Both the position numbers and the translations under genes were made by a program. Below the pieces are notes generated by a model that saw only the letters and a list, made by a program, of their open reading frames with translations, searched no databases and was not told the DNA's origin. 64,000 nucleotides of DNA, from NCBI RefSeq assembly GCF_035594035.1, contig NZ_CP141588.1, positions 1,757,501 through 1,821,500 on the forward strand. Reading direction: 5' to 3'. The stretch comes from Sphingomonas sp. LY54. Its GTDB lineage: Bacteria; Pseudomonadota; Alphaproteobacteria; Sphingomonadales; Sphingomonadaceae. Shown piece after piece: positions 1 to 64,000 of this stretch; position 1 is the stretch's first letter, and each line of letters starts with the position of its first letter.

Positions 1-2145
1 CGGATGGTCGCCGACAAAGGGGCCTATCCGGTCTTGCTCGCCAATGGCGATCCGATCGCACGGGGCGATCTCCCCGATGGCCGCCACTGGGCCGAATGGC
101 ACGATCCCTTCCCCAAGCCCTCCTATCTGTTCGCGCTGGTCGCCGGCGATCTCGTCGCCAACCGCGATACGTTCGTCACCAGCTCGGGCCGCACGGTCGA
201 TCTCGGCATCTGGGTACGGGCCGAGGACCTTCCCAAGACCCAGCATGCGATGGACGCGCTCAAGGCCTCGATGGCCTGGGACGAGCGCGTCTACGGCCGC
301 GAGTACGACCTTGCCGTGTTCAACATCGTCGCCGTCTCCGATTTCAACTTCGGCGCGATGGAGAATAAGGGGCTCAACGTCTTCAACTCGCGCTACATCC
401 TCGCCGATCCGGATACGGCCACCGACGCGGATTACGACGCGGTCGCGGGCGTGGTGGCGCACGAATATTTCCACAATTGGTCGGGCAACCGCGTCACCTG
501 CCGCGACTGGTTCCAGCTCTCTCTCAAGGAAGGCTTCACCGTCTTCCGCGATCAGCAATTCTCGGCGGATCAGGGCAGCCATGCGGTGAAGCGGATCGAG
601 GACGTGCGCGCCCTTCGTTCGGCGCAGTTCCCGGAGGACGCCGGCCCGCTCGCCCATCCGATCCGCCCCGAATCCTATATCGAGATCTCGAACTTCTACA
701 CCGCGACCGTCTACAACAAGGGCGCCGAGGTGATCCGGATGATGCACACCATCCTGGGCCCGGAAGGCTTCCGCGCCGGCAGCGATCTCTATTTTGGCAG
801 CCATGACGGCACCGCCGCCACCTGCGAGGATTTCGTCCGCGCGATGGAGCTGGCGACCGGCGCCGACCTCGAGCGCTTCCGCCGCTGGTACGCCCAGGCC
901 GGCACGCCGCGGGTGAAGGCGACGCTTACCCATCGCGATGGCGACGGCCGCGCGCACCTGCTGCTCGAACAGACCGTTCCACCGACGCCGGGACAGCCCA
1001 CCAAGCAGCCGATGCCGATCCCGCTCAAGATCGCCTTGTTCGGTGACAAGACCGGCGAGAAATATGTCGACCAGCTTATCCTGCTGGAGGATTCGAGCCA
1101 CGAAGTGATCTTCGAGGGCATCGGCGAGCGCCCGGTCCTGTCGATCAACCGCGATTTCTCGGCGCCGGTCATCATCGAGAGCAACCGCTCGACCGAGGAC
1201 CTCGCTTTCCTTTCGGCGCACGATGACAATCCGTTCGCGCGCTACGAGGCGATGCAGCAACTGATGCTCGACACGTTGATCGCCGCGGTCACCACCGGCA
1301 GGGCGGACCACGCGCCGGTGATCGAGGCGGTGCGCAACACGCTGGCCGACGACCGGCTCGACCCGGCCTTCATCGCGGAGGCAGTGCTGCTGCCGACCGA
1401 GGCCTTCATCGGCGACCATCTGCTGATCGTCGAGCCGGAGGCGATCCACAGCGCGCGCGAGCGGCTCCGCGCCGAGCTCGGCATCGAGCTCGAGCAGCAA
1501 TGGCGCGATTTCTATGCCGCCGCCGCCGCCAACCGGTTCGAATATTCGCCGGCCGCCAAGGGCGCGCGCCGCCTGCGCACCGTCTCGCTCGGCTATCTGT
1601 CGGCCGGCGGCGCCGAGGACGCTCCGGCCCTGGCGATGCGCCAGTTCGCCGAAGCCGACAACATGACCGACCGCCAGGGCGCGCTCGGCACGCTCGCCAA
1701 CAGCGAGGCCCCCGAGCGCGGCGAGGCCCTTGCCGCTTTCTACGAGCGCTACCGCGACAACGCCTTGGTGCTCGACAAATGGTTCATGGTGCAGGCGCTC
1801 TCCACCCGCGACGATACGGTCGATGCGGTGCTGGCGCTGGCCGAGCATCCCGATTTCACGCTCGCCAACCCGAACCGCATGCGGGCCCTGATCAGCGCCT
1901 TCGCCGCCAACCAGCGCGCCTTCCACGACGCGGACGGACGCGGCTACCGCTTCCTCGCCGATACGATCCTCGCCGTGGACAAATTGAACCCGCAGACCGC
2001 CGCCCGCCTCGTCCCCCCGCTCGGCCGCTGGCGCCGCTTCGACGAGATCCGCGCCGAACTGATGCGCGGCGAGCTCCAACGCATCGTCGACACGCCAGGC
2101 CTCTCCAAGGACGTGTTCGAACAGGCCTCGAAAAGCCTGGGCTAG
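1..2145 (+). CDS. pepN: Aminopeptidase N (M1 metallopeptidase), 5'-truncated by the window edge
   Basis: Zinc aminopeptidase that removes N-terminal residues from peptides in the cytoplasm. The frame is open from base 1, so the true start lies upstream; the visible part is about 714 codons against roughly 870 in the family, so about 150 N-terminal residues are missing. Counting from the first ATG at base 4, the exopeptidase motif GAMEN is near residue 117 and the zinc site HEYFH near 153, with the second glutamate ligand in the KEGFTV segment further on. The C-terminal half matches the helical PepN domain. Family identification is firm. Confidence 0.95.
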
Positions 2146-2173
2146 GACCATCCCGGCCTGCGCCGGGACGACG

Positions 2174-2758
2174 TCAGCCGATCCAGTCGGCCACTTGCGC
2201 GGCGACCTGGTTGGCGGCTTGGTTGATTGCGGGGCCGGCGCTGGCGACGTCGATTGCAGCGACGGGCACGCGCGCTTCGAAGCGGCGGCTTTCGACCCGG
2301 TTGGCGCCGCGCGCCACGGCGGCGTCATAGACGACCACCGCCTCGTTGGTGGTCGCGTCGAGGCCGAAGCTGCGCAACTGCCCGGTGAGGCGCACGCCGG
2401 GATCGAAGGTGAACTGCATCGGATCGAGCACGACGCGGCCGGTGCGCGCGGCGATCACGTCCGACACCAGCCGGCCGAACAGGGCGCCGGGCGCCTCGAC
2501 CCATTGCGCGTCCTTCAGATAGGCGACCGTGCCGCCGCTGCGCACCGGCACCCGCGTCGTCCGCAGCTCCTGCGGCGTCGTCGGCACCACCACCGTCACC
2601 GCCTCGCTGGCGGCGACGTTGCGGGTCGCTGTTGCGGGGACCGTTTCCGAAGGGCTGAGGCGCAGCAGCGAATCGGGCACCTTGCCGCCGAAGCTGAAGC
2701 AGCCCGACAAAGCGAGCACGAGCCCGAGGGCGGGAAGGATTCTGGTCTGTTTCATCAT
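2174..2758 (-). CDS. ABC-type transport auxiliary lipoprotein (PqiC/ABC_trans_aux type)
   Basis: Predicted outer-membrane lipoprotein working with the Mla-type transporter encoded just upstream. The 194-residue protein begins with a lipoprotein signal ending in LALSGC, giving a mature N-terminal cysteine at residue 20. The rest resembles the ABC_trans_aux fold (VPVRSGGTVAYLKDAQW and a later VVYDA strand). The ATG at 2758 overlaps the stop of the MCE gene by four bases (ATGA), which decides the start and implies translational coupling. It is the last gene of the four-gene operon. Confidence 0.85.
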   Translation of the reverse strand: MMKQTRILPALGLVLALSGCFSFGGKVPDSLLRLSPSETVPATATRNVAASEAVTVVVPTTPQELRTTRVPVRSGGTVAYLKDAQWVEAPGALFGRLVSDVIAARTGRVVLDPMQFTFDPGVRLTGQLRSFGLDATTNEAVVVYDAAVARGANRVESRRFEARVPVAAIDVASAGPAINQAANQVAAQVADWIG

Positions 2759-3720
2759 TTCGGCTCGTAATCCGGAAGTTTCGACCCGCCGATCAGCGCG
2801 CCCGCGCCGCCCTGCTCGACCTTTTCGCTGACCGCGCGCAGCGATTGCGACGTCGCCCTCAAATCCCGCACCAATTGGCCGACCTCGGGCAGAGTCTGCT
2901 TGGAGAAGGCCTGGATGCCCGGGCGCGCGTCGTTGATCGCGGCGTCGAGGTTGCGCATGCTCGTCTCCGCCGCCTGCACCGTCTTGCGAAGGTCGTTGAC
3001 CAACGGCTTGGCGTCGTCGTTGAGCAAGCCGTCCGTGGTTTCGGCGAGGCGGCCGAATTCCTCGGCGGCGTTGCCGGCTTGGCGGATGGCGATGCGGGCG
3101 TCGGCGAGCGTCGCCGCGATCTCGGGGCTGCGCTCGGCGATCGAGCCGCTGATCTTCTCCATATTGTCGAGGATGCCGGCGATCGACGCTTGGTTGCGGT
3201 CGGAGACCAGCTCGGTCAGCCGTTCGGTCAGGGTCGAGACGCGCTCGAGCAATTCGGGCGCGCTGTTGAGCAATTGGCCGAGCGCGCCCGGCTTGGTCGG
3301 GATCACCGGCACGCCATAGGGACACGTGCTCTCGAGATTCTCTTCGGGGCAGGCGAGAGGCGGCGATCCGGCCGGCGCCGGATCGAGCTGGATCTGCGAG
3401 ACGCCGGTGAAGCCGACACCCTGGATCGTGGCGGTCGTGCCCTGCAGGATCGGCGTGTCGTCGCGCGCCGTGATGCGGACGCGGACGAATTCCGGGCTCT
3501 TGGGCTCGAGATTGATCGATTCGATCTGACCGACGGGGACGCCGTTGAAGGTCACCGCCGAGCCTTTGGCGAGCCCGTCGACGGCCTGCTTGAAGAAGAT
3601 GTCATATTCGTTCTTGCTCTCGCCCGACACCTGGCTGAGCCAGATGATGAAGCCGAGCAGGGCGACGACCATGGCGAGCACGACGCCGCCGACGAGGATA
3701 TGGTTGGACCGCGTTTCCAT
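2755..3720 (-). CDS. mlaD: MlaD-type MCE-domain lipid-transport protein
   Basis: Substrate-binding component of a phospholipid ABC transporter, anchored in the inner membrane and facing the periplasm. The protein has 321 residues: one membrane helix at about 8-28, a single MCE domain at about 40-115 (FNGVPVGQIESI is typical), then a long helical tail of about 180 residues. MCE rings shuttle lipids between the membranes. Its start codon overlaps the stop of the ATPase gene by one base (TGATG). The helical tail is longer than in E. coli MlaD and closer to other alphaproteobacterial forms. Confidence 0.9.
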   Translation of the reverse strand: METRSNHILVGGVVLAMVVALLGFIIWLSQVSGESKNEYDIFFKQAVDGLAKGSAVTFNGVPVGQIESINLEPKSPEFVRVRITARDDTPILQGTTATIQGVGFTGVSQIQLDPAPAGSPPLACPEENLESTCPYGVPVIPTKPGALGQLLNSAPELLERVSTLTERLTELVSDRNQASIAGILDNMEKISGSIAERSPEIAATLADARIAIRQAGNAAEEFGRLAETTDGLLNDDAKPLVNDLRKTVQAAETSMRNLDAAINDARPGIQAFSKQTLPEVGQLVRDLRATSQSLRAVSEKVEQGGAGALIGGSKLPDYEPK

Positions 3721-4520
3721 CAGCCTTCAGCGCTCCCCACCCGCGATGCCGCGGCCGTCGCGGTCTGGGCTGCGCGTCCGCGCGGCCCCCGGAAATATTC
3801 TTGTATCCATTCGTGGTCCAAAGCCAATAGTTCCGGAATCGTTCCGACCGCGATCACCTTTCGGTCGGCGAGCACCGCGACGCGGTCGCAGATCGCGTAG
3901 AGCGTATCGAGATCGTGGGTGATGAGGAAGACGGTGAGTCCGAGCGCCGATTGCAGCTCGCGGATCAATTCGTCGAACGCCGCCGCGCCGATCGGATCGA
4001 GGCCGGCGGTCGGTTCGTCGAGGAACAGAAGCTCGGGATCCATCGCCAGCGCCCGCGCGATGCCGGCGCGCTTCTTCATGCCGCCGGACAGCTCGGCCGG
4101 GAATTTGGGCCCCGCCTCAGGCGCGAGCCCGCTCATCACGATCTTGAAGGCGGCGATCTCGTCGAGCAGGTCGGCGCCGAGCTTGGGATAGAATTCGCGC
4201 AGCGGCACCTGCACGTTCTCGGCCACGGTCAGCGTCGAGAACAAGGCGGCGCCCTGGAACAGGATCCCCCAGCGCTTGCGAATGCCCTGCAGGTCGGCCT
4301 CGTCGCGGTCGAGCGTAGGCTCCCCAAAGACGTGGACCTCGCCGGCGACCGGCTGCTGCAGCCCGATGATCGAGCGCATCAGCACCGATTTGCCGGTGCC
4401 CGATCCGCCGACCACGCCCAATATCTCGCCGCGGCGCACGTCCAGGTCCAGATCCTCGTGGACCACCTGCTCGCCGAAGGCGTTCTTCAGGCCCCGCACC
4501 TCGATGATATTCTCGCTCAT
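3720..4520 (-). CDS. mlaF: MlaF-type ABC transporter ATPase
   Basis: Cytoplasmic ATPase of the phospholipid transporter. The 266 residues carry Walker A GGSGTGKS (38-45), the signature LSGGMKKR starting near 144, Walker B LLFLDE (164-169) with the following PTAGLDP, and a switch histidine in ITHDLD. The Q-loop sits in GILFQG. The length is normal. It lies between permease and MCE genes with one- to four-base overlaps, so the three products are made from one message. This is the standard order of Mla cassettes. Confidence 0.93.
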   Translation of the reverse strand: MSENIIEVRGLKNAFGEQVVHEDLDLDVRRGEILGVVGGSGTGKSVLMRSIIGLQQPVAGEVHVFGEPTLDRDEADLQGIRKRWGILFQGAALFSTLTVAENVQVPLREFYPKLGADLLDEIAAFKIVMSGLAPEAGPKFPAELSGGMKKRAGIARALAMDPELLFLDEPTAGLDPIGAAAFDELIRELQSALGLTVFLITHDLDTLYAICDRVAVLADRKVIAVGTIPELLALDHEWIQEYFRGPRGRAAQTATAAASRVGSAEG

Positions 4521-5626
4521 ACCCAGCCGATCTCCGTGAAGAAGACGGCGAAGAAGGCGTCGAGCACGATCACCAGGAAGATGCCCTGCACGACCGCGGC
4601 GGTGGTGCGCAGGCCCACTTCCTCGGCATTGCCCTTGACCTGCAGGCCCTGGAAGCAGCCGGCCATAGCGATGATGAGGCCGAACACCGGCGCCTTGATC
4701 AGCGCGCCCCAGAGGTCCGTCATCGGCACGACCTCGCGGATGCGCTGGACGAAGGTGACGGGCGGAATGTCGAGCGCGACGAAGCTGAAGATGCCGCCGC
4801 CGATGATCGAGATCAGAGCCGCGTAGAAGCCGAGCAAAGGCATCAGCAGCACCGTGGCGAGCACCCGCGGCAGCACCAGCGCCTCCATCGGCGAGACGCC
4901 GATGGTGCGCATGGCGTCCACTTCCTCCGCGAGCTTCATCGATCCGATCTGCGCGGCAAAGGCCGAGCCCGAGCGGCCGGCGACCATGATCGCCGTCATC
5001 AGCACGCCCAGCTCCTTCACCGACATGCGGCCGATCAGGTTGATCGTGAACACTTCGGCGCCGAACTGGCGGAGCTGGACCGCGCCCTGCTGGGCGATGA
5101 CGATGCCGACCAGGAAGCTCATCAGGCCGACGATGCCAAGCGAATGGACGCCGACCACCTCGAATTGCTGGACGACGGCGTTGAGCCGGAAGCGGCGCGG
5201 GTGCGTGATCACGGTCCAGAACGAGATCATCAATGCGCCGAAGAAACCGAGCAGCCCGAGCAGGGTGCGTCCCGCCTCCGCGGTGGCATCGCCGACCTCG
5301 CCGAGGACGCGGTACAGCGGCGGCGTCCGGTCCGGCCGCACCTTCACCGGCTGGTCGGACTGCGACACCTGCTCGAGCAGCTTGGCTTCGTCCTCATCGA
5401 CGCCGATCACATCGGCCTGATGGTCACGGGCCATTCGATGAACAAGCCAGGCGCCCACCGTGTCCATCCGCGGCACGGCCGTGAGGTCGAGCACCAGGCC
5501 GTCGCCGGGCACGGCGTTGAGCCGTTCGGGCAGGTCGCCGATGCAGGCGAGCGTCAGGTTTCCGCTGAAGCGGAGCACCTTTCTGTCGCCGTCATCGGCC
5601 AGGCTGAAATCGGCGGCAGAACTCAT
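4517..5626 (-). CDS. mlaE: MlaE-type permease with N-terminal STAS-like domain
   Basis: Inner-membrane permease of the phospholipid transporter. From the ATG at 5626 the product has 369 residues. The first about 95 are soluble and STAS-like (VLDLTAVPRMDTVGAWLVHR), followed by an MlaE permease domain with about five membrane helices (SLGIVGLMSFLVGIVIAQQ; ELGVLMTAIMVAGRSGSAFAA). An in-frame ATG 18 codons upstream also exists, but its extra residues look unrelated to the family. In E. coli the STAS protein MlaB is separate; here it is fused. First gene of the operon, divergent from the HAD gene. Confidence 0.9.
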   Translation of the reverse strand: MSSAADFSLADDGDRKVLRFSGNLTLACIGDLPERLNAVPGDGLVLDLTAVPRMDTVGAWLVHRMARDHQADVIGVDEDEAKLLEQVSQSDQPVKVRPDRTPPLYRVLGEVGDATAEAGRTLLGLLGFFGALMISFWTVITHPRRFRLNAVVQQFEVVGVHSLGIVGLMSFLVGIVIAQQGAVQLRQFGAEVFTINLIGRMSVKELGVLMTAIMVAGRSGSAFAAQIGSMKLAEEVDAMRTIGVSPMEALVLPRVLATVLLMPLLGFYAALISIIGGGIFSFVALDIPPVTFVQRIREVVPMTDLWGALIKAPVFGLIIAMAGCFQGLQVKGNAEEVGLRTTAAVVQGIFLVIVLDAFFAVFFTEIGWV

Positions 5627-5724
5627 GCGGCAGCAGGATGCTTCAATTTGGAGGGTCCGGCAAGCGCCGGGGATGGACAAGGGCTACGATCCTGTGCTTG
5701 CCGGGTTCCATCGAAGGGAGTGAA

Positions 5725-6405
5725 ATGAAGAGCGCGCTTGCCATTTACGACATGGACCGGACGATCACGAAGCGGGCGACCTACACGCCGTTCCTGATCC
5801 ACGCCGCGCTCCGGCTCGCGCCCTGGCGGCTCGTCTTCCTCCCGCTCGTCGGGCTGGCGATGCTGGCCTATGTCGCCAAAATGCTCGATCGCGGCGAATT
5901 GAAGGAGGTCAACTACCAGCTCCTGATCGGCGGCGCGCTGGATCCGACGCGGCTCGAGCCGGTCATCCAGAGCTTCGCCGACCGCCAGGTCGCGACCAAC
6001 ATCCTGCCCGGCGCCCGCGCCAGCCTGGAGGCGGACCGCGCCGCCGGCCGCCGCATCGTCATGGCCACGGCCTCCTACCGCCTCTACGCCGCCGCGATCG
6101 CCGAGCGCCTCGGCATACGCGACGTGATCGCCACCGAAACCCAGCGCGACACGGCCGGGCGCGTCGTCGCGCGCATCGAGGGCAGCAATTGCTATGGCGA
6201 CGCCAAGCTCGCGATGATCCAGGCCTGGCTGGAGCGCGAGGGGCTGACCCGCGAGGCGGTCCACATCCGCTTCTATTCGGATCATATTTCGGATTCGGTC
6301 GTCCATCACTGGTCGGACGAGCCGGTTGCCACCAATGCCCACGACCGGCTGGTCAAGCTGGCCAAGGTGGAGGGCTGGGAAGTGCTCGACTGGAGCAGGA
6401 CCTGA
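5725..6405 (+). CDS. HAD-IB family phosphatase
   Basis: Predicted phosphomonoesterase of the haloacid dehalogenase superfamily, subclass IB (phosphoserine-phosphatase-like, related to Caulobacter CicA). The 226 residues start with the nucleophile motif DMDRT (9-13), followed by a hydrophobic cap region (LRLAPWRLVFLPLVGLAM), motif II in MATASY and motif III/IV in FYSDHISD. The start is set by the purine-rich GAAGGGAG just upstream. The substrate cannot be told from sequence. Confidence 0.85.
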   Translation: MKSALAIYDMDRTITKRATYTPFLIHAALRLAPWRLVFLPLVGLAMLAYVAKMLDRGELKEVNYQLLIGGALDPTRLEPVIQSFADRQVATNILPGARASLEADRAAGRRIVMATASYRLYAAAIAERLGIRDVIATETQRDTAGRVVARIEGSNCYGDAKLAMIQAWLEREGLTREAVHIRFYSDHISDSVVHHWSDEPVATNAHDRLVKLAKVEGWEVLDWSRT

Positions 6406-6428
6406 AGCGACGCATGAGGGGAACGGGA

Positions 6429-7094
6429 ATGACGCTGACGCTCTATTATCACCCCTTCTCCTCTTACTGTCAGAAGGTGCTGATCGCGCTCTACGAACGC
6501 GCCGTGCCGTTCGAACCGCGCCTGATCGATCTCGGCGACCCTGCCGCGCGCGCCGAACTGGTATCGGTCTGGCCGTTCGCCAAATTCCCCGTCCTGCGCG
6601 ACGAAGAGAGCGGCCTTACCGTGCCGGAATCCACCTCGATCATCGAATATCTGGACCTGCGCCATGTCGGCCCGCCACCGATGATCCCGGAGGACCGCAA
6701 CCTCGCTCTGCTGGCCCGCACCTTCGACCGCGTGTTCGACAATTATGTGATGACGCCGCTGCAGACGATCGTCGGCGACAGCCTCCGGCCCGAGGATGCG
6801 CGCGATCCCTATGGCGTCGATCGCGCCCGCGACCTGCTCGCCAAGGCCTATGCCTTCCTCGACAAGGAGATCGGTGCGCGGACCTGGGCCGCGGGCGACG
6901 CCTTCACCCTCGCCGACTGCGCCGCCGCGCCGGCGCTCTTCTACAGCGGCATGCTGGTCCCGTTCGGCGACCACGCCAACCTGGCGGCTTACTTCGCCCG
7001 CCTGCGCGAGCGCCCCGCCTTCGCCCGCGCCGTCGACGAAGCCCGCCCCTACCGCCCCTTCTTCCCCCTCGACTGGCCGGCCGGCTACGACTAA
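6429..7094 (+). CDS. Glutathione S-transferase family protein
   Basis: Cytosolic GST-fold protein of 221 residues. An N-terminal thioredoxin-like domain opens with LTLYYHPFSSYCQKV, whose SSYC segment sits at the catalytic position. A cis-proline region (KFPVL) and the glutathione-binding PESTSI follow. The C-terminal helical domain contains the fold-capping motif FTLADCAAA. GAGGGG lies a few bases before the chosen ATG at 6429; an ATG five codons earlier would place the same bases inside the gene. The substrate is unknown. Confidence 0.88.
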   Translation: MTLTLYYHPFSSYCQKVLIALYERAVPFEPRLIDLGDPAARAELVSVWPFAKFPVLRDEESGLTVPESTSIIEYLDLRHVGPPPMIPEDRNLALLARTFDRVFDNYVMTPLQTIVGDSLRPEDARDPYGVDRARDLLAKAYAFLDKEIGARTWAAGDAFTLADCAAAPALFYSGMLVPFGDHANLAAYFARLRERPAFARAVDEARPYRPFFPLDWPAGYD

Positions 7095-7179
7095 GGGCCC
7101 CGCATCGCGCAATGACGCTGTTGGAATGGCCGCGCAAAGCCCCTAGACCGCGGCCAACATTCTCAAGGCCCGAGGCACA

Positions 7180-8700
7180 ATGACCACGATCATCCGCGAG
7201 GCGGACCTCATCGAGAGCGTCGCCGACGCCCTCCAGTACATCTCCTACTACCATCCGATGGACTATATCCGCGCGCTCGGCGATGCCTATCAGGCCGAGC
7301 AGTCGCCCGCGGCCAAGGACGCGATCGCCCAGATCCTCACCAACAGCCGGATGTGCGCCGAAGGGCACCGGCCGATCTGCCAGGACACCGGCATCGTCAC
7401 CGTGTTCGTCAAATGGGGACAGGATTGCCGGTTGGAGAGCGCGCGCAGCCTGCAGGAGGTGATCGACGAGGGCGTGCGCCGCGCCTACCGCCACCCCGAA
7501 AACCCGCTGCGCGCCTCGATCCTCGCCGATCCCGCCTTCGGCCGCGTCAACACGAAGGACAACACGCCGTCGGTGATGCATGTCGAGATGGTGCCGGGGA
7601 GCACGGTCTCGATCGACGTCGCAGCCAAGGGCGGCGGCTCGGAAAACAAGACCAAGTTCAAGATGCTGAACCCGTCCGACTCGATCGTCGACTGGGTGCT
7701 CGAGATGGTGCCGCAGATGGGCGCCGGCTGGTGCCCGCCCGGCATGCTCGGCATCGGCATCGGCGGCACCGCCGAGAAGGCGATGCTGCTCGCCAAGGAA
7801 AGCCTGATGGGCGCGATCGACATGGCGCAGCTGAAGGCGCGTGGGCCGCAGAGCAAGATCGAGGAACTGCGCATCGAGTTGTTCGAGAAGGTGAACGCGC
7901 TCGGCATCGGCGCGCAGGGTCTCGGCGGCCTCTCCACGATCCTCGACGTCAAGATCCTCGATTGGCCGACCCATGCGGCGTCGAAGCCGGTGGCGATGAT
8001 CCCCAATTGCGCCGCCACCCGTCACGCCCATTTCACGTTGGACGGCTCGGGCCCCGCCTACCTCGAGACGCCGAACCTCGCCGACTGGCCCGACGTCAAC
8101 TGGACGCCGTCGAAGGAAGCGATCCGGGTCGATCTCGACGCCCTCACGCCCGAGATCGTCCAGAGCTGGAAGCATGGCGACCGGCTGTTGCTCAACGGCA
8201 AGATGCTGACCGGGCGCGACGCCGCCCACAAGCGCATCAAGGACATGCTCGACCGCGGCGAGGCGCTGCCGGTCGAGTTCAAGGGCCGCGTCATTTATTA
8301 TGTCGGCCCGGTCGATCCGGTCGGCGAGGAAGTGGTCGGCCCGGCCGGTCCCACCACCGCCACCCGCATGGACAAGTTCACCCGCATGATGCTCGAGAAC
8401 GGCCTGCTCGCGATGGTCGGCAAGGCCGAGCGCGGCCCCATGGCGATCGAGGCGATCCGCGACCACAAGTCCGCTTACCTGATGGCGGTCGGCGGCGCGG
8501 CCTATCTTGTCGCCCGCGCCATCAAGGGCTCGAAAGTGGTTGGCTTCGAGGATCTCGGCATGGAAGCGATCTACGAATTCGAGGTCCAGGACATGCCGGT
8601 CACGGTCGCGGTCGACGCCAATGGCGAGAGCGTCCACCACCTCGCCCCGCTCGTCTGGCGCGACAAGATCGCGAAGATGAAGGCGCTCGAAACCGCCTGA
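7180..8700 (+). CDS. Class I fumarate hydratase (iron-sulfur)
   Basis: Interconverts fumarate and malate in the TCA cycle with a [4Fe-4S] cluster. The 506-residue length and the motifs MCAEGHRPICQDTG, GAGWCPPG, MIPNCAATRH and GPAGPTTATRMD mark the class I (FumA/FumB) family, not the iron-free class II FumC. Candidate cluster cysteines occur in those motifs. A hairpin after the stop may end the transcript. With aconitase (10515) and succinyl-CoA synthetase beta (49937), it is one of three TCA genes in the window. Confidence 0.93.
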   Translation: MTTIIREADLIESVADALQYISYYHPMDYIRALGDAYQAEQSPAAKDAIAQILTNSRMCAEGHRPICQDTGIVTVFVKWGQDCRLESARSLQEVIDEGVRRAYRHPENPLRASILADPAFGRVNTKDNTPSVMHVEMVPGSTVSIDVAAKGGGSENKTKFKMLNPSDSIVDWVLEMVPQMGAGWCPPGMLGIGIGGTAEKAMLLAKESLMGAIDMAQLKARGPQSKIEELRIELFEKVNALGIGAQGLGGLSTILDVKILDWPTHAASKPVAMIPNCAATRHAHFTLDGSGPAYLETPNLADWPDVNWTPSKEAIRVDLDALTPEIVQSWKHGDRLLLNGKMLTGRDAAHKRIKDMLDRGEALPVEFKGRVIYYVGPVDPVGEEVVGPAGPTTATRMDKFTRMMLENGLLAMVGKAERGPMAIEAIRDHKSAYLMAVGGAAYLVARAIKGSKVVGFEDLGMEAIYEFEVQDMPVTVAVDANGESVHHLAPLVWRDKIAKMKALETA

Positions 8701-8794
8701 ACTGCGGCCGGCCGAGCCGTGCAAGCGGCGAGACGCTGAACGGGAGGCGCATCGCCACGTTTATACCGGTGCAGAGAGTGCCAAGTCCCCCCAT

Positions 8795-8826
8795 AGGGCG
8801 TCGCGACTATGTTCGCGGCGCCCTTT
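8795..8826. terminator. Hairpin between convergent genes
   Basis: Arms 8795-8806 and 8813-8824 pair over 12 bp with one G-U pair around a six-base loop. The plus-strand side is followed by a short T-rich stretch. It lies between the fumarase stop and the CHAD gene stop and would serve mainly the fumarase transcript. Confidence 0.55.
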
Positions 8827-8828
8827 CT

Positions 8829-10289
8829 CTATTCGCGCCAGAAGTGTCCTACCGCACGCAGTTTGTCGAAGGCCTTGGACGCCGCGGCAAGGTGGCGCCT
8901 CTCGGCCTTGGCGCCGCTCCCGTCCGTCGGAATCTCCAGATCGAGCCCTTCGAGCAGGATGCGCGCCGTGGCGGCGTCGTTGAGCGCGCCGAGATGCTCC
9001 TGGATCGCCTCGAGCGCGCCGAGAAAGGCCTTGCGCGGCTTGGCCTTCGCCTTGTCCGTGTCGAGTCCCTCCAGGAATTCGACCGCATAGCGCAGTTTCT
9101 TGACGTCAATGCGGAAGCGGTGGCGCGCCTCTTCGTCCACTTGCCGCAGCTGGCCGCCCGCCTTGCGGACCTTGCGCCAGCGCCGGTCGAGCCGGTCGAG
9201 GGCGAAGGTGCGGAGCGGCTGGCGCGCCGGCGGCTCCTGCCGCCACGCGCCGATGGCAAGCCACGCCACCAGGTCGAGCAGCAGCATGCGCAGCCGCTGC
9301 GACCCGAGCGCGGCGAGCACGCGATCATAGGCCTCCTCGCGCGCCGCCTCGAGCTTTGGCCTCCACTCCGCATGAAGATCGTTCCGGCCGAGGAAAACAT
9401 CGAGATTGCGGGCGTCGCCGAGCTGGCCCGCGAACCACCGCAATTCCTCGCGCAGGCGCGCGCCTTCGTCGTCGCGAACGACGGGTCCGAACAGCGAGAA
9501 GGCCGCGCGCAGCCTTCGGATCGCCACCCGCGCCTGGTGCAGCGCCGCCGGGTCCCGCTTCGCCACCAGGTCCTCGTTCAATCGGAAATGCTTGAGGCAG
9601 GCATGGGCGATCGCCGCAAAGCCGGCGCCCGCGTCGGCTTCGGGATCGACCCGAACCGGGCCCGCTTTGGCGACCTTGCCGAGGCGGCCGTCGGCGAGCG
9701 CGAAGCCGCGCTCGGATTTGCTGAGCACGCCGATGCGCAGCGGCAGGTCGCGGGCGAGGGCGCGCGCAAGATCGAACAGGGCGGCCGCCTCGCCCCGCTT
9801 CAGCTCCAGTTCGATCTCGTCCAGCGGCTTCTCGCGCGTGTCGCCGCGGATTGAGCCGTGGTCGAGGATCAGTTCGATCTCCGCGCCTTGCCATTCCAGC
9901 AGCCAGATCGTCCGCTCGACGTCGGACACGGTGACCGGCGCCAATGACGCGCGCAGCTTGGGCTTGAGCAGCCCGGCGAGCGGAGTCTCGGCGAGCGCGG
10001 CCTGGTCCAACCCTGGGCCTTCGATGTCCCGCTCCCATTCCGGCCGGTCGAACAGGCCCGCCGACCCGGCCGCGTCCTGCTTAACCGTCTGGACGAACCG
10101 ACCCTCGGCCGCCCGCACCCGCAGCGAGTAACCGGCTTTGCGCAAGGCCGCTTTGCCGGTGTCGTAGTAGGTCGAAACTTGGCGCAGGCTGCGGCGCGCC
10201 CGCCCGGCCAGCGCCGGATGGCGCGCCAGCGCCTCGGCCGCGTCCGCGTCGACCTCGAGCTTGAGCTCGACCTCCTGATCCTCGCGCAT
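8829..10289 (-). CDS. CYTH and CHAD domain protein (inorganic triphosphatase-like)
   Basis: The 486-residue product has an N-terminal CYTH domain (about 1-200) with the metal/triphosphate motif ExExK at residues 6-10, plus TYYDT and later acidic/basic strands. A C-terminal CHAD domain (about 220-480) has the conserved histidine helices HQARVAIRRLR and HRFRIDVKKLRYAVEF. CYTH domains of this kind hydrolyse inorganic triphosphate; CHAD domains bind polyphosphate. This suggests a role in phosphate-polymer metabolism. The start at 10289 puts the ExExK motif at the normal place; the frame runs 40 codons further upstream without family-like sequence. Confidence 0.88.
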   Translation of the reverse strand: MREDQEVELKLEVDADAAEALARHPALAGRARRSLRQVSTYYDTGKAALRKAGYSLRVRAAEGRFVQTVKQDAAGSAGLFDRPEWERDIEGPGLDQAALAETPLAGLLKPKLRASLAPVTVSDVERTIWLLEWQGAEIELILDHGSIRGDTREKPLDEIELELKRGEAAALFDLARALARDLPLRIGVLSKSERGFALADGRLGKVAKAGPVRVDPEADAGAGFAAIAHACLKHFRLNEDLVAKRDPAALHQARVAIRRLRAAFSLFGPVVRDDEGARLREELRWFAGQLGDARNLDVFLGRNDLHAEWRPKLEAAREEAYDRVLAALGSQRLRMLLLDLVAWLAIGAWRQEPPARQPLRTFALDRLDRRWRKVRKAGGQLRQVDEEARHRFRIDVKKLRYAVEFLEGLDTDKAKAKPRKAFLGALEAIQEHLGALNDAATARILLEGLDLEIPTDGSGAKAERRHLAAASKAFDKLRAVGHFWRE

Positions 10290-10514
10290 GCGCTCCTCGC
10301 TCGGCCGACTCGGGCGGCACCCCTGTAACCCTCCCCGCAGCGGCCGCCAAATCGGGCTCCATTTGCGACCAACTTCAAATCGCGAGACATTCGGGACTGC
10401 AGGCAGCATCGTGGAGCCCCACCCTTCCCCCGCCGCCTCCGGCTTGCTAGAGCGCGCGCAACCGCCGCGCCGGACTCCGCCCGGCGCGAAGTCTCACTTC
10501 GCGACGAGGACATT

Positions 10515-13202
<2,688 letters not shown>

Positions 13203-13209
13203 TCCGGAC

Positions 13210-13241
13210 CTGCGCGGCCCTGCCTCGGCAGGGTCGCGCAG
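13210..13241 (+). terminator. Hairpin after acnA
   Basis: Arms 13210-13224 and 13227-13241 are complementary over about 14 bp with one G-U pair, starting eight bases after the acnA stop. No clear T-run follows, so it may stabilise the 3' end rather than terminate on its own. Confidence 0.5.
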
Positions 13242-13464
13242 TCCCGTTCCGGGCCAAAACAGAAGTTAACAAAATATTTTCGGCGCTGTGGCTTTTCGGT
13301 TCGTCGCGTGGCCAAAACGGGCCGTCGCCGCGGCTTTGCGCAGTTAACAGGGTGCCGCCCAAGGTAAGCGGTCAATGCGCGCGGCGCCCGTTCATCCCAA
13401 AGCCATGAAACCGTTCCGAAACATCGCACGTTGAGCCTCCAAGTTGTTTGACAAGGAGCCACTC

Positions 13465-13734
13465 ATGGCGACGAGTATTCTGGAAGCCCGCGGCGGTTGC
13501 GTTATCCCCCAGGCGAGTCTGCGTGGGTACCATATCGTGTATCGCGAGCATGAGACCAACCATTGCCCCGGCTGCGGGCACACCCATTGGTATATCGGCC
13601 GCACGATGGCCGAATGCGCCTTCTGCACGACTGCGCTTCCGCTTGAGAACGCTCCCCTGGTTGCGGGCGGCCAGATCGTGCGGACCATTCGCAGGCCCGT
13701 CTACGGCCGTGCCGAACATGCCTATGCCGCCTGA
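13465..13734 (+). CDS. Small zinc-ribbon protein, unknown function
   Basis: An 89-residue protein with two CxxC pairs, CPGC (34-37) and CAFC (51-54), spaced as in a zinc ribbon; the second pair is followed by LPLENAPL. AAGGAG at 13453-13458 lies six bases before the ATG, which decides this start over an in-frame ATG further upstream. An AT-rich stretch near 13257-13280 may hold its promoter. No enzymatic motif is visible; a nucleic-acid or protein-binding role is possible but not shown. Confidence 0.7.
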   Translation: MATSILEARGGCVIPQASLRGYHIVYREHETNHCPGCGHTHWYIGRTMAECAFCTTALPLENAPLVAGGQIVRTIRRPVYGRAEHAYAA

Positions 13735-13818
13735 GGCGGTTTCTCCTTCAGTTGCGGCCGAGGCCGCACGCGCGCGCCAGCCTTAGTCCCCCCTCTCAGA
13801 CCGGCTGGCGCGCGCACC

Positions 13819-13833
13819 TTAACCCTCTCTTAG
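13819..13833 (+). promoter_or_regulatory. CtrA-box-like TTAA-N7-TTAG
   Basis: TTAA, seven bases, TTAG, about 25 bases before the aspartic-protease gene; a further TTTAACC follows at 13843. CtrA of alphaproteobacteria recognises TTAA-N7-TTAA. One mismatch and a single site make this a weak call. Confidence 0.25.
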
Positions 13834-13857
13834 ACCAGACCCTTTAACCTCGCCGGC

Positions 13858-14358
13858 ATGGCAGGCCATGGCTTCTGGATCATGAGTGTCGCGATACTGG
13901 CGGCAGGTGCGCTGTTCTCCCCGCGCGCGGAGCCGCCGCCCGAGGCCGCTGCGGAGGAATTCGCGGCTGCTCCCCAACCGACGCCGATCGGCAACGGCGC
14001 AGCCGCGACGACGTTGCGCCGCGCGCCCGACGGTCATTTCTACGCCGACGCCCAGGTCAACGGCGCACGCCTGCGCCTGCTGGTCGACACCGGCGCGAGC
14101 GGCCTCGTCCTCACCCGCACAGACGCCCAGCGCGCCGGCGTCGCAGCGGGCGATTTCACCGCCATCGGCAGGGGCGCGGGCGGAACGGTCCGACTGATGC
14201 CGACGACGCTCGGCCGCGTGGCGCTGGGCCCGCTCAGCGCCGACAACGTCCCGGCGATGGTCGCCGAGGACCAATTGCCCGTGTCGCTGATGGGCCAGAG
14301 CTTCCTCGCCCGCATCGGCACGGTCACGATCCGCGGCGACGAAATGGTGCTGCGCTAG
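13858..14358 (+). CDS. Retroviral-type aspartic protease (clan AA, TIGR02281-like)
   Basis: A 166-residue protein with an N-terminal hydrophobic anchor (about 7-20), a variable Pro/Ala-rich linker and one retropepsin-like domain with catalytic DTGAS (77-81). LVLTR, a middle flap region and SLMGQSFLARI near the C-terminus complete the family pattern. Such proteases act as dimers and here probably face the periplasm. The stop overlaps the convergent cyclophilin stop by four bases (CTAG). Confidence 0.82.
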   Translation: MAGHGFWIMSVAILAAGALFSPRAEPPPEAAAEEFAAAPQPTPIGNGAAATTLRRAPDGHFYADAQVNGARLRLLVDTGASGLVLTRTDAQRAGVAAGDFTAIGRGAGGTVRLMPTTLGRVALGPLSADNVPAMVAEDQLPVSLMGQSFLARIGTVTIRGDEMVLR

Positions 14359-15302
14359 GGCTTCCGTCGCACCGGCACCGGCGCATTGCAGATATCCACG
14401 CCGCCCGCCGGCCGGTCGAAGAAGTCGCCGCCGCGATTGGCGCGGCCGGTGACGTAGGCGCCGAACGCGTCGTGATCCGATCGCAGCACCTCGTAGTTCG
14501 GCCGCGCGGCGGCCGGCATGTCGGCCGCGAGCATCACGCGCGCGATGCGGACGTCCTGCGCACGGTCCTTGTAGAAGCCCAGCGCCTCGGTGCCGCGCGG
14601 ACGGGCCGAGAGGCGGTCGATGCCGTCGATCACGCGGCCGACCGTCGCGATGTTGCGGTCGAGGTGGCGCGGGGCATGGCCGATGACGGCGTAGAGCTCC
14701 CCGCCGGTGCCGGTGTCGGGCGAGAGTTCGCGACCGGCGCCGACCATCGCATAGCAATGGGTGAGCCAGGCTTTGCCGTCCTCGGGATCGTAGGCGACCG
14801 GCCAGCTTCCGGCGTGACCCACCATCGGCGCATAGCTGTCGGGAAAGCCCAGCGGCCGCACGTCCATGCCCTCGAGCAGGCGCTCATATTCGGCCGGCGG
14901 CTTAGCGGTCACGCCCTGCGGCAGCGGCTTGTCGCTTTCGTTGACGCCCCATTGCGCGACATAATTGTCCTGGACGCGGTAGACGGCCGAGCCGTTCCAA
15001 TAGCCGGCACGGGCGAAAGCGCGGATGTTCGCGACATGGACCGGCGCGAAATCGGCCGCCAGTTCGATCGCGACGCGGCCGCCGTCGGCGAGGTCGAGGA
15101 TCAGCAGATTCTCCGGATTGACCGCGCGCCAGGCCTCGGCGGGAGCGCCCTTCAGCACGTCGGCAGGCTCGGTCGCGCCCTCGACCGGGGCGGGCCGCCA
15201 GAATGTGTAGCGCGCGGAGGCGTCGGGATCGGCCGCCTGCCCAGTCGCCTGGTTGCAGGCCGCCAGCAGCCCGAGCAGTGAAACGGCCATCAATCTACGC
15301 AT
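14355..15302 (-). CDS. Cyclophilin-type peptidyl-prolyl isomerase lipoprotein
   Basis: Predicted periplasmic prolyl isomerase of 315 residues. The start at 15302 gives a lipoprotein signal ([16 protein letters not shown]). The body carries cyclophilin-like segments: [41 protein letters not shown] split over two strands, then [16 protein letters not shown] and VGRVIDGID. Several canonical catalytic positions are shifted, so activity is likely but not certain. It converges on the aspartic protease, so the two genes share a 3' border. Confidence 0.82.
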
Positions 15303-15440
15303 GCCTTGCTCCCCGTCCTTTTCGGCAAGGCATAGCGGCTGCCTTGGGCGCGGGCCAGATGCCGCGCGCCTCTGCCGCTTCACCGCGTCCGGCAAAGCCG
15401 CTAGGCTTGGACGTTATGGGGCGCACGACGCGGAGAATTT

Positions 15441-15740
15441 ATGCTCAATCTGTTGCTTGCTCTGGCGGTCGGCGGGATCATGGGCTGGATCGCCAGCGTC
15501 GTCATGCGGACCGATCGGCAGCAGGCCAAGGTATTCAACGTCGTCGTCGGCCTGCTCGGCGCCTTCCTCGGCGGCTTCGTGCTCGGCCCGGTGATGGGCG
15601 GCGGCAACCTGCTGGAGAACCGCTTCGATCCGATGAGCCTGGTTGTCGCCTTCCTGGGCGCGATCGCCCTGCTCACGATCGTCGCTTTGTTCCGCCGCCG
15701 ACGCATGCGCAGAGGACGCGACGTCCCCGGCGATCAGTAA
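15441..15740 (+). CDS. GlsB/YeaQ/YmgE family small membrane protein
   Basis: A 99-residue inner-membrane protein with about three hydrophobic helices and glycine-rich packing motifs (GGIMGWIAS, GLLGAFLGGFVLG), the hallmark of the transglycosylase-associated/GlsB family linked to acid and envelope stress. The tail is strongly basic (RRRRMRRGR) and probably cytoplasmic. Its biochemical role is unknown in the family. The last bases overlap the convergent flgN stop. Confidence 0.8.
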   Translation: MLNLLLALAVGGIMGWIASVVMRTDRQQAKVFNVVVGLLGAFLGGFVLGPVMGGGNLLENRFDPMSLVVAFLGAIALLTIVALFRRRRMRRGRDVPGDQ

Positions 15741-16156
15741 CGCGAGTTGATCGAGATCGGCGTCGCCAGTTCCTTGCGCTGGACGGCGCCGCCCGCGCCA
15801 TAAATCGCGTGGCGCGTGCCGTTCAGCCTTTTGGCCTCGGCCGCGACCGCCGCCATCATCTCCAGCGACAATTCGATATGGCGAGAGAGCACGCGCGCAT
15901 TGGGCTCGGAGACTTCCTTGAGCTCGGCCAAGGCGGCAAGAAGGGCGTCCTTCGCTTCGGGGTCGAGCGTCTCGACCCATTCCGGGTTCGCACGGGTGAA
16001 TTCGGCCGACCGGGCTTCGAGGATGCCGACCAGCCGCGCCTTGGCAACGGCGAGTTCGGCGAGCTCCGGTGCGCGGCCGCGCGTTTCCAGCGCTTCCGTT
16101 TCCTCGCGCATGATCGCGATCAGCGACTGGATCGTGTCGACGAGCTCACTGACCAT
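15734..16156 (-). CDS. flgN: FlgN-like flagellar export chaperone
   Basis: A 140-residue, largely helical cytoplasmic protein at the 3' end of flgI-flgJ. FlgN-type chaperones escort hook-filament junction proteins FlgK and FlgL to the export gate. Recognition rests on size, heptad-like helices (LVDTIQSLIAIMREET) and position; similarity by eye is modest. Two ATGs lie at 16162 and 16156; the second is chosen because GGAGG is eight bases before it, and only two before the first. It overlaps flgJ by 11 bases. Confidence 0.7.
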   Translation of the reverse strand: MVSELVDTIQSLIAIMREETEALETRGRAPELAELAVAKARLVGILEARSAEFTRANPEWVETLDPEAKDALLAALAELKEVSEPNARVLSRHIELSLEMMAAVAAEAKRLNGTRHAIYGAGGAVQRKELATPISINSRY

Positions 16157-16457
16157 TGCCATTTCCTCCCTGCATCTTGATGATCTGCTCCATGACGGCG
16201 GGAGCGATGCCGACGCCGCCGGCACGGGCCATCTCCGCGCCCAGTTTCTCCGCGAGCACGCCGCGGAACATTTCCTCGCCGTGGCCGCCCGAAAATTGGT
16301 CGCCGATCTCGACCGTCTCCATCATGATCTTGGCCATCTGGCCGAGGAACACGGCTTCGAACTCGCGCGCGGTCGCCTGCGCGGCGCTCTCGCGCTGCGG
16401 CACCGGCGGACGCGACGGCTGCGGCGCCGCGAGCGGCGCCTGGGCGATATCGTTCAT
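16146..16457 (-). CDS. flgJ: Rod-binding protein, FlgJ N-terminal domain
   Basis: A 103-residue protein equal to the rod-capping domain of FlgJ only: FEAVFLGQMAKIMMETV and EEMFRGVLAEKLGAEMARAGGVGIA are typical. The muramidase domain of enterobacterial FlgJ is absent, as is normal for alphaproteobacteria, where a separate lytic enzyme is used. It acts in the periplasm during rod assembly. The ATG at 16457 overlaps the flgI stop by one base; a GTG one codon earlier gives a four-base overlap and is an equal candidate. Confidence 0.85.
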   Translation of the reverse strand: MNDIAQAPLAAPQPSRPPVPQRESAAQATAREFEAVFLGQMAKIMMETVEIGDQFSGGHGEEMFRGVLAEKLGAEMARAGGVGIAPAVMEQIIKMQGGNGNGQ

Positions 16458-17560
16458 CACTGGACCTCGATCTCGGCCTGGAGAGCGCCGGCGGTCTTGA
16501 GCGCCTGCAGGATGGTGATGAGGTTGCGCGGGCTGACTCCGAGCGCGTTGAGGCCGCTCACCAGCGAACTCAGCGAGGAGCCGCCACCGACCATCGCGAG
16601 CGAAGCGCCGCCGCCGTCGTCGACCTCGATCGCGGTGCGCGGCAGAACCACGGTCTGGCCGTCGGAGAGCGGCGCCGGCTGCGATGCGACCGGCGTCTCC
16701 GAGACGCTGATCGTCAGGCCGCCCTGGGCGATCGCGACCGGGCTGATGCGCACGTCCTTGCCCATCACCACGGTGCCCGAGGCCTCGTTGATGACGATCC
16801 GCGCCGGCTGGTCGACCTTCACTTCCAGATTTTCGACCGCCGACATCAGTTCGACCACCGATCCGTTGCGCGGCGTGATCTGGACGGTCGCGGGATCGAG
16901 GACTTCCGCCGCGCCGGGCACCTCGCGGTTGATCGTATCGGCGATCCGGCGCGCGGTGGTGAAATCGGGGTTCTTGAGCGCCAGCTTCAGGCTCGACGCC
17001 GAATTGAAGGCGAACGGCACCTCGCGCTCGATGATCGCACCGCCGGCGATGCGGCCGGAAGTGGTGACGCCGCGCGTGACGCTCGCGCCGGCGCCTTGCG
17101 CCCGGAATCCGGACACGGCGACCGGGCCCTGCGCGACCGCATAGATCTCGCCGTCAAGCGCGCGCAAAGTCGACACGATCAACGTGCCGCCCTGCAGGCT
17201 CTTGGCGTCGCCGATCGCCGAGACCTGGACGTCGATCTGCGATCCGGCGCGCGCGAACGGCGGCATGGTCGCGGTGACCGACACCGCGGCGACGTTCTCG
17301 GTGCGCATCTGCGTGCCTTCGACGCTGACGCCCATCCGCTCGAGCATGCCCTTCATCGATTCCTCGGTGAACGGCGCGTTTCGGATGCGGTCGCCGGTGC
17401 CGGCGAGGCCGACGACGAGGCCGTAGCCGACCAATTGGTTGGCGCGGACGTTCTCGACGTCGACGATGTCCTTGATCCGGGGCGCCGCCTCCGCGGCCGC
17501 AGGCAGGGTCCAGGCGGCGAACGCGAACAGGCAGGCGGAGAGGAGATGGGAAGAGCGCAT
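16457..17560 (-). CDS. flgI: Flagellar P-ring protein
   Basis: Forms the periplasmic P ring around the flagellar rod. The 367 residues start with a Sec signal peptide (about 1-26, ending AEAAP), followed by the conserved RIKDIVDVENVRANQLVGYG, split here as RIKDIVDVENVR and NQLVGYGLVVGL, and the C-terminal LNALGVSPRNLITILQALK. Length is normal. Start chosen at the ATG 17560; a GTG two codons upstream is possible. First gene of flgI-flgJ-flgN and divergent from fliX, the arrangement known from Caulobacter. A CCTATAAG box lies 36 bases upstream. Confidence 0.95.
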   Translation of the reverse strand: MRSSHLLSACLFAFAAWTLPAAAEAAPRIKDIVDVENVRANQLVGYGLVVGLAGTGDRIRNAPFTEESMKGMLERMGVSVEGTQMRTENVAAVSVTATMPPFARAGSQIDVQVSAIGDAKSLQGGTLIVSTLRALDGEIYAVAQGPVAVSGFRAQGAGASVTRGVTTSGRIAGGAIIEREVPFAFNSASSLKLALKNPDFTTARRIADTINREVPGAAEVLDPATVQITPRNGSVVELMSAVENLEVKVDQPARIVINEASGTVVMGKDVRISPVAIAQGGLTISVSETPVASQPAPLSDGQTVVLPRTAIEVDDGGGASLAMVGGGSSLSSLVSGLNALGVSPRNLITILQALKTAGALQAEIEVQ

Positions 17561-17595
17561 AATCACCCGGCTGGTGGAAAAGTGGCAGCCTTCTT

Positions 17596-17603
17596 CTTAT
17601 AGG
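17596..17603 (-). promoter_or_regulatory. CCTATAAG box upstream of flgI
   Basis: On the minus strand CCTATAAG lies 36 bases before the flgI ATG. The same eight bases occur before flgC and fliN. GAAAGTGT is found ten bases upstream. It resembles a -10 element, possibly of a flagellar sigma factor. Confidence 0.45.
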
Positions 17604-17644
17604 ATAAGGAGGGAACACTTTCCCGAAGTCGACAGGAGAATTCC

Positions 17645-18043
17645 GTGCGCATCTCCGGCGTTCCGCCCATTCAGCCGCGCGACCTGTCGGCGACCCGGTC
17701 CAAGTCGGGCGTGTTCACCGTCTCGGGGGAAGCCCCGGCCCGCCCGGCCGGCAATCCGGTCCAGCCGGCGACCTCGGTCTCGATGCTGGTGGCGCTTGCC
17801 GCCGCCGACGACGAGGTCGAGCGCCGCCGCCGCATGGCCGAGCAGGCCGAACGCGGCCTCGACGCCCTCGAGCAGCTCGATCGGGACATGGCGGAGGGCC
17901 GTCCCACCGTCGACAAGCTCCGCGCCGTCGCGGCCTGGTCGCGCGGCGTAGCGCCGCCGGCCGATCCCGAGCTCGCCCGCTTGGTCAGCGACATCGAGCT
18001 GCGCGCCCTGATCGAACTCGCTAAGCAGGAACGCGACGACTGA
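17645..18043 (+). CDS. fliX: Flagellar assembly regulator FliX
   Basis: In Caulobacter FliX couples early flagellar assembly to activation of the sigma-54 regulator FlbD. The product is 132 residues from a GTG start. It shows the family layout: N-terminal MRISGVPPI, a Pro/Ala-rich linker, then a helical region ending DIELRALIELAKQERDD. Position opposite flgI matches the Caulobacter locus. flbD is not in the window. A bidirectional terminator follows. Confidence 0.85.
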   Translation: MRISGVPPIQPRDLSATRSKSGVFTVSGEAPARPAGNPVQPATSVSMLVALAAADDEVERRRRMAEQAERGLDALEQLDRDMAEGRPTVDKLRAVAAWSRGVAPPADPELARLVSDIELRALIELAKQERDD

Positions 18044-18084
18044 TCCTTTCGGCGCGCCGGCCGCGCCGCTCCTTCCGGACGCAG

Positions 18085-18121
18085 AAAGGCCGGCGGAGTC
18101 TCGCGACGCCGCCGGCCTTTT
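18085..18121. terminator. Bidirectional intrinsic terminator between fliX and a chemoreceptor gene
   Basis: Perfect 12-bp arms 18085-18096 and 18109-18120 around a 12-base loop. The plus side is followed by T residues and the minus side by TTTCTG. It separates convergent transcripts. Confidence 0.75.
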
Positions 18122-18136
18122 GCTTGAGTCAACCGA

Positions 18137-19969
18137 TCAGAATTCGTTCCAGTCGTCCACCGCCTCGGCGAGGTTGGACTGGAGCTTCAGCGCGACATTG
18201 CCGCGCGAGACCGGGCGCGGCGCCGGCCGGGGCCGTGCCGCTGCGCGAACCGGAGCAATCTCCTGGCCGGTCTGGAAGCGGCCGACCAGATTGCTGAGCC
18301 CCGTCGCCTCGTCGGAGAGGCTGCGCGCCGCGGCGGTGCTTTCCTCGACCATCGCCGCATTCTGCTGCGTGACCTTGTCCATTTCGGTCACCGCAGTGTT
18401 GACCTGCGCCAGCGCCGAGCTCTGCTGGTCGGCGGCCATCGCAATCTGCGACACCAGCACGCTGATCTCGTCGACCGAGCCGATGATCCGCTCCAGCGCA
18501 TTGCCGGCGTCGCCGACCAGCTTGACGCCGCTGTCGACCTGCTCCGTGCTGGTCGAGATCAGCTGACCGATCTCCTGCGCGGCATCGGCCGAACGCTGGG
18601 CAAGGGCCCGCACTTCGTTGGCGACGACCGCGAACGCGCGCCCGGCTTCGCCGGCATGCGCCGCTTCCACGCTCGCATTGAGCGCGAGCAGATTGGTCTG
18701 GAACGCGATCTTCTCGATCACCGTGATGATCTGGGAGATTTGCTGCGAACTCTTCTCGATGCCGGCCATCGCTTCGACGGCCGCCGACACGACCTTGCTG
18801 CTCTGCTGGGCATCGGCCTGGGTGGCCGCGACCAGCTTGTTGGCCTCGCCGGCGCCGATCGCGCTGCTCTGCACGGTCGCCGTGATCTCGGTCATCGCCG
18901 CAGCCGTTTCCTCGAGCGAAGCGGCCTGCTGCTCGGTGCGGCGCGAGAGGTCGTCCGAAGCCTGGCTGATCTCGCCCGAACCGCCGTGGATGTTGGCGGT
19001 GGCGCGGGCGATCGCTCCCATCGCCGAGCCGAGTTCGGCGACGGCGGCGTTGAAATCGTCCTTGAGCTTCTGGAATTCGGGCGGGAAGGCGACGTCGAGA
19101 TTGTAGGTGAGGTCGCCCCCGGCCAAAGCCGACAGGCCGTCGGCCAGCGCGGTGGTGACCCGCTCCTGGATCGCGGCCGCCTCGGCGGCGCGCTGGCGCT
19201 CCTTATCGACGACCGAGCCGCGGAAGGCGTCGACCGCGCGGGCGATGTCGCCGATCTCGTCCTTCTGCTCGGTGTGCGGGACGGCGGCGTCGCTATTCTC
19301 GCGCGCCAGGCCGTGGATCGTCGCGCCCAGACCCTTGATCGGGCGCACGACGCCGCGGGTCACGACCATGAAGGTAGCGAACGCAGCGGCGAGGCCGGCC
19401 GCGGCCAGCACCAGCATCAGGACGAACATGAACTGGGCGTTCTTGATCGCGGCGTCGGTGTCGGCGCTGGCGATCTGGATCTGCATCTCGACCAGCTTGT
19501 CGATCACTTCGGAGATCGGGGCGACGGCCTCGTAGGTTTCCGTCTCCCAGCCGTCCAGCCCGGCGCGGTCGCCGCGCTCCATGATGCCCTGGAGGATTTC
19601 GACGTCCTTGGCGGCGCGGGTCATCAGACGCTCGGTCTCGGCCGCCAGCGCCGCTTCTTCGCCCTCCGGCTCGGTGGCGCGATAGGCCTTCCAATGGCCG
19701 TCGATAGCCTGGCGGCTCTCGCGGACCATGGTGGCGCCTTCGGCCATGCTGATATTGTCGTTGCGGACGCGGTGGCCGGCGTTGACGATGCCTTCATTAT
19801 AGAGGTCGGCGACCTCCTTCAGGCTCTGCAGCGGCTTCACGCGGTTGCCGAGCAGGCCCGACAGCGCATCGCCGCTCTGGTTGGACGAATAGAAAGCGGC
19901 GGCCGAGATCGTCACCATGGCGACGGTCAGGAACAGGATGGCCGACAGGAGTTTGGTACGAAGCGTCAT
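18137..19969 (-). CDS. Methyl-accepting chemotaxis protein (first of a tandem pair)
   Basis: Transmembrane chemoreceptor signalling to CheA/CheW. From ATG 19969 the product has 610 residues: TM1 at about 8-30, a four-helix periplasmic sensor to about 185, TM2 near 190-212, a HAMP region, and a methyl-accepting signalling domain with the hairpin tip [19 protein letters not shown]. The C-terminus is a linker ending in WNEF, resembling the CheR/CheB-tethering pentapeptide (xWxxF) of E. coli receptors. The frame is open for 69 more codons upstream; ATG at 20008 is a second candidate. Ligand unknown. Confidence 0.92.
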
Positions 19970-20102
19970 GGGCTCGGCTCCATCTGAGCGTGGTGCGACA
20001 GTCCCCATCGGGACTTCGGACGCGGCGCTTCGATGGCGATCATCGTCAGAGGTCCTGGCGCGCAGGCGATATTCCGCCCCGCGCCAGATGGTTACTTCGC
20101 TT

Positions 20103-20112
20103 GAATTATAGG
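20103..20112 (-). promoter_or_regulatory. CCTATAAT box upstream of first chemoreceptor gene
   Basis: CCTATAAT on the minus strand, about 135 bases before the chosen ATG and 95 before the alternative ATG at 20008. It lies between the neighbour's terminator and this gene, as expected for its own promoter. No standard -35 was seen. Confidence 0.4.
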
Positions 20113-20174
20113 ATGGAGCCGGCCGGGGTGCGCAAAACCCTGCAGTATTTTCCTTTAAGGCGCGCCGCGGGCAC

Positions 20175-20206
20175 AAAAAAAGCGGGGAGCGATCGCTCGC
20201 CCCCCG
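20175..20206 (-). terminator. Intrinsic terminator after second chemoreceptor gene
   Basis: GC-rich hairpin at 20182-20206 followed on the minus strand by seven T (20175-20181). It closes the transcript of the 20232-22091 gene and so separates the two tandem receptor genes. Confidence 0.8.
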
Positions 20207-20231
20207 CCTCTTGCCATCAAGGCCAATCCGA

Positions 20232-22091
20232 TCAGAATTCGTTCCAGTCGTCCACCGCCTCGGCGAGGTTGGACTGGAGCTTCAACGCCGTGTTGCCGCG
20301 CGCGACAGGGCGCGGCGCCGGCCTGGCCCGCACCGGCAAGGCGACCGGCGCGATCGACTGCTGGCCGGTCTGGAAGCGGCCGACCAGGCTGCTGAGGCCA
20401 GTGGCTTCGTCGGCAAGGCTGCGCGCGGCGGCCGTGCTTTCCTCGACCATAGCCGCATTCTGCTGCGTGACCTTGTCCATTTCGGTGACTGCGGTGTTGA
20501 CCTGCGCCAGCGCCGACGATTGCTGGTCGGCGGCCATGGCGATCTGCGAGATGAGCGTGCTCACTTCATCGACCGAGCCGATGATCCGCTCGAGCGCGCT
20601 GCCGGCGTCGCCGACCAGCTTGACGCCGCTGTCGACCTGGGCGCTGCTGGTCGAGATCAGCTGCCCGATCTCCTGCGCGGCGTCGGCCGAACGCTGCGCC
20701 AGGGCGCGGACCTCGTTGGCGACGACCGCGAACGCGCGGCCCGCTTCGCCGGCATGCGCGGCCTCCACGCTCGCATTGAGCGCGAGCAAATTGGTCTGGA
20801 ACGCGATCTTCTCGATGACCGTGATGATCCGCGTGATCTGCTGCGAGCTCTTCTCGATCTCGCCCATCGCGCTCACCGCGGCGGCCACGACCTTGCTGCT
20901 TTGCTGCGCGTCGGCCTGGGTCGACTGGACGAGCTTGTTGGCCTCGCCGGCGCCGATCGCGCTGTTCTGCACGGTCGCGGTGATCTCGGTCATCGCTGCC
21001 GCCGTCTCCTCGAGCGAGGCGGCCTGCTGCTCGGTGCGGCGCGACAAATCGTCCGAGGCCTGGCTGATCTCGCCCGAACCGCCATGGATGTTGGCGGTGG
21101 CGCGGGCGATCGCGGACATCGCCGTGCGCAGCTCGCCGACCGCGGCATTGAAGTCGCTCTGGAGCTTTGCGTAATCGGCCGGGAAGCCCTGCAGCTCGGC
21201 GGTGAGGTCGCCCGCGGCGAGCTTGCCGAGGCCCGCGCCGACTTCCTCGACGACATGCTTCTGCTCGGCATCGGCCTTGGCCTTGATGACGGCCGCCTTC
21301 TCCATCGCGACGGCATTGTCGCGGAAGACCAGTACGGCCTTGGCCATCGTGCCCACTTCGTCGCCGCGGTCGATGCCGGGCACGTCGAGCTTGGTCTCGC
21401 CGCCGGCAAGGCGACCCATCATGTCCTGCAGCCCGGCGAGCGGGCCGGTGATGCCGACGCGGGCGACGATGACGCCGAGACCGATGCCCAGGCCGATGCC
21501 GATCAGGCTGACCACGAGCATGGCGACCGCGGTTGCCGAGCTGTCGGCCGTCAGCGTCTCCGCTTCGTCCTTGCTCTCCTTGATCAGCTTGTCGTTGACG
21601 ACCAGGCTAAACTCCGAAAATGCCTGAGCGTCGGCGTCGACGGCGACGAGTGTGGTCCGCGCGTCGAGGTCGTTATTCTGGAGCCCGAACTCGATGGCCT
21701 TCAGTGCATTCGCTCGAACCTTTTCGAGGAGATCGTCGAGCTTGCGCATATCGGCCGTGATCGCCGGCTGCTTCTCGATGGACGATTCGATCGCTTTCTT
21801 GGCCTGGTCATAAGCGCCGTCGGCGTCCTTGACGCTTTGTTGCGCCTCGGCGCTGGCGCCGTCATAGGCCATGGCGCGGTATGCCGCATAAGCGATCTGA
21901 GTGGTGGCGCGGTTTGCGCGCACGATTTGGGTCGTAGTCGGCAGCTTGTCGTGGACCAGCTCGCCATATTCGCTATTGACGCTCTTCAGCGTGTTGCTGC
22001 CGTAAAAAGCCCCGCCGAGGCTGATGACGCCCAGCAGCAGCAGCACGGCGACGATCTTCACCGAGATCTTCGCGTTCCTCAGAAATCCCAT
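20232..22091 (-). CDS. Methyl-accepting chemotaxis protein (second of a tandem pair)
   Basis: Chemoreceptor of 619 residues: TM1 at about 10-30, a periplasmic helical sensor to about 185, TM2 at about 190-215, HAMP-like segments and the conserved signalling tip. From [15 protein letters not shown] onward it is almost identical to the receptor at 18137-19969, including the WNEF C-terminus, while the sensor domains differ. This points to duplication with diversified sensing, and possibly gene conversion of the signalling part. The last 55 or so bases of both genes are identical. Confidence 0.92.
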
Positions 22092-22188
22092 TTTGACTTG
22101 CTTTCCTTGCCAGCGGCTCGTGTCCGCCTCGATCTTGACGAGGCCGCTGCACGCAACCCCAGGCCGGCGCTGCGCGGCCCCCTTTGTG

Positions 22189-22197
22189 CTCTATAGG
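22189..22197 (-). promoter_or_regulatory. CCTATAGAG box upstream of second chemoreceptor gene
   Basis: Variant of the motility box, about 100 bases before the ATG at 22091, in a 223-base non-coding gap between this gene and flhB that otherwise shows no gene. Confidence 0.35.
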
Positions 22198-22314
22198 AAG
22201 GGAAATGAGCCGCTTCGGCGGACCAGTAATGGCACTGCAGTAGAGTTACGAGGACGCCACCGGGTCTCTTGTTGCGGCGCGCCTAGTGTTGGCGACGATT
22301 ATTGCCCCCCGCCC

Positions 22315-23385
22315 TTAGCCCTTGCGTTTGGCGAGCCGCATCACGAAGCCGATGATCTCGGCCACGGCCTTATAATGTTCGGCCGGAATCGGATGGTCGA
22401 TCTCGACCGACGCGTAGAGCGCGCGCGCCAGCGGCGGGCTCTCGACCACCGGCACCTTGTTGGCCGTCGCGATCTCGCGGATCTTGAGCGCGACCAGGTC
22501 GACGCCCTTGGCCACCACCACGGGCGCGGCCATGTCGCCATGCTCATATTTGAGCGCGACCGCATAATGGGTCGGGTTGGTGACGATCACGCTCGCGGTC
22601 GGCACCGCCTGCATCATCCGCTGGCGCGAGCGCTTGATGCCGATCTGGCGGATCTTGGCCTTGATCTTGGGGTCGCCCTCGCTCTGCTTGTGCTCGTCCT
22701 TCACTTCCTGGAGCGTCATCCGCATCCGCTTGAAGAAGGACCGGCGCTGGTAGACGAAATCGAACAGGGCGATCGCCCCGACCAGGATCGCCACCGCCTT
22801 CAGCATGACGAACACCAGTTCCAGCGCGACGTCGCCGATCCGCCCGGCGCCCGAGCCGATCAGCTGGTCGAGCCCGATCATCTTGGGCCAGACGACGACC
22901 GAGGCAACGATGATCACCGCCGCGAATTTGAGCAGGGTCTTGCCGAACTCGACCAGCGCCCGGACTCCGAACAGGCGGCCGAGCCCGGAGACCGGGTTGA
23001 GCTTCGACCATTTCGGCTTCACCCGCGACCAGGCCAGGGTCGGCCGTCCCTGCACGAACAGGGTCAGCAGGGCGAAGCCGGTGAGCAGGCCCAGGATCGG
23101 CGCCATCGCGAACGCCGTCTCGCCGGCAATGCCGGTGACGAGGCCCTGCGCGCCGTCCGGGTCCATGCGGAAATCCTCCGCCCCGCCCCATATCCGGACC
23201 AGGACCGCGCCGAGGCCGGAAAGCGTCATCGCCCCCAGCCCGCCGGCGACGATGATCGCGCCGACGAACATCATGGCGTGCTTCATCTCCGAGGAGATCG
23301 GCACGTCGCCCTTCAGCCGCGCATCCTCGAGCTTCTTGTCGGTCGGCTCCTGGGTCTTCTGGTCCTTGTCGGGCGCTTCGGACAT
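22315..23385 (-). CDS. flhB: Flagellar type III export protein FlhB
   Basis: Export-gate protein that switches substrate specificity from rod/hook to filament. The 356 residues have four membrane helices in the first 215 and a cytoplasmic domain with the self-cleaving NPTH at 270-273. Start and length fit the family. It follows fliR with a three-base gap, and closes the flgC-fliE-fliQ-fliR-flhB series. Confidence 0.96.
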   Translation of the reverse strand: MSEAPDKDQKTQEPTDKKLEDARLKGDVPISSEMKHAMMFVGAIIVAGGLGAMTLSGLGAVLVRIWGGAEDFRMDPDGAQGLVTGIAGETAFAMAPILGLLTGFALLTLFVQGRPTLAWSRVKPKWSKLNPVSGLGRLFGVRALVEFGKTLLKFAAVIIVASVVVWPKMIGLDQLIGSGAGRIGDVALELVFVMLKAVAILVGAIALFDFVYQRRSFFKRMRMTLQEVKDEHKQSEGDPKIKAKIRQIGIKRSRQRMMQAVPTASVIVTNPTHYAVALKYEHGDMAAPVVVAKGVDLVALKIREIATANKVPVVESPPLARALYASVEIDHPIPAEHYKAVAEIIGFVMRLAKRKG

Positions 23386-23388
23386 CGG

Positions 23389-24141
23389 TCAGGCCCAGGT
23401 CGTCTGCATCCACTCCGCCATCGCCTGGGCGAAGGTGGAGAGCATGGTGCCGATCACGATCGCGAACAGCGCGATGCCGAGCATGATGTTGAGCGGCTGG
23501 GCGATGAAGAAGACCTGGATCGCCGGCGCCATGCGCGCGGTAAGGCCCAAGGCGACGTTGAAGACGATGCCGTAGACGAGCAGGGGCGCGGCGAGGCTCA
23601 GCGCCAGCGCCATCGACTGGCCGGTGACCTCGACTGCGAGCCGGGCGAAGTCCTCGCCGGGCGGCAGCCCGCCGACCGGGAACAGGCCGTAGGACTGGAC
23701 GATCGAGGCGATCCAGAGATGGTGGACGCCGATGCCCATGCACACCAGAGCGGCGGCGACGCTGACGAACTTGCCGAGCGCGGCGGCGTGCCCGCCCTGG
23801 CCGGGGTCGAACAGCATGGCGGCGGAGAGGCCGATCTGGATGCTGACGATCGATCCCGCCATCGCGGCGGCCTGGAACATGATGCGGACGATCATGCCCA
23901 TCGCCAGCCCGACCAAAGTCTCGGCGATGATCAGGCCAGGCAGCGCCGCGTCGCTCGCCACCGCGGGCCCGACCTTGGGCGAGACGATGCCCCACAAGGC
24001 GGCCGACATGCCGAGCGCGATCAGCAGCCGGATGCGGACCGGAACCGCTTCTTCGGAGAATACGGGCAGCAGCATCAGCACCGCGCCGACGCGGCAGAAC
24101 AGGATCAGGAAGGTCGTCGCCTCGAGCGGAAAGCCGAGCAT
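23389..24141 (-). CDS. fliR: Flagellar export protein FliR
   Basis: Membrane component of the flagellar type III export gate, joining FliP and FliQ. The 250-residue, highly hydrophobic product has five to six membrane helices. Conserved FliR segments include FCRVGAVLMLLPVFSEEAVP near the N-terminus (seen as VGAVLMLLP) and GLTARMAPAIQVFFIAQPLN in the second half. It sits four bases after fliQ. Confidence 0.94.
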   Translation of the reverse strand: MLGFPLEATTFLILFCRVGAVLMLLPVFSEEAVPVRIRLLIALGMSAALWGIVSPKVGPAVASDAALPGLIIAETLVGLAMGMIVRIMFQAAAMAGSIVSIQIGLSAAMLFDPGQGGHAAALGKFVSVAAALVCMGIGVHHLWIASIVQSYGLFPVGGLPPGEDFARLAVEVTGQSMALALSLAAPLLVYGIVFNVALGLTARMAPAIQVFFIAQPLNIMLGIALFAIVIGTMLSTFAQAMAEWMQTTWA

Positions 24142-24145
24142 GGCC

Positions 24146-24409
24146 TCAGCCCGCTATGATCCGGTCGGCGAGGACGCCCATGAAGTTGGAAAGCGACGCT
24201 CCGATCATCGGCAGCGAGAGCAAGAGGACGACGCCCAGCACCAGCAATTTGGGCACGAAGGTCAGCGTCATCTCCTGGATCTGGGTCAACGCCTGGAACA
24301 GGCCGATCGCCACGCCGACGATCAGCGATGCGAACAGCATCGGGCCGGCGACGGTGAGCATCACCCACATCGCGGCCTTGGCCAGTTCCATGACGTCCGC
24401 CGGATCCAT
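24146..24409 (-). CDS. fliQ: Flagellar export protein FliQ
   Basis: An 87-residue protein with two membrane helices (MLFASLIVGVAIGLFQALTQ and LLLSLPMIGASL), the typical FliQ hairpin, including IQEMTLTFVPK between them. Part of the FliP5-FliQ4-FliR1 gate. Two bases separate it from fliE. Confidence 0.94.
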   Translation of the reverse strand: MDPADVMELAKAAMWVMLTVAGPMLFASLIVGVAIGLFQALTQIQEMTLTFVPKLLVLGVVLLLSLPMIGASLSNFMGVLADRIIAG

Positions 24410-24411
24410 CG

Positions 24412-24753
24412 TCAGATTTGCATGCGCATGATGTCGGAATAGGCGTTCACGACGCGGTCGCGGACGGCGACGACGGTGTCGAGCGCCATTTCGGCGGCGC
24501 CGATCGCGGTGACGACGTCGACGAGGTCGCCCTTGCCGGCGACCTGCTTGGCGCTGGCCGCCTCGGCGGCGCGCATCGATCCGGCGGCGTCGGTCACCAT
24601 CGTCTCGATCAGGCCGCCGAAGCCGCCGCCGGAAACCGCGCCGGCCTCTTCGCCGCCGCCGATCCCGCCGCCGATCCCGCCAATGCCGCCGGCCTTGCCG
24701 CCGCCGGAGATGCGGCCATAGGCCGAGGTCGCGTCGAGCGCTCCAATGGACAT
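24412..24753 (-). CDS. fliE: Flagellar hook-basal body protein FliE with glycine-rich N-terminus
   Basis: Links the MS ring to the rod. The 113-residue product has the FliE core at the C-terminus (AEMALDTVVAVRDRVVNAYSDIMRMQI, normal for the family). The first half is unusual: residues about 17-47 are a run of glycines with isoleucine and alanine (GGIGGIGGGIGGG), encoded by short direct repeats near 24655-24715. This tract is probably flexible and its contribution to the rod junction is unknown. Confidence 0.92.
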   Translation of the reverse strand: MSIGALDATSAYGRISGGGKAGGIGGIGGGIGGGEEAGAVSGGGFGGLIETMVTDAAGSMRAAEAASAKQVAGKGDLVDVVTAIGAAEMALDTVVAVRDRVVNAYSDIMRMQI

Positions 24754-24765
24754 TGCTCTAATCCT

Positions 24766-25173
24766 TTATTTCAGAAGGTCGATGGTGCGCATGGTCAGGC
24801 TCTTGGCCGCCTCCAGCGCATTGAGATTGGCTTCGTAGGCGCGCTGCGCCGCCTTCATGTCGGCCGCTTCGACGAGGCTGTTGACGTTGGGCTTCAGCAC
24901 ATAGCCGGCGGCGTCCGCGGCCGGATTGCCCGGCTGGTAGACGCGCTGGAAAGCGCTCTTGTCGCCTTCGATGCCGGTGATCTTGACGCCCTCGGCGCCG
25001 TTCGCGCGGTCGACTTCGGCCTGGAAGGTGGTGACCTTGCGCCGATAGGGCTGGCCGCCGGGAGTCGTCGCGACGCTGTCCGCGTTGGCGAGATTCTCCG
25101 CGATCACGCGCATCCGCAGCGACTGGGCGCGAAGCCCGGAGGTCGACACTGCGACGCTGTCCTTCAGATCCAT
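24766..25173 (-). CDS. flgC: Flagellar proximal rod protein FlgC
   Basis: Structural protein of the proximal rod. The 135 residues carry the N-terminal rod motif (STSGLRAQSLRMRVIAENLANADS) and the C-terminal NVNSLVEAADMKAAQRAYEANLNAL pattern. ATG 25173 is chosen because the family begins here; the open frame extends 29 codons further through the promoter region. Its usual partner flgB is not adjacent: the next gene upstream is fliN on the opposite strand. First gene of the flgC-fliE-fliQ-fliR-flhB operon. Confidence 0.94.
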   Translation of the reverse strand: MDLKDSVAVSTSGLRAQSLRMRVIAENLANADSVATTPGGQPYRRKVTTFQAEVDRANGAEGVKITGIEGDKSAFQRVYQPGNPAADAAGYVLKPNVNSLVEAADMKAAQRAYEANLNALEAAKSLTMRTIDLLK

Positions 25174-25219
25174 GACGTCTCCGTTCGAATGGCGGGGCGC
25201 CTGCGCGCCGTCTTCCGAT

Positions 25220-25276
25220 CTTATAGGCAAATTTTTCCTAGCGGCCCGAAAGACCCTCAAAAATTAATCCTATAAG
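25220..25276. promoter_or_regulatory. Palindromic divergent promoter region between flgC and fliN
   Basis: Two copies of CCTATAAG face outward, one on the minus strand (25220-25227, about 47 bases before flgC) and one on the plus strand (25269-25276, 22 bases before fliN). Each is preceded by an A/T run, so the whole is an imperfect inverted repeat with arms of about 17 bp. The two flagellar operons probably fire from mirror-image promoters. Confidence 0.5.
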
Positions 25277-25298
25277 TTGGTCAAAGGAGAACGGCCTC

Positions 25299-25535
25299 AT
25301 GTCCGCTGTCGAGGAAATCAAGGTTGACCTGGAGATCGTGCTGGGTTCGGCCCAGTTGCCGATCCGCCAGATATTGAAGATGAGCCGCGGCGCCATGATC
25401 CCGCTCGGCCAGAGCCATGACGAGCCGACCCGCGTCTATGTGAACAACCAGCTCGTCGCCGAAGGCAAGGTGCTGGTCGCGGGCGACCAGATGTCGCTCG
25501 AGATCACCGAGATCGTGAAGAAGAAGGCCGGCTAA
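25299..25535 (+). CDS. fliN: Flagellar motor switch protein FliN
   Basis: C-ring protein that with FliM and FliG sets rotation direction. The 78-residue product is only the SPOA domain (LEIVLGSAQLPIRQILKMSRG; NNQLVAEGKVLVAGDQMSLEITEI), shorter than the 137-residue E. coli form, which has an N-terminal extension. AAGGAGA precedes the ATG. fliO follows directly after the stop. fliM is not in the window. Confidence 0.92.
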   Translation: MSAVEEIKVDLEIVLGSAQLPIRQILKMSRGAMIPLGQSHDEPTRVYVNNQLVAEGKVLVAGDQMSLEITEIVKKKAG

Positions 25536-26057
25536 GTGGACCTTCTCGCCCTCCTGCGCACTTTGGGCGCGCTCGGCACCGTGCTCGGCATGCTCGCCGG
25601 CGCGCTCTGGCTCGTGCGCCGCTACGACATCAAGCTGCCCGGCCGCGTCGCCGTCGACGCCCGCCGCCGCGTGGCCGTGGTCGAGCGCAGCGCGATCGAC
25701 GCGCGCCGCTCGGTGGCGCTCATCCGCCGCGACGGCGTCGAGCATCTGCTGCTGATCGCGCCCGAGGGCCACGTCGTGATCGAGAGCAATATCGTCCGCG
25801 CACCCGAAGAGATCGCCGCCGCCGTCGAGGCTGCCGCCGGCGAAGAGGCGCGCACCGTCGCTCAGGATTTCGCCACCTTCCAGGAAGTGCTCGGCAAGGT
25901 CCGCGGCAAGGCCGAGATCGTCGCCGGCAAGGTCAAGCAGGCCCGCGCCACGCGCGCCCGGGCCAAGCTGCCGCCGCCGCCCGCGCCGCGCCGCGCGCCG
26001 GCCAAGCTCAAGGTCGTTGATCCCAAGGCTTCCGCCAAGGTCTCCACCCATGCGTAA
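25536..26057 (+). CDS. fliO: FliO-like flagellar biosynthesis protein
   Basis: FliO helps assemble the FliP ring of the export gate. The GTG start directly follows the fliN stop. The 173-residue product has one N-terminal membrane helix (about 5-26) and a cytoplasmic domain with VERSAIDARRSVALIRRDGVEHLLLI, typical of FliO, then a basic, proline-rich tail (LPPPPAPRRAP). Sequence conservation of FliO is low; position between fliN and fliP supports the call. It overlaps fliP by eight bases. Confidence 0.82.
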   Translation: MDLLALLRTLGALGTVLGMLAGALWLVRRYDIKLPGRVAVDARRRVAVVERSAIDARRSVALIRRDGVEHLLLIAPEGHVVIESNIVRAPEEIAAAVEAAAGEEARTVAQDFATFQEVLGKVRGKAEIVAGKVKQARATRARAKLPPPPAPRRAPAKLKVVDPKASAKVSTHA

Positions 26058-26781
26058 GCTCGCCCGCTACGGCCTGCTCGCGCTCGCGGTCGCCACCCCG
26101 GCCGTCGCCTTCGCGCAGAGCGCCAACGTCAATCTCGGCGACGGCTCGCTCTCGGGCCGCGCCATCCAGCTCGTGCTGATGCTGACCGTGCTCAGCCTCG
26201 CGCCCGGCATCCTGATGACGGTGACCTCGTTCACCCGCATCGTCGTCGCCCTGTCGCTGCTCCGTACCGGCATCGGCGCGCCCGGCGTGCCGCCCAATCC
26301 GGTGATCATCAGCCTTGCCCTCTTCCTCTCCTTCTTCGTGATGGCGCCGACCATGGACACGGCGTGGAAGCAGGGCGTCACCCCGTACAATGAGGGCCGG
26401 ATCAACGAGACCCAGGCGTTCGAGCGCACGTCCGCGCCGTTCAAGGCCTTCATGCTGAAGCATGTCCGGCCCGAGGACGTCCGCCTGTTCGTCGAGCTGT
26501 CGGGCAAGCCGGCGCCGTCGCGCGCCGACATGCCGCTCACCACTTTGATGCCGGCCTTCATGATCTCCGAGCTGCGCCGCGCGTTCGAGATCGGCTTCCT
26601 TTTGCTCCTCCCTTTCCTGGTCATCGACCTCGCGGTGGCGGCGGTGCTGATGGCGATGGGCATGATGATGCTGCCCCCGGCTACGATCTCGCTGCCGATG
26701 AAGATCATCTTCTTCGTCCTGGTCGACGGCTGGGCCCTGGTCGCCGGCTCGCTGGTCCGCAGCTTCGGCGGCCCGGGCTGA
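26050..26781 (+). CDS. fliP: Flagellar export protein FliP
   Basis: Core of the flagellar type III export gate. From ATG 26050 the product has 243 residues: signal peptide (to about residue 23, AFAQS), then membrane helices containing the conserved SFTRIVVALSLLR, MAPTMD, PAFMISELRRAFEIGF and MGMMMLPPATISLPMK. The start inside the end of fliO is supported by the signal peptide. A strong terminator follows, ending the fliN-fliO-fliP unit. Confidence 0.96.
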   Translation: MRKLARYGLLALAVATPAVAFAQSANVNLGDGSLSGRAIQLVLMLTVLSLAPGILMTVTSFTRIVVALSLLRTGIGAPGVPPNPVIISLALFLSFFVMAPTMDTAWKQGVTPYNEGRINETQAFERTSAPFKAFMLKHVRPEDVRLFVELSGKPAPSRADMPLTTLMPAFMISELRRAFEIGFLLLLPFLVIDLAVAAVLMAMGMMMLPPATISLPMKIIFFVLVDGWALVAGSLVRSFGGPG

Positions 26782-26810
26782 CGGGCCGGCCCAGTGCGGA
26801 CAAGAAATAG

Positions 26811-26845
26811 GCCGCGTCCCGGATGATCGGGGCGCGGCTTTTTTT
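26811..26845 (+). terminator. Intrinsic terminator after fliP
   Basis: Arms 26811-26821 and 26828-26838 (one G-U pair) with a six-base loop, followed by seven T (26839-26845). It separates fliP from the convergent PilZ gene. Confidence 0.85.
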
Positions 26846-26858
26846 GTTCGTTGGGAGA

Positions 26859-27518
26859 TCAGGCCTGGTGGGAGAGGCGGCCGCCGCCGTAGCGGGAGTC
26901 CGGATCCTGCAGCCAGCGCGCGACGTCGTCGAACCGCAACACGTCGAAAAAGGCGATGCCCGCCTCGTCGCCGCGCACCCAGCGCACCGCGCCGCGGACG
27001 GTGGGCAGGCCCGGAATGGCGAGGGTGAGCTGGTCGCCCTCGCACACAGGCTCGGCAAGCCGGATGCGGGTGCCGCTCTGCGACAGATCGAGCAAAGAGG
27101 CGGGCAAGGTCCGTCCGTCGCAGCGCACCAGCACCATGCAGTCGGCCGCCATGCGCGGCGCGCGCGCCACCTGCTCGGCCGAGGCCATATTCGGCGCCAG
27201 CACCTGCTCGAGATCGACCGGGCCGTCGAACTGGACGCCCGCGGCCGGGCGGTCTGCCCAGACCACGGCGCCGTCGAGGATGCGGCCGTTGCGCAGCTCG
27301 AGCCGCACCCGGTCGCCGGAGCGCAAGGTGGCGGCGCTGTGCATCATCAGCCCGCCTTCGGAAATGTTCATGACCCGGCAGAGCTGGTCCGATTGCCCGG
27401 TGACCAGCCGTGCGACCAGCATGACGCGGGTCGCGCGCGGCGCGCGCGGCACCCGCGGCGTCGGGCCGGTCGGCAGCCCGAGTGCGCTGTCGCTTCCCCA
27501 GAGGCGGCGGCCCAGCAT
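26859..27518 (-). CDS. Double PilZ-domain protein in the motility operon
   Basis: The 219-residue protein holds two PilZ-like domains: one at about 25-115 with an arginine-rich lead (RAPRATRV) and NISEGG, and one at about 120-210 with DLSQSG. NxSxxG/DxSxxG with upstream arginines is the c-di-GMP binding signature; the second domain lacks an obvious RxxxR lead. It overlaps fliL by one base (TGATG) and ends the long motA-che operon. By analogy with YcgR it may slow the motor when c-di-GMP is high, but this is inference. Confidence 0.82.
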   Translation of the reverse strand: MLGRRLWGSDSALGLPTGPTPRVPRAPRATRVMLVARLVTGQSDQLCRVMNISEGGLMMHSAATLRSGDRVRLELRNGRILDGAVVWADRPAAGVQFDGPVDLEQVLAPNMASAEQVARAPRMAADCMVLVRCDGRTLPASLLDLSQSGTRIRLAEPVCEGDQLTLAIPGLPTVRGAVRWVRGDEAGIAFFDVLRFDDVARWLQDPDSRYGGGRLSHQA

Positions 27519-27943
27519 CAGGCCGGAGTCGCCTGGGTGACGGCGGCGCGGACGACGACGCCCTTGCCGAACGCCTCGTCGGCGGCCTCGGTCACGACCT
27601 TGCGGAACAGGCCGATATTGGGCAGCAGCCCGTCGGGCCCCGCCGCCAACGGCGTCCTGTAGGTGCGCATGTTGATCGCGTGGAGCAGCAATGGCAGCCG
27701 CGCGGCGACGAACTCGCTCTGGTCGGCACGGACCTCGAGCGCCATCTCGAACGCGACATAGCCCGAAAGCCGCCCGTCGGCGAAAACGAGGGGCGCCAGC
27801 ACCTTGCCGGCGGGCACGAAGGCGGTTCCGGCCGCGCGCGCCTCCTCGGCCGGGCCGAGCAAAAGCCCGGTCGCATAAGCCGCGCCGCCGCCGACGCCGA
27901 TGCCGGCGGTCAGGACGAGCAGGGAAAGCAGGGTCTTCTTCAT
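27518..27943 (-). CDS. fliL: FliL-like flagellar basal body-associated protein
   Basis: A 141-residue single-pass membrane protein: helix at about 5-25, then a periplasmic domain of about 110 residues. It sits between motB and the PilZ gene, where FliL, the stator-associated protein, is often found. The periplasmic part has a FliL/prohibitin-like pattern (GYVAFEMALEVRADQSEF), but similarity by eye is limited. The stop/start overlap with the PilZ gene shows translational coupling. Confidence 0.62.
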   Translation of the reverse strand: MKKTLLSLLVLTAGIGVGGGAAYATGLLLGPAEEARAAGTAFVPAGKVLAPLVFADGRLSGYVAFEMALEVRADQSEFVAARLPLLLHAINMRTYRTPLAAGPDGLLPNIGLFRKVVTEAADEAFGKGVVVRAAVTQATPA

Positions 27944-27950
27944 GCGCCTC

Positions 27951-28799
27951 TCAGAATTTGAAGCTGACGTCGCTCGGCAGCGCGGGCGCCTCGCCGAGCA
28001 CGACCACGGTGATGCGGCGATTCTCCGGCCGGTCCGGCTGGTCGGGGTAGATCGGCGCGGTGCCGGCCTTGGCGACGACCTCCGCGATGCGGTCGGGGGT
28101 CAGCCCTGCCCCCATCATCGCGGCGCGTGCGGACTGGGCGCGGTTGCCCGAGAGCCGCCAATTGCCGTCGCTCTGCCCGCCGGTGGAATCGGTATGGCCC
28201 TCGATCGCGATCCGCGAGCCGGACTTGGCGACGCTGCGCGCGATCCGCGCCAGCAGCCCCTTGGCATAATCGTTGAGCTCGGCGGTCGGGCCCTTGAACA
28301 TCTGCTGGTTAGCGGTGTCCATCAGGTTGATGCGCAGGCCGTCACGCTCGGGATCGAGGCGCACGTTCTTTTGGCCGGGGTCCGACGGCGTGGAATCGAT
28401 GGCGATCTTCAGTTCCTGCGCCAGCATCCGCATCGACGCGTCCGGCACGTTGGCGGTGCCGCCCCGCGCCGTTCCGGCCGTCGCCGCCTCGACCGTGGGC
28501 TGGCCGTTGGACGTGGTGCTGTCGGACTGCGCGCGGCGCGTGCGGCCGCCAAGGCCCGGAGTCTCGCCGGTCGAGCCCGACGGCGAGGGGTCGTTGGGCG
28601 TGAAATATTCGGCCAGCCCCCTCAGCTTCTCCTTGTCCGGGGTCGAGAGCAGCCAGAGCAACATGAAGAAAGCCATCATAGCCGTCACGAAGTCGGCGTA
28701 GGCAACCTTCCAGGCGCCGCCATGATGCGCCGCGGTCGCCTTCCTGCGGACCTTGCGGATTATGATGATCGGGCGCTCGTTGGCGCCGGGCGCGGCCAT
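27951..28799 (-). CDS. motB: Flagellar stator protein MotB
   Basis: Stator subunit that anchors the proton channel to peptidoglycan. The 282 residues have one membrane helix at about 33-52 containing the proton-binding aspartate at 36 (YADFVTAMM), a linker, and a C-terminal OmpA/MotB domain with IEGHTDSTGG and NWRLSGNRAQSAR. motA lies 6.5 kb upstream at the head of the same operon instead of next to it. Confidence 0.95.
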   Translation of the reverse strand: MAAPGANERPIIIIRKVRRKATAAHHGGAWKVAYADFVTAMMAFFMLLWLLSTPDKEKLRGLAEYFTPNDPSPSGSTGETPGLGGRTRRAQSDSTTSNGQPTVEAATAGTARGGTANVPDASMRMLAQELKIAIDSTPSDPGQKNVRLDPERDGLRINLMDTANQQMFKGPTAELNDYAKGLLARIARSVAKSGSRIAIEGHTDSTGGQSDGNWRLSGNRAQSARAAMMGAGLTPDRIAEVVAKAGTAPIYPDQPDRPENRRITVVVLGEAPALPSDVSFKF

Positions 28800-28801
28800 A
28801 T

Positions 28802-29092
28802 TCAGGCCGCCCTGAGCGCGGCGCGGAGACGATCCTGGACCACGCCGAGACGGACGCCTTCGACCGCTTCGAGCGAATGCAGGCCGTTCGCCAGTCGCTC
28901 GAGCAGGTCGGCGCTCTCGTCGGCACGCTGGATGACGAGGTCGAAGGTCTGGAGCTGCTCGGTATAGGTCATCGCGAATTGCTCGTCCGCGACAAGGGTC
29001 TCGGCGAGCTGCTCCACCAGCCGGCGCAGGTCGCGTATTTCTTCCGCGATCGCCGCCTTCAGCGAGGGTGCGAGATGATCACTCTGGGACAT
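28802..29092 (-). CDS. Unknown 96-residue helical protein between cheD and motB
   Basis: Not recognised. The product is acidic and wholly helical in appearance, with leucine-rich heptads (LRRLVEQLAETLV; ADLLERLANGLHSLEAV) that could form a coiled coil, and no signal peptide. It is two bases from motB, so it is co-transcribed with the stator. No ribosome-binding site is visible, and TATAAA lies only five bases before the ATG, so a leaderless message is possible. A role in chemotaxis or motor assembly is inferred from context only. Confidence 0.7.
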   Translation of the reverse strand: MSQSDHLAPSLKAAIAEEIRDLRRLVEQLAETLVADEQFAMTYTEQLQTFDLVIQRADESADLLERLANGLHSLEAVEGVRLGVVQDRLRAALRAA

Positions 29093-29098
29093 AGTCTT

Positions 29099-29107
29099 TT
29101 ATAGAGG
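29099..29107 (-). promoter_or_regulatory. CCTCTATAA box directly before the 96-residue gene
   Basis: CCTCTATAAAAG on the minus strand ends five bases before the ATG at 29092. If it is a -10 element, transcription would begin at or next to the start codon, giving a leaderless mRNA. It lies in the 49-base gap after cheD, the largest gap in the operon. Confidence 0.35.
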
Positions 29108-29141
29108 GGCCGCGCCCCCTTGCGGGCATCGGGCCCAAGAT

Positions 29142-29657
29142 TCAGAACAGTTCGAGGTCGCCGCCGAACGCGAATACCGGCGCCTTCTCGACCGGGACAT
29201 ACTCTGCGACGAGCGTGCAGCGCGCTTTGCCTTCGAAAGGCAGGAACTCGACCTTGCGCGCCTGGCGGCCGCCGATGTCGGCATGGCCGATGGCGATACC
29301 CTCGGTCTCCAGGAAACGGCGGGCGAAGGCGGCATTGCCGTGGCCGATCCCGCCGAGCCCTGCAACGACGTTGGCGCCGCCATAAAGCTGGGCGCGCATC
29401 CGCGAGCGCAGGCCGCCGAGCTTCATGATCTCGTTGATCAGCAACTCCATCGCGTGGATGCCGTAGCAATGCATGTCGGCTTCATCCACCACCGAGTCCG
29501 GATTGGGCTCGGACAGCAGGAAATGGTTCATCCCCCCGACGCGCACGACCGGATCGCGCAGGCACACGGCGATGCACGAGCCGAGCAGGGTGGTGATCAT
29601 CACGCCGGGCTCGGCGACGACGCGATGTTCGCCCTGGACGATCGGGAAGCGCTTCAT
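29142..29657 (-). CDS. cheD: Chemoreceptor glutamine deamidase CheD
   Basis: Deamidates receptor glutamines to glutamates in the adaptation system. The 171 residues have the catalytic cysteine at 28 in LGSCIAVCLRD and histidine at 45 in GGMNHFLL, the spacing of CheD enzymes. Further family motifs are AQLYGGANV and IGHGNAAFARRFLE. Length is normal. It lies seven bases after cheY. Confidence 0.94.
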   Translation of the reverse strand: MKRFPIVQGEHRVVAEPGVMITTLLGSCIAVCLRDPVVRVGGMNHFLLSEPNPDSVVDEADMHCYGIHAMELLINEIMKLGGLRSRMRAQLYGGANVVAGLGGIGHGNAAFARRFLETEGIAIGHADIGGRQARKVEFLPFEGKARCTLVAEYVPVEKAPVFAFGGDLELF

Positions 29658-29664
29658 TGGGGGA

Positions 29665-30054
29665 TCAGGTGAGCTCGCCGAAAACGCGCTCGATCTTCTC
29701 CTTGAGCGCGGCCGGGGCGAACGGCTTCACGACATAATTGTTGACGCCGAGCGCCGCCGCCTTCTGCACGATCTCCTTGTCGGCCGATCCGGTCAGCATG
29801 ATGAAGACGGTCTTGCCGATCACCGGGTCCTTGCGGACGGCTTCCAGAAACTGGAGCCCGTCCATATCGGGCATATTGTAGTCGGAGATGATGAGGTGGA
29901 CGCGGTCGCTCTTGACTGCGTCCAAGGCCTCGACCGGGCCGGCCTTGTCGCGCACGTCCTTGAACCCGAGATCCTGCAGCGCGCGACGGATCATCGCCCG
30001 CATCGACGCCTGATCGTCGACCACCATTACCTTGATTGCAGCAGCAGCTGGCAT
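29665..30054 (-). CDS. cheY: Chemotaxis response regulator CheY (downstream copy)
   Basis: Single receiver domain of 129 residues: acidic pair D13-D14, phospho-acceptor D58 (ISDYNMPDMDG), T88 and K110 (VVKPF). It closely resembles CheY that binds the motor switch. It is one of two stand-alone receivers in the operon; the other (34615) precedes cheA. In alphaproteobacteria one of such a pair often acts as a phosphate sink, but which does so here cannot be told. Confidence 0.92.
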   Translation of the reverse strand: MPAAAAIKVMVVDDQASMRAMIRRALQDLGFKDVRDKAGPVEALDAVKSDRVHLIISDYNMPDMDGLQFLEAVRKDPVIGKTVFIMLTGSADKEIVQKAAALGVNNYVVKPFAPAALKEKIERVFGELT

Positions 30055-30070
30055 CGTCCGTTCCCAATCT

Positions 30071-31096
30071 TCAGTGCCGGCACGCCGCGAGGATCGCCTC
30101 GGGCATGGCGGATAAACTCAGCTCCCTTTCGACGGCGCCTCGTTCGAAGGCCGCCTTGGGCATTCCATAGACCACGCAGGTCGCGGCATTCTGGCCTAGC
30201 GTCCGCGCCCCGGCCTGCCGCATCGCGAGCAATCCTTCGGCGCCGTCCGCCCCCATGCCGGTCAGGATCACCCCGACCGCCGCCGCGCCCACTTTCGCGA
30301 CCGAATGGAATAAGATGTCGACCGAAGGGCGATGGCCCGACACCAGATCCGCCGGGCGCAAACGGATCCGTCCGTTCACGCCGCCCGACAGCTCCATGTG
30401 CCGTTCGCCCCCAGGAGCAATATAGACGGTCCCACGCTCGACAGGCATGCCGTCGACCGCTTCGACGACCCGTATAGTGCAATCACGATCGAGCCGTGCG
30501 GCGAAGCCGCCGGTGAACGCGGCAGGCATGTGCTGGACGACCAGCACCGGCGGGCAATCGGGCGGGAGCGCGCCGAGCAGGCTGAACAACGCCTCGACCC
30601 CGCCGGTCGAGGATCCGACTGCGACGACGCAGTCGCGCAGCGCTCCGGCCGAGGCCTGGGCCGCTGCGGCAATCGCCTCCGGCGCGCGCCGCACCGACGA
30701 TCGCGACGCGGCCTTGACGGTCGAGCAGAGCAAGGCGGCATTCCGGGCCATCTCGGCGGCATTGCCGCTCGGCTTCTGGATGCAGTCGACCGCGCCGAGC
30801 CGCAGCGCCTCGATCGTCGCGCCGGCGCCGCGCGCGGTCAGCGTCGAGCACATCACCACCGGCATCGGCCGCAGCCGCATGATCTTCTCTAGGAACGACA
30901 GGCCGTCCATCCCCGGCATCTCGATGTCGAGCGTGATGACGTCCGGGTTGAGGTCCTTGATCATCTGCCGCGCGGCATGCGGTTCGGGCGCCAGACCGAT
31001 CACCTCGATCTCGGGATCGGAGCCCAGGATCCGGTTGAGCGCCGCGCGCATCGAGATGCTGTCGTCGACGATGAGGACGCGAACCTTGCCGCTCAT
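30071..31096 (-). CDS. cheB: Chemotaxis methylesterase CheB
   Basis: Removes methyl groups from chemoreceptors and can deamidate them. The 341 residues comprise a receiver domain (phospho-acceptor D57), a linker of about 35 residues, and the methylesterase domain with catalytic serine in GSSTGG (about 163), histidine in QHMP (189) and aspartate in LTGMGADG (284). The ATG overlaps the cheR stop by four bases. Confidence 0.96.
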   Translation of the reverse strand: MSGKVRVLIVDDSISMRAALNRILGSDPEIEVIGLAPEPHAARQMIKDLNPDVITLDIEMPGMDGLSFLEKIMRLRPMPVVMCSTLTARGAGATIEALRLGAVDCIQKPSGNAAEMARNAALLCSTVKAASRSSVRRAPEAIAAAAQASAGALRDCVVAVGSSTGGVEALFSLLGALPPDCPPVLVVQHMPAAFTGGFAARLDRDCTIRVVEAVDGMPVERGTVYIAPGGERHMELSGGVNGRIRLRPADLVSGHRPSVDILFHSVAKVGAAAVGVILTGMGADGAEGLLAMRQAGARTLGQNAATCVVYGMPKAAFERGAVERELSLSAMPEAILAACRH

Positions 31097-31980
31097 CGGC
31101 GCGCCTCTTTGTGATAGATAGTATGGCCGGCCGGCTTCATCGGCGTCGCGCCGACGCCGATCAGCCGCTCGCTATGGCCGATATAGAGGTAGCCGCCGGG
31201 CGCGAGCATATCGACCAGCCGCGCCTCGAGTTCGGCTTTCGCGTCATCGTCGAAATAGATCATGACGTTGCGACAGAAGATGACGTCGTATTTCTGGCGC
31301 ATCGGCCACGGCCCGAACAGGTTCAGCACGCGTGCGGTCACCATAGCCCGCACCTCGTCGGCCACCGCGTAATTCTGGCCCTCGGGGTGCAGCCAGGCGC
31401 GGCGATAGGCTTCCGGAATCGGCTCGACCGAGGAGGCGGAATAGACGCCGCGGCGTGCGGTCTCGACCACCTTGGGCGAAAGGTCGGTCGCGAGCAGCTT
31501 CACGTCGGCGCGGTCGAGCCAGGCGGCGGTCGAGCGGTCCTCGCCGCGCAGGCACATGGCGATCGAATAGACTTCCTCGCCGCTCGAGCAGCCCGCCGAC
31601 CAGATGCGGATCGGGCGCTGCTCGGCATGCGCCTTCAGCCACGGCATCGCCGTCGCGCGAAGATGGTCGAAATGATGGTTCTCGCGGAAGAAGTGGGTGT
31701 GGTTGGTGGTGAGCGCCACCACCATCGCCGCCCGCTCCTCGGCGTTCGACTGGACCAGCTTCACATAATCCTTGAAGCTGGAGACGCCGTTGTCGCGCAG
31801 CCGCCGGCTCAGCCGCGAGTGGACCAGAGTGGCTTTGCTCTCCGCGAGGTGAATGCGCGCGTCACTCTGCATGATGGCGGCGATCGCGGCGAACTCTTTG
31901 GGTCCGAGCTCGCCGCTCAGCGCCACCCGCGCCGCTTCCGGAGCCGCCGGGCGCGACGCGACCTTGGCTCCGATCGACAT
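31093..31980 (-). CDS. cheR: Chemotaxis methyltransferase CheR
   Basis: Methylates receptor glutamates with S-adenosylmethionine. The 295 residues contain the N-terminal helical domain with basic SRLSRRLR, then the SAM-binding domain with NHTHFFRE, IRIWSAGCSSGEEVYSIAM and FCRNVMIYFD. No TPR extension. Receptors at 18137 and 20232 end in WNEF, a plausible docking peptide for its beta-subdomain. The start overlaps the cheW stop by one base. Confidence 0.96.
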   Translation of the reverse strand: MSIGAKVASRPAAPEAARVALSGELGPKEFAAIAAIMQSDARIHLAESKATLVHSRLSRRLRDNGVSSFKDYVKLVQSNAEERAAMVVALTTNHTHFFRENHHFDHLRATAMPWLKAHAEQRPIRIWSAGCSSGEEVYSIAMCLRGEDRSTAAWLDRADVKLLATDLSPKVVETARRGVYSASSVEPIPEAYRRAWLHPEGQNYAVADEVRAMVTARVLNLFGPWPMRQKYDVIFCRNVMIYFDDDAKAELEARLVDMLAPGGYLYIGHSERLIGVGATPMKPAGHTIYHKEARR

Positions 31981-32483
31981 CAGGCTGCGAGGTCGAGGTG
32001 CTGGGTGACCCTGAGGGCCTCGAGGTCGAGCAGCAGCACCATCGTCCCGCTGTCATTCTCGGCCGCTGCGCCATGGGCCTTGGTCGGAACCTGGACGAGG
32101 CCGGCGATCACGTCCTGCTCGCCGATCTCGACTTCCGGTGCCGGCTGCACGTCGCTTTCCTGGATCGGGATGATGTCCCGGACCTCGTCGACCAGGAAGC
32201 CGGCCTGCTTGCCGGCGATCTTCACGACCAGGATGCACGAGCGGGCGTGAAGCACGCTCGGCTGCCAGCCGAGGCGCTCGGACAGGCCGACGACCGGCAC
32301 GACCGTGCCGCGCAAATTGGTGACGCCGCGGATATAGGCCGGGACGCTCGGCAGCGGCGTCGGCTCTTCCCATTCGCGGATCTCGATCAGCGACTTCATG
32401 TCGATGCCGAAGACCTGCTGGCCGAGGGTGAAGGTGACGATCTTCCGCTCCGCGGCGGCGATGGTCTCGACAGTGTTGGTCAT
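31980..32483 (-). CDS. cheW: Chemotaxis coupling protein CheW
   Basis: Adaptor between receptors and CheA. The 167-residue product is a single CheW domain: KIVTFTLGQQVFGIDM, IRGVTNLRGTVVPVV and DEVRDIIPI are typical. ATG 32483 overlaps the cheA stop by four bases, which decides the start, although the frame is open through most of cheA. Encoded between cheA and cheR. Confidence 0.95.
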   Translation of the reverse strand: MTNTVETIAAAERKIVTFTLGQQVFGIDMKSLIEIREWEEPTPLPSVPAYIRGVTNLRGTVVPVVGLSERLGWQPSVLHARSCILVVKIAGKQAGFLVDEVRDIIPIQESDVQPAPEVEIGEQDVIAGLVQVPTKAHGAAAENDSGTMVLLLDLEALRVTQHLDLAA

Positions 32484-34618
32484 GCTGCGATTCCTTTGTG
32501 GGCGTATTTGGTGTTGCCGAGGTTCGCGCCGGCGAGCAGCGCGTCCACGTCGAGGATGAGCGCGATCGAGCCGTCGCCGAGGATGGTGGCGCCGCCGATG
32601 CCGCGGATCGGGTGGAGATTCTCGTCGAGGCTCTTGATCACCACCTCGCGGCGGTCGTCGATCGTATCGACCATCAGGCCGACGCTGCCGGCCTCGCTCT
32701 CGACGATGATGACGAGCGAATCCTCGGCGCTGCGGCGGTCGTTGGCGGCGAGGCCGAACATCTCGCTGAGGCGCTTCACCGGCAGATAGGCGCCGCGCAG
32801 CTCGATCACCTCGGTGGTCGGGGTCATCGGCTGGACCTGGCCCGGCTCGGGCCGCACCGCCTCGATCACGTTCGGCAGCGGCAGCACGAAGCGCTGGTCG
32901 GCGAAGCGCACGATCATGCCATCGAGGATGGCGAGGGTGAGCGGCAGCGCCATGGTGAAGGTCGTGCCTTCGCCCGGCACCGACTGGATCTCGACGCGGC
33001 CGCCGAGCGCCTCGACGTTGCTGCGCACCACGTCCATGCCGACGCCGCGGCCGGAAATGTTCGAAATGGTCGCAGCGGTGGAGAAACCGGGCGCGCAGAT
33101 CAGCTGGTCGATCTCTTCGTTGGAAAGAACCGCATCGGCGCTGATGATGCCCTTCTCGACCGCCTTGGCGCGGACGCGCTCGCGGTCGATGCCCTTGCCG
33201 TCGTCGGCGACGCGGATGAAGATGCGCGCGCCCTTCTGCTCGGCCGAGAGGCGGATCGTGCCTTCGGCCGGCTTGCCGGCGGCAGCGCGCTCGGCGGCGC
33301 TCTCGATGCCGTGGTCGACGGCGTTGCGGATCATGTGGGTCAGCGGGTCGCCGATCTTCTCGATCACGCCCTTGTCGACCTCGGTCATCTCGCCGGTCGT
33401 TTCGAGCACGATTTGCTTGCCGGTCTCGGACGAAAGGTCGCGCAGCATGCGCGGCACGCGGCTGAACGCCTGGCGGATCGGCTGCGCGCGCAGCGACATG
33501 ACATTGTCCTGGATCTCGCGCGTCAGGCGGGCGAGTTCGGGCAGCTCGACCCGCTCCTGGTCGCGCGGCGACAGCCGGTCGGCCAGGATCGAGCCGCGGA
33601 TCACGAGCTCGCCGACCAGGTTGAGCAGCATGTCGAGCTTGGTGAGATCGACGCGGATGGTCTGCGCCGCCGTCTCGCCCGAGCGTTCGGGCATTTCCCG
33701 CGCGGGAGCGGCAACCGCGACCGGGGCTGCTGCGACCACGGCCGCCTCGCCGTCGGCTTCTACCGGGGCGATCTCGGCATCCTGAGCTTCGGCCGCGGCG
33801 CGCTCGATCTCGATCACGGCATCCGGCGCGACGAAATCGAAGCATTCGCGGACGGCTTCCTCGGCGACGTTGCCCGGCACCCTGAGCGTCCAGCCGAGAT
33901 AGGCCTCCTCGGGATCGAGGTCGCGCAATTCGGGCAGGGTCGAGCAATCGACCGCCGTCACCCGGCCGCCCAATTCCTCGAGCTCGCGGACGACGAGCAT
34001 CGGCTCGGCGCCATTGGCCATGGCCGCGCGCGACGGTCGGAAGCGGATCGTCCAGTCGGCCGGCGCTGCGGGCCCGCCGTCGAGATCCTCGAGCGAGACT
34101 CCGACAGGCTCGAAGCCGAACGGGTCGAACTCGATCTCGGCGGCGACCGGCACGAAGCCGAACTCGTCGGCGTCCGGCTCGGCCGGAGCCGCCGCGGGCA
34201 CTTCGGCCGCCGGCGCCGGCGCGTCGCCGGCCCCCTTGGCCTCGAGGATCCGGTCGAGCTCGGCGGCGACCGCTGCGTCGTCGGGCGTATCGTTCTTGCC
34301 CTGGGCGGCGCCGACATGGTCCGACAAGATGTCGAACGCGCTCAGCAGCGCCTTGGTGACTCCGGCGGTCGGCGCGATCTTTCCGGCGCGAACCTCGTCG
34401 AGCACATTCTCGAACCGGTGCGAGAAAGCGAGCAGGGCGGCATGCCCGAACGCGCCCGATCCGCCCTTGATCGAGTGGACGGCGCGGAACACGCCGGCGA
34501 TCGTCTCGGCCGAAACGTCGCCGCCCGCCATCGCGGACAGGCCTTCCTCGGCAACCGCTAGGCCTTCGGCGCATTCCTCGAAGAAGATCGCCTGGATTTC
34601 GTCGAGTTCGTCGCTCAC
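32480..34618 (-). CDS. cheA: Chemotaxis histidine kinase CheA
   Basis: Receptor-controlled kinase phosphorylating CheY and CheB. The 712 residues show the P1 phosphotransfer domain with H48 in VHSIKGGSGAFG, a long acidic/Ala-Pro P2 region, the P3 dimerisation helices (LTKLDMLLNLVGELVIR), the P4 ATPase domain (NAVDHGIE; DDGKGID; GRGVGMDVV) and a C-terminal CheW-like P5. GTG 34618 overlaps the cheY stop by four bases, as in the next pair upstream; a GTG two codons earlier is the alternative. Confidence 0.95.
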   Translation of the reverse strand: MSDELDEIQAIFFEECAEGLAVAEEGLSAMAGGDVSAETIAGVFRAVHSIKGGSGAFGHAALLAFSHRFENVLDEVRAGKIAPTAGVTKALLSAFDILSDHVGAAQGKNDTPDDAAVAAELDRILEAKGAGDAPAPAAEVPAAAPAEPDADEFGFVPVAAEIEFDPFGFEPVGVSLEDLDGGPAAPADWTIRFRPSRAAMANGAEPMLVVRELEELGGRVTAVDCSTLPELRDLDPEEAYLGWTLRVPGNVAEEAVRECFDFVAPDAVIEIERAAAEAQDAEIAPVEADGEAAVVAAAPVAVAAPAREMPERSGETAAQTIRVDLTKLDMLLNLVGELVIRGSILADRLSPRDQERVELPELARLTREIQDNVMSLRAQPIRQAFSRVPRMLRDLSSETGKQIVLETTGEMTEVDKGVIEKIGDPLTHMIRNAVDHGIESAAERAAAGKPAEGTIRLSAEQKGARIFIRVADDGKGIDRERVRAKAVEKGIISADAVLSNEEIDQLICAPGFSTAATISNISGRGVGMDVVRSNVEALGGRVEIQSVPGEGTTFTMALPLTLAILDGMIVRFADQRFVLPLPNVIEAVRPEPGQVQPMTPTTEVIELRGAYLPVKRLSEMFGLAANDRRSAEDSLVIIVESEAGSVGLMVDTIDDRREVVIKSLDENLHPIRGIGGATILGDGSIALILDVDALLAGANLGNTKYAHKGIAA

Positions 34619-34980
34619 GGGCACACCCGGCGGATCGCCGCCCCCAATTTGGCCGCGTCGAACGGCTTGGTGATCCAGCCGGTGGCGCCGGCCTCGCGGG
34701 CCCGCGCCTTCTTGTCGTCGGAAAATTCGGTCGAAAGCACCAGGATCGGCAGGCCGCGGAACTGGGGAAGCTTGCGCACTTCCTCGATCAGCCCGAAGCC
34801 GTCCATCTTGGGCATGTTGATATCGGTGATGAGCAGGTCCGGATTGACCTCCTGGATCCGCTCGAGGCCGTGGACGCCGTCATTGGCGCCCTCGATGGCG
34901 AAGCCCTGCGCGGTGAGCGAGGTCTTCAGCAGCATGCGCATGCTGGCCGAATCGTCGACGGTGAGAATGAGTTTGCTCAC
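34615..34980 (-). CDS. cheY: Chemotaxis response regulator CheY (upstream copy)
   Basis: Single receiver domain of 121 residues with acidic D9-D10, phospho-acceptor D53 (ITDINMPKMDG), S/T at 83-84 and K105 (ITKPF). The GTG start overlaps the stop of the STAS gene by four bases. It sits directly before cheA, the usual place of the receiver that is its main partner. Confidence 0.92.
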   Translation of the reverse strand: MSKLILTVDDSASMRMLLKTSLTAQGFAIEGANDGVHGLERIQEVNPDLLITDINMPKMDGFGLIEEVRKLPQFRGLPILVLSTEFSDDKKARAREAGATGWITKPFDAAKLGAAIRRVCP

Positions 34981-35300
34981 TGAAGAATCTCTTCCTGTTC
35001 CACCCCGAACATCCCCCCCATCCCGCAGGCGCGGATGCGGTGCAGGAAGGCCGGGCTGGGATTGGCGATGGCGAAGCTCTGGCCGTTGCGCAGCGCTTCC
35101 TCGCGCGCCGCGACCAGCAGCTGGAGCACGGCCTGGCCGACGCTCTCGACCTCCGACGCATCGACCACGATGTCGCCATTGACGTCCGACGCCAGCACCA
35201 GGCGCACGCGCAGATCCTCGGCGATTACGGTCGTGCCGTGCGCGGGAAGGCGCAGGCCGTCGGCCCCGGCCTCGTCAAATGGGGATTGCATTGAGCTCAT
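34977..35300 (-). CDS. STAS-domain protein in the chemotaxis operon
   Basis: A 107-residue protein with the STAS (anti-sigma antagonist-like) fold pattern: VRLVLASDVNGDIVVDASEVESVGQAVLQLL followed by a FAIANPSP strand and a C-terminal helix. The phosphorylatable serine of SpoIIAA is in the region DASEVESVG, where a serine is present. GAGGAGA seven bases upstream supports ATG 35300, inside the end of motA. Several alphaproteobacterial che operons begin this way; its partner is unknown. Confidence 0.82.
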   Translation of the reverse strand: MSSMQSPFDEAGADGLRLPAHGTTVIAEDLRVRLVLASDVNGDIVVDASEVESVGQAVLQLLVAAREEALRNGQSFAIANPSPAFLHRIRACGMGGMFGVEQEEILQ

Positions 35301-36159
35301 CTTTGGTCTCCTCGAGAGCGATCTCGAGCTGATGGAAAGTCGGCGCGTAGGACGAAGGCGTCATGCGCCGCGCGATCTCGATCGCGACCTGCACCGGGAC
35401 GCCCTGGGCGTAAGCGACGATCGCAGTCTTTGCGATCGCGAACGGCTTGGAATCGGCCTCGACGATCTCGAGCAGCTTGGATGCGAGCGGCCCCACGAAG
35501 CAGTAAGCGAGCAGCACGCCGAGGAAGGTGCCGACCAAAGCGCCGCCGATCATCGCGCCGAGCACGTCGGTCGGCTGGTCGATCGAGGCCATCGTCTTGA
35601 TGACGCCGAGCACCGCCGCGACGATGCCGAGCGCCGGCAGGCCGTCGGCCATCATCTGCAAGGCGTGCTGCGGCTGCAGCTCCTCGTGATGGTGCCGCTC
35701 GATGTCGTTCTCCATGGCTTCGGCCATCTGGTGGGGATCGTCGAAATTGACGGTCATCATGCGCAGATAGTCGCAGATGAACTCGATCAGGTGGCCATCG
35801 CCGAGCAGGCGCGGGTAGCGCTCGAACAGCGGGCTTTCCTCGGGCGTGTCGAGATGCTTCTCGATCGCCATCGCGCCGCCCTTCTTGAAGGTCGCGAGCA
35901 GCGCGAACAGCAGCGCGAGCAGGTCGCGATAATCGTCGTCCTTCCAACGCGCGCCCTTGAACACGCGCTTGATGCCGCGGCCGGCATTCTTGACCGTGGC
36001 CATCGAGTTGGCGACGAGGAAGGCGCCGGTCGCGGCGCCGCCGATCGCCAGCATTTCGTGCGGCAAGGCGTGCATGATGACGTCGAGGCTTCCGCCCGAG
36101 ATCATGTAGCTGCCGAACACGCAGACCAGGATAACGAGGAAGCCGATACCGTTGAGCAT
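35275..36159 (-). CDS. motA: Flagellar stator protein MotA
   Basis: Proton-channel subunit of the motor. The 294 residues have four membrane helices (at about 3-22, 33-50, 170-190 and 203-225) with a large cytoplasmic loop between the second and third, including charged residues that contact FliG. Conserved PALGIVAAVLGVIKTM and GALVGTFLGVLLAY are present. First gene of the motility/chemotaxis operon that runs to 26859. A TCTATAAT box lies 36 bases upstream. Confidence 0.95.
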   Translation of the reverse strand: MLNGIGFLVILVCVFGSYMISGGSLDVIMHALPHEMLAIGGAATGAFLVANSMATVKNAGRGIKRVFKGARWKDDDYRDLLALLFALLATFKKGGAMAIEKHLDTPEESPLFERYPRLLGDGHLIEFICDYLRMMTVNFDDPHQMAEAMENDIERHHHEELQPQHALQMMADGLPALGIVAAVLGVIKTMASIDQPTDVLGAMIGGALVGTFLGVLLAYCFVGPLASKLLEIVEADSKPFAIAKTAIVAYAQGVPVQVAIEIARRMTPSSYAPTFHQLEIALEETKDELNAIPI

Positions 36160-36194
36160 GGAGGGGTCTACTTATTCAGAAGCCGGATGATGGA

Positions 36195-36202
36195 ATTATA
36201 GA
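36195..36202 (-). promoter_or_regulatory. TCTATAAT box upstream of motA
   Basis: Minus-strand TCTATAAT 36 bases before the motA ATG, the same distance as the box before flgI. A second CTCTATAAT lies about 85 bases further upstream near 36281-36289. Either could drive the 9-kb motA-PilZ operon. Confidence 0.4.
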
Positions 36203-36358
36203 ATGATCGACGCCCCTGCGGTCGCGGCCGGCCAAAACATCACCCACGCGGGGCGGGGCGGACGCTCGGCAACGGCAGGCTCATTATAGAGGGCGGGGCC
36301 AGGGCCTTGGGCGGTCGGCGAAAAATTTGCCTATTGATGCCGGTCGGGCCGCGCACGT

Positions 36359-36366
36359 CCTAGAAT
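36359..36366 (+). promoter_or_regulatory. CCTAGAAT box upstream of flaF
   Basis: Variant motility box 23 bases before the flaF ATG, followed by AAGGAG at 36378-36383. Weaker match than those before flgI, flgC and fliN. Confidence 0.3.
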
Positions 36367-36388
36367 GAAGGGCAACCAAGGAGTTTCT

Positions 36389-36754
36389 ATGTCGCTCGAC
36401 GCCTATCGCCGTGTCCGCAGCATCGCCGAGACGCCCCGCGCCCAGGAATATCGCCTGATGAGCCAGATCACCGGCGAGATGATCAAGGCGCGCGACACCG
36501 GTCTTGCCGGCGCCGCGCTGATGCCGACCCTGCACCGCAACCGCGAGGTGTGGAGCACCTTTTCCGCGCTCTGCGGCGCGCCGGGCAACCAGCTGCCCGC
36601 CGAGCTGCGCGCATCGATCATCTCGATCGCGCTCTGGGTCGAGCGTTACACCAGCGACGTCGTCGCCGGCCGCGACACGATCGAGGAGCTGATCGAGGTC
36701 AACCGCTCGATCATCGAGGGCCTGGCGAGCGAGAATCTCCACGCCGCAGCCTGA
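36389..36754 (+). CDS. flaF: Flagellar regulator FlaF
   Basis: In Caulobacter FlaF is needed for flagellin secretion and works opposite the translational repressor FlbT. The 121-residue helical product starts MSLDAYRRVRSIAETPRAQEYRL (first 15 residues diagnostic), with LHRNREVWSTFSALC in the middle. AAGGAG five bases before the ATG sets the start; an ATG eight codons earlier is less likely. flbT and flagellin genes, its usual neighbours, are not here. Divergent from motA. Confidence 0.88.
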   Translation: MSLDAYRRVRSIAETPRAQEYRLMSQITGEMIKARDTGLAGAALMPTLHRNREVWSTFSALCGAPGNQLPAELRASIISIALWVERYTSDVVAGRDTIEELIEVNRSIIEGLASENLHAAA

Positions 36755-36780
36755 GCGGCCCCCGTTTCCTCGTTTCCAAG

Positions 36781-36815
36781 AGCCTCTTCCGCCAGCGCGG
36801 GGGAGGCTTTTCTTT
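36781..36815 (+). terminator. Intrinsic terminator after flaF
   Basis: Arms 36781-36792 and 36797-36808 pair over 12 bp with two G-U pairs and a four-base loop, followed by TTTTCTTT. Confidence 0.8.
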
Positions 36816-36898
36816 ATCGGCCGCGCCGACGCGCCGGCCTTCGCGCGCGCGGCCGATTGTTTTTCTGGCCGCGCCGCCCCGCTTCCCATGCCGGCCCC

Positions 36899-36904
36899 TA
36901 TAAT
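36899..36904 (+). promoter_or_regulatory. TATAAT -10 element before the alginate-export-like porin
   Basis: CCTATAAT ends 15 bases before the first ATG and 30 before the second. Transcription from it would start near 36911, which favours the ATG at 36935 or a very short leader to 36920. Confidence 0.4.
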
Positions 36905-36919
36905 TCATCTATCCTTACA

Positions 36920-38338
36920 ATGAGAAAGACACAGATGATTGGTTTCACCACGCCGGTTCTGGCGAGCCGCGCCCGGCACATGCTCAGCTTGCTGGCTGCC
37001 GCCGCTGCCGCCACCGTCGGCCACGGCGCTGCCGTCGCCGCCCCGCTGCACGATGCGATCGGCGCACCCGAGAATTTCAAGCTCAAGGGCACGCACCGCT
37101 CGCGCTTTGAAGCGATCGACGGCCAGTTCCGCCCCACCGGTCCCGAGAGCGACGCGATGTGGTCGATGCGCACCCAGATCTCCGCCGAATATGATGCCGG
37201 CCCGATCCGCTTCGGCGCCGAAGTCATCGACGCCCGCGCCTATTTCCAGAAGGACAACAGCACGGCCGGCACCAGCGAGATCAACCCGGTCGAGCTCAGC
37301 CAGGCCTATCTGGCGATCGACCTCGACGACAGCGGCACCGGCTCGAAGGGCGCGTTCACGCTCGGCCGGTTCACCATGTCGGCCGGCTCCAAGCGCCTGA
37401 TCGATTCCTACGGCTCGAGCAACCGCGTCTCCGCCTTCACCGGCGCCAATCTCGACTGGCGCAGCGCCGAGGGCGACCGCTTGCTGGCCTTCTGGGCCAT
37501 GCCGCATCTGCGCGAGCCGTCCGACGCGGCAAGCGTGCGCGACAACGAGATCGAATGGGACAACGAGACCACCGATCTGCAATTTTACGGCGCCAGCTTC
37601 ACCAAGGCGAAGCTGCTCGGCGGCAGCCTCGAACTCTATGGCTACGGCCTCCACGAGCGGGATTCGGCCGAGGTCCAGACGATGAACCGCCGCATCTTCA
37701 CGCCCGGTGGCCGCTTCGCCCGCACGCCCGCAAAGGGCCGCTTCGATTACGAGTTCGAAGGTGCCTACCAGTTCGGCAAGATCCGCGCCTCCCGCGCCGC
37801 TGCCGACGTCACCGACCTCGACGTCTCGGCCTGGTTCGCTCACGCCGAGATCGGCCGCACCCTGGCCGGCGCATGGTCGCCGCGCGTCTCGGTCCATTTC
37901 GACCAGGCCAGCGGCGACAAGGCGAACCCGAACAGCTACAACCGCTTCGACGCCCTGTTCGGCGCCCGCCGCACGGACTTCGGGCCGGTCAGCCTGTACG
38001 GCCCCGTCAGCCGCTCCAATCTCGTCTCCGGCGGCCTCCGCCTCGACGTCGCGCCGAGCAAGCGCGTCGACGCCTCGATCATGGGCCGCGCTTTGTGGCT
38101 CGATTCCGCCACCGACAGCTTCGGCGCCACCGGTGTGCGCGATGCGCGCGGCGCGAGCGGCGAATATGCCGGCACCCAGATCGAGGGGCGCGTGCGCTAC
38201 TGGATCATCCCCGGCGCGATCCGCGCCGACGCCGGCGCTGCGTGGCTGAACAAGGGCCGCTTCCTCAAGGATGCGCCGAATGCCCCAGGCACGGGCGACA
38301 CGGCCTACGCCTACCTCGATCTCACGCTAGACTTCTAA
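36920..38338 (+). CDS. Outer-membrane beta-barrel porin of the alginate-export family
   Basis: A 472-residue outer-membrane protein: signal peptide (to about residue 40, AAVAAPLHD), then alternating strands typical of the Alginate_exp (PF13372) family, such as RSRFEAIDGQFR, FGAEVIDARAYF and YLDLTLDF with a C-terminal phenylalanine. The family includes AlgE-like and many substrate-unknown porins; no alginate genes are nearby, so solute specificity is open. A second ATG five codons into this frame (36935) is equally possible. A hairpin lies in the 49-base gap before the next porin gene. Confidence 0.82.
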   Translation: MRKTQMIGFTTPVLASRARHMLSLLAAAAAATVGHGAAVAAPLHDAIGAPENFKLKGTHRSRFEAIDGQFRPTGPESDAMWSMRTQISAEYDAGPIRFGAEVIDARAYFQKDNSTAGTSEINPVELSQAYLAIDLDDSGTGSKGAFTLGRFTMSAGSKRLIDSYGSSNRVSAFTGANLDWRSAEGDRLLAFWAMPHLREPSDAASVRDNEIEWDNETTDLQFYGASFTKAKLLGGSLELYGYGLHERDSAEVQTMNRRIFTPGGRFARTPAKGRFDYEFEGAYQFGKIRASRAAADVTDLDVSAWFAHAEIGRTLAGAWSPRVSVHFDQASGDKANPNSYNRFDALFGARRTDFGPVSLYGPVSRSNLVSGGLRLDVAPSKRVDASIMGRALWLDSATDSFGATGVRDARGASGEYAGTQIEGRVRYWIIPGAIRADAGAAWLNKGRFLKDAPNAPGTGDTAYAYLDLTLDF

Positions 38339-38387
38339 TCCGGTTTGCCCTCTCCTGCGTGCAGGAGGGGGCAGCCTCGGGGGGCGC

Positions 38388-39560
38388 ATGATCCGACCGA
38401 CTTTCGCATCCGTCCTCTCCTGCGCTTTGGCCTGCGCGCTCGCTTCGCCCGCACGCGCCGAGCCTGCAATCGTGGTCGACGCCGCCTACAAGGCCGAGGC
38501 CATGGCCGTCGTCGACGGCGGCCTTTCCCGCGGCATACGCCTGCTCGACAATCTCGACATCGTCCTCGATGCCGATCTCGACCGACTGGTCGGCTGGGGC
38601 GGCGCCCGCGGCCGGCTCTATTTCCTCAGCAACCAGGGCGGCGCGCCTAACGACTTGGCCGGCACCGCCCAGGGCGTCAGCAACATCGAGGTCGCCGATC
38701 ATCGGGCTAAGCTCTACGAAGCGTGGATCGAGCAGGATCTGGCCGACGGCCGCGCCGCTTTGCTGCTTGGCCTCGCCGATCTCAACGCCGATTTCTACGC
38801 CAACGATGCCTCGGCCTTGCTGCTCGCGCCGGCCTTCGGCATCGGCTCGGAACTCGGCGCCACCGGTCCGAATGGCCCGTCCATCTTCCCCTCGACCGCC
38901 CTCACGGCGCGCCTGCGCGTCTCGCCGACCGATCAGAGCTACGTCCAGGCGGCGCTGATCAACGCGCGCGCCGGCGTGCTGGGCGATCCTGGCGGCGTGG
39001 ATTTCGGCTTCGACGAGGGCGCGCTTGCGATCGCCGAGGCGGGCGTGACCGGCCGCGGCAAGATCGCGCTCGGCTACTGGCGCTACACCGAGCGGCAGGA
39101 CGATATCCGCGCACTCGGTCCGGCCGGCGATCCGTTCCCCCGCATCGCCCAAGGCGCCTATCTCCTCGCCGAGCGCCGCCTGATGGGCGCGCCGGACGGC
39201 CCCGGCCTCGACGGCTTCGTCCGGCTCGGCCTTTCCGACGGTAAGACCACGCCCTTTCGCGGCGGCTGGCAGGCCGGCCTCCTGTTCGGCGGGATCGTGC
39301 CCGGACGACCCGACAGCCAGCTCTCCTTCGGCGTCCACCAGGCCTGGCTGAGCCGCGGCTACCGCGCCAATGCGCGCGATGCCGGCGAGGATCTGGCCGC
39401 GGCCGAGACCGGCTTCGAGCTCACTTATTCGGACCGTATCCTGCCCTTCCTCACGGTCCAGCCCGACATCCAATATGTGCTCGATCCGGCCGGCGAGCGT
39501 GCCGTCGAAGACGCGCTCGTGATCGGCCTGCGCCTCACCTTCGAGTTCGGCAGCCGCTAG
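38388..39560 (+). CDS. OprB-family carbohydrate porin
   Basis: Outer-membrane porin of 390 residues with a signal peptide ending at about residue 24 (ASPARAEPA) and repeated beta-strands; the C-terminal LTFEFGSR region and ELTYSDRILPFLTVQPDIQYV are typical of OprB, which passes sugars. It follows another porin gene on the same strand and may be co-transcribed. Its stop overlaps the convergent response-regulator stop by four bases. Confidence 0.87.
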   Translation: MIRPTFASVLSCALACALASPARAEPAIVVDAAYKAEAMAVVDGGLSRGIRLLDNLDIVLDADLDRLVGWGGARGRLYFLSNQGGAPNDLAGTAQGVSNIEVADHRAKLYEAWIEQDLADGRAALLLGLADLNADFYANDASALLLAPAFGIGSELGATGPNGPSIFPSTALTARLRVSPTDQSYVQAALINARAGVLGDPGGVDFGFDEGALAIAEAGVTGRGKIALGYWRYTERQDDIRALGPAGDPFPRIAQGAYLLAERRLMGAPDGPGLDGFVRLGLSDGKTTPFRGGWQAGLLFGGIVPGRPDSQLSFGVHQAWLSRGYRANARDAGEDLAAAETGFELTYSDRILPFLTVQPDIQYVLDPAGERAVEDALVIGLRLTFEFGSR

Positions 39561-40186
39561 GCTGGTGTGCTGTCCGGCAACAGGCCGGCGGTGAATGCGA
39601 CGCGAAGCACATCGGGAAGACTCTTCACGTCGAGCTTCTCCATCAGGTTCGCGCGGTAAATCTCGACCGTGCGCGGGCTGATGGAGAGGTCGAATGCGAT
39701 CAGCTTGTTCGAGCGGCCCTCGATCAGGCCGTCCAATACATCGCGCTCGCGGGCCGAGAGTTGGCCGACCTTGGCCTGGGCGTCGGCGACCAGAGCCGCC
39801 TCGGCATGGCTGTGCTCGAGCCGCGCGAAGGTCTGCTCTACCGTCGCCAGCAGGGTCGCATAATCATAGGGCTTCTCGAGGAAATCGAGCGCGCCCGCCT
39901 TCATCGCCTGGACCGCGACCGCGACGTCGCCATGGCCGGTGAGGACGATCGAGGCGAACTTGTCCTTCTCGCCGACCAGCACCTTCAGCACATCGAGCCC
40001 GGTCGCGCCCGGCATATGGAAATCGAGCAGGACGCAGCCCGGGTCGAGCTCGCCGATGCGCTCGAGGAAGGCGTCGCCCGAGCGGAACGTCCAAATCAAA
40101 GTGTTCGACAGCGTCGACAGCAGGCTCTGAAGCGAGGTCCGGACGTCGTCGTCGTCGTCCACGATATAGATGCTGCGGGTACTCAT
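39557..40186 (-). CDS. FixJ-family two-component response regulator
   Basis: Transcription regulator of 209 residues: receiver domain with D55 (LLDFHMPGATG) and K104-like EKPYD, then a LuxR-type HTH at about 145-200 (LSARERDVLDGLIEGRSNKLIAFDL, ISPRTVEIYRANLMEKL). It overlaps the kinase gene by four bases, so the two form a unit. The FixJ family includes oxygen and redox responders; target genes cannot be predicted here. Confidence 0.93.
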   Translation of the reverse strand: MSTRSIYIVDDDDDVRTSLQSLLSTLSNTLIWTFRSGDAFLERIGELDPGCVLLDFHMPGATGLDVLKVLVGEKDKFASIVLTGHGDVAVAVQAMKAGALDFLEKPYDYATLLATVEQTFARLEHSHAEAALVADAQAKVGQLSARERDVLDGLIEGRSNKLIAFDLSISPRTVEIYRANLMEKLDVKSLPDVLRVAFTAGLLPDSTPA

Positions 40187-42936
40187 TCTACGAACTGGGC
40201 CTCCCTAAAAGCCTGAAGCGTGAAGCAAAATACGGCGCCGCCCTCGGGCCGGTTCTCCGCCGAGAAACGCCCGCCATGGGCCTCGACGATGCGCCGGCAG
40301 ATCGAGAGGCCGACGCCCATCCCGTCCTTCTTGGTCGATGCGAACGGTTTGTAGAGCTGGCCGATCGCCTCGTCGGAAAGGCCGGGGCCATTGTCGCTGA
40401 CGCTGATCTCGATCATCCCTTCGTCGTGGCGATAGTCCGAGGCGATGACGATTTCGCGATCCCCCACGGGCTGGTGGCTCAGCGCCTCGACTGCGTTGCG
40501 CAGGAGATTGACCAGCACCTGCTGGATCTGGACCCGATCGGCCAGCATGGTCTCGCCGGAGGGGTCGAACACGGTGCGCACCGCCACTTCGTGCTGGCCA
40601 AGGCTCGCCCGCGCCAGCGCGACCGCGTCGGTGACGACCTCCTCGACCGGCTCGGGCTGCTCCTGGACCTCGCCGCGCGACACGAAGGCACGCAGCCGGC
40701 GGATGATGATCCCGGCGCGCAGCGCCTGGGCATTGGCCATCTCGATAAGCTCGCGGATCTTGGCCTCGTCGGCGTCGCCGCGCGCGAGCAGCAATTCGGC
40801 GGCGCCGAGGAAATTGACCGCGGCCGCCAGCGGCTGGTTCAATTCGTGGGCGAGGCCGGACGCCATTTCGCCCATCGCGCTCAGCCGCGACACGTGCATC
40901 AATTCGGCCTGCAGCTCGCCGAAGCGCGCTTCGGCCGCCAGCCGTTCGGTCAGATCGCGGACGAAGCCCGTGAACAGCCGCTCGCCGCCGACCTGTGCCT
41001 CGCCGACCGCGATCTCGAGCGGCATCTCGCGCCCGTCGCGATGGCGCCCGCGCATCCGGATCGCCCCGCCCTTGCGGCTGCCGCGCTCCAGGAAGCGCTG
41101 GATGAAGCCCTCGGCGCTGACATCTTCGGGCACCAGCAAGGCGGCCGGCTCGCCGACCACCTCGTCTGCGGAAAAGCCGAACAATTGCTCGGCCGCGGCG
41201 CTGAACGTGCGGATCGCGCCGGCCTCGTCGACGATCACCATCGCGTCGGGCACCGTCTCCAGCACCGAGCGGAGCTGGGCCTCGCGCGCCTCCAGCGCCG
41301 CCTCCCACTGGTGGCGCTCGGTGACGTCGAGATTGACGCCGACGATGCGCTCGAGCTGCCTGTCGGCATCGTAGAGCAGGGTGGCGGAGCCCTCGATCAT
41401 CCGGGTCTGGCCGTCCGGAAGCCTGAGGCGATAGCGATAGGCGGAGCGCGTCGAGCCGGCCGCGCCGGCGCCGGACAGGCTGCGCAAGACCGTCGCCGCA
41501 TCGCCCGGATCGACCCGCGCGCGCCAGTCTTCGATCGTTCGGATCGTGCCGGGGGGGATCTCCATCCACCGTTCGATTTCGGGAGCGACGTCGAGCCGGC
41601 CCGACGCGATATCCCATTCGAAGATGCCGATCCGCGCCGCCTCCACCGCGAGCTTCAGCCGCGCCTCGCTGTCGCGCAAAGCCGCCTCCGCCCGGGTGCG
41701 GTCGCTGATGTCGGTCATCGACAGCACGAAAACCGGTTCGCCGCCGTGGCGCGGCTCGAGCCGCCGGGCATGTTCGAGGACGTGGAGCACGCTGCCGTCG
41801 GCGCGGTGCTCGACGATCTCCTCCTCCCACGCCACCTGCGTCGCCATCCGCGCGGCGAGCCGGTCGGCTCCCTCCGGCGCTTCCGACCGGAGCAGGTCAT
41901 ATTTGCGCCGTCCGTGCGCCGCCTCCGCGGACCAGCCGTAAAGCTGCTCGCACCCTGCCGACCAGTGCAGGATCCGTCCTTCGGTGTCGGTCAATGCGAT
42001 CGGGGCCGAATCGAGCGCCCGGGTCAGCGCCCGCCGCGCCCTGTGCTCGCGCGTGATCCGCGCCGCCGACCACAGCAGGATCGCCGCCATCGCGACGATG
42101 TTGAGCGCGGTCTCGAGCAGATCGGCGGCGTCGTGCGGCAAGATCCGCTCGCGCTCCGTCCAGGCCTGGATCGCCTCGGTCGCGAACGGCGTCGCCAGCA
42201 CCAGCAGCAGGATCGTGCGCATCACCCGCCCTTCGACGCCCTCGGCGACAAGCAAGGCCGGCCAGCCTTCGTCGCCGCGCCAGGCGAGCAAGGCCAGCGC
42301 CAGCGCCACCGTCGCCACCGCGGTCGGCAGCGAGATCACGACGTAGCGCAGCATCGGATCGGGCACGCCGATCGCGAGCGGGATCGCAACCAGCGACGTC
42401 GCCCCCATCACCACCACCGCGCTCGCCAGCGCCACCACCGCCAGCCCCCAGCGCCGCCCCGGCCGCGGCGCCAGCCATATCGCCAGCGCCATCAGCACCA
42501 GCACGATTGCCACCGACGCCCCCGGCCGTCCCGGATCCTTGCGGGCCTGCGGCGCCACCGCGTCGGCGAACAGCCAGGCGTCGCTGCCCAACGAAATGCC
42601 GGTCGCGTCCTGGAACAGGGTCAGCGCCGCAATCCCGAGCGGCACGGCCAGCAGGGCCAGCGCCGTCCTGCGCGCCCCGCGCGCCGTCGCCAGCGCCGCA
42701 CCGGCCAGGCCGAGCAAAGCGGGCGCGGTCAGCGGCTGCATCAGATAGTCGCGAAAGCCGAATCCGGCGAGCGCCGGCAGGCCGAACGTCCAGCCGGCGA
42801 GCCCCGCCAGCGCGCAGGCCCAGGCGACCGCCACTGCGGCGACGACGTGCCGGCTTCCCGGGGGGCCGCTCTTTTGGCTTGGACTCAACGCTTTGCGCAC
42901 ATGCTCGTTTGTGGCCGGGGGCCGCCAGCCCGACAA
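40183..42936 (-). CDS. FixL-like multi-PAS sensor histidine kinase
   Basis: Membrane kinase of 917 residues: about eight hydrophobic helices in the first 300, three PAS/PAC domains (about 305-425, 430-560, 565-685), HisKA with the phospho-histidine at 697 in GLAHELNQPLAA, and an ATPase domain (NLLRNAVEAL, DNGPGL, GMGVGLSI). The last PAS resembles FixL, but the region where FixL has its heme histidine (after LMPEP) here reads LVPEDVSAEGF with no histidine, so oxygen sensing by heme is doubtful. Start at 42936 is the first in frame and is uncertain. Confidence 0.9.
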   Translation of the reverse strand: MSGWRPPATNEHVRKALSPSQKSGPPGSRHVVAAVAVAWACALAGLAGWTFGLPALAGFGFRDYLMQPLTAPALLGLAGAALATARGARRTALALLAVPLGIAALTLFQDATGISLGSDAWLFADAVAPQARKDPGRPGASVAIVLVLMALAIWLAPRPGRRWGLAVVALASAVVVMGATSLVAIPLAIGVPDPMLRYVVISLPTAVATVALALALLAWRGDEGWPALLVAEGVEGRVMRTILLLVLATPFATEAIQAWTERERILPHDAADLLETALNIVAMAAILLWSAARITREHRARRALTRALDSAPIALTDTEGRILHWSAGCEQLYGWSAEAAHGRRKYDLLRSEAPEGADRLAARMATQVAWEEEIVEHRADGSVLHVLEHARRLEPRHGGEPVFVLSMTDISDRTRAEAALRDSEARLKLAVEAARIGIFEWDIASGRLDVAPEIERWMEIPPGTIRTIEDWRARVDPGDAATVLRSLSGAGAAGSTRSAYRYRLRLPDGQTRMIEGSATLLYDADRQLERIVGVNLDVTERHQWEAALEAREAQLRSVLETVPDAMVIVDEAGAIRTFSAAAEQLFGFSADEVVGEPAALLVPEDVSAEGFIQRFLERGSRKGGAIRMRGRHRDGREMPLEIAVGEAQVGGERLFTGFVRDLTERLAAEARFGELQAELMHVSRLSAMGEMASGLAHELNQPLAAAVNFLGAAELLLARGDADEAKIRELIEMANAQALRAGIIIRRLRAFVSRGEVQEQPEPVEEVVTDAVALARASLGQHEVAVRTVFDPSGETMLADRVQIQQVLVNLLRNAVEALSHQPVGDREIVIASDYRHDEGMIEISVSDNGPGLSDEAIGQLYKPFASTKKDGMGVGLSICRRIVEAHGGRFSAENRPEGGAVFCFTLQAFREAQFVE

Positions 42937-43062
42937 CCGCTAATGGCACGGTATAAACCACAGGCGGGCGCGCTCGCGCGGGCCCCTCCCGCTTGTGGCT
43001 CCCCTCGGGGAAGGCACGATATCTAGCGCCTCGATCGTCTCCTCCCCGCAACATCCAGTGGT

Positions 43063-43084
43063 TTATCCCCAGATTTTATCCACA
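43063..43084 (+). promoter_or_regulatory. Two DnaA-box-like sites upstream of nrdB
   Basis: TTATCCCCA (43063-43071) and a perfect DnaA consensus TTATCCACA (43076-43084) lie as direct repeats with a 13-base pitch, 92-113 bases before the nrdB ATG. E. coli nrdAB is regulated by DnaA through similar boxes. Two boxes without an AT-rich unwinding element do not make an origin. Confidence 0.55.
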
Positions 43085-43175
43085 CCCCGTCTTTTTCCGG
43101 ATAGCCTTTCCGGCCTCTTTCCCATAGCATCGGGAAATAGTAGAGACACGAACGAATAGGGAACAGGAGCGCGAT

Positions 43176-44225
43176 ATGGGCCTTCTCGAAGCCAGGAAGC
43201 AGTACAAGCCCTTTGAATACCCCTGGGCGTTCGATTTCTGGAAGCGCCAGCAGCAGCTCCACTGGCTGCCCGAGGAAGTGCCGCTCGGCGAGGATTGCCG
43301 CGACTGGGCGCAGAAGCTGACCGACCACGAGCGCAACCTGCTCACCCAGATCTTCCGCTTCTTCACCCAGGCCGACGTCGAGGTGCAGGACTGCTACCAC
43401 GACAAATATGGCCGGGTGTTCAAGCCGACCGAGATCAAGATGATGCTGACTTCCTTCTCCAACATGGAGACGGTGCACATCGCCGCTTACTCGCACCTGC
43501 TTGACACGATCGGCATGCCCGAGAGCGAATATGGCATGTTCCTTCAGTATAAGGAGATGAAGGACAAGCACGATTATCTCTCGACGTTCGGTGTCGACAC
43601 CGACGAGGACATCGCCCGCACGCTCGCCATGTTCGGCGGCTTCACCGAGGGGCTGCAGCTGTTCGCCAGCTTCGCGATGCTGATGAACTTCCCGCGCTTC
43701 AACAAGATGAAGGGCATGGGCCAGATCGTCTCCTGGTCGGTGCGCGACGAGTCGCTGCACTGCGAGGGCATCACCAAGCTGTTCCACGCCTTCTGCGCCG
43801 AGCGCGACTGTCTGACGGCCGCGGTCAAGCAGGACATTCGCGACGTCTGCCACACCACGGTGGGCCTCGAGGACGCCTTCATCGACCTCGCCTTCGAGCA
43901 GGGCCCGGTGCCCGGCATGACGCCCAAGGAGATCAAGAAGTATATCCGCTACATCGCGGACTGGCGCCTCGGCCAGCTCGGCCTGAAGCCGATGTTCATG
44001 ATCGAAGATCACCCGCTGCCGTGGCTCGCGCCTCTCCTCAACGGCGTCGAGCACGCCAATTTCTTCGAGACCCGCGCCACCGAATATTCGAAGGCCGCGA
44101 CCCGCGGAAACTGGGGCGAAGTCTGGGACAATTTCGACCGCCGCAAGCAGGCCAAGGCCAACGACACGGTCGAGGAAGCCGACGGCGCGGACATGTTCTC
44201 CCAGGCAGGAGTGGCCGCGGAGTAA
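43176..44225 (+). CDS. nrdB: Ribonucleoside-diphosphate reductase, class I beta subunit
   Basis: Holds the di-iron tyrosyl radical used to reduce ribonucleotides. The 349 residues contain the metal-site set D67, E98 and H101 and the radical tyrosine Y105 in METVHIAAY, and the second ligand set in SWSVRDESLHCEG. Length is normal for NrdB. The alpha subunit gene nrdA is not adjacent on either side, so the two are unlinked or at least not in one operon here. A good ribosome site (AACAGGAG) precedes the ATG. Confidence 0.96.
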   Translation: MGLLEARKQYKPFEYPWAFDFWKRQQQLHWLPEEVPLGEDCRDWAQKLTDHERNLLTQIFRFFTQADVEVQDCYHDKYGRVFKPTEIKMMLTSFSNMETVHIAAYSHLLDTIGMPESEYGMFLQYKEMKDKHDYLSTFGVDTDEDIARTLAMFGGFTEGLQLFASFAMLMNFPRFNKMKGMGQIVSWSVRDESLHCEGITKLFHAFCAERDCLTAAVKQDIRDVCHTTVGLEDAFIDLAFEQGPVPGMTPKEIKKYIRYIADWRLGQLGLKPMFMIEDHPLPWLAPLLNGVEHANFFETRATEYSKAATRGNWGEVWDNFDRRKQAKANDTVEEADGADMFSQAGVAAE

Positions 44226-44240
44226 GTCCTGGAGGCGGTC

Positions 44241-44558
44241 ATGGCGGGTCCATCGACACAGGTCGAGATTCGCCAGACCGCCGACTACGACCGTTGGTTC
44301 TCTACCCTGCGCGACATCCGCGCACGCGCCCTGATCGATGCGCGTATCCGCCGCCTCTCGCTAGGCCATGTGGGCGACGCCAAGGCGCTCAGCGGCGGCA
44401 TCAGCGAACTGCGCATCGATTACGGTCCAGGCTACCGCGTCTACTTTGCCCGACGCGGCGAAAGGCTGGTTCTTCTCCTCGCGGGAGGTGACAAATCGCG
44501 CCAATCGGCCGATATTGCACGCGCGCGTGCGCTTGCCGCTGCATGGAAGGCCGATTGA
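44241..44558 (+). CDS. RelE/HigB-like toxin (Gp49-type addiction module)
   Basis: Type II toxin of 105 residues, related to RelE/ParE-fold mRNA interferases of the Gp49/HigB-like group: QTADYDRWFSTLRDIRARALIDARIRRL (given in parts: FSTLRDIRAR, RRLSLGHVGD), then GGISELRIDYGPGYRVYFARRG and LLLAGGDKSRQSADI. These are the usual family blocks and it looks intact. GGAGG lies shortly before the ATG. The antitoxin-like gene starts with a one-base overlap (TGATG), toxin first as in higBA. Confidence 0.87.
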   Translation: MAGPSTQVEIRQTADYDRWFSTLRDIRARALIDARIRRLSLGHVGDAKALSGGISELRIDYGPGYRVYFARRGERLVLLLAGGDKSRQSADIARARALAAAWKAD

Positions 44559-45043
44559 TGGGCACCGAAACCAGCCGGTGGGACGCAGCCGAGCATCTGG
44601 ACAGCCGAGAAGCCGTCTTGGCCTATCTCGAAGCCGCATTCGAAGATGGCGATCCAGAGTTGATCACTGCCGCCTTCGACGATGTGGCTAGGGCAAAAGA
44701 CCTCACGGGCGCTCCGCTGCTTTCATCGACCGAAGTAGGCGAAATGCGCCGAATGCTGGAACAGGTTCAGGATGCCAGCGGCGCAATGTCTGTTTCGGAT
44801 GAAACTTCGTCCGCTGAAGAGACGGTTATCCGCCGCGCCGCGCCGGCCCGCGCAACGCTTCCTCCAGGAAAGAGAAGTGGGTTGGCTTACAGGCGCAGGA
44901 AGGGCGGCGACACCTGGCATTGGTGCCGCAACTGCAGCACTTGGCCCACGCACGCTTACGACGAGCGGCCGACCAAGCCGAGTTCGGGCGACCTCTGCAA
45001 CGAGTGCAGAGCCAAGGACGCCGCCGGCAATTGCGCAAGGTAG
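44558..45043 (+). CDS. Chimeric antitoxin: antidote N-terminus fused to a zinc-ribbon protein
   Basis: A 161-residue ORF. Residues about 1-50 (WDAAEHLDSREAVLAYLEAA; DGDPELITAAFDDVARAKDL) match the start of addiction-module antidote proteins. Their next part, a helix-turn-helix, is missing. Residues about 51-89 are unrecognised and 90-108 come from what was a non-coding leader. Residues 109-161 are a diverged copy of the 52-residue zinc-ribbon protein at 46078 (CRNC and CNEC pairs kept). The former start codon is now TTG at 44882 behind GAAAGAGAAG, so separate translation is also conceivable. Whether it still neutralises the toxin is unknown. Confidence 0.72.
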   Translation: MGTETSRWDAAEHLDSREAVLAYLEAAFEDGDPELITAAFDDVARAKDLTGAPLLSSTEVGEMRRMLEQVQDASGAMSVSDETSSAEETVIRRAAPARATLPPGKRSGLAYRRRKGGDTWHWCRNCSTWPTHAYDERPTKPSSGDLCNECRAKDAAGNCAR

Positions 45044-45137
45044 GCGGCGCTCAATGGAGCGCGGCGACGAACCGCTGATTGTCGGCCATGCCGAGCCGGA
45101 GTGCTCCGGCTTGCGCGGCGTCGCCAAACCGGCGCAT
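44825..45137. repeat. Duplicated block, copy A (zinc-ribbon gene plus exbD tail)
   Basis: About 310 bases aligning with 46021-46340 in the same orientation. Similarity covers the ribosome site, the whole zinc-ribbon gene and, beyond its stop, the 3' end of exbD, where about 50 of 55 bases agree near 45048-45102. The left edge merges into the antitoxin ORF; the right edge stops about 30 bases before the SnoaL-like gene. Confidence 0.8.
45051..45137 (-). pseudogene. Remnant of the exbD 3' end
   Basis: On the minus strand this piece encodes LGMADNQRFVAAL and its stop, matching the last residues of the intact exbD at 46243. About 28 codons are recognisable; upstream the match is lost. The frame stays open across the opposite-strand SnoaL gene but without ExbD similarity. 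A by-product of the duplication. Confidence 0.75.
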
Positions 45138-45167
45138 CTTCCTGCAACAAGACGGGGAGGAACTGCC

Positions 45168-45572
45168 ATGTCGGAAGCCAATGAAACGGTCGTCCGCGCC
45201 ATTTATGCCTGCATGGCGGCGGGGGACGGGCCCGGGTTGATCGCGCGCATGGATCCGGACATCGTCTGGACCGAGGCCGAGAATTTTCCTTATGCCGATC
45301 GCAGTCCCTATCGCGGCCCGGACGCCGTCCTCGCCGGCCTGTTCGCGCGCTTCGGCAGCGAGTGGGACGGCTTCGCGGCGGTGCCGGACGAGTTTCTCGA
45401 CGCCGGCGACACGATCGTCGTTCTCGGCCGTTATCGCGGCACCCACCGCGCGACCGGGCGCGCGCTCGACGCGCAATTCGCCCATGTCTGGACGGTAGAA
45501 GGCGGCCGTGCCGCGGCCTTCCGCCAATATACCGACACGCTCCAGGCGGCTCGGGTCACCGGCACCGACTGA
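45168..45572 (+). CDS. SnoaL-like/NTF2-fold protein
   Basis: A 134-residue protein of the NTF2-like superfamily (nuclear transport factor 2 family, SnoaL-like): ETVVRAIYACMAAGDGPGLI at the start, then DIVWTEAE, YRGPDAVLAGLFARF and FAHVWTVEGGRAAAFRQYTDT. These folds include small isomerases and binding proteins, and no specific reaction can be assigned. GGGGAGGAA precedes the ATG. It lies between the two copies of the duplicated block. Confidence 0.83.
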   Translation: MSEANETVVRAIYACMAAGDGPGLIARMDPDIVWTEAENFPYADRSPYRGPDAVLAGLFARFGSEWDGFAAVPDEFLDAGDTIVVLGRYRGTHRATGRALDAQFAHVWTVEGGRAAAFRQYTDTLQAARVTGTD

Positions 45573-45573
45573 C

Positions 45574-45918
45574 CTAGAATTTCACGCCGACATTGACCAT
45601 CACGCGCTTGCTGATCTCGCCGTTCGGCATGACCACGGAATCGACCGTGACGGTGCCGCGGACGCCATCGCCGAGCGCAATCCCGCTCTCGCGCGGGCCG
45701 CTTTCGTAGATTTTCGCCATGTCCTCGAGCGGATAGTCGCCGCCGGGCGGCGGGCGGCCGCAGACGACGATCTCGTCGGGCGTGGCGCCGGCGCAGGCGC
45801 GGCGCAGCACCGGCTCCGCGGGCTTGGCCCGGGCGAGGTCGAAATCGACCGGCGCGACCGCCCCGCGTCCGGCCGGGTCGGCCGCCGCCTGCAGCGCCAG
45901 CAGCAAAGTCAGGGTCAT
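45574..45918 (-). CDS. Hypothetical secreted protein with DEIVVCGR motif
   Basis: A 114-residue product from ATG 45918, with a short hydrophobic leader (MTLTLLLALQAAADPAG) that may be a signal peptide. The middle contains RRACAGATPDEIVVCGRPPP, a motif seen in many small secreted sphingomonad proteins whose two cysteines may form a disulfide. The C-terminus (ISKRVMVNVGVKF) looks like a beta strand. Function unknown. It converges on the SnoaL gene with one base between stops. Confidence 0.65.
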   Translation of the reverse strand: MTLTLLLALQAAADPAGRGAVAPVDFDLARAKPAEPVLRRACAGATPDEIVVCGRPPPGGDYPLEDMAKIYESGPRESGIALGDGVRGTVTVDSVVMPNGEISKRVMVNVGVKF

Positions 45919-46020
45919 GCCGATCTCCCCCCATTGCCGCACAACGTCCGTCGCCATTGCGGCGGGGATAAGGCGGGCGATCCATCCATTCCGGACCGAT
46001 CTTGCTCCGGAGCGGACCGG

Positions 46021-46340
46021 ATTGTCCGCCTCCCTAAGCCGGCTTGCGCTAGGCTCCGCCCCGGAAGGAGAAGTGGGATGTCCTACAGGCGCAAGAGGGA
46101 CCGGGACACCTGGCATTGGTGCCGCAACTGCAGCAACTGGCCGACGTCCGATTATGTCGAGCAGACGAACAAGCCCTCGGGCGAGCAGTGCAACGAGTGC
46201 AAGGGCAAGGACGCCAACGGCACCTGCACCAGGTGAACGCGCTCAATCGAGCGCGGCGACGAACCTTTGGTTGTCGGCCATGCCGAGCCGGACAATGCCG
46301 GCGCGCTTCACCGCCGCGGCGACCGCGTCGAAGCGGGCAT
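46021..46340. repeat. Duplicated block, copy B (intact source)
   Basis: Counterpart of 44825-45137. It holds the intact zinc-ribbon gene and the 3' end of the full-length exbD, so it is likely the ancestral copy. The two copies are 1.2 kb apart with two unrelated genes between. Confidence 0.8.
46078..46236 (+). CDS. Small zinc-ribbon protein (WHWCRNC family)
   Basis: A 52-residue basic protein with two CxxC pairs: CRNC at 15-18 in DTWHWCRNCSNWPT and CNEC at 38-41, plus a final cysteine at 50. This is a zinc-ribbon pattern with an aromatic WHW lead. AAGGAGAAG seven bases before the ATG is a strong ribosome site. It is free-standing and overlaps nothing. A second copy is fused to an antitoxin at 44558-45043 with about 60 percent identical residues. 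Function unknown; nucleic-acid binding is a guess. Confidence 0.75.
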   Translation: MSYRRKRDRDTWHWCRNCSNWPTSDYVEQTNKPSGEQCNECKGKDANGTCTR

Positions 46341-46677
46341 AAGGCGCCTCGCCGTCGGCCTGGAGCACGAAATCGCTGTCGGGCGCGGCCGCCTGCAGCC
46401 GTGTCAGCCGCGCCTGCAATTCGGCGAGACCGACCGGCGCGCCGTCGAGCCGGACCGTCCCCGCCGCATCGAGCGTGATGCGGTGGATCACCGGCTCCTG
46501 CTGCGCGGCCGGACCATTGGGGAGATCGACCGCGACCTTGTGGCTCGCGATCGGGATCGTGACGATGAACATGATGAGCAGGACGAGCATCACGTCGATC
46601 AGCGGCGTCGTGTTGAGCGTGCCGATCGGCTGCTGCTCGGCAACGGCGTAAGCGGGGAGGGGACGGCGTCTGATCAT
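46243..46677 (-). CDS. ExbD/TolR family biopolymer transport protein
   Basis: Inner-membrane protein of proton-driven TonB or Tol systems. The 144 residues from ATG 46677 (AAGGAG site) have a short cytoplasmic start, one membrane helix (about 22-42) preceded by NTTPLIDVMLVLLIMF with the functional aspartate, and a periplasmic domain. No exbB/tolQ or tonB gene is adjacent, so it is a stand-alone paralog. Its last 25 codons are duplicated at 45051-45137. Confidence 0.88.
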   Translation of the reverse strand: MIRRRPLPAYAVAEQQPIGTLNTTPLIDVMLVLLIMFIVTIPIASHKVAVDLPNGPAAQQEPVIHRITLDAAGTVRLDGAPVGLAELQARLTRLQAAAPDSDFVLQADGEAPYARFDAVAAAVKRAGIVRLGMADNQRFVAALD

Positions 46678-47078
46678 GTCGCGCTCCTTATTGTGATGTG
46701 ACAACATGACATAGCCGGAACGGTTGGGGAAGCCCCTGCCGCGGTACGGCCTCGCCGGTGCCCAGCCTCTCGATCGCCGGGTCGCGCGCGCGGTGGCCCG
46801 CACTCTCCTCCCGCTCGGGCCCTCCGCGCCTCCGCGCGAACCCTTACCCCGCTCGCGGAACAAACAACGAACTTGCCAAATAGGATTTCGTCTGATGGGA
46901 TGAAACCGGCTCGGTTTCCCGCTGCACTAGCGGCAGTCCGGGAGACCTTCGCCACCCGCTCTTTCTCAGCTCGCAACACGTTTTCAGCCCGCCCGGGCGG
47001 ATGGCACGGTCGCCGCCTGAGCAGTCGTCCTGGCGTGACCCAAGTGTGACCTTTCGCGCCATGCGCGCGCTCAGCGCG
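46678..47078. other. 401-base gap without a recognisable gene
   Basis: No ORF with a ribosome site or family match was found on either strand. It contains small inverted repeats (46902-46908 with 46912-46918; CCGCT/AGCGG just after) and two close copies of GTGACC near 47035-47049. No tRNA-like fold was seen. It may hold the exbD promoter and a terminator for the nuclease gene. Confidence 0.4.
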
Positions 47079-47546
47079 TCACGCGCACCAGGGTTCGCGG
47101 CGGCCGGTCCAGGTCCGGGCGAGGCCTTCGGCAACCAGCCTGTCGCCGAGGCTCCGCCCGTCGCGGGTCACCACGCGCAGCTTGCGGCCGTAGCGGTCTT
47201 CGTCGCGGTCGACGCGGTGGAGCTCGAACGGGCCCTCGTTCAAGAGCGCCTCCATCCGCCGCGTCGCGCGCGCGGCGAGCGCGCTCTCCTCCGGGCAGCG
47301 GCCGCGCACTTCGGGCGTGTCGATATCGGCCACGCGGATCTTGTCTTCGCCGAGCCAGAAGGTGTCGCCGTCGACGATCCGGATCGCCGCGTCGCCCGAC
47401 GGCACGCCGGCCCGGCCGCTGTCGAACCCGGCATAAGCGAGCCCGCCGAGCACGCCGACGACCAGCATCAGGCGGATCTCGGGCCAGGCGAAACGGGGAC
47501 GGCGCGCGGCGCGGCGGCCGGCGGGGCGGGTTTTGGGTCTGCGCAT
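47079..47546 (-). CDS. Thermonuclease-family protein (SNase domain), membrane-anchored
   Basis: Predicted nuclease of 155 residues: a very basic N-terminus (RRPKTRPAGRRAARRPR), a membrane helix at about 26-43, then a staphylococcal-nuclease domain with IVDGDTFWLG, RVADIDTPE, the catalytic arginine region and DRYGRKLR. The domain probably faces the periplasm. The key DGDT, DTPE and YGR blocks are all present, so it should be active with calcium. Confidence 0.87.
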   Translation of the reverse strand: MRRPKTRPAGRRAARRPRFAWPEIRLMLVVGVLGGLAYAGFDSGRAGVPSGDAAIRIVDGDTFWLGEDKIRVADIDTPEVRGRCPEESALAARATRRMEALLNEGPFELHRVDRDEDRYGRKLRVVTRDGRSLGDRLVAEGLARTWTGRREPWCA

Positions 47547-47686
47547 GGGAAGGGAGGCTAGAAGAGAGAGGTCGCCGCCCGGTTAACGGGTCCGCGCCTG
47601 TCCCGGCGATGAACGGCAGGTTTTGTTCGGTTCACGCAACCCGCACTAAACCGGGCTCGTTCTACCTCCAGAACAAGGAGAGTGAC

Positions 47687-48169
47687 ATGAGAAGCCTGAT
47701 CCTCGCCGCTGCCATGGTCGCGGTCGCCGCGCCGGCAGCCCCGGCGCTGGCCAAGCCCGACAACAAGGCCGCCAAGGAATATCGCAAGGATGTCCGCAAG
47801 GCGCAGAAGGAGTATCGCAAGGACGTGCGCAAGGCGGAGCGCGACTGGCGCAAATACGGCAATTACGACTATAACCGCTACGAGAGCGGCCAGGACCGTT
47901 ATTATGCCGACCGCTATTACCGCAACGGCTCTTATTACCCGACCCGGCGCCTTGCCGCGAACGACCGCATCTATCGCGGCTCGAACGGGCAATATTATTG
48001 CCGCCGCCCGGACGGCACGACCGGCCTCATCATCGGCGGCCTCGCCGGCGGCCTGCTCGGCAATCTGATCGCGCCGGGCGACAGCAAGACGCTGGCCACG
48101 ATCCTCGGCGCCGCCGGCGGCGCGGTCGCCGGACGCGCGATCGACCGCAACAACGTGCGCTGCGACTGA
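47687..48169 (+). CDS. Glycine-zipper surface protein (Rick_17kDa_Anti-like)
   Basis: A 160-residue exported protein: signal peptide to about residue 22 (APALAKPD), a basic tyrosine-rich region beginning with two tandem 11-residue units (EYRKDVRKAQK / EYRKDVRKAER), a tyrosine/arginine stretch, and a glycine-zipper two-helix segment (GLIIGGLAGGLLGN; ILGAAGGAVAGRAID). Such proteins insert into or associate with the outer membrane. AAGGAG precedes the ATG. No enzymatic role is evident. Confidence 0.82.
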   Translation: MRSLILAAAMVAVAAPAAPALAKPDNKAAKEYRKDVRKAQKEYRKDVRKAERDWRKYGNYDYNRYESGQDRYYADRYYRNGSYYPTRRLAANDRIYRGSNGQYYCRRPDGTTGLIIGGLAGGLLGNLIAPGDSKTLATILGAAGGAVAGRAIDRNNVRCD

Positions 48170-48178
48170 CGCAAGAAA

Positions 48179-48204
48179 GGGGCCGGCTCGGGTGAGCCGG
48201 CCCC
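48179..48204. terminator. Hairpin between glycine-zipper gene and etfA
   Basis: Perfect 11-bp GC arms 48179-48189 and 48194-48204 with a four-base loop between two convergent genes; T-runs on either side are poor (TCCC, CTTTCTT). Confidence 0.55.
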
Positions 48205-48224
48205 TCCCAATTGCGGCGATGCGC

Positions 48225-49154
48225 TCAGAGCTTCTCGGTAAGCTCGGGCACGATCTTGAAGAGGTCGCCGACCAGGCCGATGTCCGCCACCTGGAAGATC
48301 GGGGCGTCCTCGTCCTTGTTGATGGCGACGATCGTCTTGCTGTCCTTCATGCCGGCGAGGTGCTGGATCGCGCCCGAAATGCCGATCGCGACATAGACTT
48401 CGGGGGCGACGATCTTGCCGGTCTGGCCGACCTGATAGTCGTTGGGCGCGTAGCCGGCATCGACCGCGGCGCGGCTGGCGCCGACCGCGGCGCCGAGCTT
48501 GTCGGCGAGCGGATCGATCACGGCATGGAACTGCTCGGACGAACCGAGCGCGCGGCCGCCCGAGACGATGATCTTGGCGCTGGTCAGCTCCGGCCGCTCG
48601 CTAGCCGCGATCTCGGCGCCGACGAAGCTCGACAGGCCGGCATCGCCCGGGCCGGAGACGGCCTGGATGTTGCCCGAACCGCCCTCGGCCGCGGCCTTCT
48701 CGAACGCGGTGCCGCGCACGGTCAGGACCTTCTTGGCGTCGGATGACTGGACGGTGGCGATCGCGTTGCCGGCGTAGATCGGGCGCGTGAACGTGTCCGG
48801 ACCCTCGACCGAGAGGATGTCGGAGACCTGCATCACGTCGAGCAAAGCGGCGACGCGCGGCGCGATATTCTTGCCGGTCGTGGTCGCCGGAGCGACGAAC
48901 GCGTCGTGATCGGCCATCAGCTGCGCGACCAGCGGCGCGACATTCTCGGCGAGGCCATGGCCATAAGCCGCGTCGTCGGCGACATGGACGGTACCGGCGC
49001 CCGCGATCTTCGCGGCCGCCTCCGCCACCGCGCCGACGCCTTGGCCGGCGACGACCAGGTTCACGTCGCCGAGCTTGGACGCGGCGGTCACCGCGGCGAA
49101 GGTCGCGTCCTTGAGCTGGCCGCCTTCATGTTCGACCCAGACGAGCGTCTTCAT
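48225..49154 (-). CDS. etfA: Electron transfer flavoprotein alpha subunit
   Basis: With EtfB carries electrons from acyl-CoA and other dehydrogenases to ETF-ubiquinone oxidoreductase. The 309 residues have an N-terminal nucleotide-binding-like domain and a C-terminal FAD domain with [42 protein letters not shown] and [12 protein letters not shown]. The ATG overlaps the etfB stop by four bases. Confidence 0.96.
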
Positions 49155-49900
49155 GCCACCACTCCCAGCGTCTTCAGTTTACCGATCAGCTCGTCGACCG
49201 AGCCCACCTTCACGCCGGCCTCGCGCTTCGACGGCTCGGTCACCTTGAGCGTCTTGAGGCGCGGCGTCACATCGACGCCGTAATCCTCGGGCGCCTTGGT
49301 CGCGAGCGGCTTCGACTTGGCCTTCATGATGTTGGGCAGCGAAGCGTAGCGCGGCTCATTCAAGCGAAGGTCGGTGGTGACGATCGCGGGCAGCTTGAGC
49401 TTCACGGTCTCGAGGCCGCCATCGACCTCGCGGGTGACGCTGACCTCTTCGCCGGCAACGTCGACCTTGGAGGCGAAGGTGCCCTGCGCCCAGCCCAGCA
49501 GAGCGGCGAGCATCTGGCCGGTCTGGTTGGAATCGTCGTCGATCGCCTGCTTGCCGAGGATCACCATCTTCGGCTGCTCTTCCTCGGCGACCTTGTGCAG
49601 GATCTTGGCCACGGCGAGCGGCTCGACCTCGGCATCGGTCTGGACCAGGATCGCCCGGTCCGCGCCCATGGCGAGCGCGGTGCGGAGCGTCTCCTGCGCC
49701 TTGGCGGGGCCGATCGACACGACCACGATCTCGGTCGCCACGCCCTTTTCCTTCAGGCGAATGGCTTCCTCGACCGCGATCTCGTCGAACGGGTTCATGC
49801 TCATCTTGACGTTGGCGAGATCGACGCCCGAACCGTCGGCCTTGACCCGCGGCTTGACGTTGTAATCGATCACGCGCTTGACCGGCACCAGCAGCTTCAT
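49151..49900 (-). CDS. etfB: Electron transfer flavoprotein beta subunit
   Basis: AMP-binding partner of EtfA, 249 residues, with [18 protein letters not shown] at the start (first 18), [38 protein letters not shown] and a C-terminal recognition region for dehydrogenases. Length normal. First gene of the etfBA pair; sucC lies 36 bases upstream on the same strand and may share a transcript. Confidence 0.96.
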
Positions 49901-49936
49901 GCTCGTTCCTTCTATCTTGTCGTCACCCGGGCGTGG

Positions 49937-51136
49937 TTACGCCGCCTCCTGCACCTGCGCGACGATCTTGCGGGCGGCGTCGCCCAGATCGTTGGCCGGC
50001 ACGATCGGCAGGCCGGATTCGGCCAGGATGCGCTTGCCTTCCTCGACATTGGTGCCCTCGAGGCGGACCACCAGAGGCACCGACAAATTCACTTCCTTGG
50101 CGGCGGCGATGATGCCGTCGGCAATGATGTCGCAGCGCATGATGCCGCCGAAGATGTTGACGAGGATGCCCTTCACGGCCGGATCGCTGAGGATGATCTT
50201 GAACGCCTCGGTCACCTTCTCCTTCGAGGCGCCGCCGCCGACGTCGAGGAAGTTGGCCGGGAAGGCGCCGTTCAGCTTGATGATGTCCATCGTCGCCATG
50301 GCGAGACCCGCGCCGTTGACCATGCAGCCGATATTGCCGTCGAGCTTGATGTAGGCGAGGTCGTGCTTCGAGGCTTCGAGCTCCATCGGTTCCTCTTCGC
50401 TCTCGTCGCGCAGCGCCATCAGGTCGGCATGGCGGAACAAGGCGTTGGTGTCGAAGCCGACCTTGGCGTCGAGCACGAGCAGCTTGCCGTCGTCGGTGAC
50501 CGCGAGCGGGTTGATCTCGATCTGCGAGGCGTCGGTGCCCATGAACGCGTCATAGAGCTTGGCGACCATCTTCTGCGCCTGCTTGGCGAGATCGCCCTCG
50601 AGCTCGAGGGCGGCGGCGACGGCGCGGCCGTGGTGCGGCATCAGGCCGGTGGCCGGGTCGACGGTGATCGTATGGATCTTCTCGGGCGTCGAATGCGCGA
50701 CTTCCTCGATGTCCATGCCGCCCTCGGTCGAGGCGACGATGGCGATGCGGCCGGTGGCGCGGTCGACGAGCAGGGCGACGTAGAATTCCTTGGCGATGTC
50801 GACGCCGTCGGTGACGTAGAGGCGCTGGACCTGCTTGCCCTCGGCGCCCGTCTGGATCGTCACCAAAGTGTTGCCGAACATGTCCTGCGCCGCGGCGCGG
50901 ACCTCGTCCTTGGAGCGGGCGAGGCGAACGCCGCCCTTCGCGTCGGGGCCCAGTTCCTTGAACTTGCCCTTGCCGCGGCCGCCGGCGTGGATCTGCGCCT
51001 TGACGACATAGAGCGGCCCGGGAAGCTGGTCGACGGCGGCGACCGCCTCCTCGACGCTCATCGCAGCGATGCCGGCGGGAACCGGTACGCCGAACTTCGC
51101 CAGCAGCTCCTTGGCCTGATATTCATGGATGTTCAT
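49937..51136 (-). CDS. sucC: Succinyl-CoA synthetase (ADP-forming) beta subunit
   Basis: TCA-cycle enzyme making ATP from succinyl-CoA. The 399 residues start [20 protein letters not shown] with an ATP-grasp domain ([20 protein letters not shown]) and the C-terminal CoA-ligase domain ([26 protein letters not shown]). The family start decides ATG 51136 although the frame is open 16 codons further. The alpha subunit gene sucD is not adjacent in this window. Confidence 0.96.
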
Positions 51137-51235
51137 GGGACGAGGAATCCTTCCGCGGACAGATTTTGCCACGGCCTTAAGCACAGTGATGCGGTGAAGG
51201 GAAGCGGCGGAAGCCCTCGCGGCCCCCGCGGCGGC

Positions 51236-52360
51236 TCAACCCTTCAGGGCGGCCGCGATTCGCCTGCGGTCGATCAGCCCGGCGCGGGCGGCGTGGAAAC
51301 GGGCGATCACGGCCGGGTCCAGCCGGTAGAGGCGCCCCAGGAAGCCGGTGCGCGCCTCGCCGGGAAGCGCGAACAGCTGGCTGTTGTAGCCGCGGTAATA
51401 TTCGCGCTTCTTCCACAGAAGCGACGCTTCCTCCTCGAACAGATCGTGCAGCGCCGCGCCGTCGAGGGTTTGCTGGTCGGCGAGCAGGACGGCCGCGCCG
51501 ACCGCGTCGGGCAAGGCCGCGCCGGTCGCCGGGTGGAAGAATCCGCCGCGTATGCCGAGCTTGGCCACACGGGCGCCGCCGACCCGCCAGAAGGCGTTGA
51601 AATCGCCGCCGAGCGGCAGCGGCAGCTGTGACTGCTGCTCGCTCTCGACCTCAGCTGGAATCCAGCGGCGCCGTTCGAGATAGGCCTCGATCCGCGCGCC
51701 GGCCTCCGCCGGCTCCGAGTCGGGCGTCGCGCCGTGATCGACATATTCGACCAGCATGCGATCCTCCGACAGCGGCAGGCAGCGGAAGAAGCCGGTGCCG
51801 CCCGCGACCGTGGCGTCGATCAGCACCGGGCGATCGAGGCCGTGGGGGGCGGCGAAGCGATAGGTTCGGCCCACGCAGAGGCGCCAGCCGAGATCAAGCA
51901 GCGACAGGTTGGTGGCGCCACGCGCATCGACGGCGGCCTCCCCGCCCAGCTTCTCGCCGCCGGGCAGCACCAGCTCGTTGTCGCGCACGGCGACGATGCG
52001 GGTGCCGAGCCGATACTGGTCGGGCCGCAGCGTCTCGCGCATCACCGCATCGAGCCGCTCCGCGCTGATCGCGTGGAGGGGCGCCTTGAAATTGCGGCTC
52101 TGCCCCGGGAACGCGACATAGTAACCGGGCCAGCTCGCAGTGATCAGTGGTTCGAGCAGCCAGCGGTCGGCCGGGTCGATGTCGCTTTCGAAGAAGGTCC
52201 AGGTCCGGTCCCCGCCGCCGAAAGTCTCGCTCTCCTCGACCAGCAGCAGCGGCAGGTCCGGCCGCGCTTTCGCCATGGCCAGGGCGGCGAGGCAACCGGC
52301 CAGCCCCCCGCCTGCAATGAGCAGCCCGTCCCTTTTCCCCTTCGCCATAGTCGTTTGCAT
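51236..52360 (-). CDS. crtY: Lycopene beta-cyclase (CrtY type)
   Basis: Closes the rings of lycopene to beta-carotene, the branch point toward zeaxanthin and nostoxanthin-type yellow pigments. The 374 residues have an N-terminal FAD/NAD site (LLIAGGGLAGCLAAL), TWTFFESD, the conserved GFFHPATGAALPDA, and KREYYRGYNSQLF near the end. ATG 52360 or the one four codons on (52348) may be the start; neither has a good ribosome site. Other crt genes are not in the window. Confidence 0.92.
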   Translation of the reverse strand: MQTTMAKGKRDGLLIAGGGLAGCLAALAMAKARPDLPLLLVEESETFGGGDRTWTFFESDIDPADRWLLEPLITASWPGYYVAFPGQSRNFKAPLHAISAERLDAVMRETLRPDQYRLGTRIVAVRDNELVLPGGEKLGGEAAVDARGATNLSLLDLGWRLCVGRTYRFAAPHGLDRPVLIDATVAGGTGFFRCLPLSEDRMLVEYVDHGATPDSEPAEAGARIEAYLERRRWIPAEVESEQQSQLPLPLGGDFNAFWRVGGARVAKLGIRGGFFHPATGAALPDAVGAAVLLADQQTLDGAALHDLFEEEASLLWKKREYYRGYNSQLFALPGEARTGFLGRLYRLDPAVIARFHAARAGLIDRRRIAAALKG

Positions 52361-52512
52361 GTACAGAAGCGCTTCGCCTTAGGCCACGGATTGTTGTAAA
52401 CCGACCACGGTCGCGTCATTTTGGCACTGTTTTCTTGGCGTTACGCCTGGGGACCGGAACTTCCGGGCGCGGCTGGCGCTGGGCCGCTATCCGGCGAGCA
52501 GGGGGAAAGACC

Positions 52513-53346
52513 ATGAAACAAGCATTGCGCGTCGCGGCGCTGTTGCCGCTCCTGTTTTCGGCGCCCGCTCTGGCGCAGGCGACCGAGCCGGTTGACGACG
52601 GCCGCGACAATTTCACGCTCGGCCTCGGCGCGAGCTATACCGCCTCCTATGAGGGGTCCGACAATTATGTCCTGAGCGGCGCCGGCCTGGTGCGCGGCCG
52701 CGTCTCGGGCTTCAACTTCTACAGCCGCGCGACCGCCCTCTACTTCGACGTGGTCCGCGAACCGGTCGGTACGCCGCTCAACGTCGAGATCGGACCGATG
52801 GTCAACGTCCGCTTCGACCGCGCCGGCCGCATCCGCGACCCGCAGGTCAAGGCGCTCGGCGAACTCGACACGGCCATCGAAGCGGGCGCCTTCGTCGGCG
52901 TGACTCGCAACAAGGTCTTCCACGATTACGACTTCCTGACCTTCCGTCTCGACGCGATCCACGACGTGACCGACACGCACGACAGCATGATCGTCGCGCC
53001 CAACATTGAATATGGAACGCCGCTCAGCCCCACCTTCTTCCTCGGCGCGTCGCTGTCGGCCGAGCATGTCGGGGGCGGCTTCGCCGACACCTATTTCAGC
53101 GTCACGCCCGCCGGTAGCCTCGCCAGTGGCCTGCCGGTCTACGACGCCGACGGCGGCTTCAAGAATGTCCGATTCACCCTGCTCGGGACCCAGTCGCTCT
53201 CGGGGGACCTGCGCCACGGCCTCGCGATCTTCGGCGTCGCCAGCTACTCGCGTCTATTGGGCGACTTCAAGGATTCGCCCGTGACAAGTATTGCCGGCGA
53301 CGCGGACCAGTTCTTCGGCGCACTTGGCCTGAGCTACACCTTCTGA
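52513..53346 (+). CDS. MipA/OmpV family outer-membrane protein
   Basis: A 277-residue outer-membrane barrel of the MipA/OmpV family: signal peptide to about residue 22 (APALAQATE), then strand pairs with LGASYTASYEGSDNY, LNVEIGPMVNVRF, GAFVGVTRN and a C-terminal LGLSYTF ending in phenylalanine as BAM substrates do. MipA of E. coli scaffolds murein enzymes; other members are porin-like. No neighbour clarifies the role here. Confidence 0.88.
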   Translation: MKQALRVAALLPLLFSAPALAQATEPVDDGRDNFTLGLGASYTASYEGSDNYVLSGAGLVRGRVSGFNFYSRATALYFDVVREPVGTPLNVEIGPMVNVRFDRAGRIRDPQVKALGELDTAIEAGAFVGVTRNKVFHDYDFLTFRLDAIHDVTDTHDSMIVAPNIEYGTPLSPTFFLGASLSAEHVGGGFADTYFSVTPAGSLASGLPVYDADGGFKNVRFTLLGTQSLSGDLRHGLAIFGVASYSRLLGDFKDSPVTSIAGDADQFFGALGLSYTF

Positions 53347-53415
53347 GGCCTCCGCTTCCAAGGAACTCCCCTCGCTCTTTGTTCGTTAGAACGGCGAAGA
53401 ACAGGGAATGATATA

Positions 53416-53826
53416 GTGCAGGTCTCCAAGCGCCCGATCGCTGCGGCGCTGATACTGCCTTTCGTCCTAATACAGCCCGCAATGGGCCAGGGATTGACAG
53501 ACACGCGCAGCGCCCAGCGGACCGACATCATCGGTCCATCCTATGTCCCAGGGCCCGATCCGGCCAAGCGCCCGATCGCGTCGCAGGTGAGAAGCGGGCT
53601 CAGCGTCACCACCATGCCCTATGTCGAGGATGACGGCGCGTCCTCGGTCCGGCGCGGAGTCGTCGGCAGCATGCCGGTGTCGAGCCGGGCGGAATTCCGC
53701 GTCGGCCTGCTCGAGGTGACCCGCACCTCGCACAAGGAACGCGCGCTCGCGCGGACTCAGCCGATGAAGGAGGTCTACGGCCGCACCGACCGCATCGCCG
53801 CGATCGGCCTCAACATCAGCTTCTGA
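53416..53826 (+). CDS. Hypothetical exported protein
   Basis: A 136-residue product from a GTG start with a clear signal peptide (PIAAALILPFVLIQPAMGQG, cleavage about residue 24-25). The mature part is basic, with VRRGVVGSMPVSSRAEFRVG and a C-terminus GLNISF ending in phenylalanine, which could be an outer-membrane strand. No family recognised. The start codon is weakly supported, with AGGGAATGA upstream. Confidence 0.6.
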   Translation: MQVSKRPIAAALILPFVLIQPAMGQGLTDTRSAQRTDIIGPSYVPGPDPAKRPIASQVRSGLSVTTMPYVEDDGASSVRRGVVGSMPVSSRAEFRVGLLEVTRTSHKERALARTQPMKEVYGRTDRIAAIGLNISF

Positions 53827-53862
53827 CTTTTCCCAAGGCCGCGCCTCCGCTAAGAACACAGC

Positions 53863-54936
53863 GTGAACGACGCGCCGATCCGAAAGATCATCCACATCGA
53901 CATGGACGCGTTCTTCGCGTCGGTCGAGCAACGCGACAATCCCGAACTGCGCGGCAAGCCGGTGGCGGTCGGCGGATCCACCGCGCGCGGCGTGGTCGCG
54001 GCGGCGAGCTACGAGGCGCGCAAGTTCGGGGTGCGCTCGGCCATGCCCTCGGTGACGGCGAAGCGGCGCTGCCCCGAGCTTATCTTCGTCAAAGGCCGTT
54101 TCGACGCCTATCGCGAAGTCTCGAACCAGATCCGCGCCATCTTCCGCGATTATACCCCGCATGTGGAGCCGCTCTCGCTGGACGAGGCCTATCTCGACGT
54201 CACCGAGGATCTGAAGGGGATCGGCGTCGCGACCGCCATTGCCGAGGAGATACGCGCGCGCATCCGCGCCGAGACCGGCCTCACCGCATCGGCCGGCGTC
54301 TCCTACAACAAGTTCCTGGCCAAGCTCGCGTCCGACCAGAACAAGCCAGACGGAATCTGCGTCGTCACGCCCAGGCAGGGGCCGGCCTTCGTCGCCTCGC
54401 TGCCGGTCAAGCGCTTCCGCGGCGTCGGCCCGGTCACCGCGGCCAAGATGGCGAGGCTAGGTATCGAGACCGGCGCGGACCTGCGCGCCTGCAGTCTCGA
54501 ATTCCTGCAGGCGGCGTTCGGCAATTCCGCCGCTTATTATCACGACCTCGCCCGCGGCATCTGCCACCGTCAGGTGCGCGCCAATCGCGAACGCAAGTCG
54601 ATCGGCGCCGAGGACACCTTCTTCACCGACCTTCGCGCCGAGCCGGATCTGCTCGCCGAGCTCGATCGGATCGCGACCACGGTCTGGACGCGCATCGCGG
54701 ACAAGGCCGTGCGCGGCCGGACGGTCACGCTCAAGGTGAAATATCAGGACTTCCAGATCGTGACGCGGGCGCGGTCGCTGCCAGCGCCGGTCGCGGACCG
54801 CGAACAGTTTCTCGGCATCGGCGCCCATCTGCTCAAGACGCTGCTGCCGCCGCCCAAGGGCATCAGGCTGCTCGGCCTCACCCTGTCCGGCCTCGAAGCC
54901 GAGAAAGAGACGCCGCAGCTCGGCCTGCCTATCTGA
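53863..54936 (+). CDS. dinB: DNA polymerase IV (Y family)
   Basis: Error-prone translesion polymerase. The 357 residues from a GTG start begin with IIHIDMDAFFASVEQRDNP, holding the first catalytic aspartate; the second acidic pair is in LSLDEAYLDVT. The HhH region (FRGVGPVTAAKMARLGI) and little-finger domain follow. The extreme C-terminus (QLGLPI) contains QLxLPx, close to the beta-clamp binding peptide QLxLF. A LexA box was not seen upstream. Confidence 0.95.
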   Translation: MNDAPIRKIIHIDMDAFFASVEQRDNPELRGKPVAVGGSTARGVVAAASYEARKFGVRSAMPSVTAKRRCPELIFVKGRFDAYREVSNQIRAIFRDYTPHVEPLSLDEAYLDVTEDLKGIGVATAIAEEIRARIRAETGLTASAGVSYNKFLAKLASDQNKPDGICVVTPRQGPAFVASLPVKRFRGVGPVTAAKMARLGIETGADLRACSLEFLQAAFGNSAAYYHDLARGICHRQVRANRERKSIGAEDTFFTDLRAEPDLLAELDRIATTVWTRIADKAVRGRTVTLKVKYQDFQIVTRARSLPAPVADREQFLGIGAHLLKTLLPPPKGIRLLGLTLSGLEAEKETPQLGLPI

Positions 54937-54949
54937 AAAGGCCGACGAC

Positions 54950-54986
54950 AAAAAAAGAGCGTCCCGAAAATACGCTCGGGACGCTC
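54950..54986 (-). terminator. Intrinsic terminator of the small lipoprotein gene
   Basis: Perfect 11-bp arms 54957-54967 and 54976-54986 with an eight-base loop, followed on the minus strand by seven T (54950-54956). Faces the lipoprotein gene ending at 55016. Confidence 0.88.
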
Positions 54987-55015
54987 ATCGATCGCGGAAA
55001 GGGAGCTGTCGCGAT

Positions 55016-55276
55016 CTACTGGTTGTTCACGACCACATCGGCGTCGTCGATCGCCTCTTCCTTGGCCTCGCCGGTTTCGCGAACGACGTCGGCCTGGTCC
55101 TGGAGATTTTCCTCGACCGCTTCGCTGGTGGCGTTGTCGGCCATTGCGTCGAGGCTATCCGCCTTGGCTTCGGCCGCGTCGGCAACGTTGTCGCCCAGCG
55201 CGTCGTCACCCTGGCCGCCGCATGCTGCAAGCGCGAGCATGCTGCCGCCGATCATGACCTTGAGAAGCAACTTCAT
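55016..55276 (-). CDS. Small acidic lipoprotein
   Basis: An 86-residue lipoprotein: signal LKVMIGGSMLALAACGG with the lipobox cysteine at about residue 19, then a strongly acidic, alanine-rich helical region (NVADAAEAKADSLDAMADN; EAKEEAIDDADVVVNNQ) with heptad-like spacing that may form a coiled coil. GGGGAA before ATG 55276 sets the start. Similar short acidic lipoproteins occur in sphingomonads; function unknown. Confidence 0.75.
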   Translation of the reverse strand: MKLLLKVMIGGSMLALAACGGQGDDALGDNVADAAEAKADSLDAMADNATSEAVEENLQDQADVVRETGEAKEEAIDDADVVVNNQ

Positions 55277-55460
55277 GTAATTCCCCTTTTTCCTTGGAAG
55301 GCGAGGCAGGAATCCGATTGCCGGCGCCATGCCCCAAGGGCCGCGCAGCGCAGCCGCACGCCCAGCCCGAGAACCTCAATTCGCCGGGAGGGCGGAAAGT
55401 TCCATGGGGGGAACCTTGCATGAGCTTCGCGCGCTGACTGGCCTTACACGCGGAGCACCG

Positions 55461-55691
55461 ATGAAATATCCGATTACATTGACACCGGGCGAGGACGGCC
55501 GCGTGCTCGTCACCTTCCCGGACGTTCCCGAAGCAGTCTGTTGCGGGCCGAGCGAGGACGTAGCGATCGCGCGCGCCGGCCCGATCCTCGATATCATCCT
55601 GACCGGCTATGAGAGCGAAGGCCGCCCGATTCCGCGGCCTTCCAGGATCGCCGACGCTCCGACGGTGGCGACGCAGCGTTTCGGGCGGTAG
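55461..55691 (+). CDS. HicB-like antitoxin, without a HicA partner
   Basis: A 76-residue HicB-family protein: YPITLTPGEDGRVLVTFPDVPEAVCCG, then AIARAGPILDIILTGYESEGRPIPRPS match the HicB half-fold. A DNA-binding C-terminal domain is absent. No hicA gene lies on either side: upstream is a lipoprotein on the other strand and downstream a PspC gene. It may be solitary and act on another toxin, or have lost its partner. The upstream frame is open for 44 codons without family similarity. Confidence 0.72.
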   Translation: MKYPITLTPGEDGRVLVTFPDVPEAVCCGPSEDVAIARAGPILDIILTGYESEGRPIPRPSRIADAPTVATQRFGR

Positions 55692-55695
55692 CGCG

Positions 55696-55881
55696 TCAGC
55701 CGTTGTCGGCGACCAGCGCGGTCAGCAAATAAGCGGGGATCGCGACCGGGCTGACGAAGACGGTGAGCAGCACCATGGTCACGCGCACCAGCAGCGGATC
55801 GACATCCATCCAGCGGGCGAGGCCGGCGCAGACGCCCAGCATCTTGGCGTTGCTTTTGTCGAGTGCGTAGCGGCTGTTCAT
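55696..55881 (-). CDS. PspC-domain small membrane protein
   Basis: A 61-residue protein equal to a single PspC domain: NSRYALDKSNAKMLGVCAGLARWMDVDPLLVR (shown to residue 30 in parts: KMLGVCAGLA, DVDPLLVR) and one membrane helix at about 35-57. PspC activates the phage-shock response to envelope stress; pspA/pspB are not beside it. ATG 55881 gives the family start; the open frame extends 54 codons upstream without similarity. Confidence 0.85.
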   Translation of the reverse strand: MNSRYALDKSNAKMLGVCAGLARWMDVDPLLVRVTMVLLTVFVSPVAIPAYLLTALVADNG

Positions 55882-55942
55882 AGTCTCAAATCCTGCGTTT
55901 CTGTTCTTGTTGCTTCTTCTTCGGCGGGGCGGGGCCGGTCGC

Positions 55943-56050
55943 TCAGACGAACTGAGAGACCGGACCGACCGCTGCGGACACGAGAAGGACGGTGGCGAAG
56001 AGCGCGCCGACGACGGAAGCGGCGAACTGGTTGAGGCTGGCATAGGTCAT
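55943..56050 (-). CDS. Tiny membrane protein upstream of pspC-like gene
   Basis: A 35-residue ORF encoding a soluble start (MTYASLNQF) and one hydrophobic helix (SVVGALFATVLLVSAAVG). GGGAGACAGAAA just before the ATG is a good ribosome site, which argues for real translation despite the size. It is on the same strand as the PspC gene, 61 bases upstream. Small proteins of this look are frequent in sphingomonads; function unknown. Confidence 0.55.
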   Translation of the reverse strand: MTYASLNQFAASVVGALFATVLLVSAAVGPVSQFV

Positions 56051-56330
56051 TTTCTGTCTCCCTGAACCGGCTGCCGGACTGCCCGGCGGCCTTGCCAGAA
56101 CATTAGCAGGGAGCGTGCCAGATGGCGCAAATGGCGGAAATCCGTGGATCGAGCAGTACGCAGGGGTAAAGTCGGGAATCCTAACCGCCGAACAATGGTG
56201 ATTTGCACCACTTTCTGGGGCGGTATTTCGCAGCCAGTGTCCGGTTCGGTGACCGCACTGTCCGAAACCGGCCACTCCTTGAAGCGAACCGGCCGCCTGC
56301 CTAGTTCGTGGACTAGGAAGAGGAGCAATT

Positions 56331-56618
56331 ATGGCCGAGCCGATGCTGTGCCCCGTCGATCGCACGCCGCTGGTGATGAGCGAGCGACAGAATATCGAGA
56401 TCGATTATTGCCCGACCTGCCGCGGCGTGTGGCTGGACCGGGGCGAACTCGACAAGATCATCGAGCGCAGCGGGGCCGCCTCCGCGCCTCCCCGCGCGGC
56501 CGATCCGCCGCCGGCGGGCCATGCCCCGCGCCCGGGCTTTGGCGGCGGTTACGGAGGCGGCTATGAGCAGCCGTACCGGAAACGGAAGAAATCTTTCCTG
56601 GAAGAGCTGTTCGACTAA
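56331..56618 (+). CDS. TFIIB-type zinc-ribbon protein
   Basis: A 95-residue protein of the zf-TFIIB (PF13453) family: CPVDRTPLVM and IDYCPTCRGVWLDRGELDKII give a ribbon with cysteines at 7, 27 and 30 and the diagnostic GVWLDRGEL. A proline/glycine-rich linker (GFGGGYGGGYEQPY) and a basic tail KRKKSFLEELFD follow. The family is widespread and uncharacterised. GAGGAGC precedes the ATG. Confidence 0.85.
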   Translation: MAEPMLCPVDRTPLVMSERQNIEIDYCPTCRGVWLDRGELDKIIERSGAASAPPRAADPPPAGHAPRPGFGGGYGGGYEQPYRKRKKSFLEELFD

Positions 56619-56683
56619 GCTTTTGCTAATCGAATCAGGGCTAAATATGGGTCGGGGGCGGTTCGATCAGGAAGCCCAAGCCG

Positions 56684-56923
56684 ATGTCATTGTCGTCGCG
56701 TCTCTCTCAGGCCCTCGCGTCCGGCCGGCGAACCCGCTGGCGGCCGCAAAGTCGCGAACAGATACTCGCCCGCTTGCTGGTCAAGCGGGCCGAGGCGCAG
56801 CAGGCCGGCTTGCACGATCTCGAGGTGGCGCTGCGCAAGCAGATCGCCTGGTCGCTGCCGGTCCGGCGCGGCGACGAGGTTGAGGAATATCCGGATGCGA
56901 ACGCTCTCGACCATAGGCTATGA
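56684..56923 (+). CDS. Hypothetical basic protein preceding the DUF488 gene
   Basis: A 79-residue protein, basic in the first half (SGRRTRWRPQSREQILARLLVKRAEAQQAGL) and helical, with no cysteines or signal peptide. It overlaps the following DUF488 gene by 29 bases in another frame, implying one transcript. The ribosome site is weak (AGGAAGCCC). No family recognised; a real gene is likely but not certain. Confidence 0.5.
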   Translation: MSLSSRLSQALASGRRTRWRPQSREQILARLLVKRAEAQQAGLHDLEVALRKQIAWSLPVRRGDEVEEYPDANALDHRL

Positions 56924-57329
56924 AGGCAAGACCCAGCCCGAATTGCTCGAGGAGCTGAAAGCGGCCGGAGTCGCGCTGCTCGTCGACGTGCGCGCCGTTG
57001 CCGCCTCGCGCCGCCCCGGCTTCTCGAAGACCGCGCTCGGCAGTGCGCTGCGCGATCAGGGCATCGACTATCTCCATCTGCGCCCGCTCGGCACGCCGGC
57101 GGCGGGGCGGGAGGCGGCGCGCAAGGGCCGCATCGCCGAGATGCGCGCCATCTATGCCGAGCAGCTCGAGACTCCGGAAGCGTTGCTGGCGATGGAGCAA
57201 TTGTTGGCGGAGGCCGGCGAGCGCCATGTCGCCTTGCTGTGCTACGAGAAGGAAGCGCCCTGCTGCCACCGCGCGATGCTGGCCGAGCGCATGCTCGAGC
57301 GCGCCGAGTTCGACGTCCGCAATCTCTAG
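56895..57329 (+). CDS. DUF488 family protein
   Basis: A 144-residue cytoplasmic protein of the DUF488 family: STIGYEGKTQPELLEELKAAGV, VDVRAVAASRRPGFSK, and near the end LLCYEKEAPCCHRAMLAERM with the conserved cysteine-histidine block. The family has a rhodanese/nuclease-like fold of unknown function. GAGGA nine bases before ATG 56895 supports this start. Its stop overlaps the convergent Crp-type gene by four bases. Confidence 0.87.
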   Translation: MRTLSTIGYEGKTQPELLEELKAAGVALLVDVRAVAASRRPGFSKTALGSALRDQGIDYLHLRPLGTPAAGREAARKGRIAEMRAIYAEQLETPEALLAMEQLLAEAGERHVALLCYEKEAPCCHRAMLAERMLERAEFDVRNL

Positions 57330-58081
57330 CGCGGGCGCCGTTCCAGATAGAGGAAAGCAGGGCTGAACTCGCCCACCCGCTGCAGCCGCTCCCAATCATG
57401 GATCACGACTTCGCCGCTGCGGAAGGTGAGCAGTCCGTCGTCGCGCAGCTTCTTGAGCATGCGATTGACGTGCACGGAGGTGAGGCCGCACGCGTCTGAG
57501 ATATCGGTCTGGGTCAGCGGCAGGCTGAAATGGAAGTCGCGCGCCAGCCCGACGATCTCGAGCCGCATGTAGAATTCGCACATCAGATGCGCGATCCGGG
57601 CGAGCGCCGTGCGGCGGCCGACCGAGAGAATGCGTTCGCGATGCAGCGCCGCGTCGAGCAAAGTCGAGAACCACAGCATGCGGGCGAGATGGGGGTGGCT
57701 TTCCGTGATCCCCCGAATTGCGTCGTGCGGCACGAGCGCGATCCGTACCGGCGTCATCGCCCCGACATTGTGCTCGAGCCGCTTCAGCAGGAAGCTGTGA
57801 AGATCGAGGAAGTCGCCCGGGACATGGACCTCCATGATCTGCCGCTGGCCGTCGGCCAGATCCTTGTAGCGCGCGACGAAGCCGTCGATGAGCAAGGTGC
57901 AGTCGCTCAAGGGAACGTCGGCCCGGACCAGCACCCGCCCCTGCGGAAACTCGCGGATGTCGCCCAGGACCTTGCGCAGAACCTCTTCTTCCTCCGCGGT
58001 AACGACATCGCGCGCCCGGAATTTGAGCAGGAGGCGCTCGACCGGGTCGACGGTCAGGGTCCGACTCGAATCATTCGCCAC
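57326..58081 (-). CDS. Crp/Fnr-family transcription regulator
   Basis: A 251-residue regulator with a cyclic-nucleotide-binding-like domain (about 35-140; FPQGRVLVRADVPLSDCTLLIDGFVARY, PGDFLDLHSFLL) and a winged HTH at about 180-235 (LTQTDISDACGLTSVHVNRMLKKL). It lacks the N-terminal cysteine cluster of oxygen-sensing FNR; only one cysteine is present near residue 61. The effector is unknown. It overlaps the DUF962 gene by 11 bases. Confidence 0.9.
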   Translation of the reverse strand: MANDSSRTLTVDPVERLLLKFRARDVVTAEEEEVLRKVLGDIREFPQGRVLVRADVPLSDCTLLIDGFVARYKDLADGQRQIMEVHVPGDFLDLHSFLLKRLEHNVGAMTPVRIALVPHDAIRGITESHPHLARMLWFSTLLDAALHRERILSVGRRTALARIAHLMCEFYMRLEIVGLARDFHFSLPLTQTDISDACGLTSVHVNRMLKKLRDDGLLTFRSGEVVIHDWERLQRVGEFSPAFLYLERRPR

Positions 58082-58430
58082 GCGCGGGCTCGCTCGTTGT
58101 ATGAGGGCGCACGCCCGCGGCGGCGAGTTCGCGGTCGATCCGGCCGGTCAGCCACAGCGCCCACATGCGGAAGTCGGCGATCAGCGACCAGGCTGGATAG
58201 GTGAACGTCGCCGGCCGGTTGCGCTCGATCAGGGCATGGCTCCCCCAGGCGAAGGCGTAGCCGGCCACCGGCATCGCCAGCAGCAGCCACCAATTGCCGG
58301 TGACCAGCGCGATGAGCGCGATCGCCACCACCAAAGTGGTCCCGGCATAATGGAAGGCGCGGGTCCGCGGCTTGCTATGCTCGCGCAGGTAGAAGGGCCA
58401 GAATTCGGCGAAAGTCCTATAGGTTCGCAT
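58071..58430 (-). CDS. DUF962/Mpo1-like membrane protein
   Basis: A 119-residue membrane protein: FAEFWPFYLREHSKPRTRAFHYAGT at the start, two to three helices (LVVAIALIALVTGNWWLLL), then GYAFAWGSHALIERNRPATFTYPAW and SLIADFRMWALWLTGR. The HxxxxxxRxxHxxG and GHAxxExNxP-like blocks are those of the yeast Mpo1 (2-hydroxy fatty acid dioxygenase) family. Reaction in bacteria untested as far as can be judged here. Confidence 0.85.
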   Translation of the reverse strand: MRTYRTFAEFWPFYLREHSKPRTRAFHYAGTTLVVAIALIALVTGNWWLLLAMPVAGYAFAWGSHALIERNRPATFTYPAWSLIADFRMWALWLTGRIDRELAAAGVRPHTTSEPARGE

Positions 58431-58842
58431 CGACTGCCTCCGGTTTGCGCGCGCGCGGCTCGACGAGATGGCTGGCGGCGAGCGCGCCCAGCAGCGGCGC
58501 GAGCACCGCCGAAATCTGCATCCACACCGGATGCGGGATCATCATGACATTGACCACGGCCGCGCAGGCGACGAGCCCCGCCACCGGCCAGGCCGCCCAC
58601 CAGCGCCGGCAGATCCGCTTCGCCACGACGCCGCCGGCCAAAGCGCCGACAAGCCATGCGAAAATGACGACCAGTTTTGCGGGAAGGGGAATGGCAGCCA
58701 CGACCTGCCCGGACGCCTCCGGATTGCGCAGTTCGAGATCGTCGGGAAGCGGGTAGGCCATGTGGCCGAGCAGCTCGACCAGGACGATGGTGGCGAACGC
58801 CGCCACAATTCCCAGCGCTATGCCGACGACAATGCGGACCAT
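58417..58842 (-). CDS. Hypothetical four-helix membrane protein
   Basis: A 141-residue inner-membrane protein with helices at about 3-25, 55-76, 83-102 and 108-128 and a short polar loop (PLPDDLELRNPEASGQ) in the first periplasmic segment. No motif recognised. It overlaps the DUF962 gene by 14 bases and so belongs to the same unit with that gene and the Crp-type regulator. Confidence 0.72.
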   Translation of the reverse strand: MVRIVVGIALGIVAAFATIVLVELLGHMAYPLPDDLELRNPEASGQVVAAIPLPAKLVVIFAWLVGALAGGVVAKRICRRWWAAWPVAGLVACAAVVNVMMIPHPVWMQISAVLAPLLGALAASHLVEPRARKPEAVDANL

Positions 58843-58896
58843 CGCGCCCCCTTTCCTGCCGATTGTATAGCACGAAAGGCGCAGGGTGACAGGGCT

Positions 58897-59754
58897 TCAG
58901 CCGTTGACGATCGTCCCCCCATTGGGGTGCAGCACCTGGCCCGACATGTAGCTCGAATCCTCGCAGGCCAGGAACAGGAAGCTCGGCGCAACCTCGTTGG
59001 GCTGGCCCGGCCGCCCCATCGGCGTGTCCTTGCCGAAATCGGGGATCTTCTCGGGCGGCTGCCCGCCGAACGGATTGAGCGGCGTCCAGATCGGCCCCGG
59101 CGCCACCGCGTTTACGCGAATCCCGTCCTCGATCAGGTTCTCGGACAGCGAGCGGGTGAAGGCCGTGATCGCGCCCTTGGTCGCGCTGTAGTCGAGCAGG
59201 ATCTTGGCGCCCTTGTACATCGTCACCGACGTGCAGTTGACGATCGCCGACCCGGATTTCAGGTGCGGCCGCGCCGCCTGGACCAGATAGAACATGCTGA
59301 AGATGTTGGTCTGGAAGGTCCGCTTCAGCTGCTTCTCGCTGATGTCGGTAATATCCTGCTCATAATGCTGCTCGCCGGCATTGTTGACGAGGATGTCGAG
59401 CCCGCCGAGCTTGTCGACCGTCTCCTGCACGGCGCGGTCGCAAAAGTCCTTCTCGCCGAGATCGCCGGCGATGGTGATGGCGCGGCGGCCCTCGTGCTCG
59501 ACGATCTCCTTGGTCTTGGCGGCGTCGTCATGCTCGCACAAATAGAGGATCGCGACGTCCGCGCCTTCGCGGGCGTAGAGCGCGGCGACGGCGCGGCCGA
59601 TGCCGCTGTCGGCGCCGGTGATCAGCGCCACCTTGCCCTCGAGCCGACCCGATCCGGGGTAGCGCGGCTCCCAATCGGGCTTGGGCTCGAGCTCGCTCTC
59701 GTGTCCGGGAAGATCGTCCTTGTGCACCATGTCGACGATTTCGGTCTCTGACAT
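58897..59754 (-). CDS. SDR family oxidoreductase
   Basis: NAD(P)-dependent short-chain dehydrogenase of 285 residues. An N-terminal extension of about 40 residues precedes the Rossmann fold (ALITGADSGIGRAVA), NNAG, the catalytic serine in NCTSVTMYKG, and YxxxK in DYSATKGA. The extension plus GRPGQPNEVAPSFLFLACEDSSYMSG place it in the YhdF/YghA-like stress-associated group. Substrate unknown. Confidence 0.9.
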   Translation of the reverse strand: MSETEIVDMVHKDDLPGHESELEPKPDWEPRYPGSGRLEGKVALITGADSGIGRAVAALYAREGADVAILYLCEHDDAAKTKEIVEHEGRRAITIAGDLGEKDFCDRAVQETVDKLGGLDILVNNAGEQHYEQDITDISEKQLKRTFQTNIFSMFYLVQAARPHLKSGSAIVNCTSVTMYKGAKILLDYSATKGAITAFTRSLSENLIEDGIRVNAVAPGPIWTPLNPFGGQPPEKIPDFGKDTPMGRPGQPNEVAPSFLFLACEDSSYMSGQVLHPNGGTIVNG

Positions 59755-59945
59755 TGCTTGTCTCCGCTGGTCCTCGGCTGGTTTTCCTCTAGAGCGCTCC
59801 AGCTTGGGGCCGGTTCCGGCCCGTTCGTCGAAGGTTCAGGCGACCTAGTCGAAAAGGGGCGCGCCGCGATCCGCTTCGGTGGAAGAGACGGGCCGCCGTG
59901 CTTGATGGAACGTAAAGGCCGGACGGCAGACGAAAAGGGGAAGGC

Positions 59946-62030
59946 ATGAGGGTCCACGCGCTACGCCTGACGAAGGCGATGCTGCTGCTGTCGACGGCGT
60001 CGGCCGCGCCGGCCTCGGCGCAGGAAACGGGAAACGCCCCGCCCCCGGCGCCGACGCTCCCCGCCGCCCAGGGCGCCAAGAGCTACACCCCGGCCGACTT
60101 CGCCCGCTTCTCGCCCAAGACCGCGCTGGACATGCTGCGCCAGGTGCCCGGCTTCACGATCCAGCAGCAGGACGAACGCCGCGGCCTCGGCCAGGCGACC
60201 GCCAACGTGCTGATCAACGGGCAGCGCATGTCCGGCAAGTCGAATGACGTCGTTACCGAGCTCGGCCGCATTTCCGCGACGAACGTGGCCCGCATCGACA
60301 TCGTCGACGGCGCGACCCTCGACGTTCCCGGCCTGTCGGGTCAGGTCGCCAATATCGTCACCGCCGCCAAGGGCCTGAGCGGCAGCTTCGCCTGGCGCCC
60401 TCAGGCCCGGCTGCGCCGCACCCCGCCGCGCCTGCTCAACGGCGAGGCATCGATCAGCGGCACCGCCGCGGGCATCGACTATACGGTGAGCCTTTCCAAC
60501 GACAGCTATCGCAACGGCAATGCCGGGCCCGAAATCGTTTTCACGCCCGACCGGACGATCATCGACCGGCGCGCCGAAGTGCTCGACGTCCGCGGCGAGG
60601 TTCCCAAGATCAGCGGCAGCTTCCGCCGCCAGGGCTCCGACGGCTCGATCGCCAACCTCAACGCCTCGGCCTCGCTCGACTATCAGGATATCGAGGAAAT
60701 CTCGCTGCGCTCCGGACCGGGCCAGCCGGACCGCGACCGCCTCCTCACCGAACGCCGCCGCGAATGGAATTACGAAGTCGGCGGCGATTACGAATTCGCG
60801 CTCGGCGGCGGCCGGCTGAAACTGATCGGCCTGCGCAGCTTCGAGCACACCCCCTACCGCCAGATACTCACCACCGATTTTGCCGACGGCCGGCCGCGCG
60901 TCGGCGACCGCTTCGAACAGGTCGCCGACGAGGCCGAGACGATTGCCCGCGGCGAATATCGCTGGAAAAGCGGCGGCGCCGACTGGCAGATTTCGGCCGA
61001 AGGTGCGCTCAACATCCTCGACGTCGCCAACAGCCTGTCGACGCTCGACGCGGCCGGCGCGTTCGTCGCCGTCCCGCTCCCCAATTCGGTGGCCACCGTC
61101 GAGGAGAAACGCGGCGAAATCATGCTGAGCTATGGCCGGCCGCTGTCCCCGGCGCTGACGCTGCAAAGCTCAGTCGGCGGCGAATATTCGCAGCTCAGCC
61201 AATCGGGCGAGGCCGGCCTCACCCGCACTTTCCTGCGCCCCAAGGGCTTCGTCTCTTTGGCCTGGAAGGCGTCGCCGCGGCTCGACGTCAGCGTCAAGCT
61301 CGAGCGCGAGGTCGGCCAGCTCAATTTCTTCGATTTCGTCGCCTCGGCCAATGTCAGCGGCGGCACCACCAATGCCGGCAACGTCAATCTCGTCCCGCAG
61401 CAGAGCTGGAACCTCGACATCGAGGCGACGCGCAACCTCGGCCCCTGGGGCACGGCCACCGCGCGCCTGTTCGGCCGCCAGATCACCGACATCGTCGACA
61501 TCGTCCCGATCGGCGAGGCCGGCCAGGCGCCCGGCAATCTCGACAGCGCGACGATCTACGGCATGCAGTGGACGAGCACGCTCAATTTCGATCCGATCGG
61601 CTGGCGCGGCGCCAAGCTCGATCTCGACCTGCAATATCAGAAGAGCCGTCTCGAGGATCCGGTCACCGGCGTCCACCGCCCGATCAACGAGAACGAGTTC
61701 CGCCGCATCGTCGCGAATTTCCGGCACGACGTGCTCAAAACCGACTGGGCCTATGGTTGGGGGTTCGAGAATTACGGAAACACCGCCGGCTACCGGCTCG
61801 ACCAGCGCTTCCGCTTCTTCAACAATCCCGGCAATCTGGGAATCTTCGTCGAGCACAAGGACGTTTACGGGCTGACGGTGCGCGGCAGCGTCGACAATAT
61901 CCTCGGCACCAACGAAGCGTTCGACCGCAGCTTCTACGATCGCCGGCGCACCAACGATTTGCTGTTCACCGAAAGTCGCGACCGCTTCTACGGTCCGATC
62001 CTGACGGTCTCGATCAGCGGAAAGATCTAG
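59946..62030 (+). CDS. TonB-dependent receptor
   Basis: Outer-membrane receptor of 694 residues: signal peptide to about residue 26 (SAAPASAQE), plug domain (about 45-145: FSPKTALDMLRQVPGFTI, VLINGQRMSGK, VARIDIVDGAT), then a beta barrel of about 540 residues ending TVSISGKI. A TonB box is not obvious. The barrel is of the sphingomonad type without clear siderophore or vitamin signature. ExbD at 46243 is far away. The stop overlaps the convergent hypothetical gene by four bases. Confidence 0.9.
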   Translation: MRVHALRLTKAMLLLSTASAAPASAQETGNAPPPAPTLPAAQGAKSYTPADFARFSPKTALDMLRQVPGFTIQQQDERRGLGQATANVLINGQRMSGKSNDVVTELGRISATNVARIDIVDGATLDVPGLSGQVANIVTAAKGLSGSFAWRPQARLRRTPPRLLNGEASISGTAAGIDYTVSLSNDSYRNGNAGPEIVFTPDRTIIDRRAEVLDVRGEVPKISGSFRRQGSDGSIANLNASASLDYQDIEEISLRSGPGQPDRDRLLTERRREWNYEVGGDYEFALGGGRLKLIGLRSFEHTPYRQILTTDFADGRPRVGDRFEQVADEAETIARGEYRWKSGGADWQISAEGALNILDVANSLSTLDAAGAFVAVPLPNSVATVEEKRGEIMLSYGRPLSPALTLQSSVGGEYSQLSQSGEAGLTRTFLRPKGFVSLAWKASPRLDVSVKLEREVGQLNFFDFVASANVSGGTTNAGNVNLVPQQSWNLDIEATRNLGPWGTATARLFGRQITDIVDIVPIGEAGQAPGNLDSATIYGMQWTSTLNFDPIGWRGAKLDLDLQYQKSRLEDPVTGVHRPINENEFRRIVANFRHDVLKTDWAYGWGFENYGNTAGYRLDQRFRFFNNPGNLGIFVEHKDVYGLTVRGSVDNILGTNEAFDRSFYDRRRTNDLLFTESRDRFYGPILTVSISGKI

Positions 62031-62326
62031 CGGCTGGCGAGGCGGAGCTTGGCGAGGCTTTCGTCGCGCGAGGATGGCAGAGCATCGGCCTCAGGCAGCG
62101 CAACCTCTTCTGGGAACAGGCTCTGCGACACCGGCGCATCGGCGCGGCGGCACTGGGCAACGACCACCGGGAAGAGCAGGTCGGTATTGCGTTCCACCGC
62201 CGCGGCCGTTGCGTCGTTGCACGCGGCCTCACTCCGATAGACGGTGTCGGCCACGCTCACTTGCTGGCAGGCGGTATCCGCCTCGCCGCAGCCGAGAATC
62301 GCCAGTACGTAAATTGCCGGACCCAT
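62027..62326 (-). CDS. Hypothetical small exported protein
   Basis: A 99-residue product: hydrophobic start (MGPAIYVLAILGCGEADTAC) that may be a short signal or lipoprotein-like leader, then four cysteines in all. RSEAACNDATAAAVERNTDLLFPVVVAQCR is the best conserved-looking part. GGAGG lies five bases before ATG 62326; a GTG one codon earlier is the alternative. Function unknown. Confidence 0.62.
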   Translation of the reverse strand: MGPAIYVLAILGCGEADTACQQVSVADTVYRSEAACNDATAAAVERNTDLLFPVVVAQCRRADAPVSQSLFPEEVALPEADALPSSRDESLAKLRLASR

Positions 62327-62434
62327 CACTGCCTCCGCTCCTTCTAAGAGCTAAATGCTTGAAGGTATTTGCAGTTCCTATTGTTTCGCTTGCATAACTT
62401 GGTGGGCCCGTCGCGCATCCCTATTTAGACGAGA

Positions 62435-64000
<1,566 letters not shown>

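Follow-up and report, generated by a model that had tools for sequence, protein, structure and literature searches.

What does an antitoxin gain, if anything, when its reading frame runs on into a copy of a small cysteine-rich protein? This question is raised by a toxin-antitoxin locus of Sphingomonas sp. LY54, which lies in a stretch of 64,000 nucleotides analysed here as a whole and called the window. The toxin gene (44241..44558, forward strand) is an intact ORF of 105 aa, as the initial annotation had stated, and it belongs to the RelE/ParE superfamily and to the type upstrm_HI1419 (COG3657). It matched TIGR02683 over the full family length (E 3.2e-36; 123.6 bits, cut-off 62.85), PHROG 3445, named "toxin" (E 2.7e-32), and PF05973 (24.3 bits, cut-off 23.9). 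The toxin gene stands first and the antitoxin gene second, with stop and start overlapping in TGATG at 44556-44560. Pairs of the HI1419/HI1420 kind (TIGR02683/TIGR02684) are equivalent to COG3657-COG3636, which is listed in the accessible text of Makarova 2009 (PMC2701414). The present locus resembles them in the toxin-then-antidote order, gene overlap, toxin family and N-terminal half of the antidote, but differs in the absent HTH middle and in a C-terminal zinc-finger tail. PADLOC gave no match below E 0.03 for the toxin, the fusion or the small protein. Two terminators were predicted where 1.9 were expected, and one promoter where 0.3 were expected; this sole promoter site (44488-44516) is within the toxin gene.

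The fusion antitoxin (44558..45043, forward strand) has 161 aa when counted from the ATG overlapping the toxin stop, and would have 166 aa from an alternative ATG at 44543. Residues 1-47 (44558..44698) are the antitoxin core, corresponding to the N-terminal half of PF21716/TIGR02684, and only this half was matched: profile positions 2-47 of 90 for PF21716 (33.1 bits, above the cut-off of 27) and 2-47 of 89 for TIGR02684 (41.8 bits, below the cut-off of 53.7). Residues 48-75 (44699..44782) are a shortened HTH region. It was claimed before that the HTH half is lacking; about 15 residues are indeed missing, but the subsequent helix (57-75) is kept, according to the alignment with L005, P0014, P0022, P0024, P0029 and the full-length P0027 and according to the helix in the model. 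Residues 76-108 (44783..44881) form a linker, and the predicted treble-clef-like zinc finger follows as the tail (44882..45040), so that residues 76-161 are a C-terminal extension on the antitoxin. The AlphaFold2 model of the fusion has helices at 10-13, 17-30, 33-46 and 57-75, disorder at 76-107, where pLDDT is below 50, and a folded tail. Its mean pLDDT was 74.0 and its pTM 0.33, and within the tail the block means of pLDDT were 84-90, falling to 72 at the final residues. The input was alignment A7, which has the weakness that some antitoxin C-ends are aligned against the tail; alignments A5 and A8, with misaligned antitoxin N-termini, were excluded from modelling.

The tail is a second copy of the 52-aa protein encoded as a standalone ORF at 46078..46236 (forward strand), a putative zinc finger and paralogue of the tail. 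The repeat (44826-45100 and 46022-46292) spans the leader, the 52-aa gene and the final codons of an exbD/tolR-like gene (46243..46740, reverse strand; PF02472, E 3.2e-25). The leader of the standalone gene (46022..46077, forward strand), with the ribosome site GGAAGGAG, aligns with 44826-44881, and this old 5' leader is now translated as the final part of the linker. The 3' end of exbD was copied along and lies at 45047..45100 on the reverse strand, where its translation reads RLGMADNQRFVAALH and then stop, with 93% identity to 46239-46292; judged by its sequence, this fragment is the mark of how far the duplicated segment reached. A GCGCTC...GAGCGC hairpin is retained at both exbD ends, 45047-45100 and 46239-46292. 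When the own 3.28 Mb genome was queried with 46000-46300, we obtained the query itself and the fusion copy (E 5.7e-61, 79%), and the next match had E 0.86. The in-frame continuation into a second copy of the small gene, proposed in the initial annotation, is confirmed by this repeat and by the same junction in a relative described below.

The two copies differ more in the coding sequence of the small gene (74% identity at 44793-44979 and 79% at 44984-45041) than in the 54-nt exbD end (93%), and the window's two copies are separated in the trees. A recent duplication between neighbours as the whole story was rejected on these two points. The differing codons of the fragment, read in the exbD frame, are three synonymous and one nonsynonymous; this pattern probably means that the copies diverged when the fragment still served as exbD, or else that the fragment was constrained as RNA. 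Between the two small-gene copies dN/dS was 0.53, a sign of mild constraint only.

Also as first described, the old start of the small gene is still visible within the fusion ORF, as a TTG at 44882 preceded by GGAAAGAGAAGTGGG, while the start at 46078 is preceded by GGAAGGAGAAGTGGGATG. The locus might accordingly make two products, the fusion and a free zinc-finger protein from the internal start. The retained leader and start position, with Met at this place in the relative P0001, would fit such an arrangement, but the start of the window is now TTG, its ribosome site is AAAGAG against AAGGAG of the standalone gene, and an intact standalone copy exists 1.2 kb away. We give hardly any credit to a second product.

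An open junction by itself is weak evidence of a real gene fusion, since 28% of first-order Markov simulations also kept 58 codons open. The metagenome protein P0001, 161 residues long, shares the fusion from end to end with 88% identity; because it shares the junction over 161 aa, the fusion is more than chance. The differences between P0001 and the window are distributed as 0/47 in the core, 5/28 in residues 48-75, 4/32 in the linker and 10/54 in the tail. A search for the same junction succeeded in a metagenome and failed within the genus, where the other 25 genomes searched (26 with its own, which alone has the fusion) did not contain it. Some match at E <=0.01, several of them weak, was found in 17 of 60 genomes including its own, and none of these 60 besides its own had the fusion without stops.

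A dead antitoxin beside a tolerated or inactive toxin had been offered as one of two outcomes. This would agree with the antidote profile being matched over half of its length only. The identical core of P0001 makes it less likely, the toxin gives a full-length family match, and an unfused locus, L005, also combines an antitoxin lacking the HTH middle with an intact toxin ORF; decay of the antitoxin is therefore very improbable.

The relatives without tail also bear on the age of the HTH gap. L005 has, behind its toxin ORF, an antitoxin of 81 residues with the same gap and no tail. In the alignment the same stretch is missing from the unfused P0014, P0022, P0024 and P0029, and L116 lacks it by eye; the full HTH is kept in P0027 and in loci L117-L119. 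Because six unfused relatives have the same missing middle, the simplest view is that it was lost before the fusion arose, and by this sequence comparison the loss probably predates the tail. A removal of the HTH by the fusion event is therefore not supported. The start of P0024 resembles, by eye, the end of such a toxin. The six antitoxins with the gap (L005, L116, P0014, P0022, P0024 and P0029) are a natural set in which to study autoregulation in the absence of that helix.

It could still be supposed that the zinc finger took over DNA binding from the lost HTH and restored autoregulation of the operon. The HTH middle is absent from the fusion, the start of the tail is basic and Arg-rich, and a zinc-finger-like fold is predicted, all of which would suit a DNA binder. 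Nevertheless, unfused relatives with the same gap persist without any tail, and proteins joining DUF433 to the tail retain DUF433, which binds DNA in a member studied in the accessible text of PMC3834315. The initial annotation had seen replacement of DNA binding as a possible job for the fused domain; as its general job this is not supported, since DUF433, HicB-like and Phd-like partners retain their N-terminal antitoxin domain. Because the tail is also on antitoxins with an N-terminal domain of their own, HTH substitution is not the general reason for it, and we consider it a doubtful explanation at this locus.

The earlier suggestion of a new antitoxin architecture is supported, and the tail was also found outside the window. 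The main protein search, whose query profile contained five DUF433 proteins, was evaluated for the best 120 of 1334 matches, so the counts of tail carriers are those of a sample. The matches listed comprised 127 proteins, 121 with the tail domain and six HI1420 antitoxins without it. Among these 121 tail carriers, 109 had the DUF433 label, three had DUF4926 and one was HI1420. Single proteins among the matches listed carried the tail on DUF2442 (E 1.9e-22), on HicB_lk (E 7.6e-9) and on a Phd/YefM-like domain (E 3.8e-4, below the Pfam cut-off), and on the unrelated antitoxins the tail is C-terminal. An earlier search, with a query containing no DUF433, had already returned DUF433 fusions as 17 of its 30 matches, and a protein search with the region only gave three candidates. 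DUF4926 was not counted as an antitoxin, because a literature search gave no support for this role. P0002, P0011, P0012 and P0031 have the tail and no family above the cut-off, and resemble, by eye, membrane or coiled proteins; these four carriers without an antitoxin domain mean that the tail is not antitoxin-specific. In P0127 (74 aa) the domain is essentially standalone.

The complete set of putative Cys/His ligands was present in 120 of the 121 tail carriers among the matches listed, the exception being a shortened sequence, and an alignment of 97 DUF433 fusions had at least 90% conservation at each of the six positions. The conservation of cysteines claimed for the tail of the window is borne out, with its His and five Cys retained.

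The DUF433 fusions were further compared with their tail-less relatives. In the one such locus with readable surroundings, L073, the gene for DUF433 with tail overlaps and is followed by a DUF5615/Mut7-C gene, so that a toxin gene is retained there. A homologue of this neighbour lies on the same strand near 23 of 29 tail-less DUF433 relatives, and also in L125, which is the same place as L073. None of the 29 DUF433 relatives examined had a tail. In the class used for DUF433 comparison, 51 of 162 genomes had a match, and only G626 was matched through the tail without stops.

In the first tree, which left out five loci (L025, L064 and L083-L085), 27 fused rows need six changes. For the second tree 17 divergent standalone rows and five DUF433 rows were dropped and seven P rows added, and there the HI1420 fusion pair grouped with 11 standalone proteins (95/88). 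These two results disfavour a single origin of all fusions, although one clade of all fusions was not rejected (p-AU 0.299). On the sequence evidence we favour the reading that the tail was captured in independent events.

Scanning the contigs of 84,980 species, within the limits of the search pattern, gave 82 confirmed loci of the small gene, of which 80 were kept. Almost every one of them is a separate gene with a start of its own that codes for about 50 residues; L073 is a clear fusion and L050 a possible one. They are distributed patchily over many bacterial phyla and archaea, with three on plasmid records (two Thermus plasmids and one Halosolutus plasmid), and in the class of the window 2 of 289 genomes, its own included, have the gene (E 1e-6). 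Viral contigs contributed 31 loci, roughly one third of which are distant, and a search of 50,697 phage records found none (E 0.01), so the small gene was not accepted as a phage gene. The scans made with the small protein gave no Pfam or NCBIfam match, and it and L049 had no PHROG match below E 0.065.

The standalone protein was modelled with pLDDT 91.7, and together with the tail values in the fusion model this agrees with the initial expectation that the fused domain may fold. The order of elements is strand 3-6, strand 11-13, a knuckle with C15 and C18, strand 26-29, and a helix 39-47 with C38 and C41 at its start. The fold predicted by the model is treble-clef-like instead of the plain zinc ribbon first named. 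Searching PDB by sequence returned only short repeats of a yeast alpha-factor chain, and a fold search with the small protein and the fusion gave nothing usable and no PDB fold match. The protein is likely zinc-binding; the model itself is metal-free, and zinc was assigned because of the cysteines, which follow the pattern H.C..C...C..C...C of putative metal ligands. In a table of 221 rows, from which 8 of the 121 tail-bearing P rows are absent, the third Cys is Asp in 10 standalone rows (the possible fusion L050 among them) and in one viral row, and in 0 of 115 fused-labelled rows, which include P0127.

The standalone family offers some further observations. At L007:1546-1713 (genus relative G014) the first knuckle Cys is Tyr, and this copy is probably decaying. 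The viral-contig relatives L179-L181, L183 and L185, near 3001-3140, have the form YHW...C...CxxC, in which the first and last Cys are both missing and His is kept; this joint loss is suggestive of different sets of ligands at a single metal site. Among 76 loci examined, 8-9 have another small Cys-rich protein (QTCKxCGRxDKFDF...VVCLxCFD) encoded next to the standalone gene in the opposite orientation: L027:4162-4407, L058:4153-4512, L076:4168-4380, L081:2008-2253, L083:4284-4688, L089:4137-4427, L036:3773-4039 and L043:3615-3893, all on the reverse strand, and likely also L051:4153-4347. Its L081 copy, the one tested, had no Pfam match. Peptidase_M78 (ImmA/IrrE-like) is immediately upstream of the standalone gene at L033:3153-3929 (above the Pfam cut-off) and L041:3141-3854 (below it).

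The small gene could be a sporadic mobile gene that simply landed behind the antitoxin and was tolerated there, without a role for the pair. Its patchy occurrence, plasmid records and viral contigs are consistent with this. Between P0001 and the window the rate of change in the tail is no lower than in the linker, so constraint on the tail is not evident in this lineage. The site itself, window 44223-45600 at the 3' side of nrdB, is an apparent variable slot in the genus: toxin and fusion genes were absent 3' of 25 nrdB loci in 23 other genomes of the genus, 23 of these loci having 596-1973 bases downstream, and in six relatives with ORFs listed downstream of nrdB (loci among L187-L211) each was unlike the others and unlike the window. 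On the other hand, the nearly invariant Cys/His set in the tail carriers listed, its positional conservation in the aligned DUF433 fusions and the presence of the tail on several unrelated antitoxin families speak against a tolerated passenger. We therefore hold a passenger origin without function to be possible, though on the unlikely side.

The closest principle known is that of TAC systems, chaperone addiction, where the unrelated antitoxins HigA, HicB and MqsA bear a C-terminal extension that adds a further control and can be grafted between antitoxins; these ChAD extensions have no significant mutual similarity and depend on a SecB-like chaperone, according to the accessible text of PMC5105189. 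The likeness is in principle only, a C-terminal extension controlling unrelated antitoxins; the tail described here is one homologous, predicted folded domain, unlike the dissimilar ChADs in that text, and scanning seven proteins from this part of the window against family profiles named no SecB. DUF433 is the antitoxin of the PIN-COG2442 pair VapBC10, and the accessible text on it mentions no tail (PMC3834315). That pair has other toxin and antitoxin families than the window; the likeness lies in the 109 DUF433 proteins with tail among the matches listed, with L073 as one beside a nuclease-like protein. The pair dhiTA is listed as DUF4160/DUF2442 in the accessible part of PMC8198452.

MqsA has a zinc-binding N-terminal domain and a C-terminal HTH. 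Placed beside it from general knowledge, the fusion is likewise a putative zinc-binding antitoxin, with the domain order reversed. Our literature search, with subscription journals mostly outside its scope, found no paper on such an antitoxin tail.

Taken together, we consider with a probability of about one half that the locus is a working type II toxin-antitoxin pair, in which the N-terminal part neutralizes the toxin and the flexibly tethered zinc finger is an added control or docking domain. The pair would be of the HI1419/HI1420 (COG3657-COG3636) kind, with an antitoxin from a subfamily already without the HTH middle. The leader, coding region and downstream exbD end of the small gene would have been copied into the 3' end of the antitoxin gene to give a single ORF. 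The N-terminal helices (about 1-75) would neutralize the toxin, and a flexible linker of roughly 32 residues would tether a zinc finger that folds on its own. The finger may be a docking or stability switch, which might bind a partner in the cell or a nucleic acid, or might unfold upon metal loss or oxidation and so free the toxin. We assign it this added role because the tail recurs on unrelated antitoxins that retain their own N-terminal domains.

Counted against this main reading are the change of the tail between P0001 and the window, the dN/dS of 0.53, the absence of the fusion from the other 25 genomes searched in the genus, the carriers without an antitoxin domain and the lack of a solved relative.

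A wider reading is that the tail is a transferable control domain, a single homologous zinc finger which, attached C-terminally to unrelated antitoxins (HI1420, DUF433, DUF2442, HicB-like and perhaps Phd-like), puts them under one shared cue. This is a tentative reading that we rate as rather unlikely, and candidates for the cue would be the metal or redox state, an adaptor of a protease, or some partner that the standalone protein binds as well.

How antitoxins sense stress and release toxins is a long-disputed question. One predicted folded domain on several unrelated antitoxins is a handle on it that is directly testable by grafting or removal. The locus also points to a family of small proteins in bacteria, archaea, plasmids and viral contigs for which the present scans gave neither a Pfam nor an NCBIfam match. 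That one tail occurs on antitoxins of several unrelated families hints at a shared control over them.
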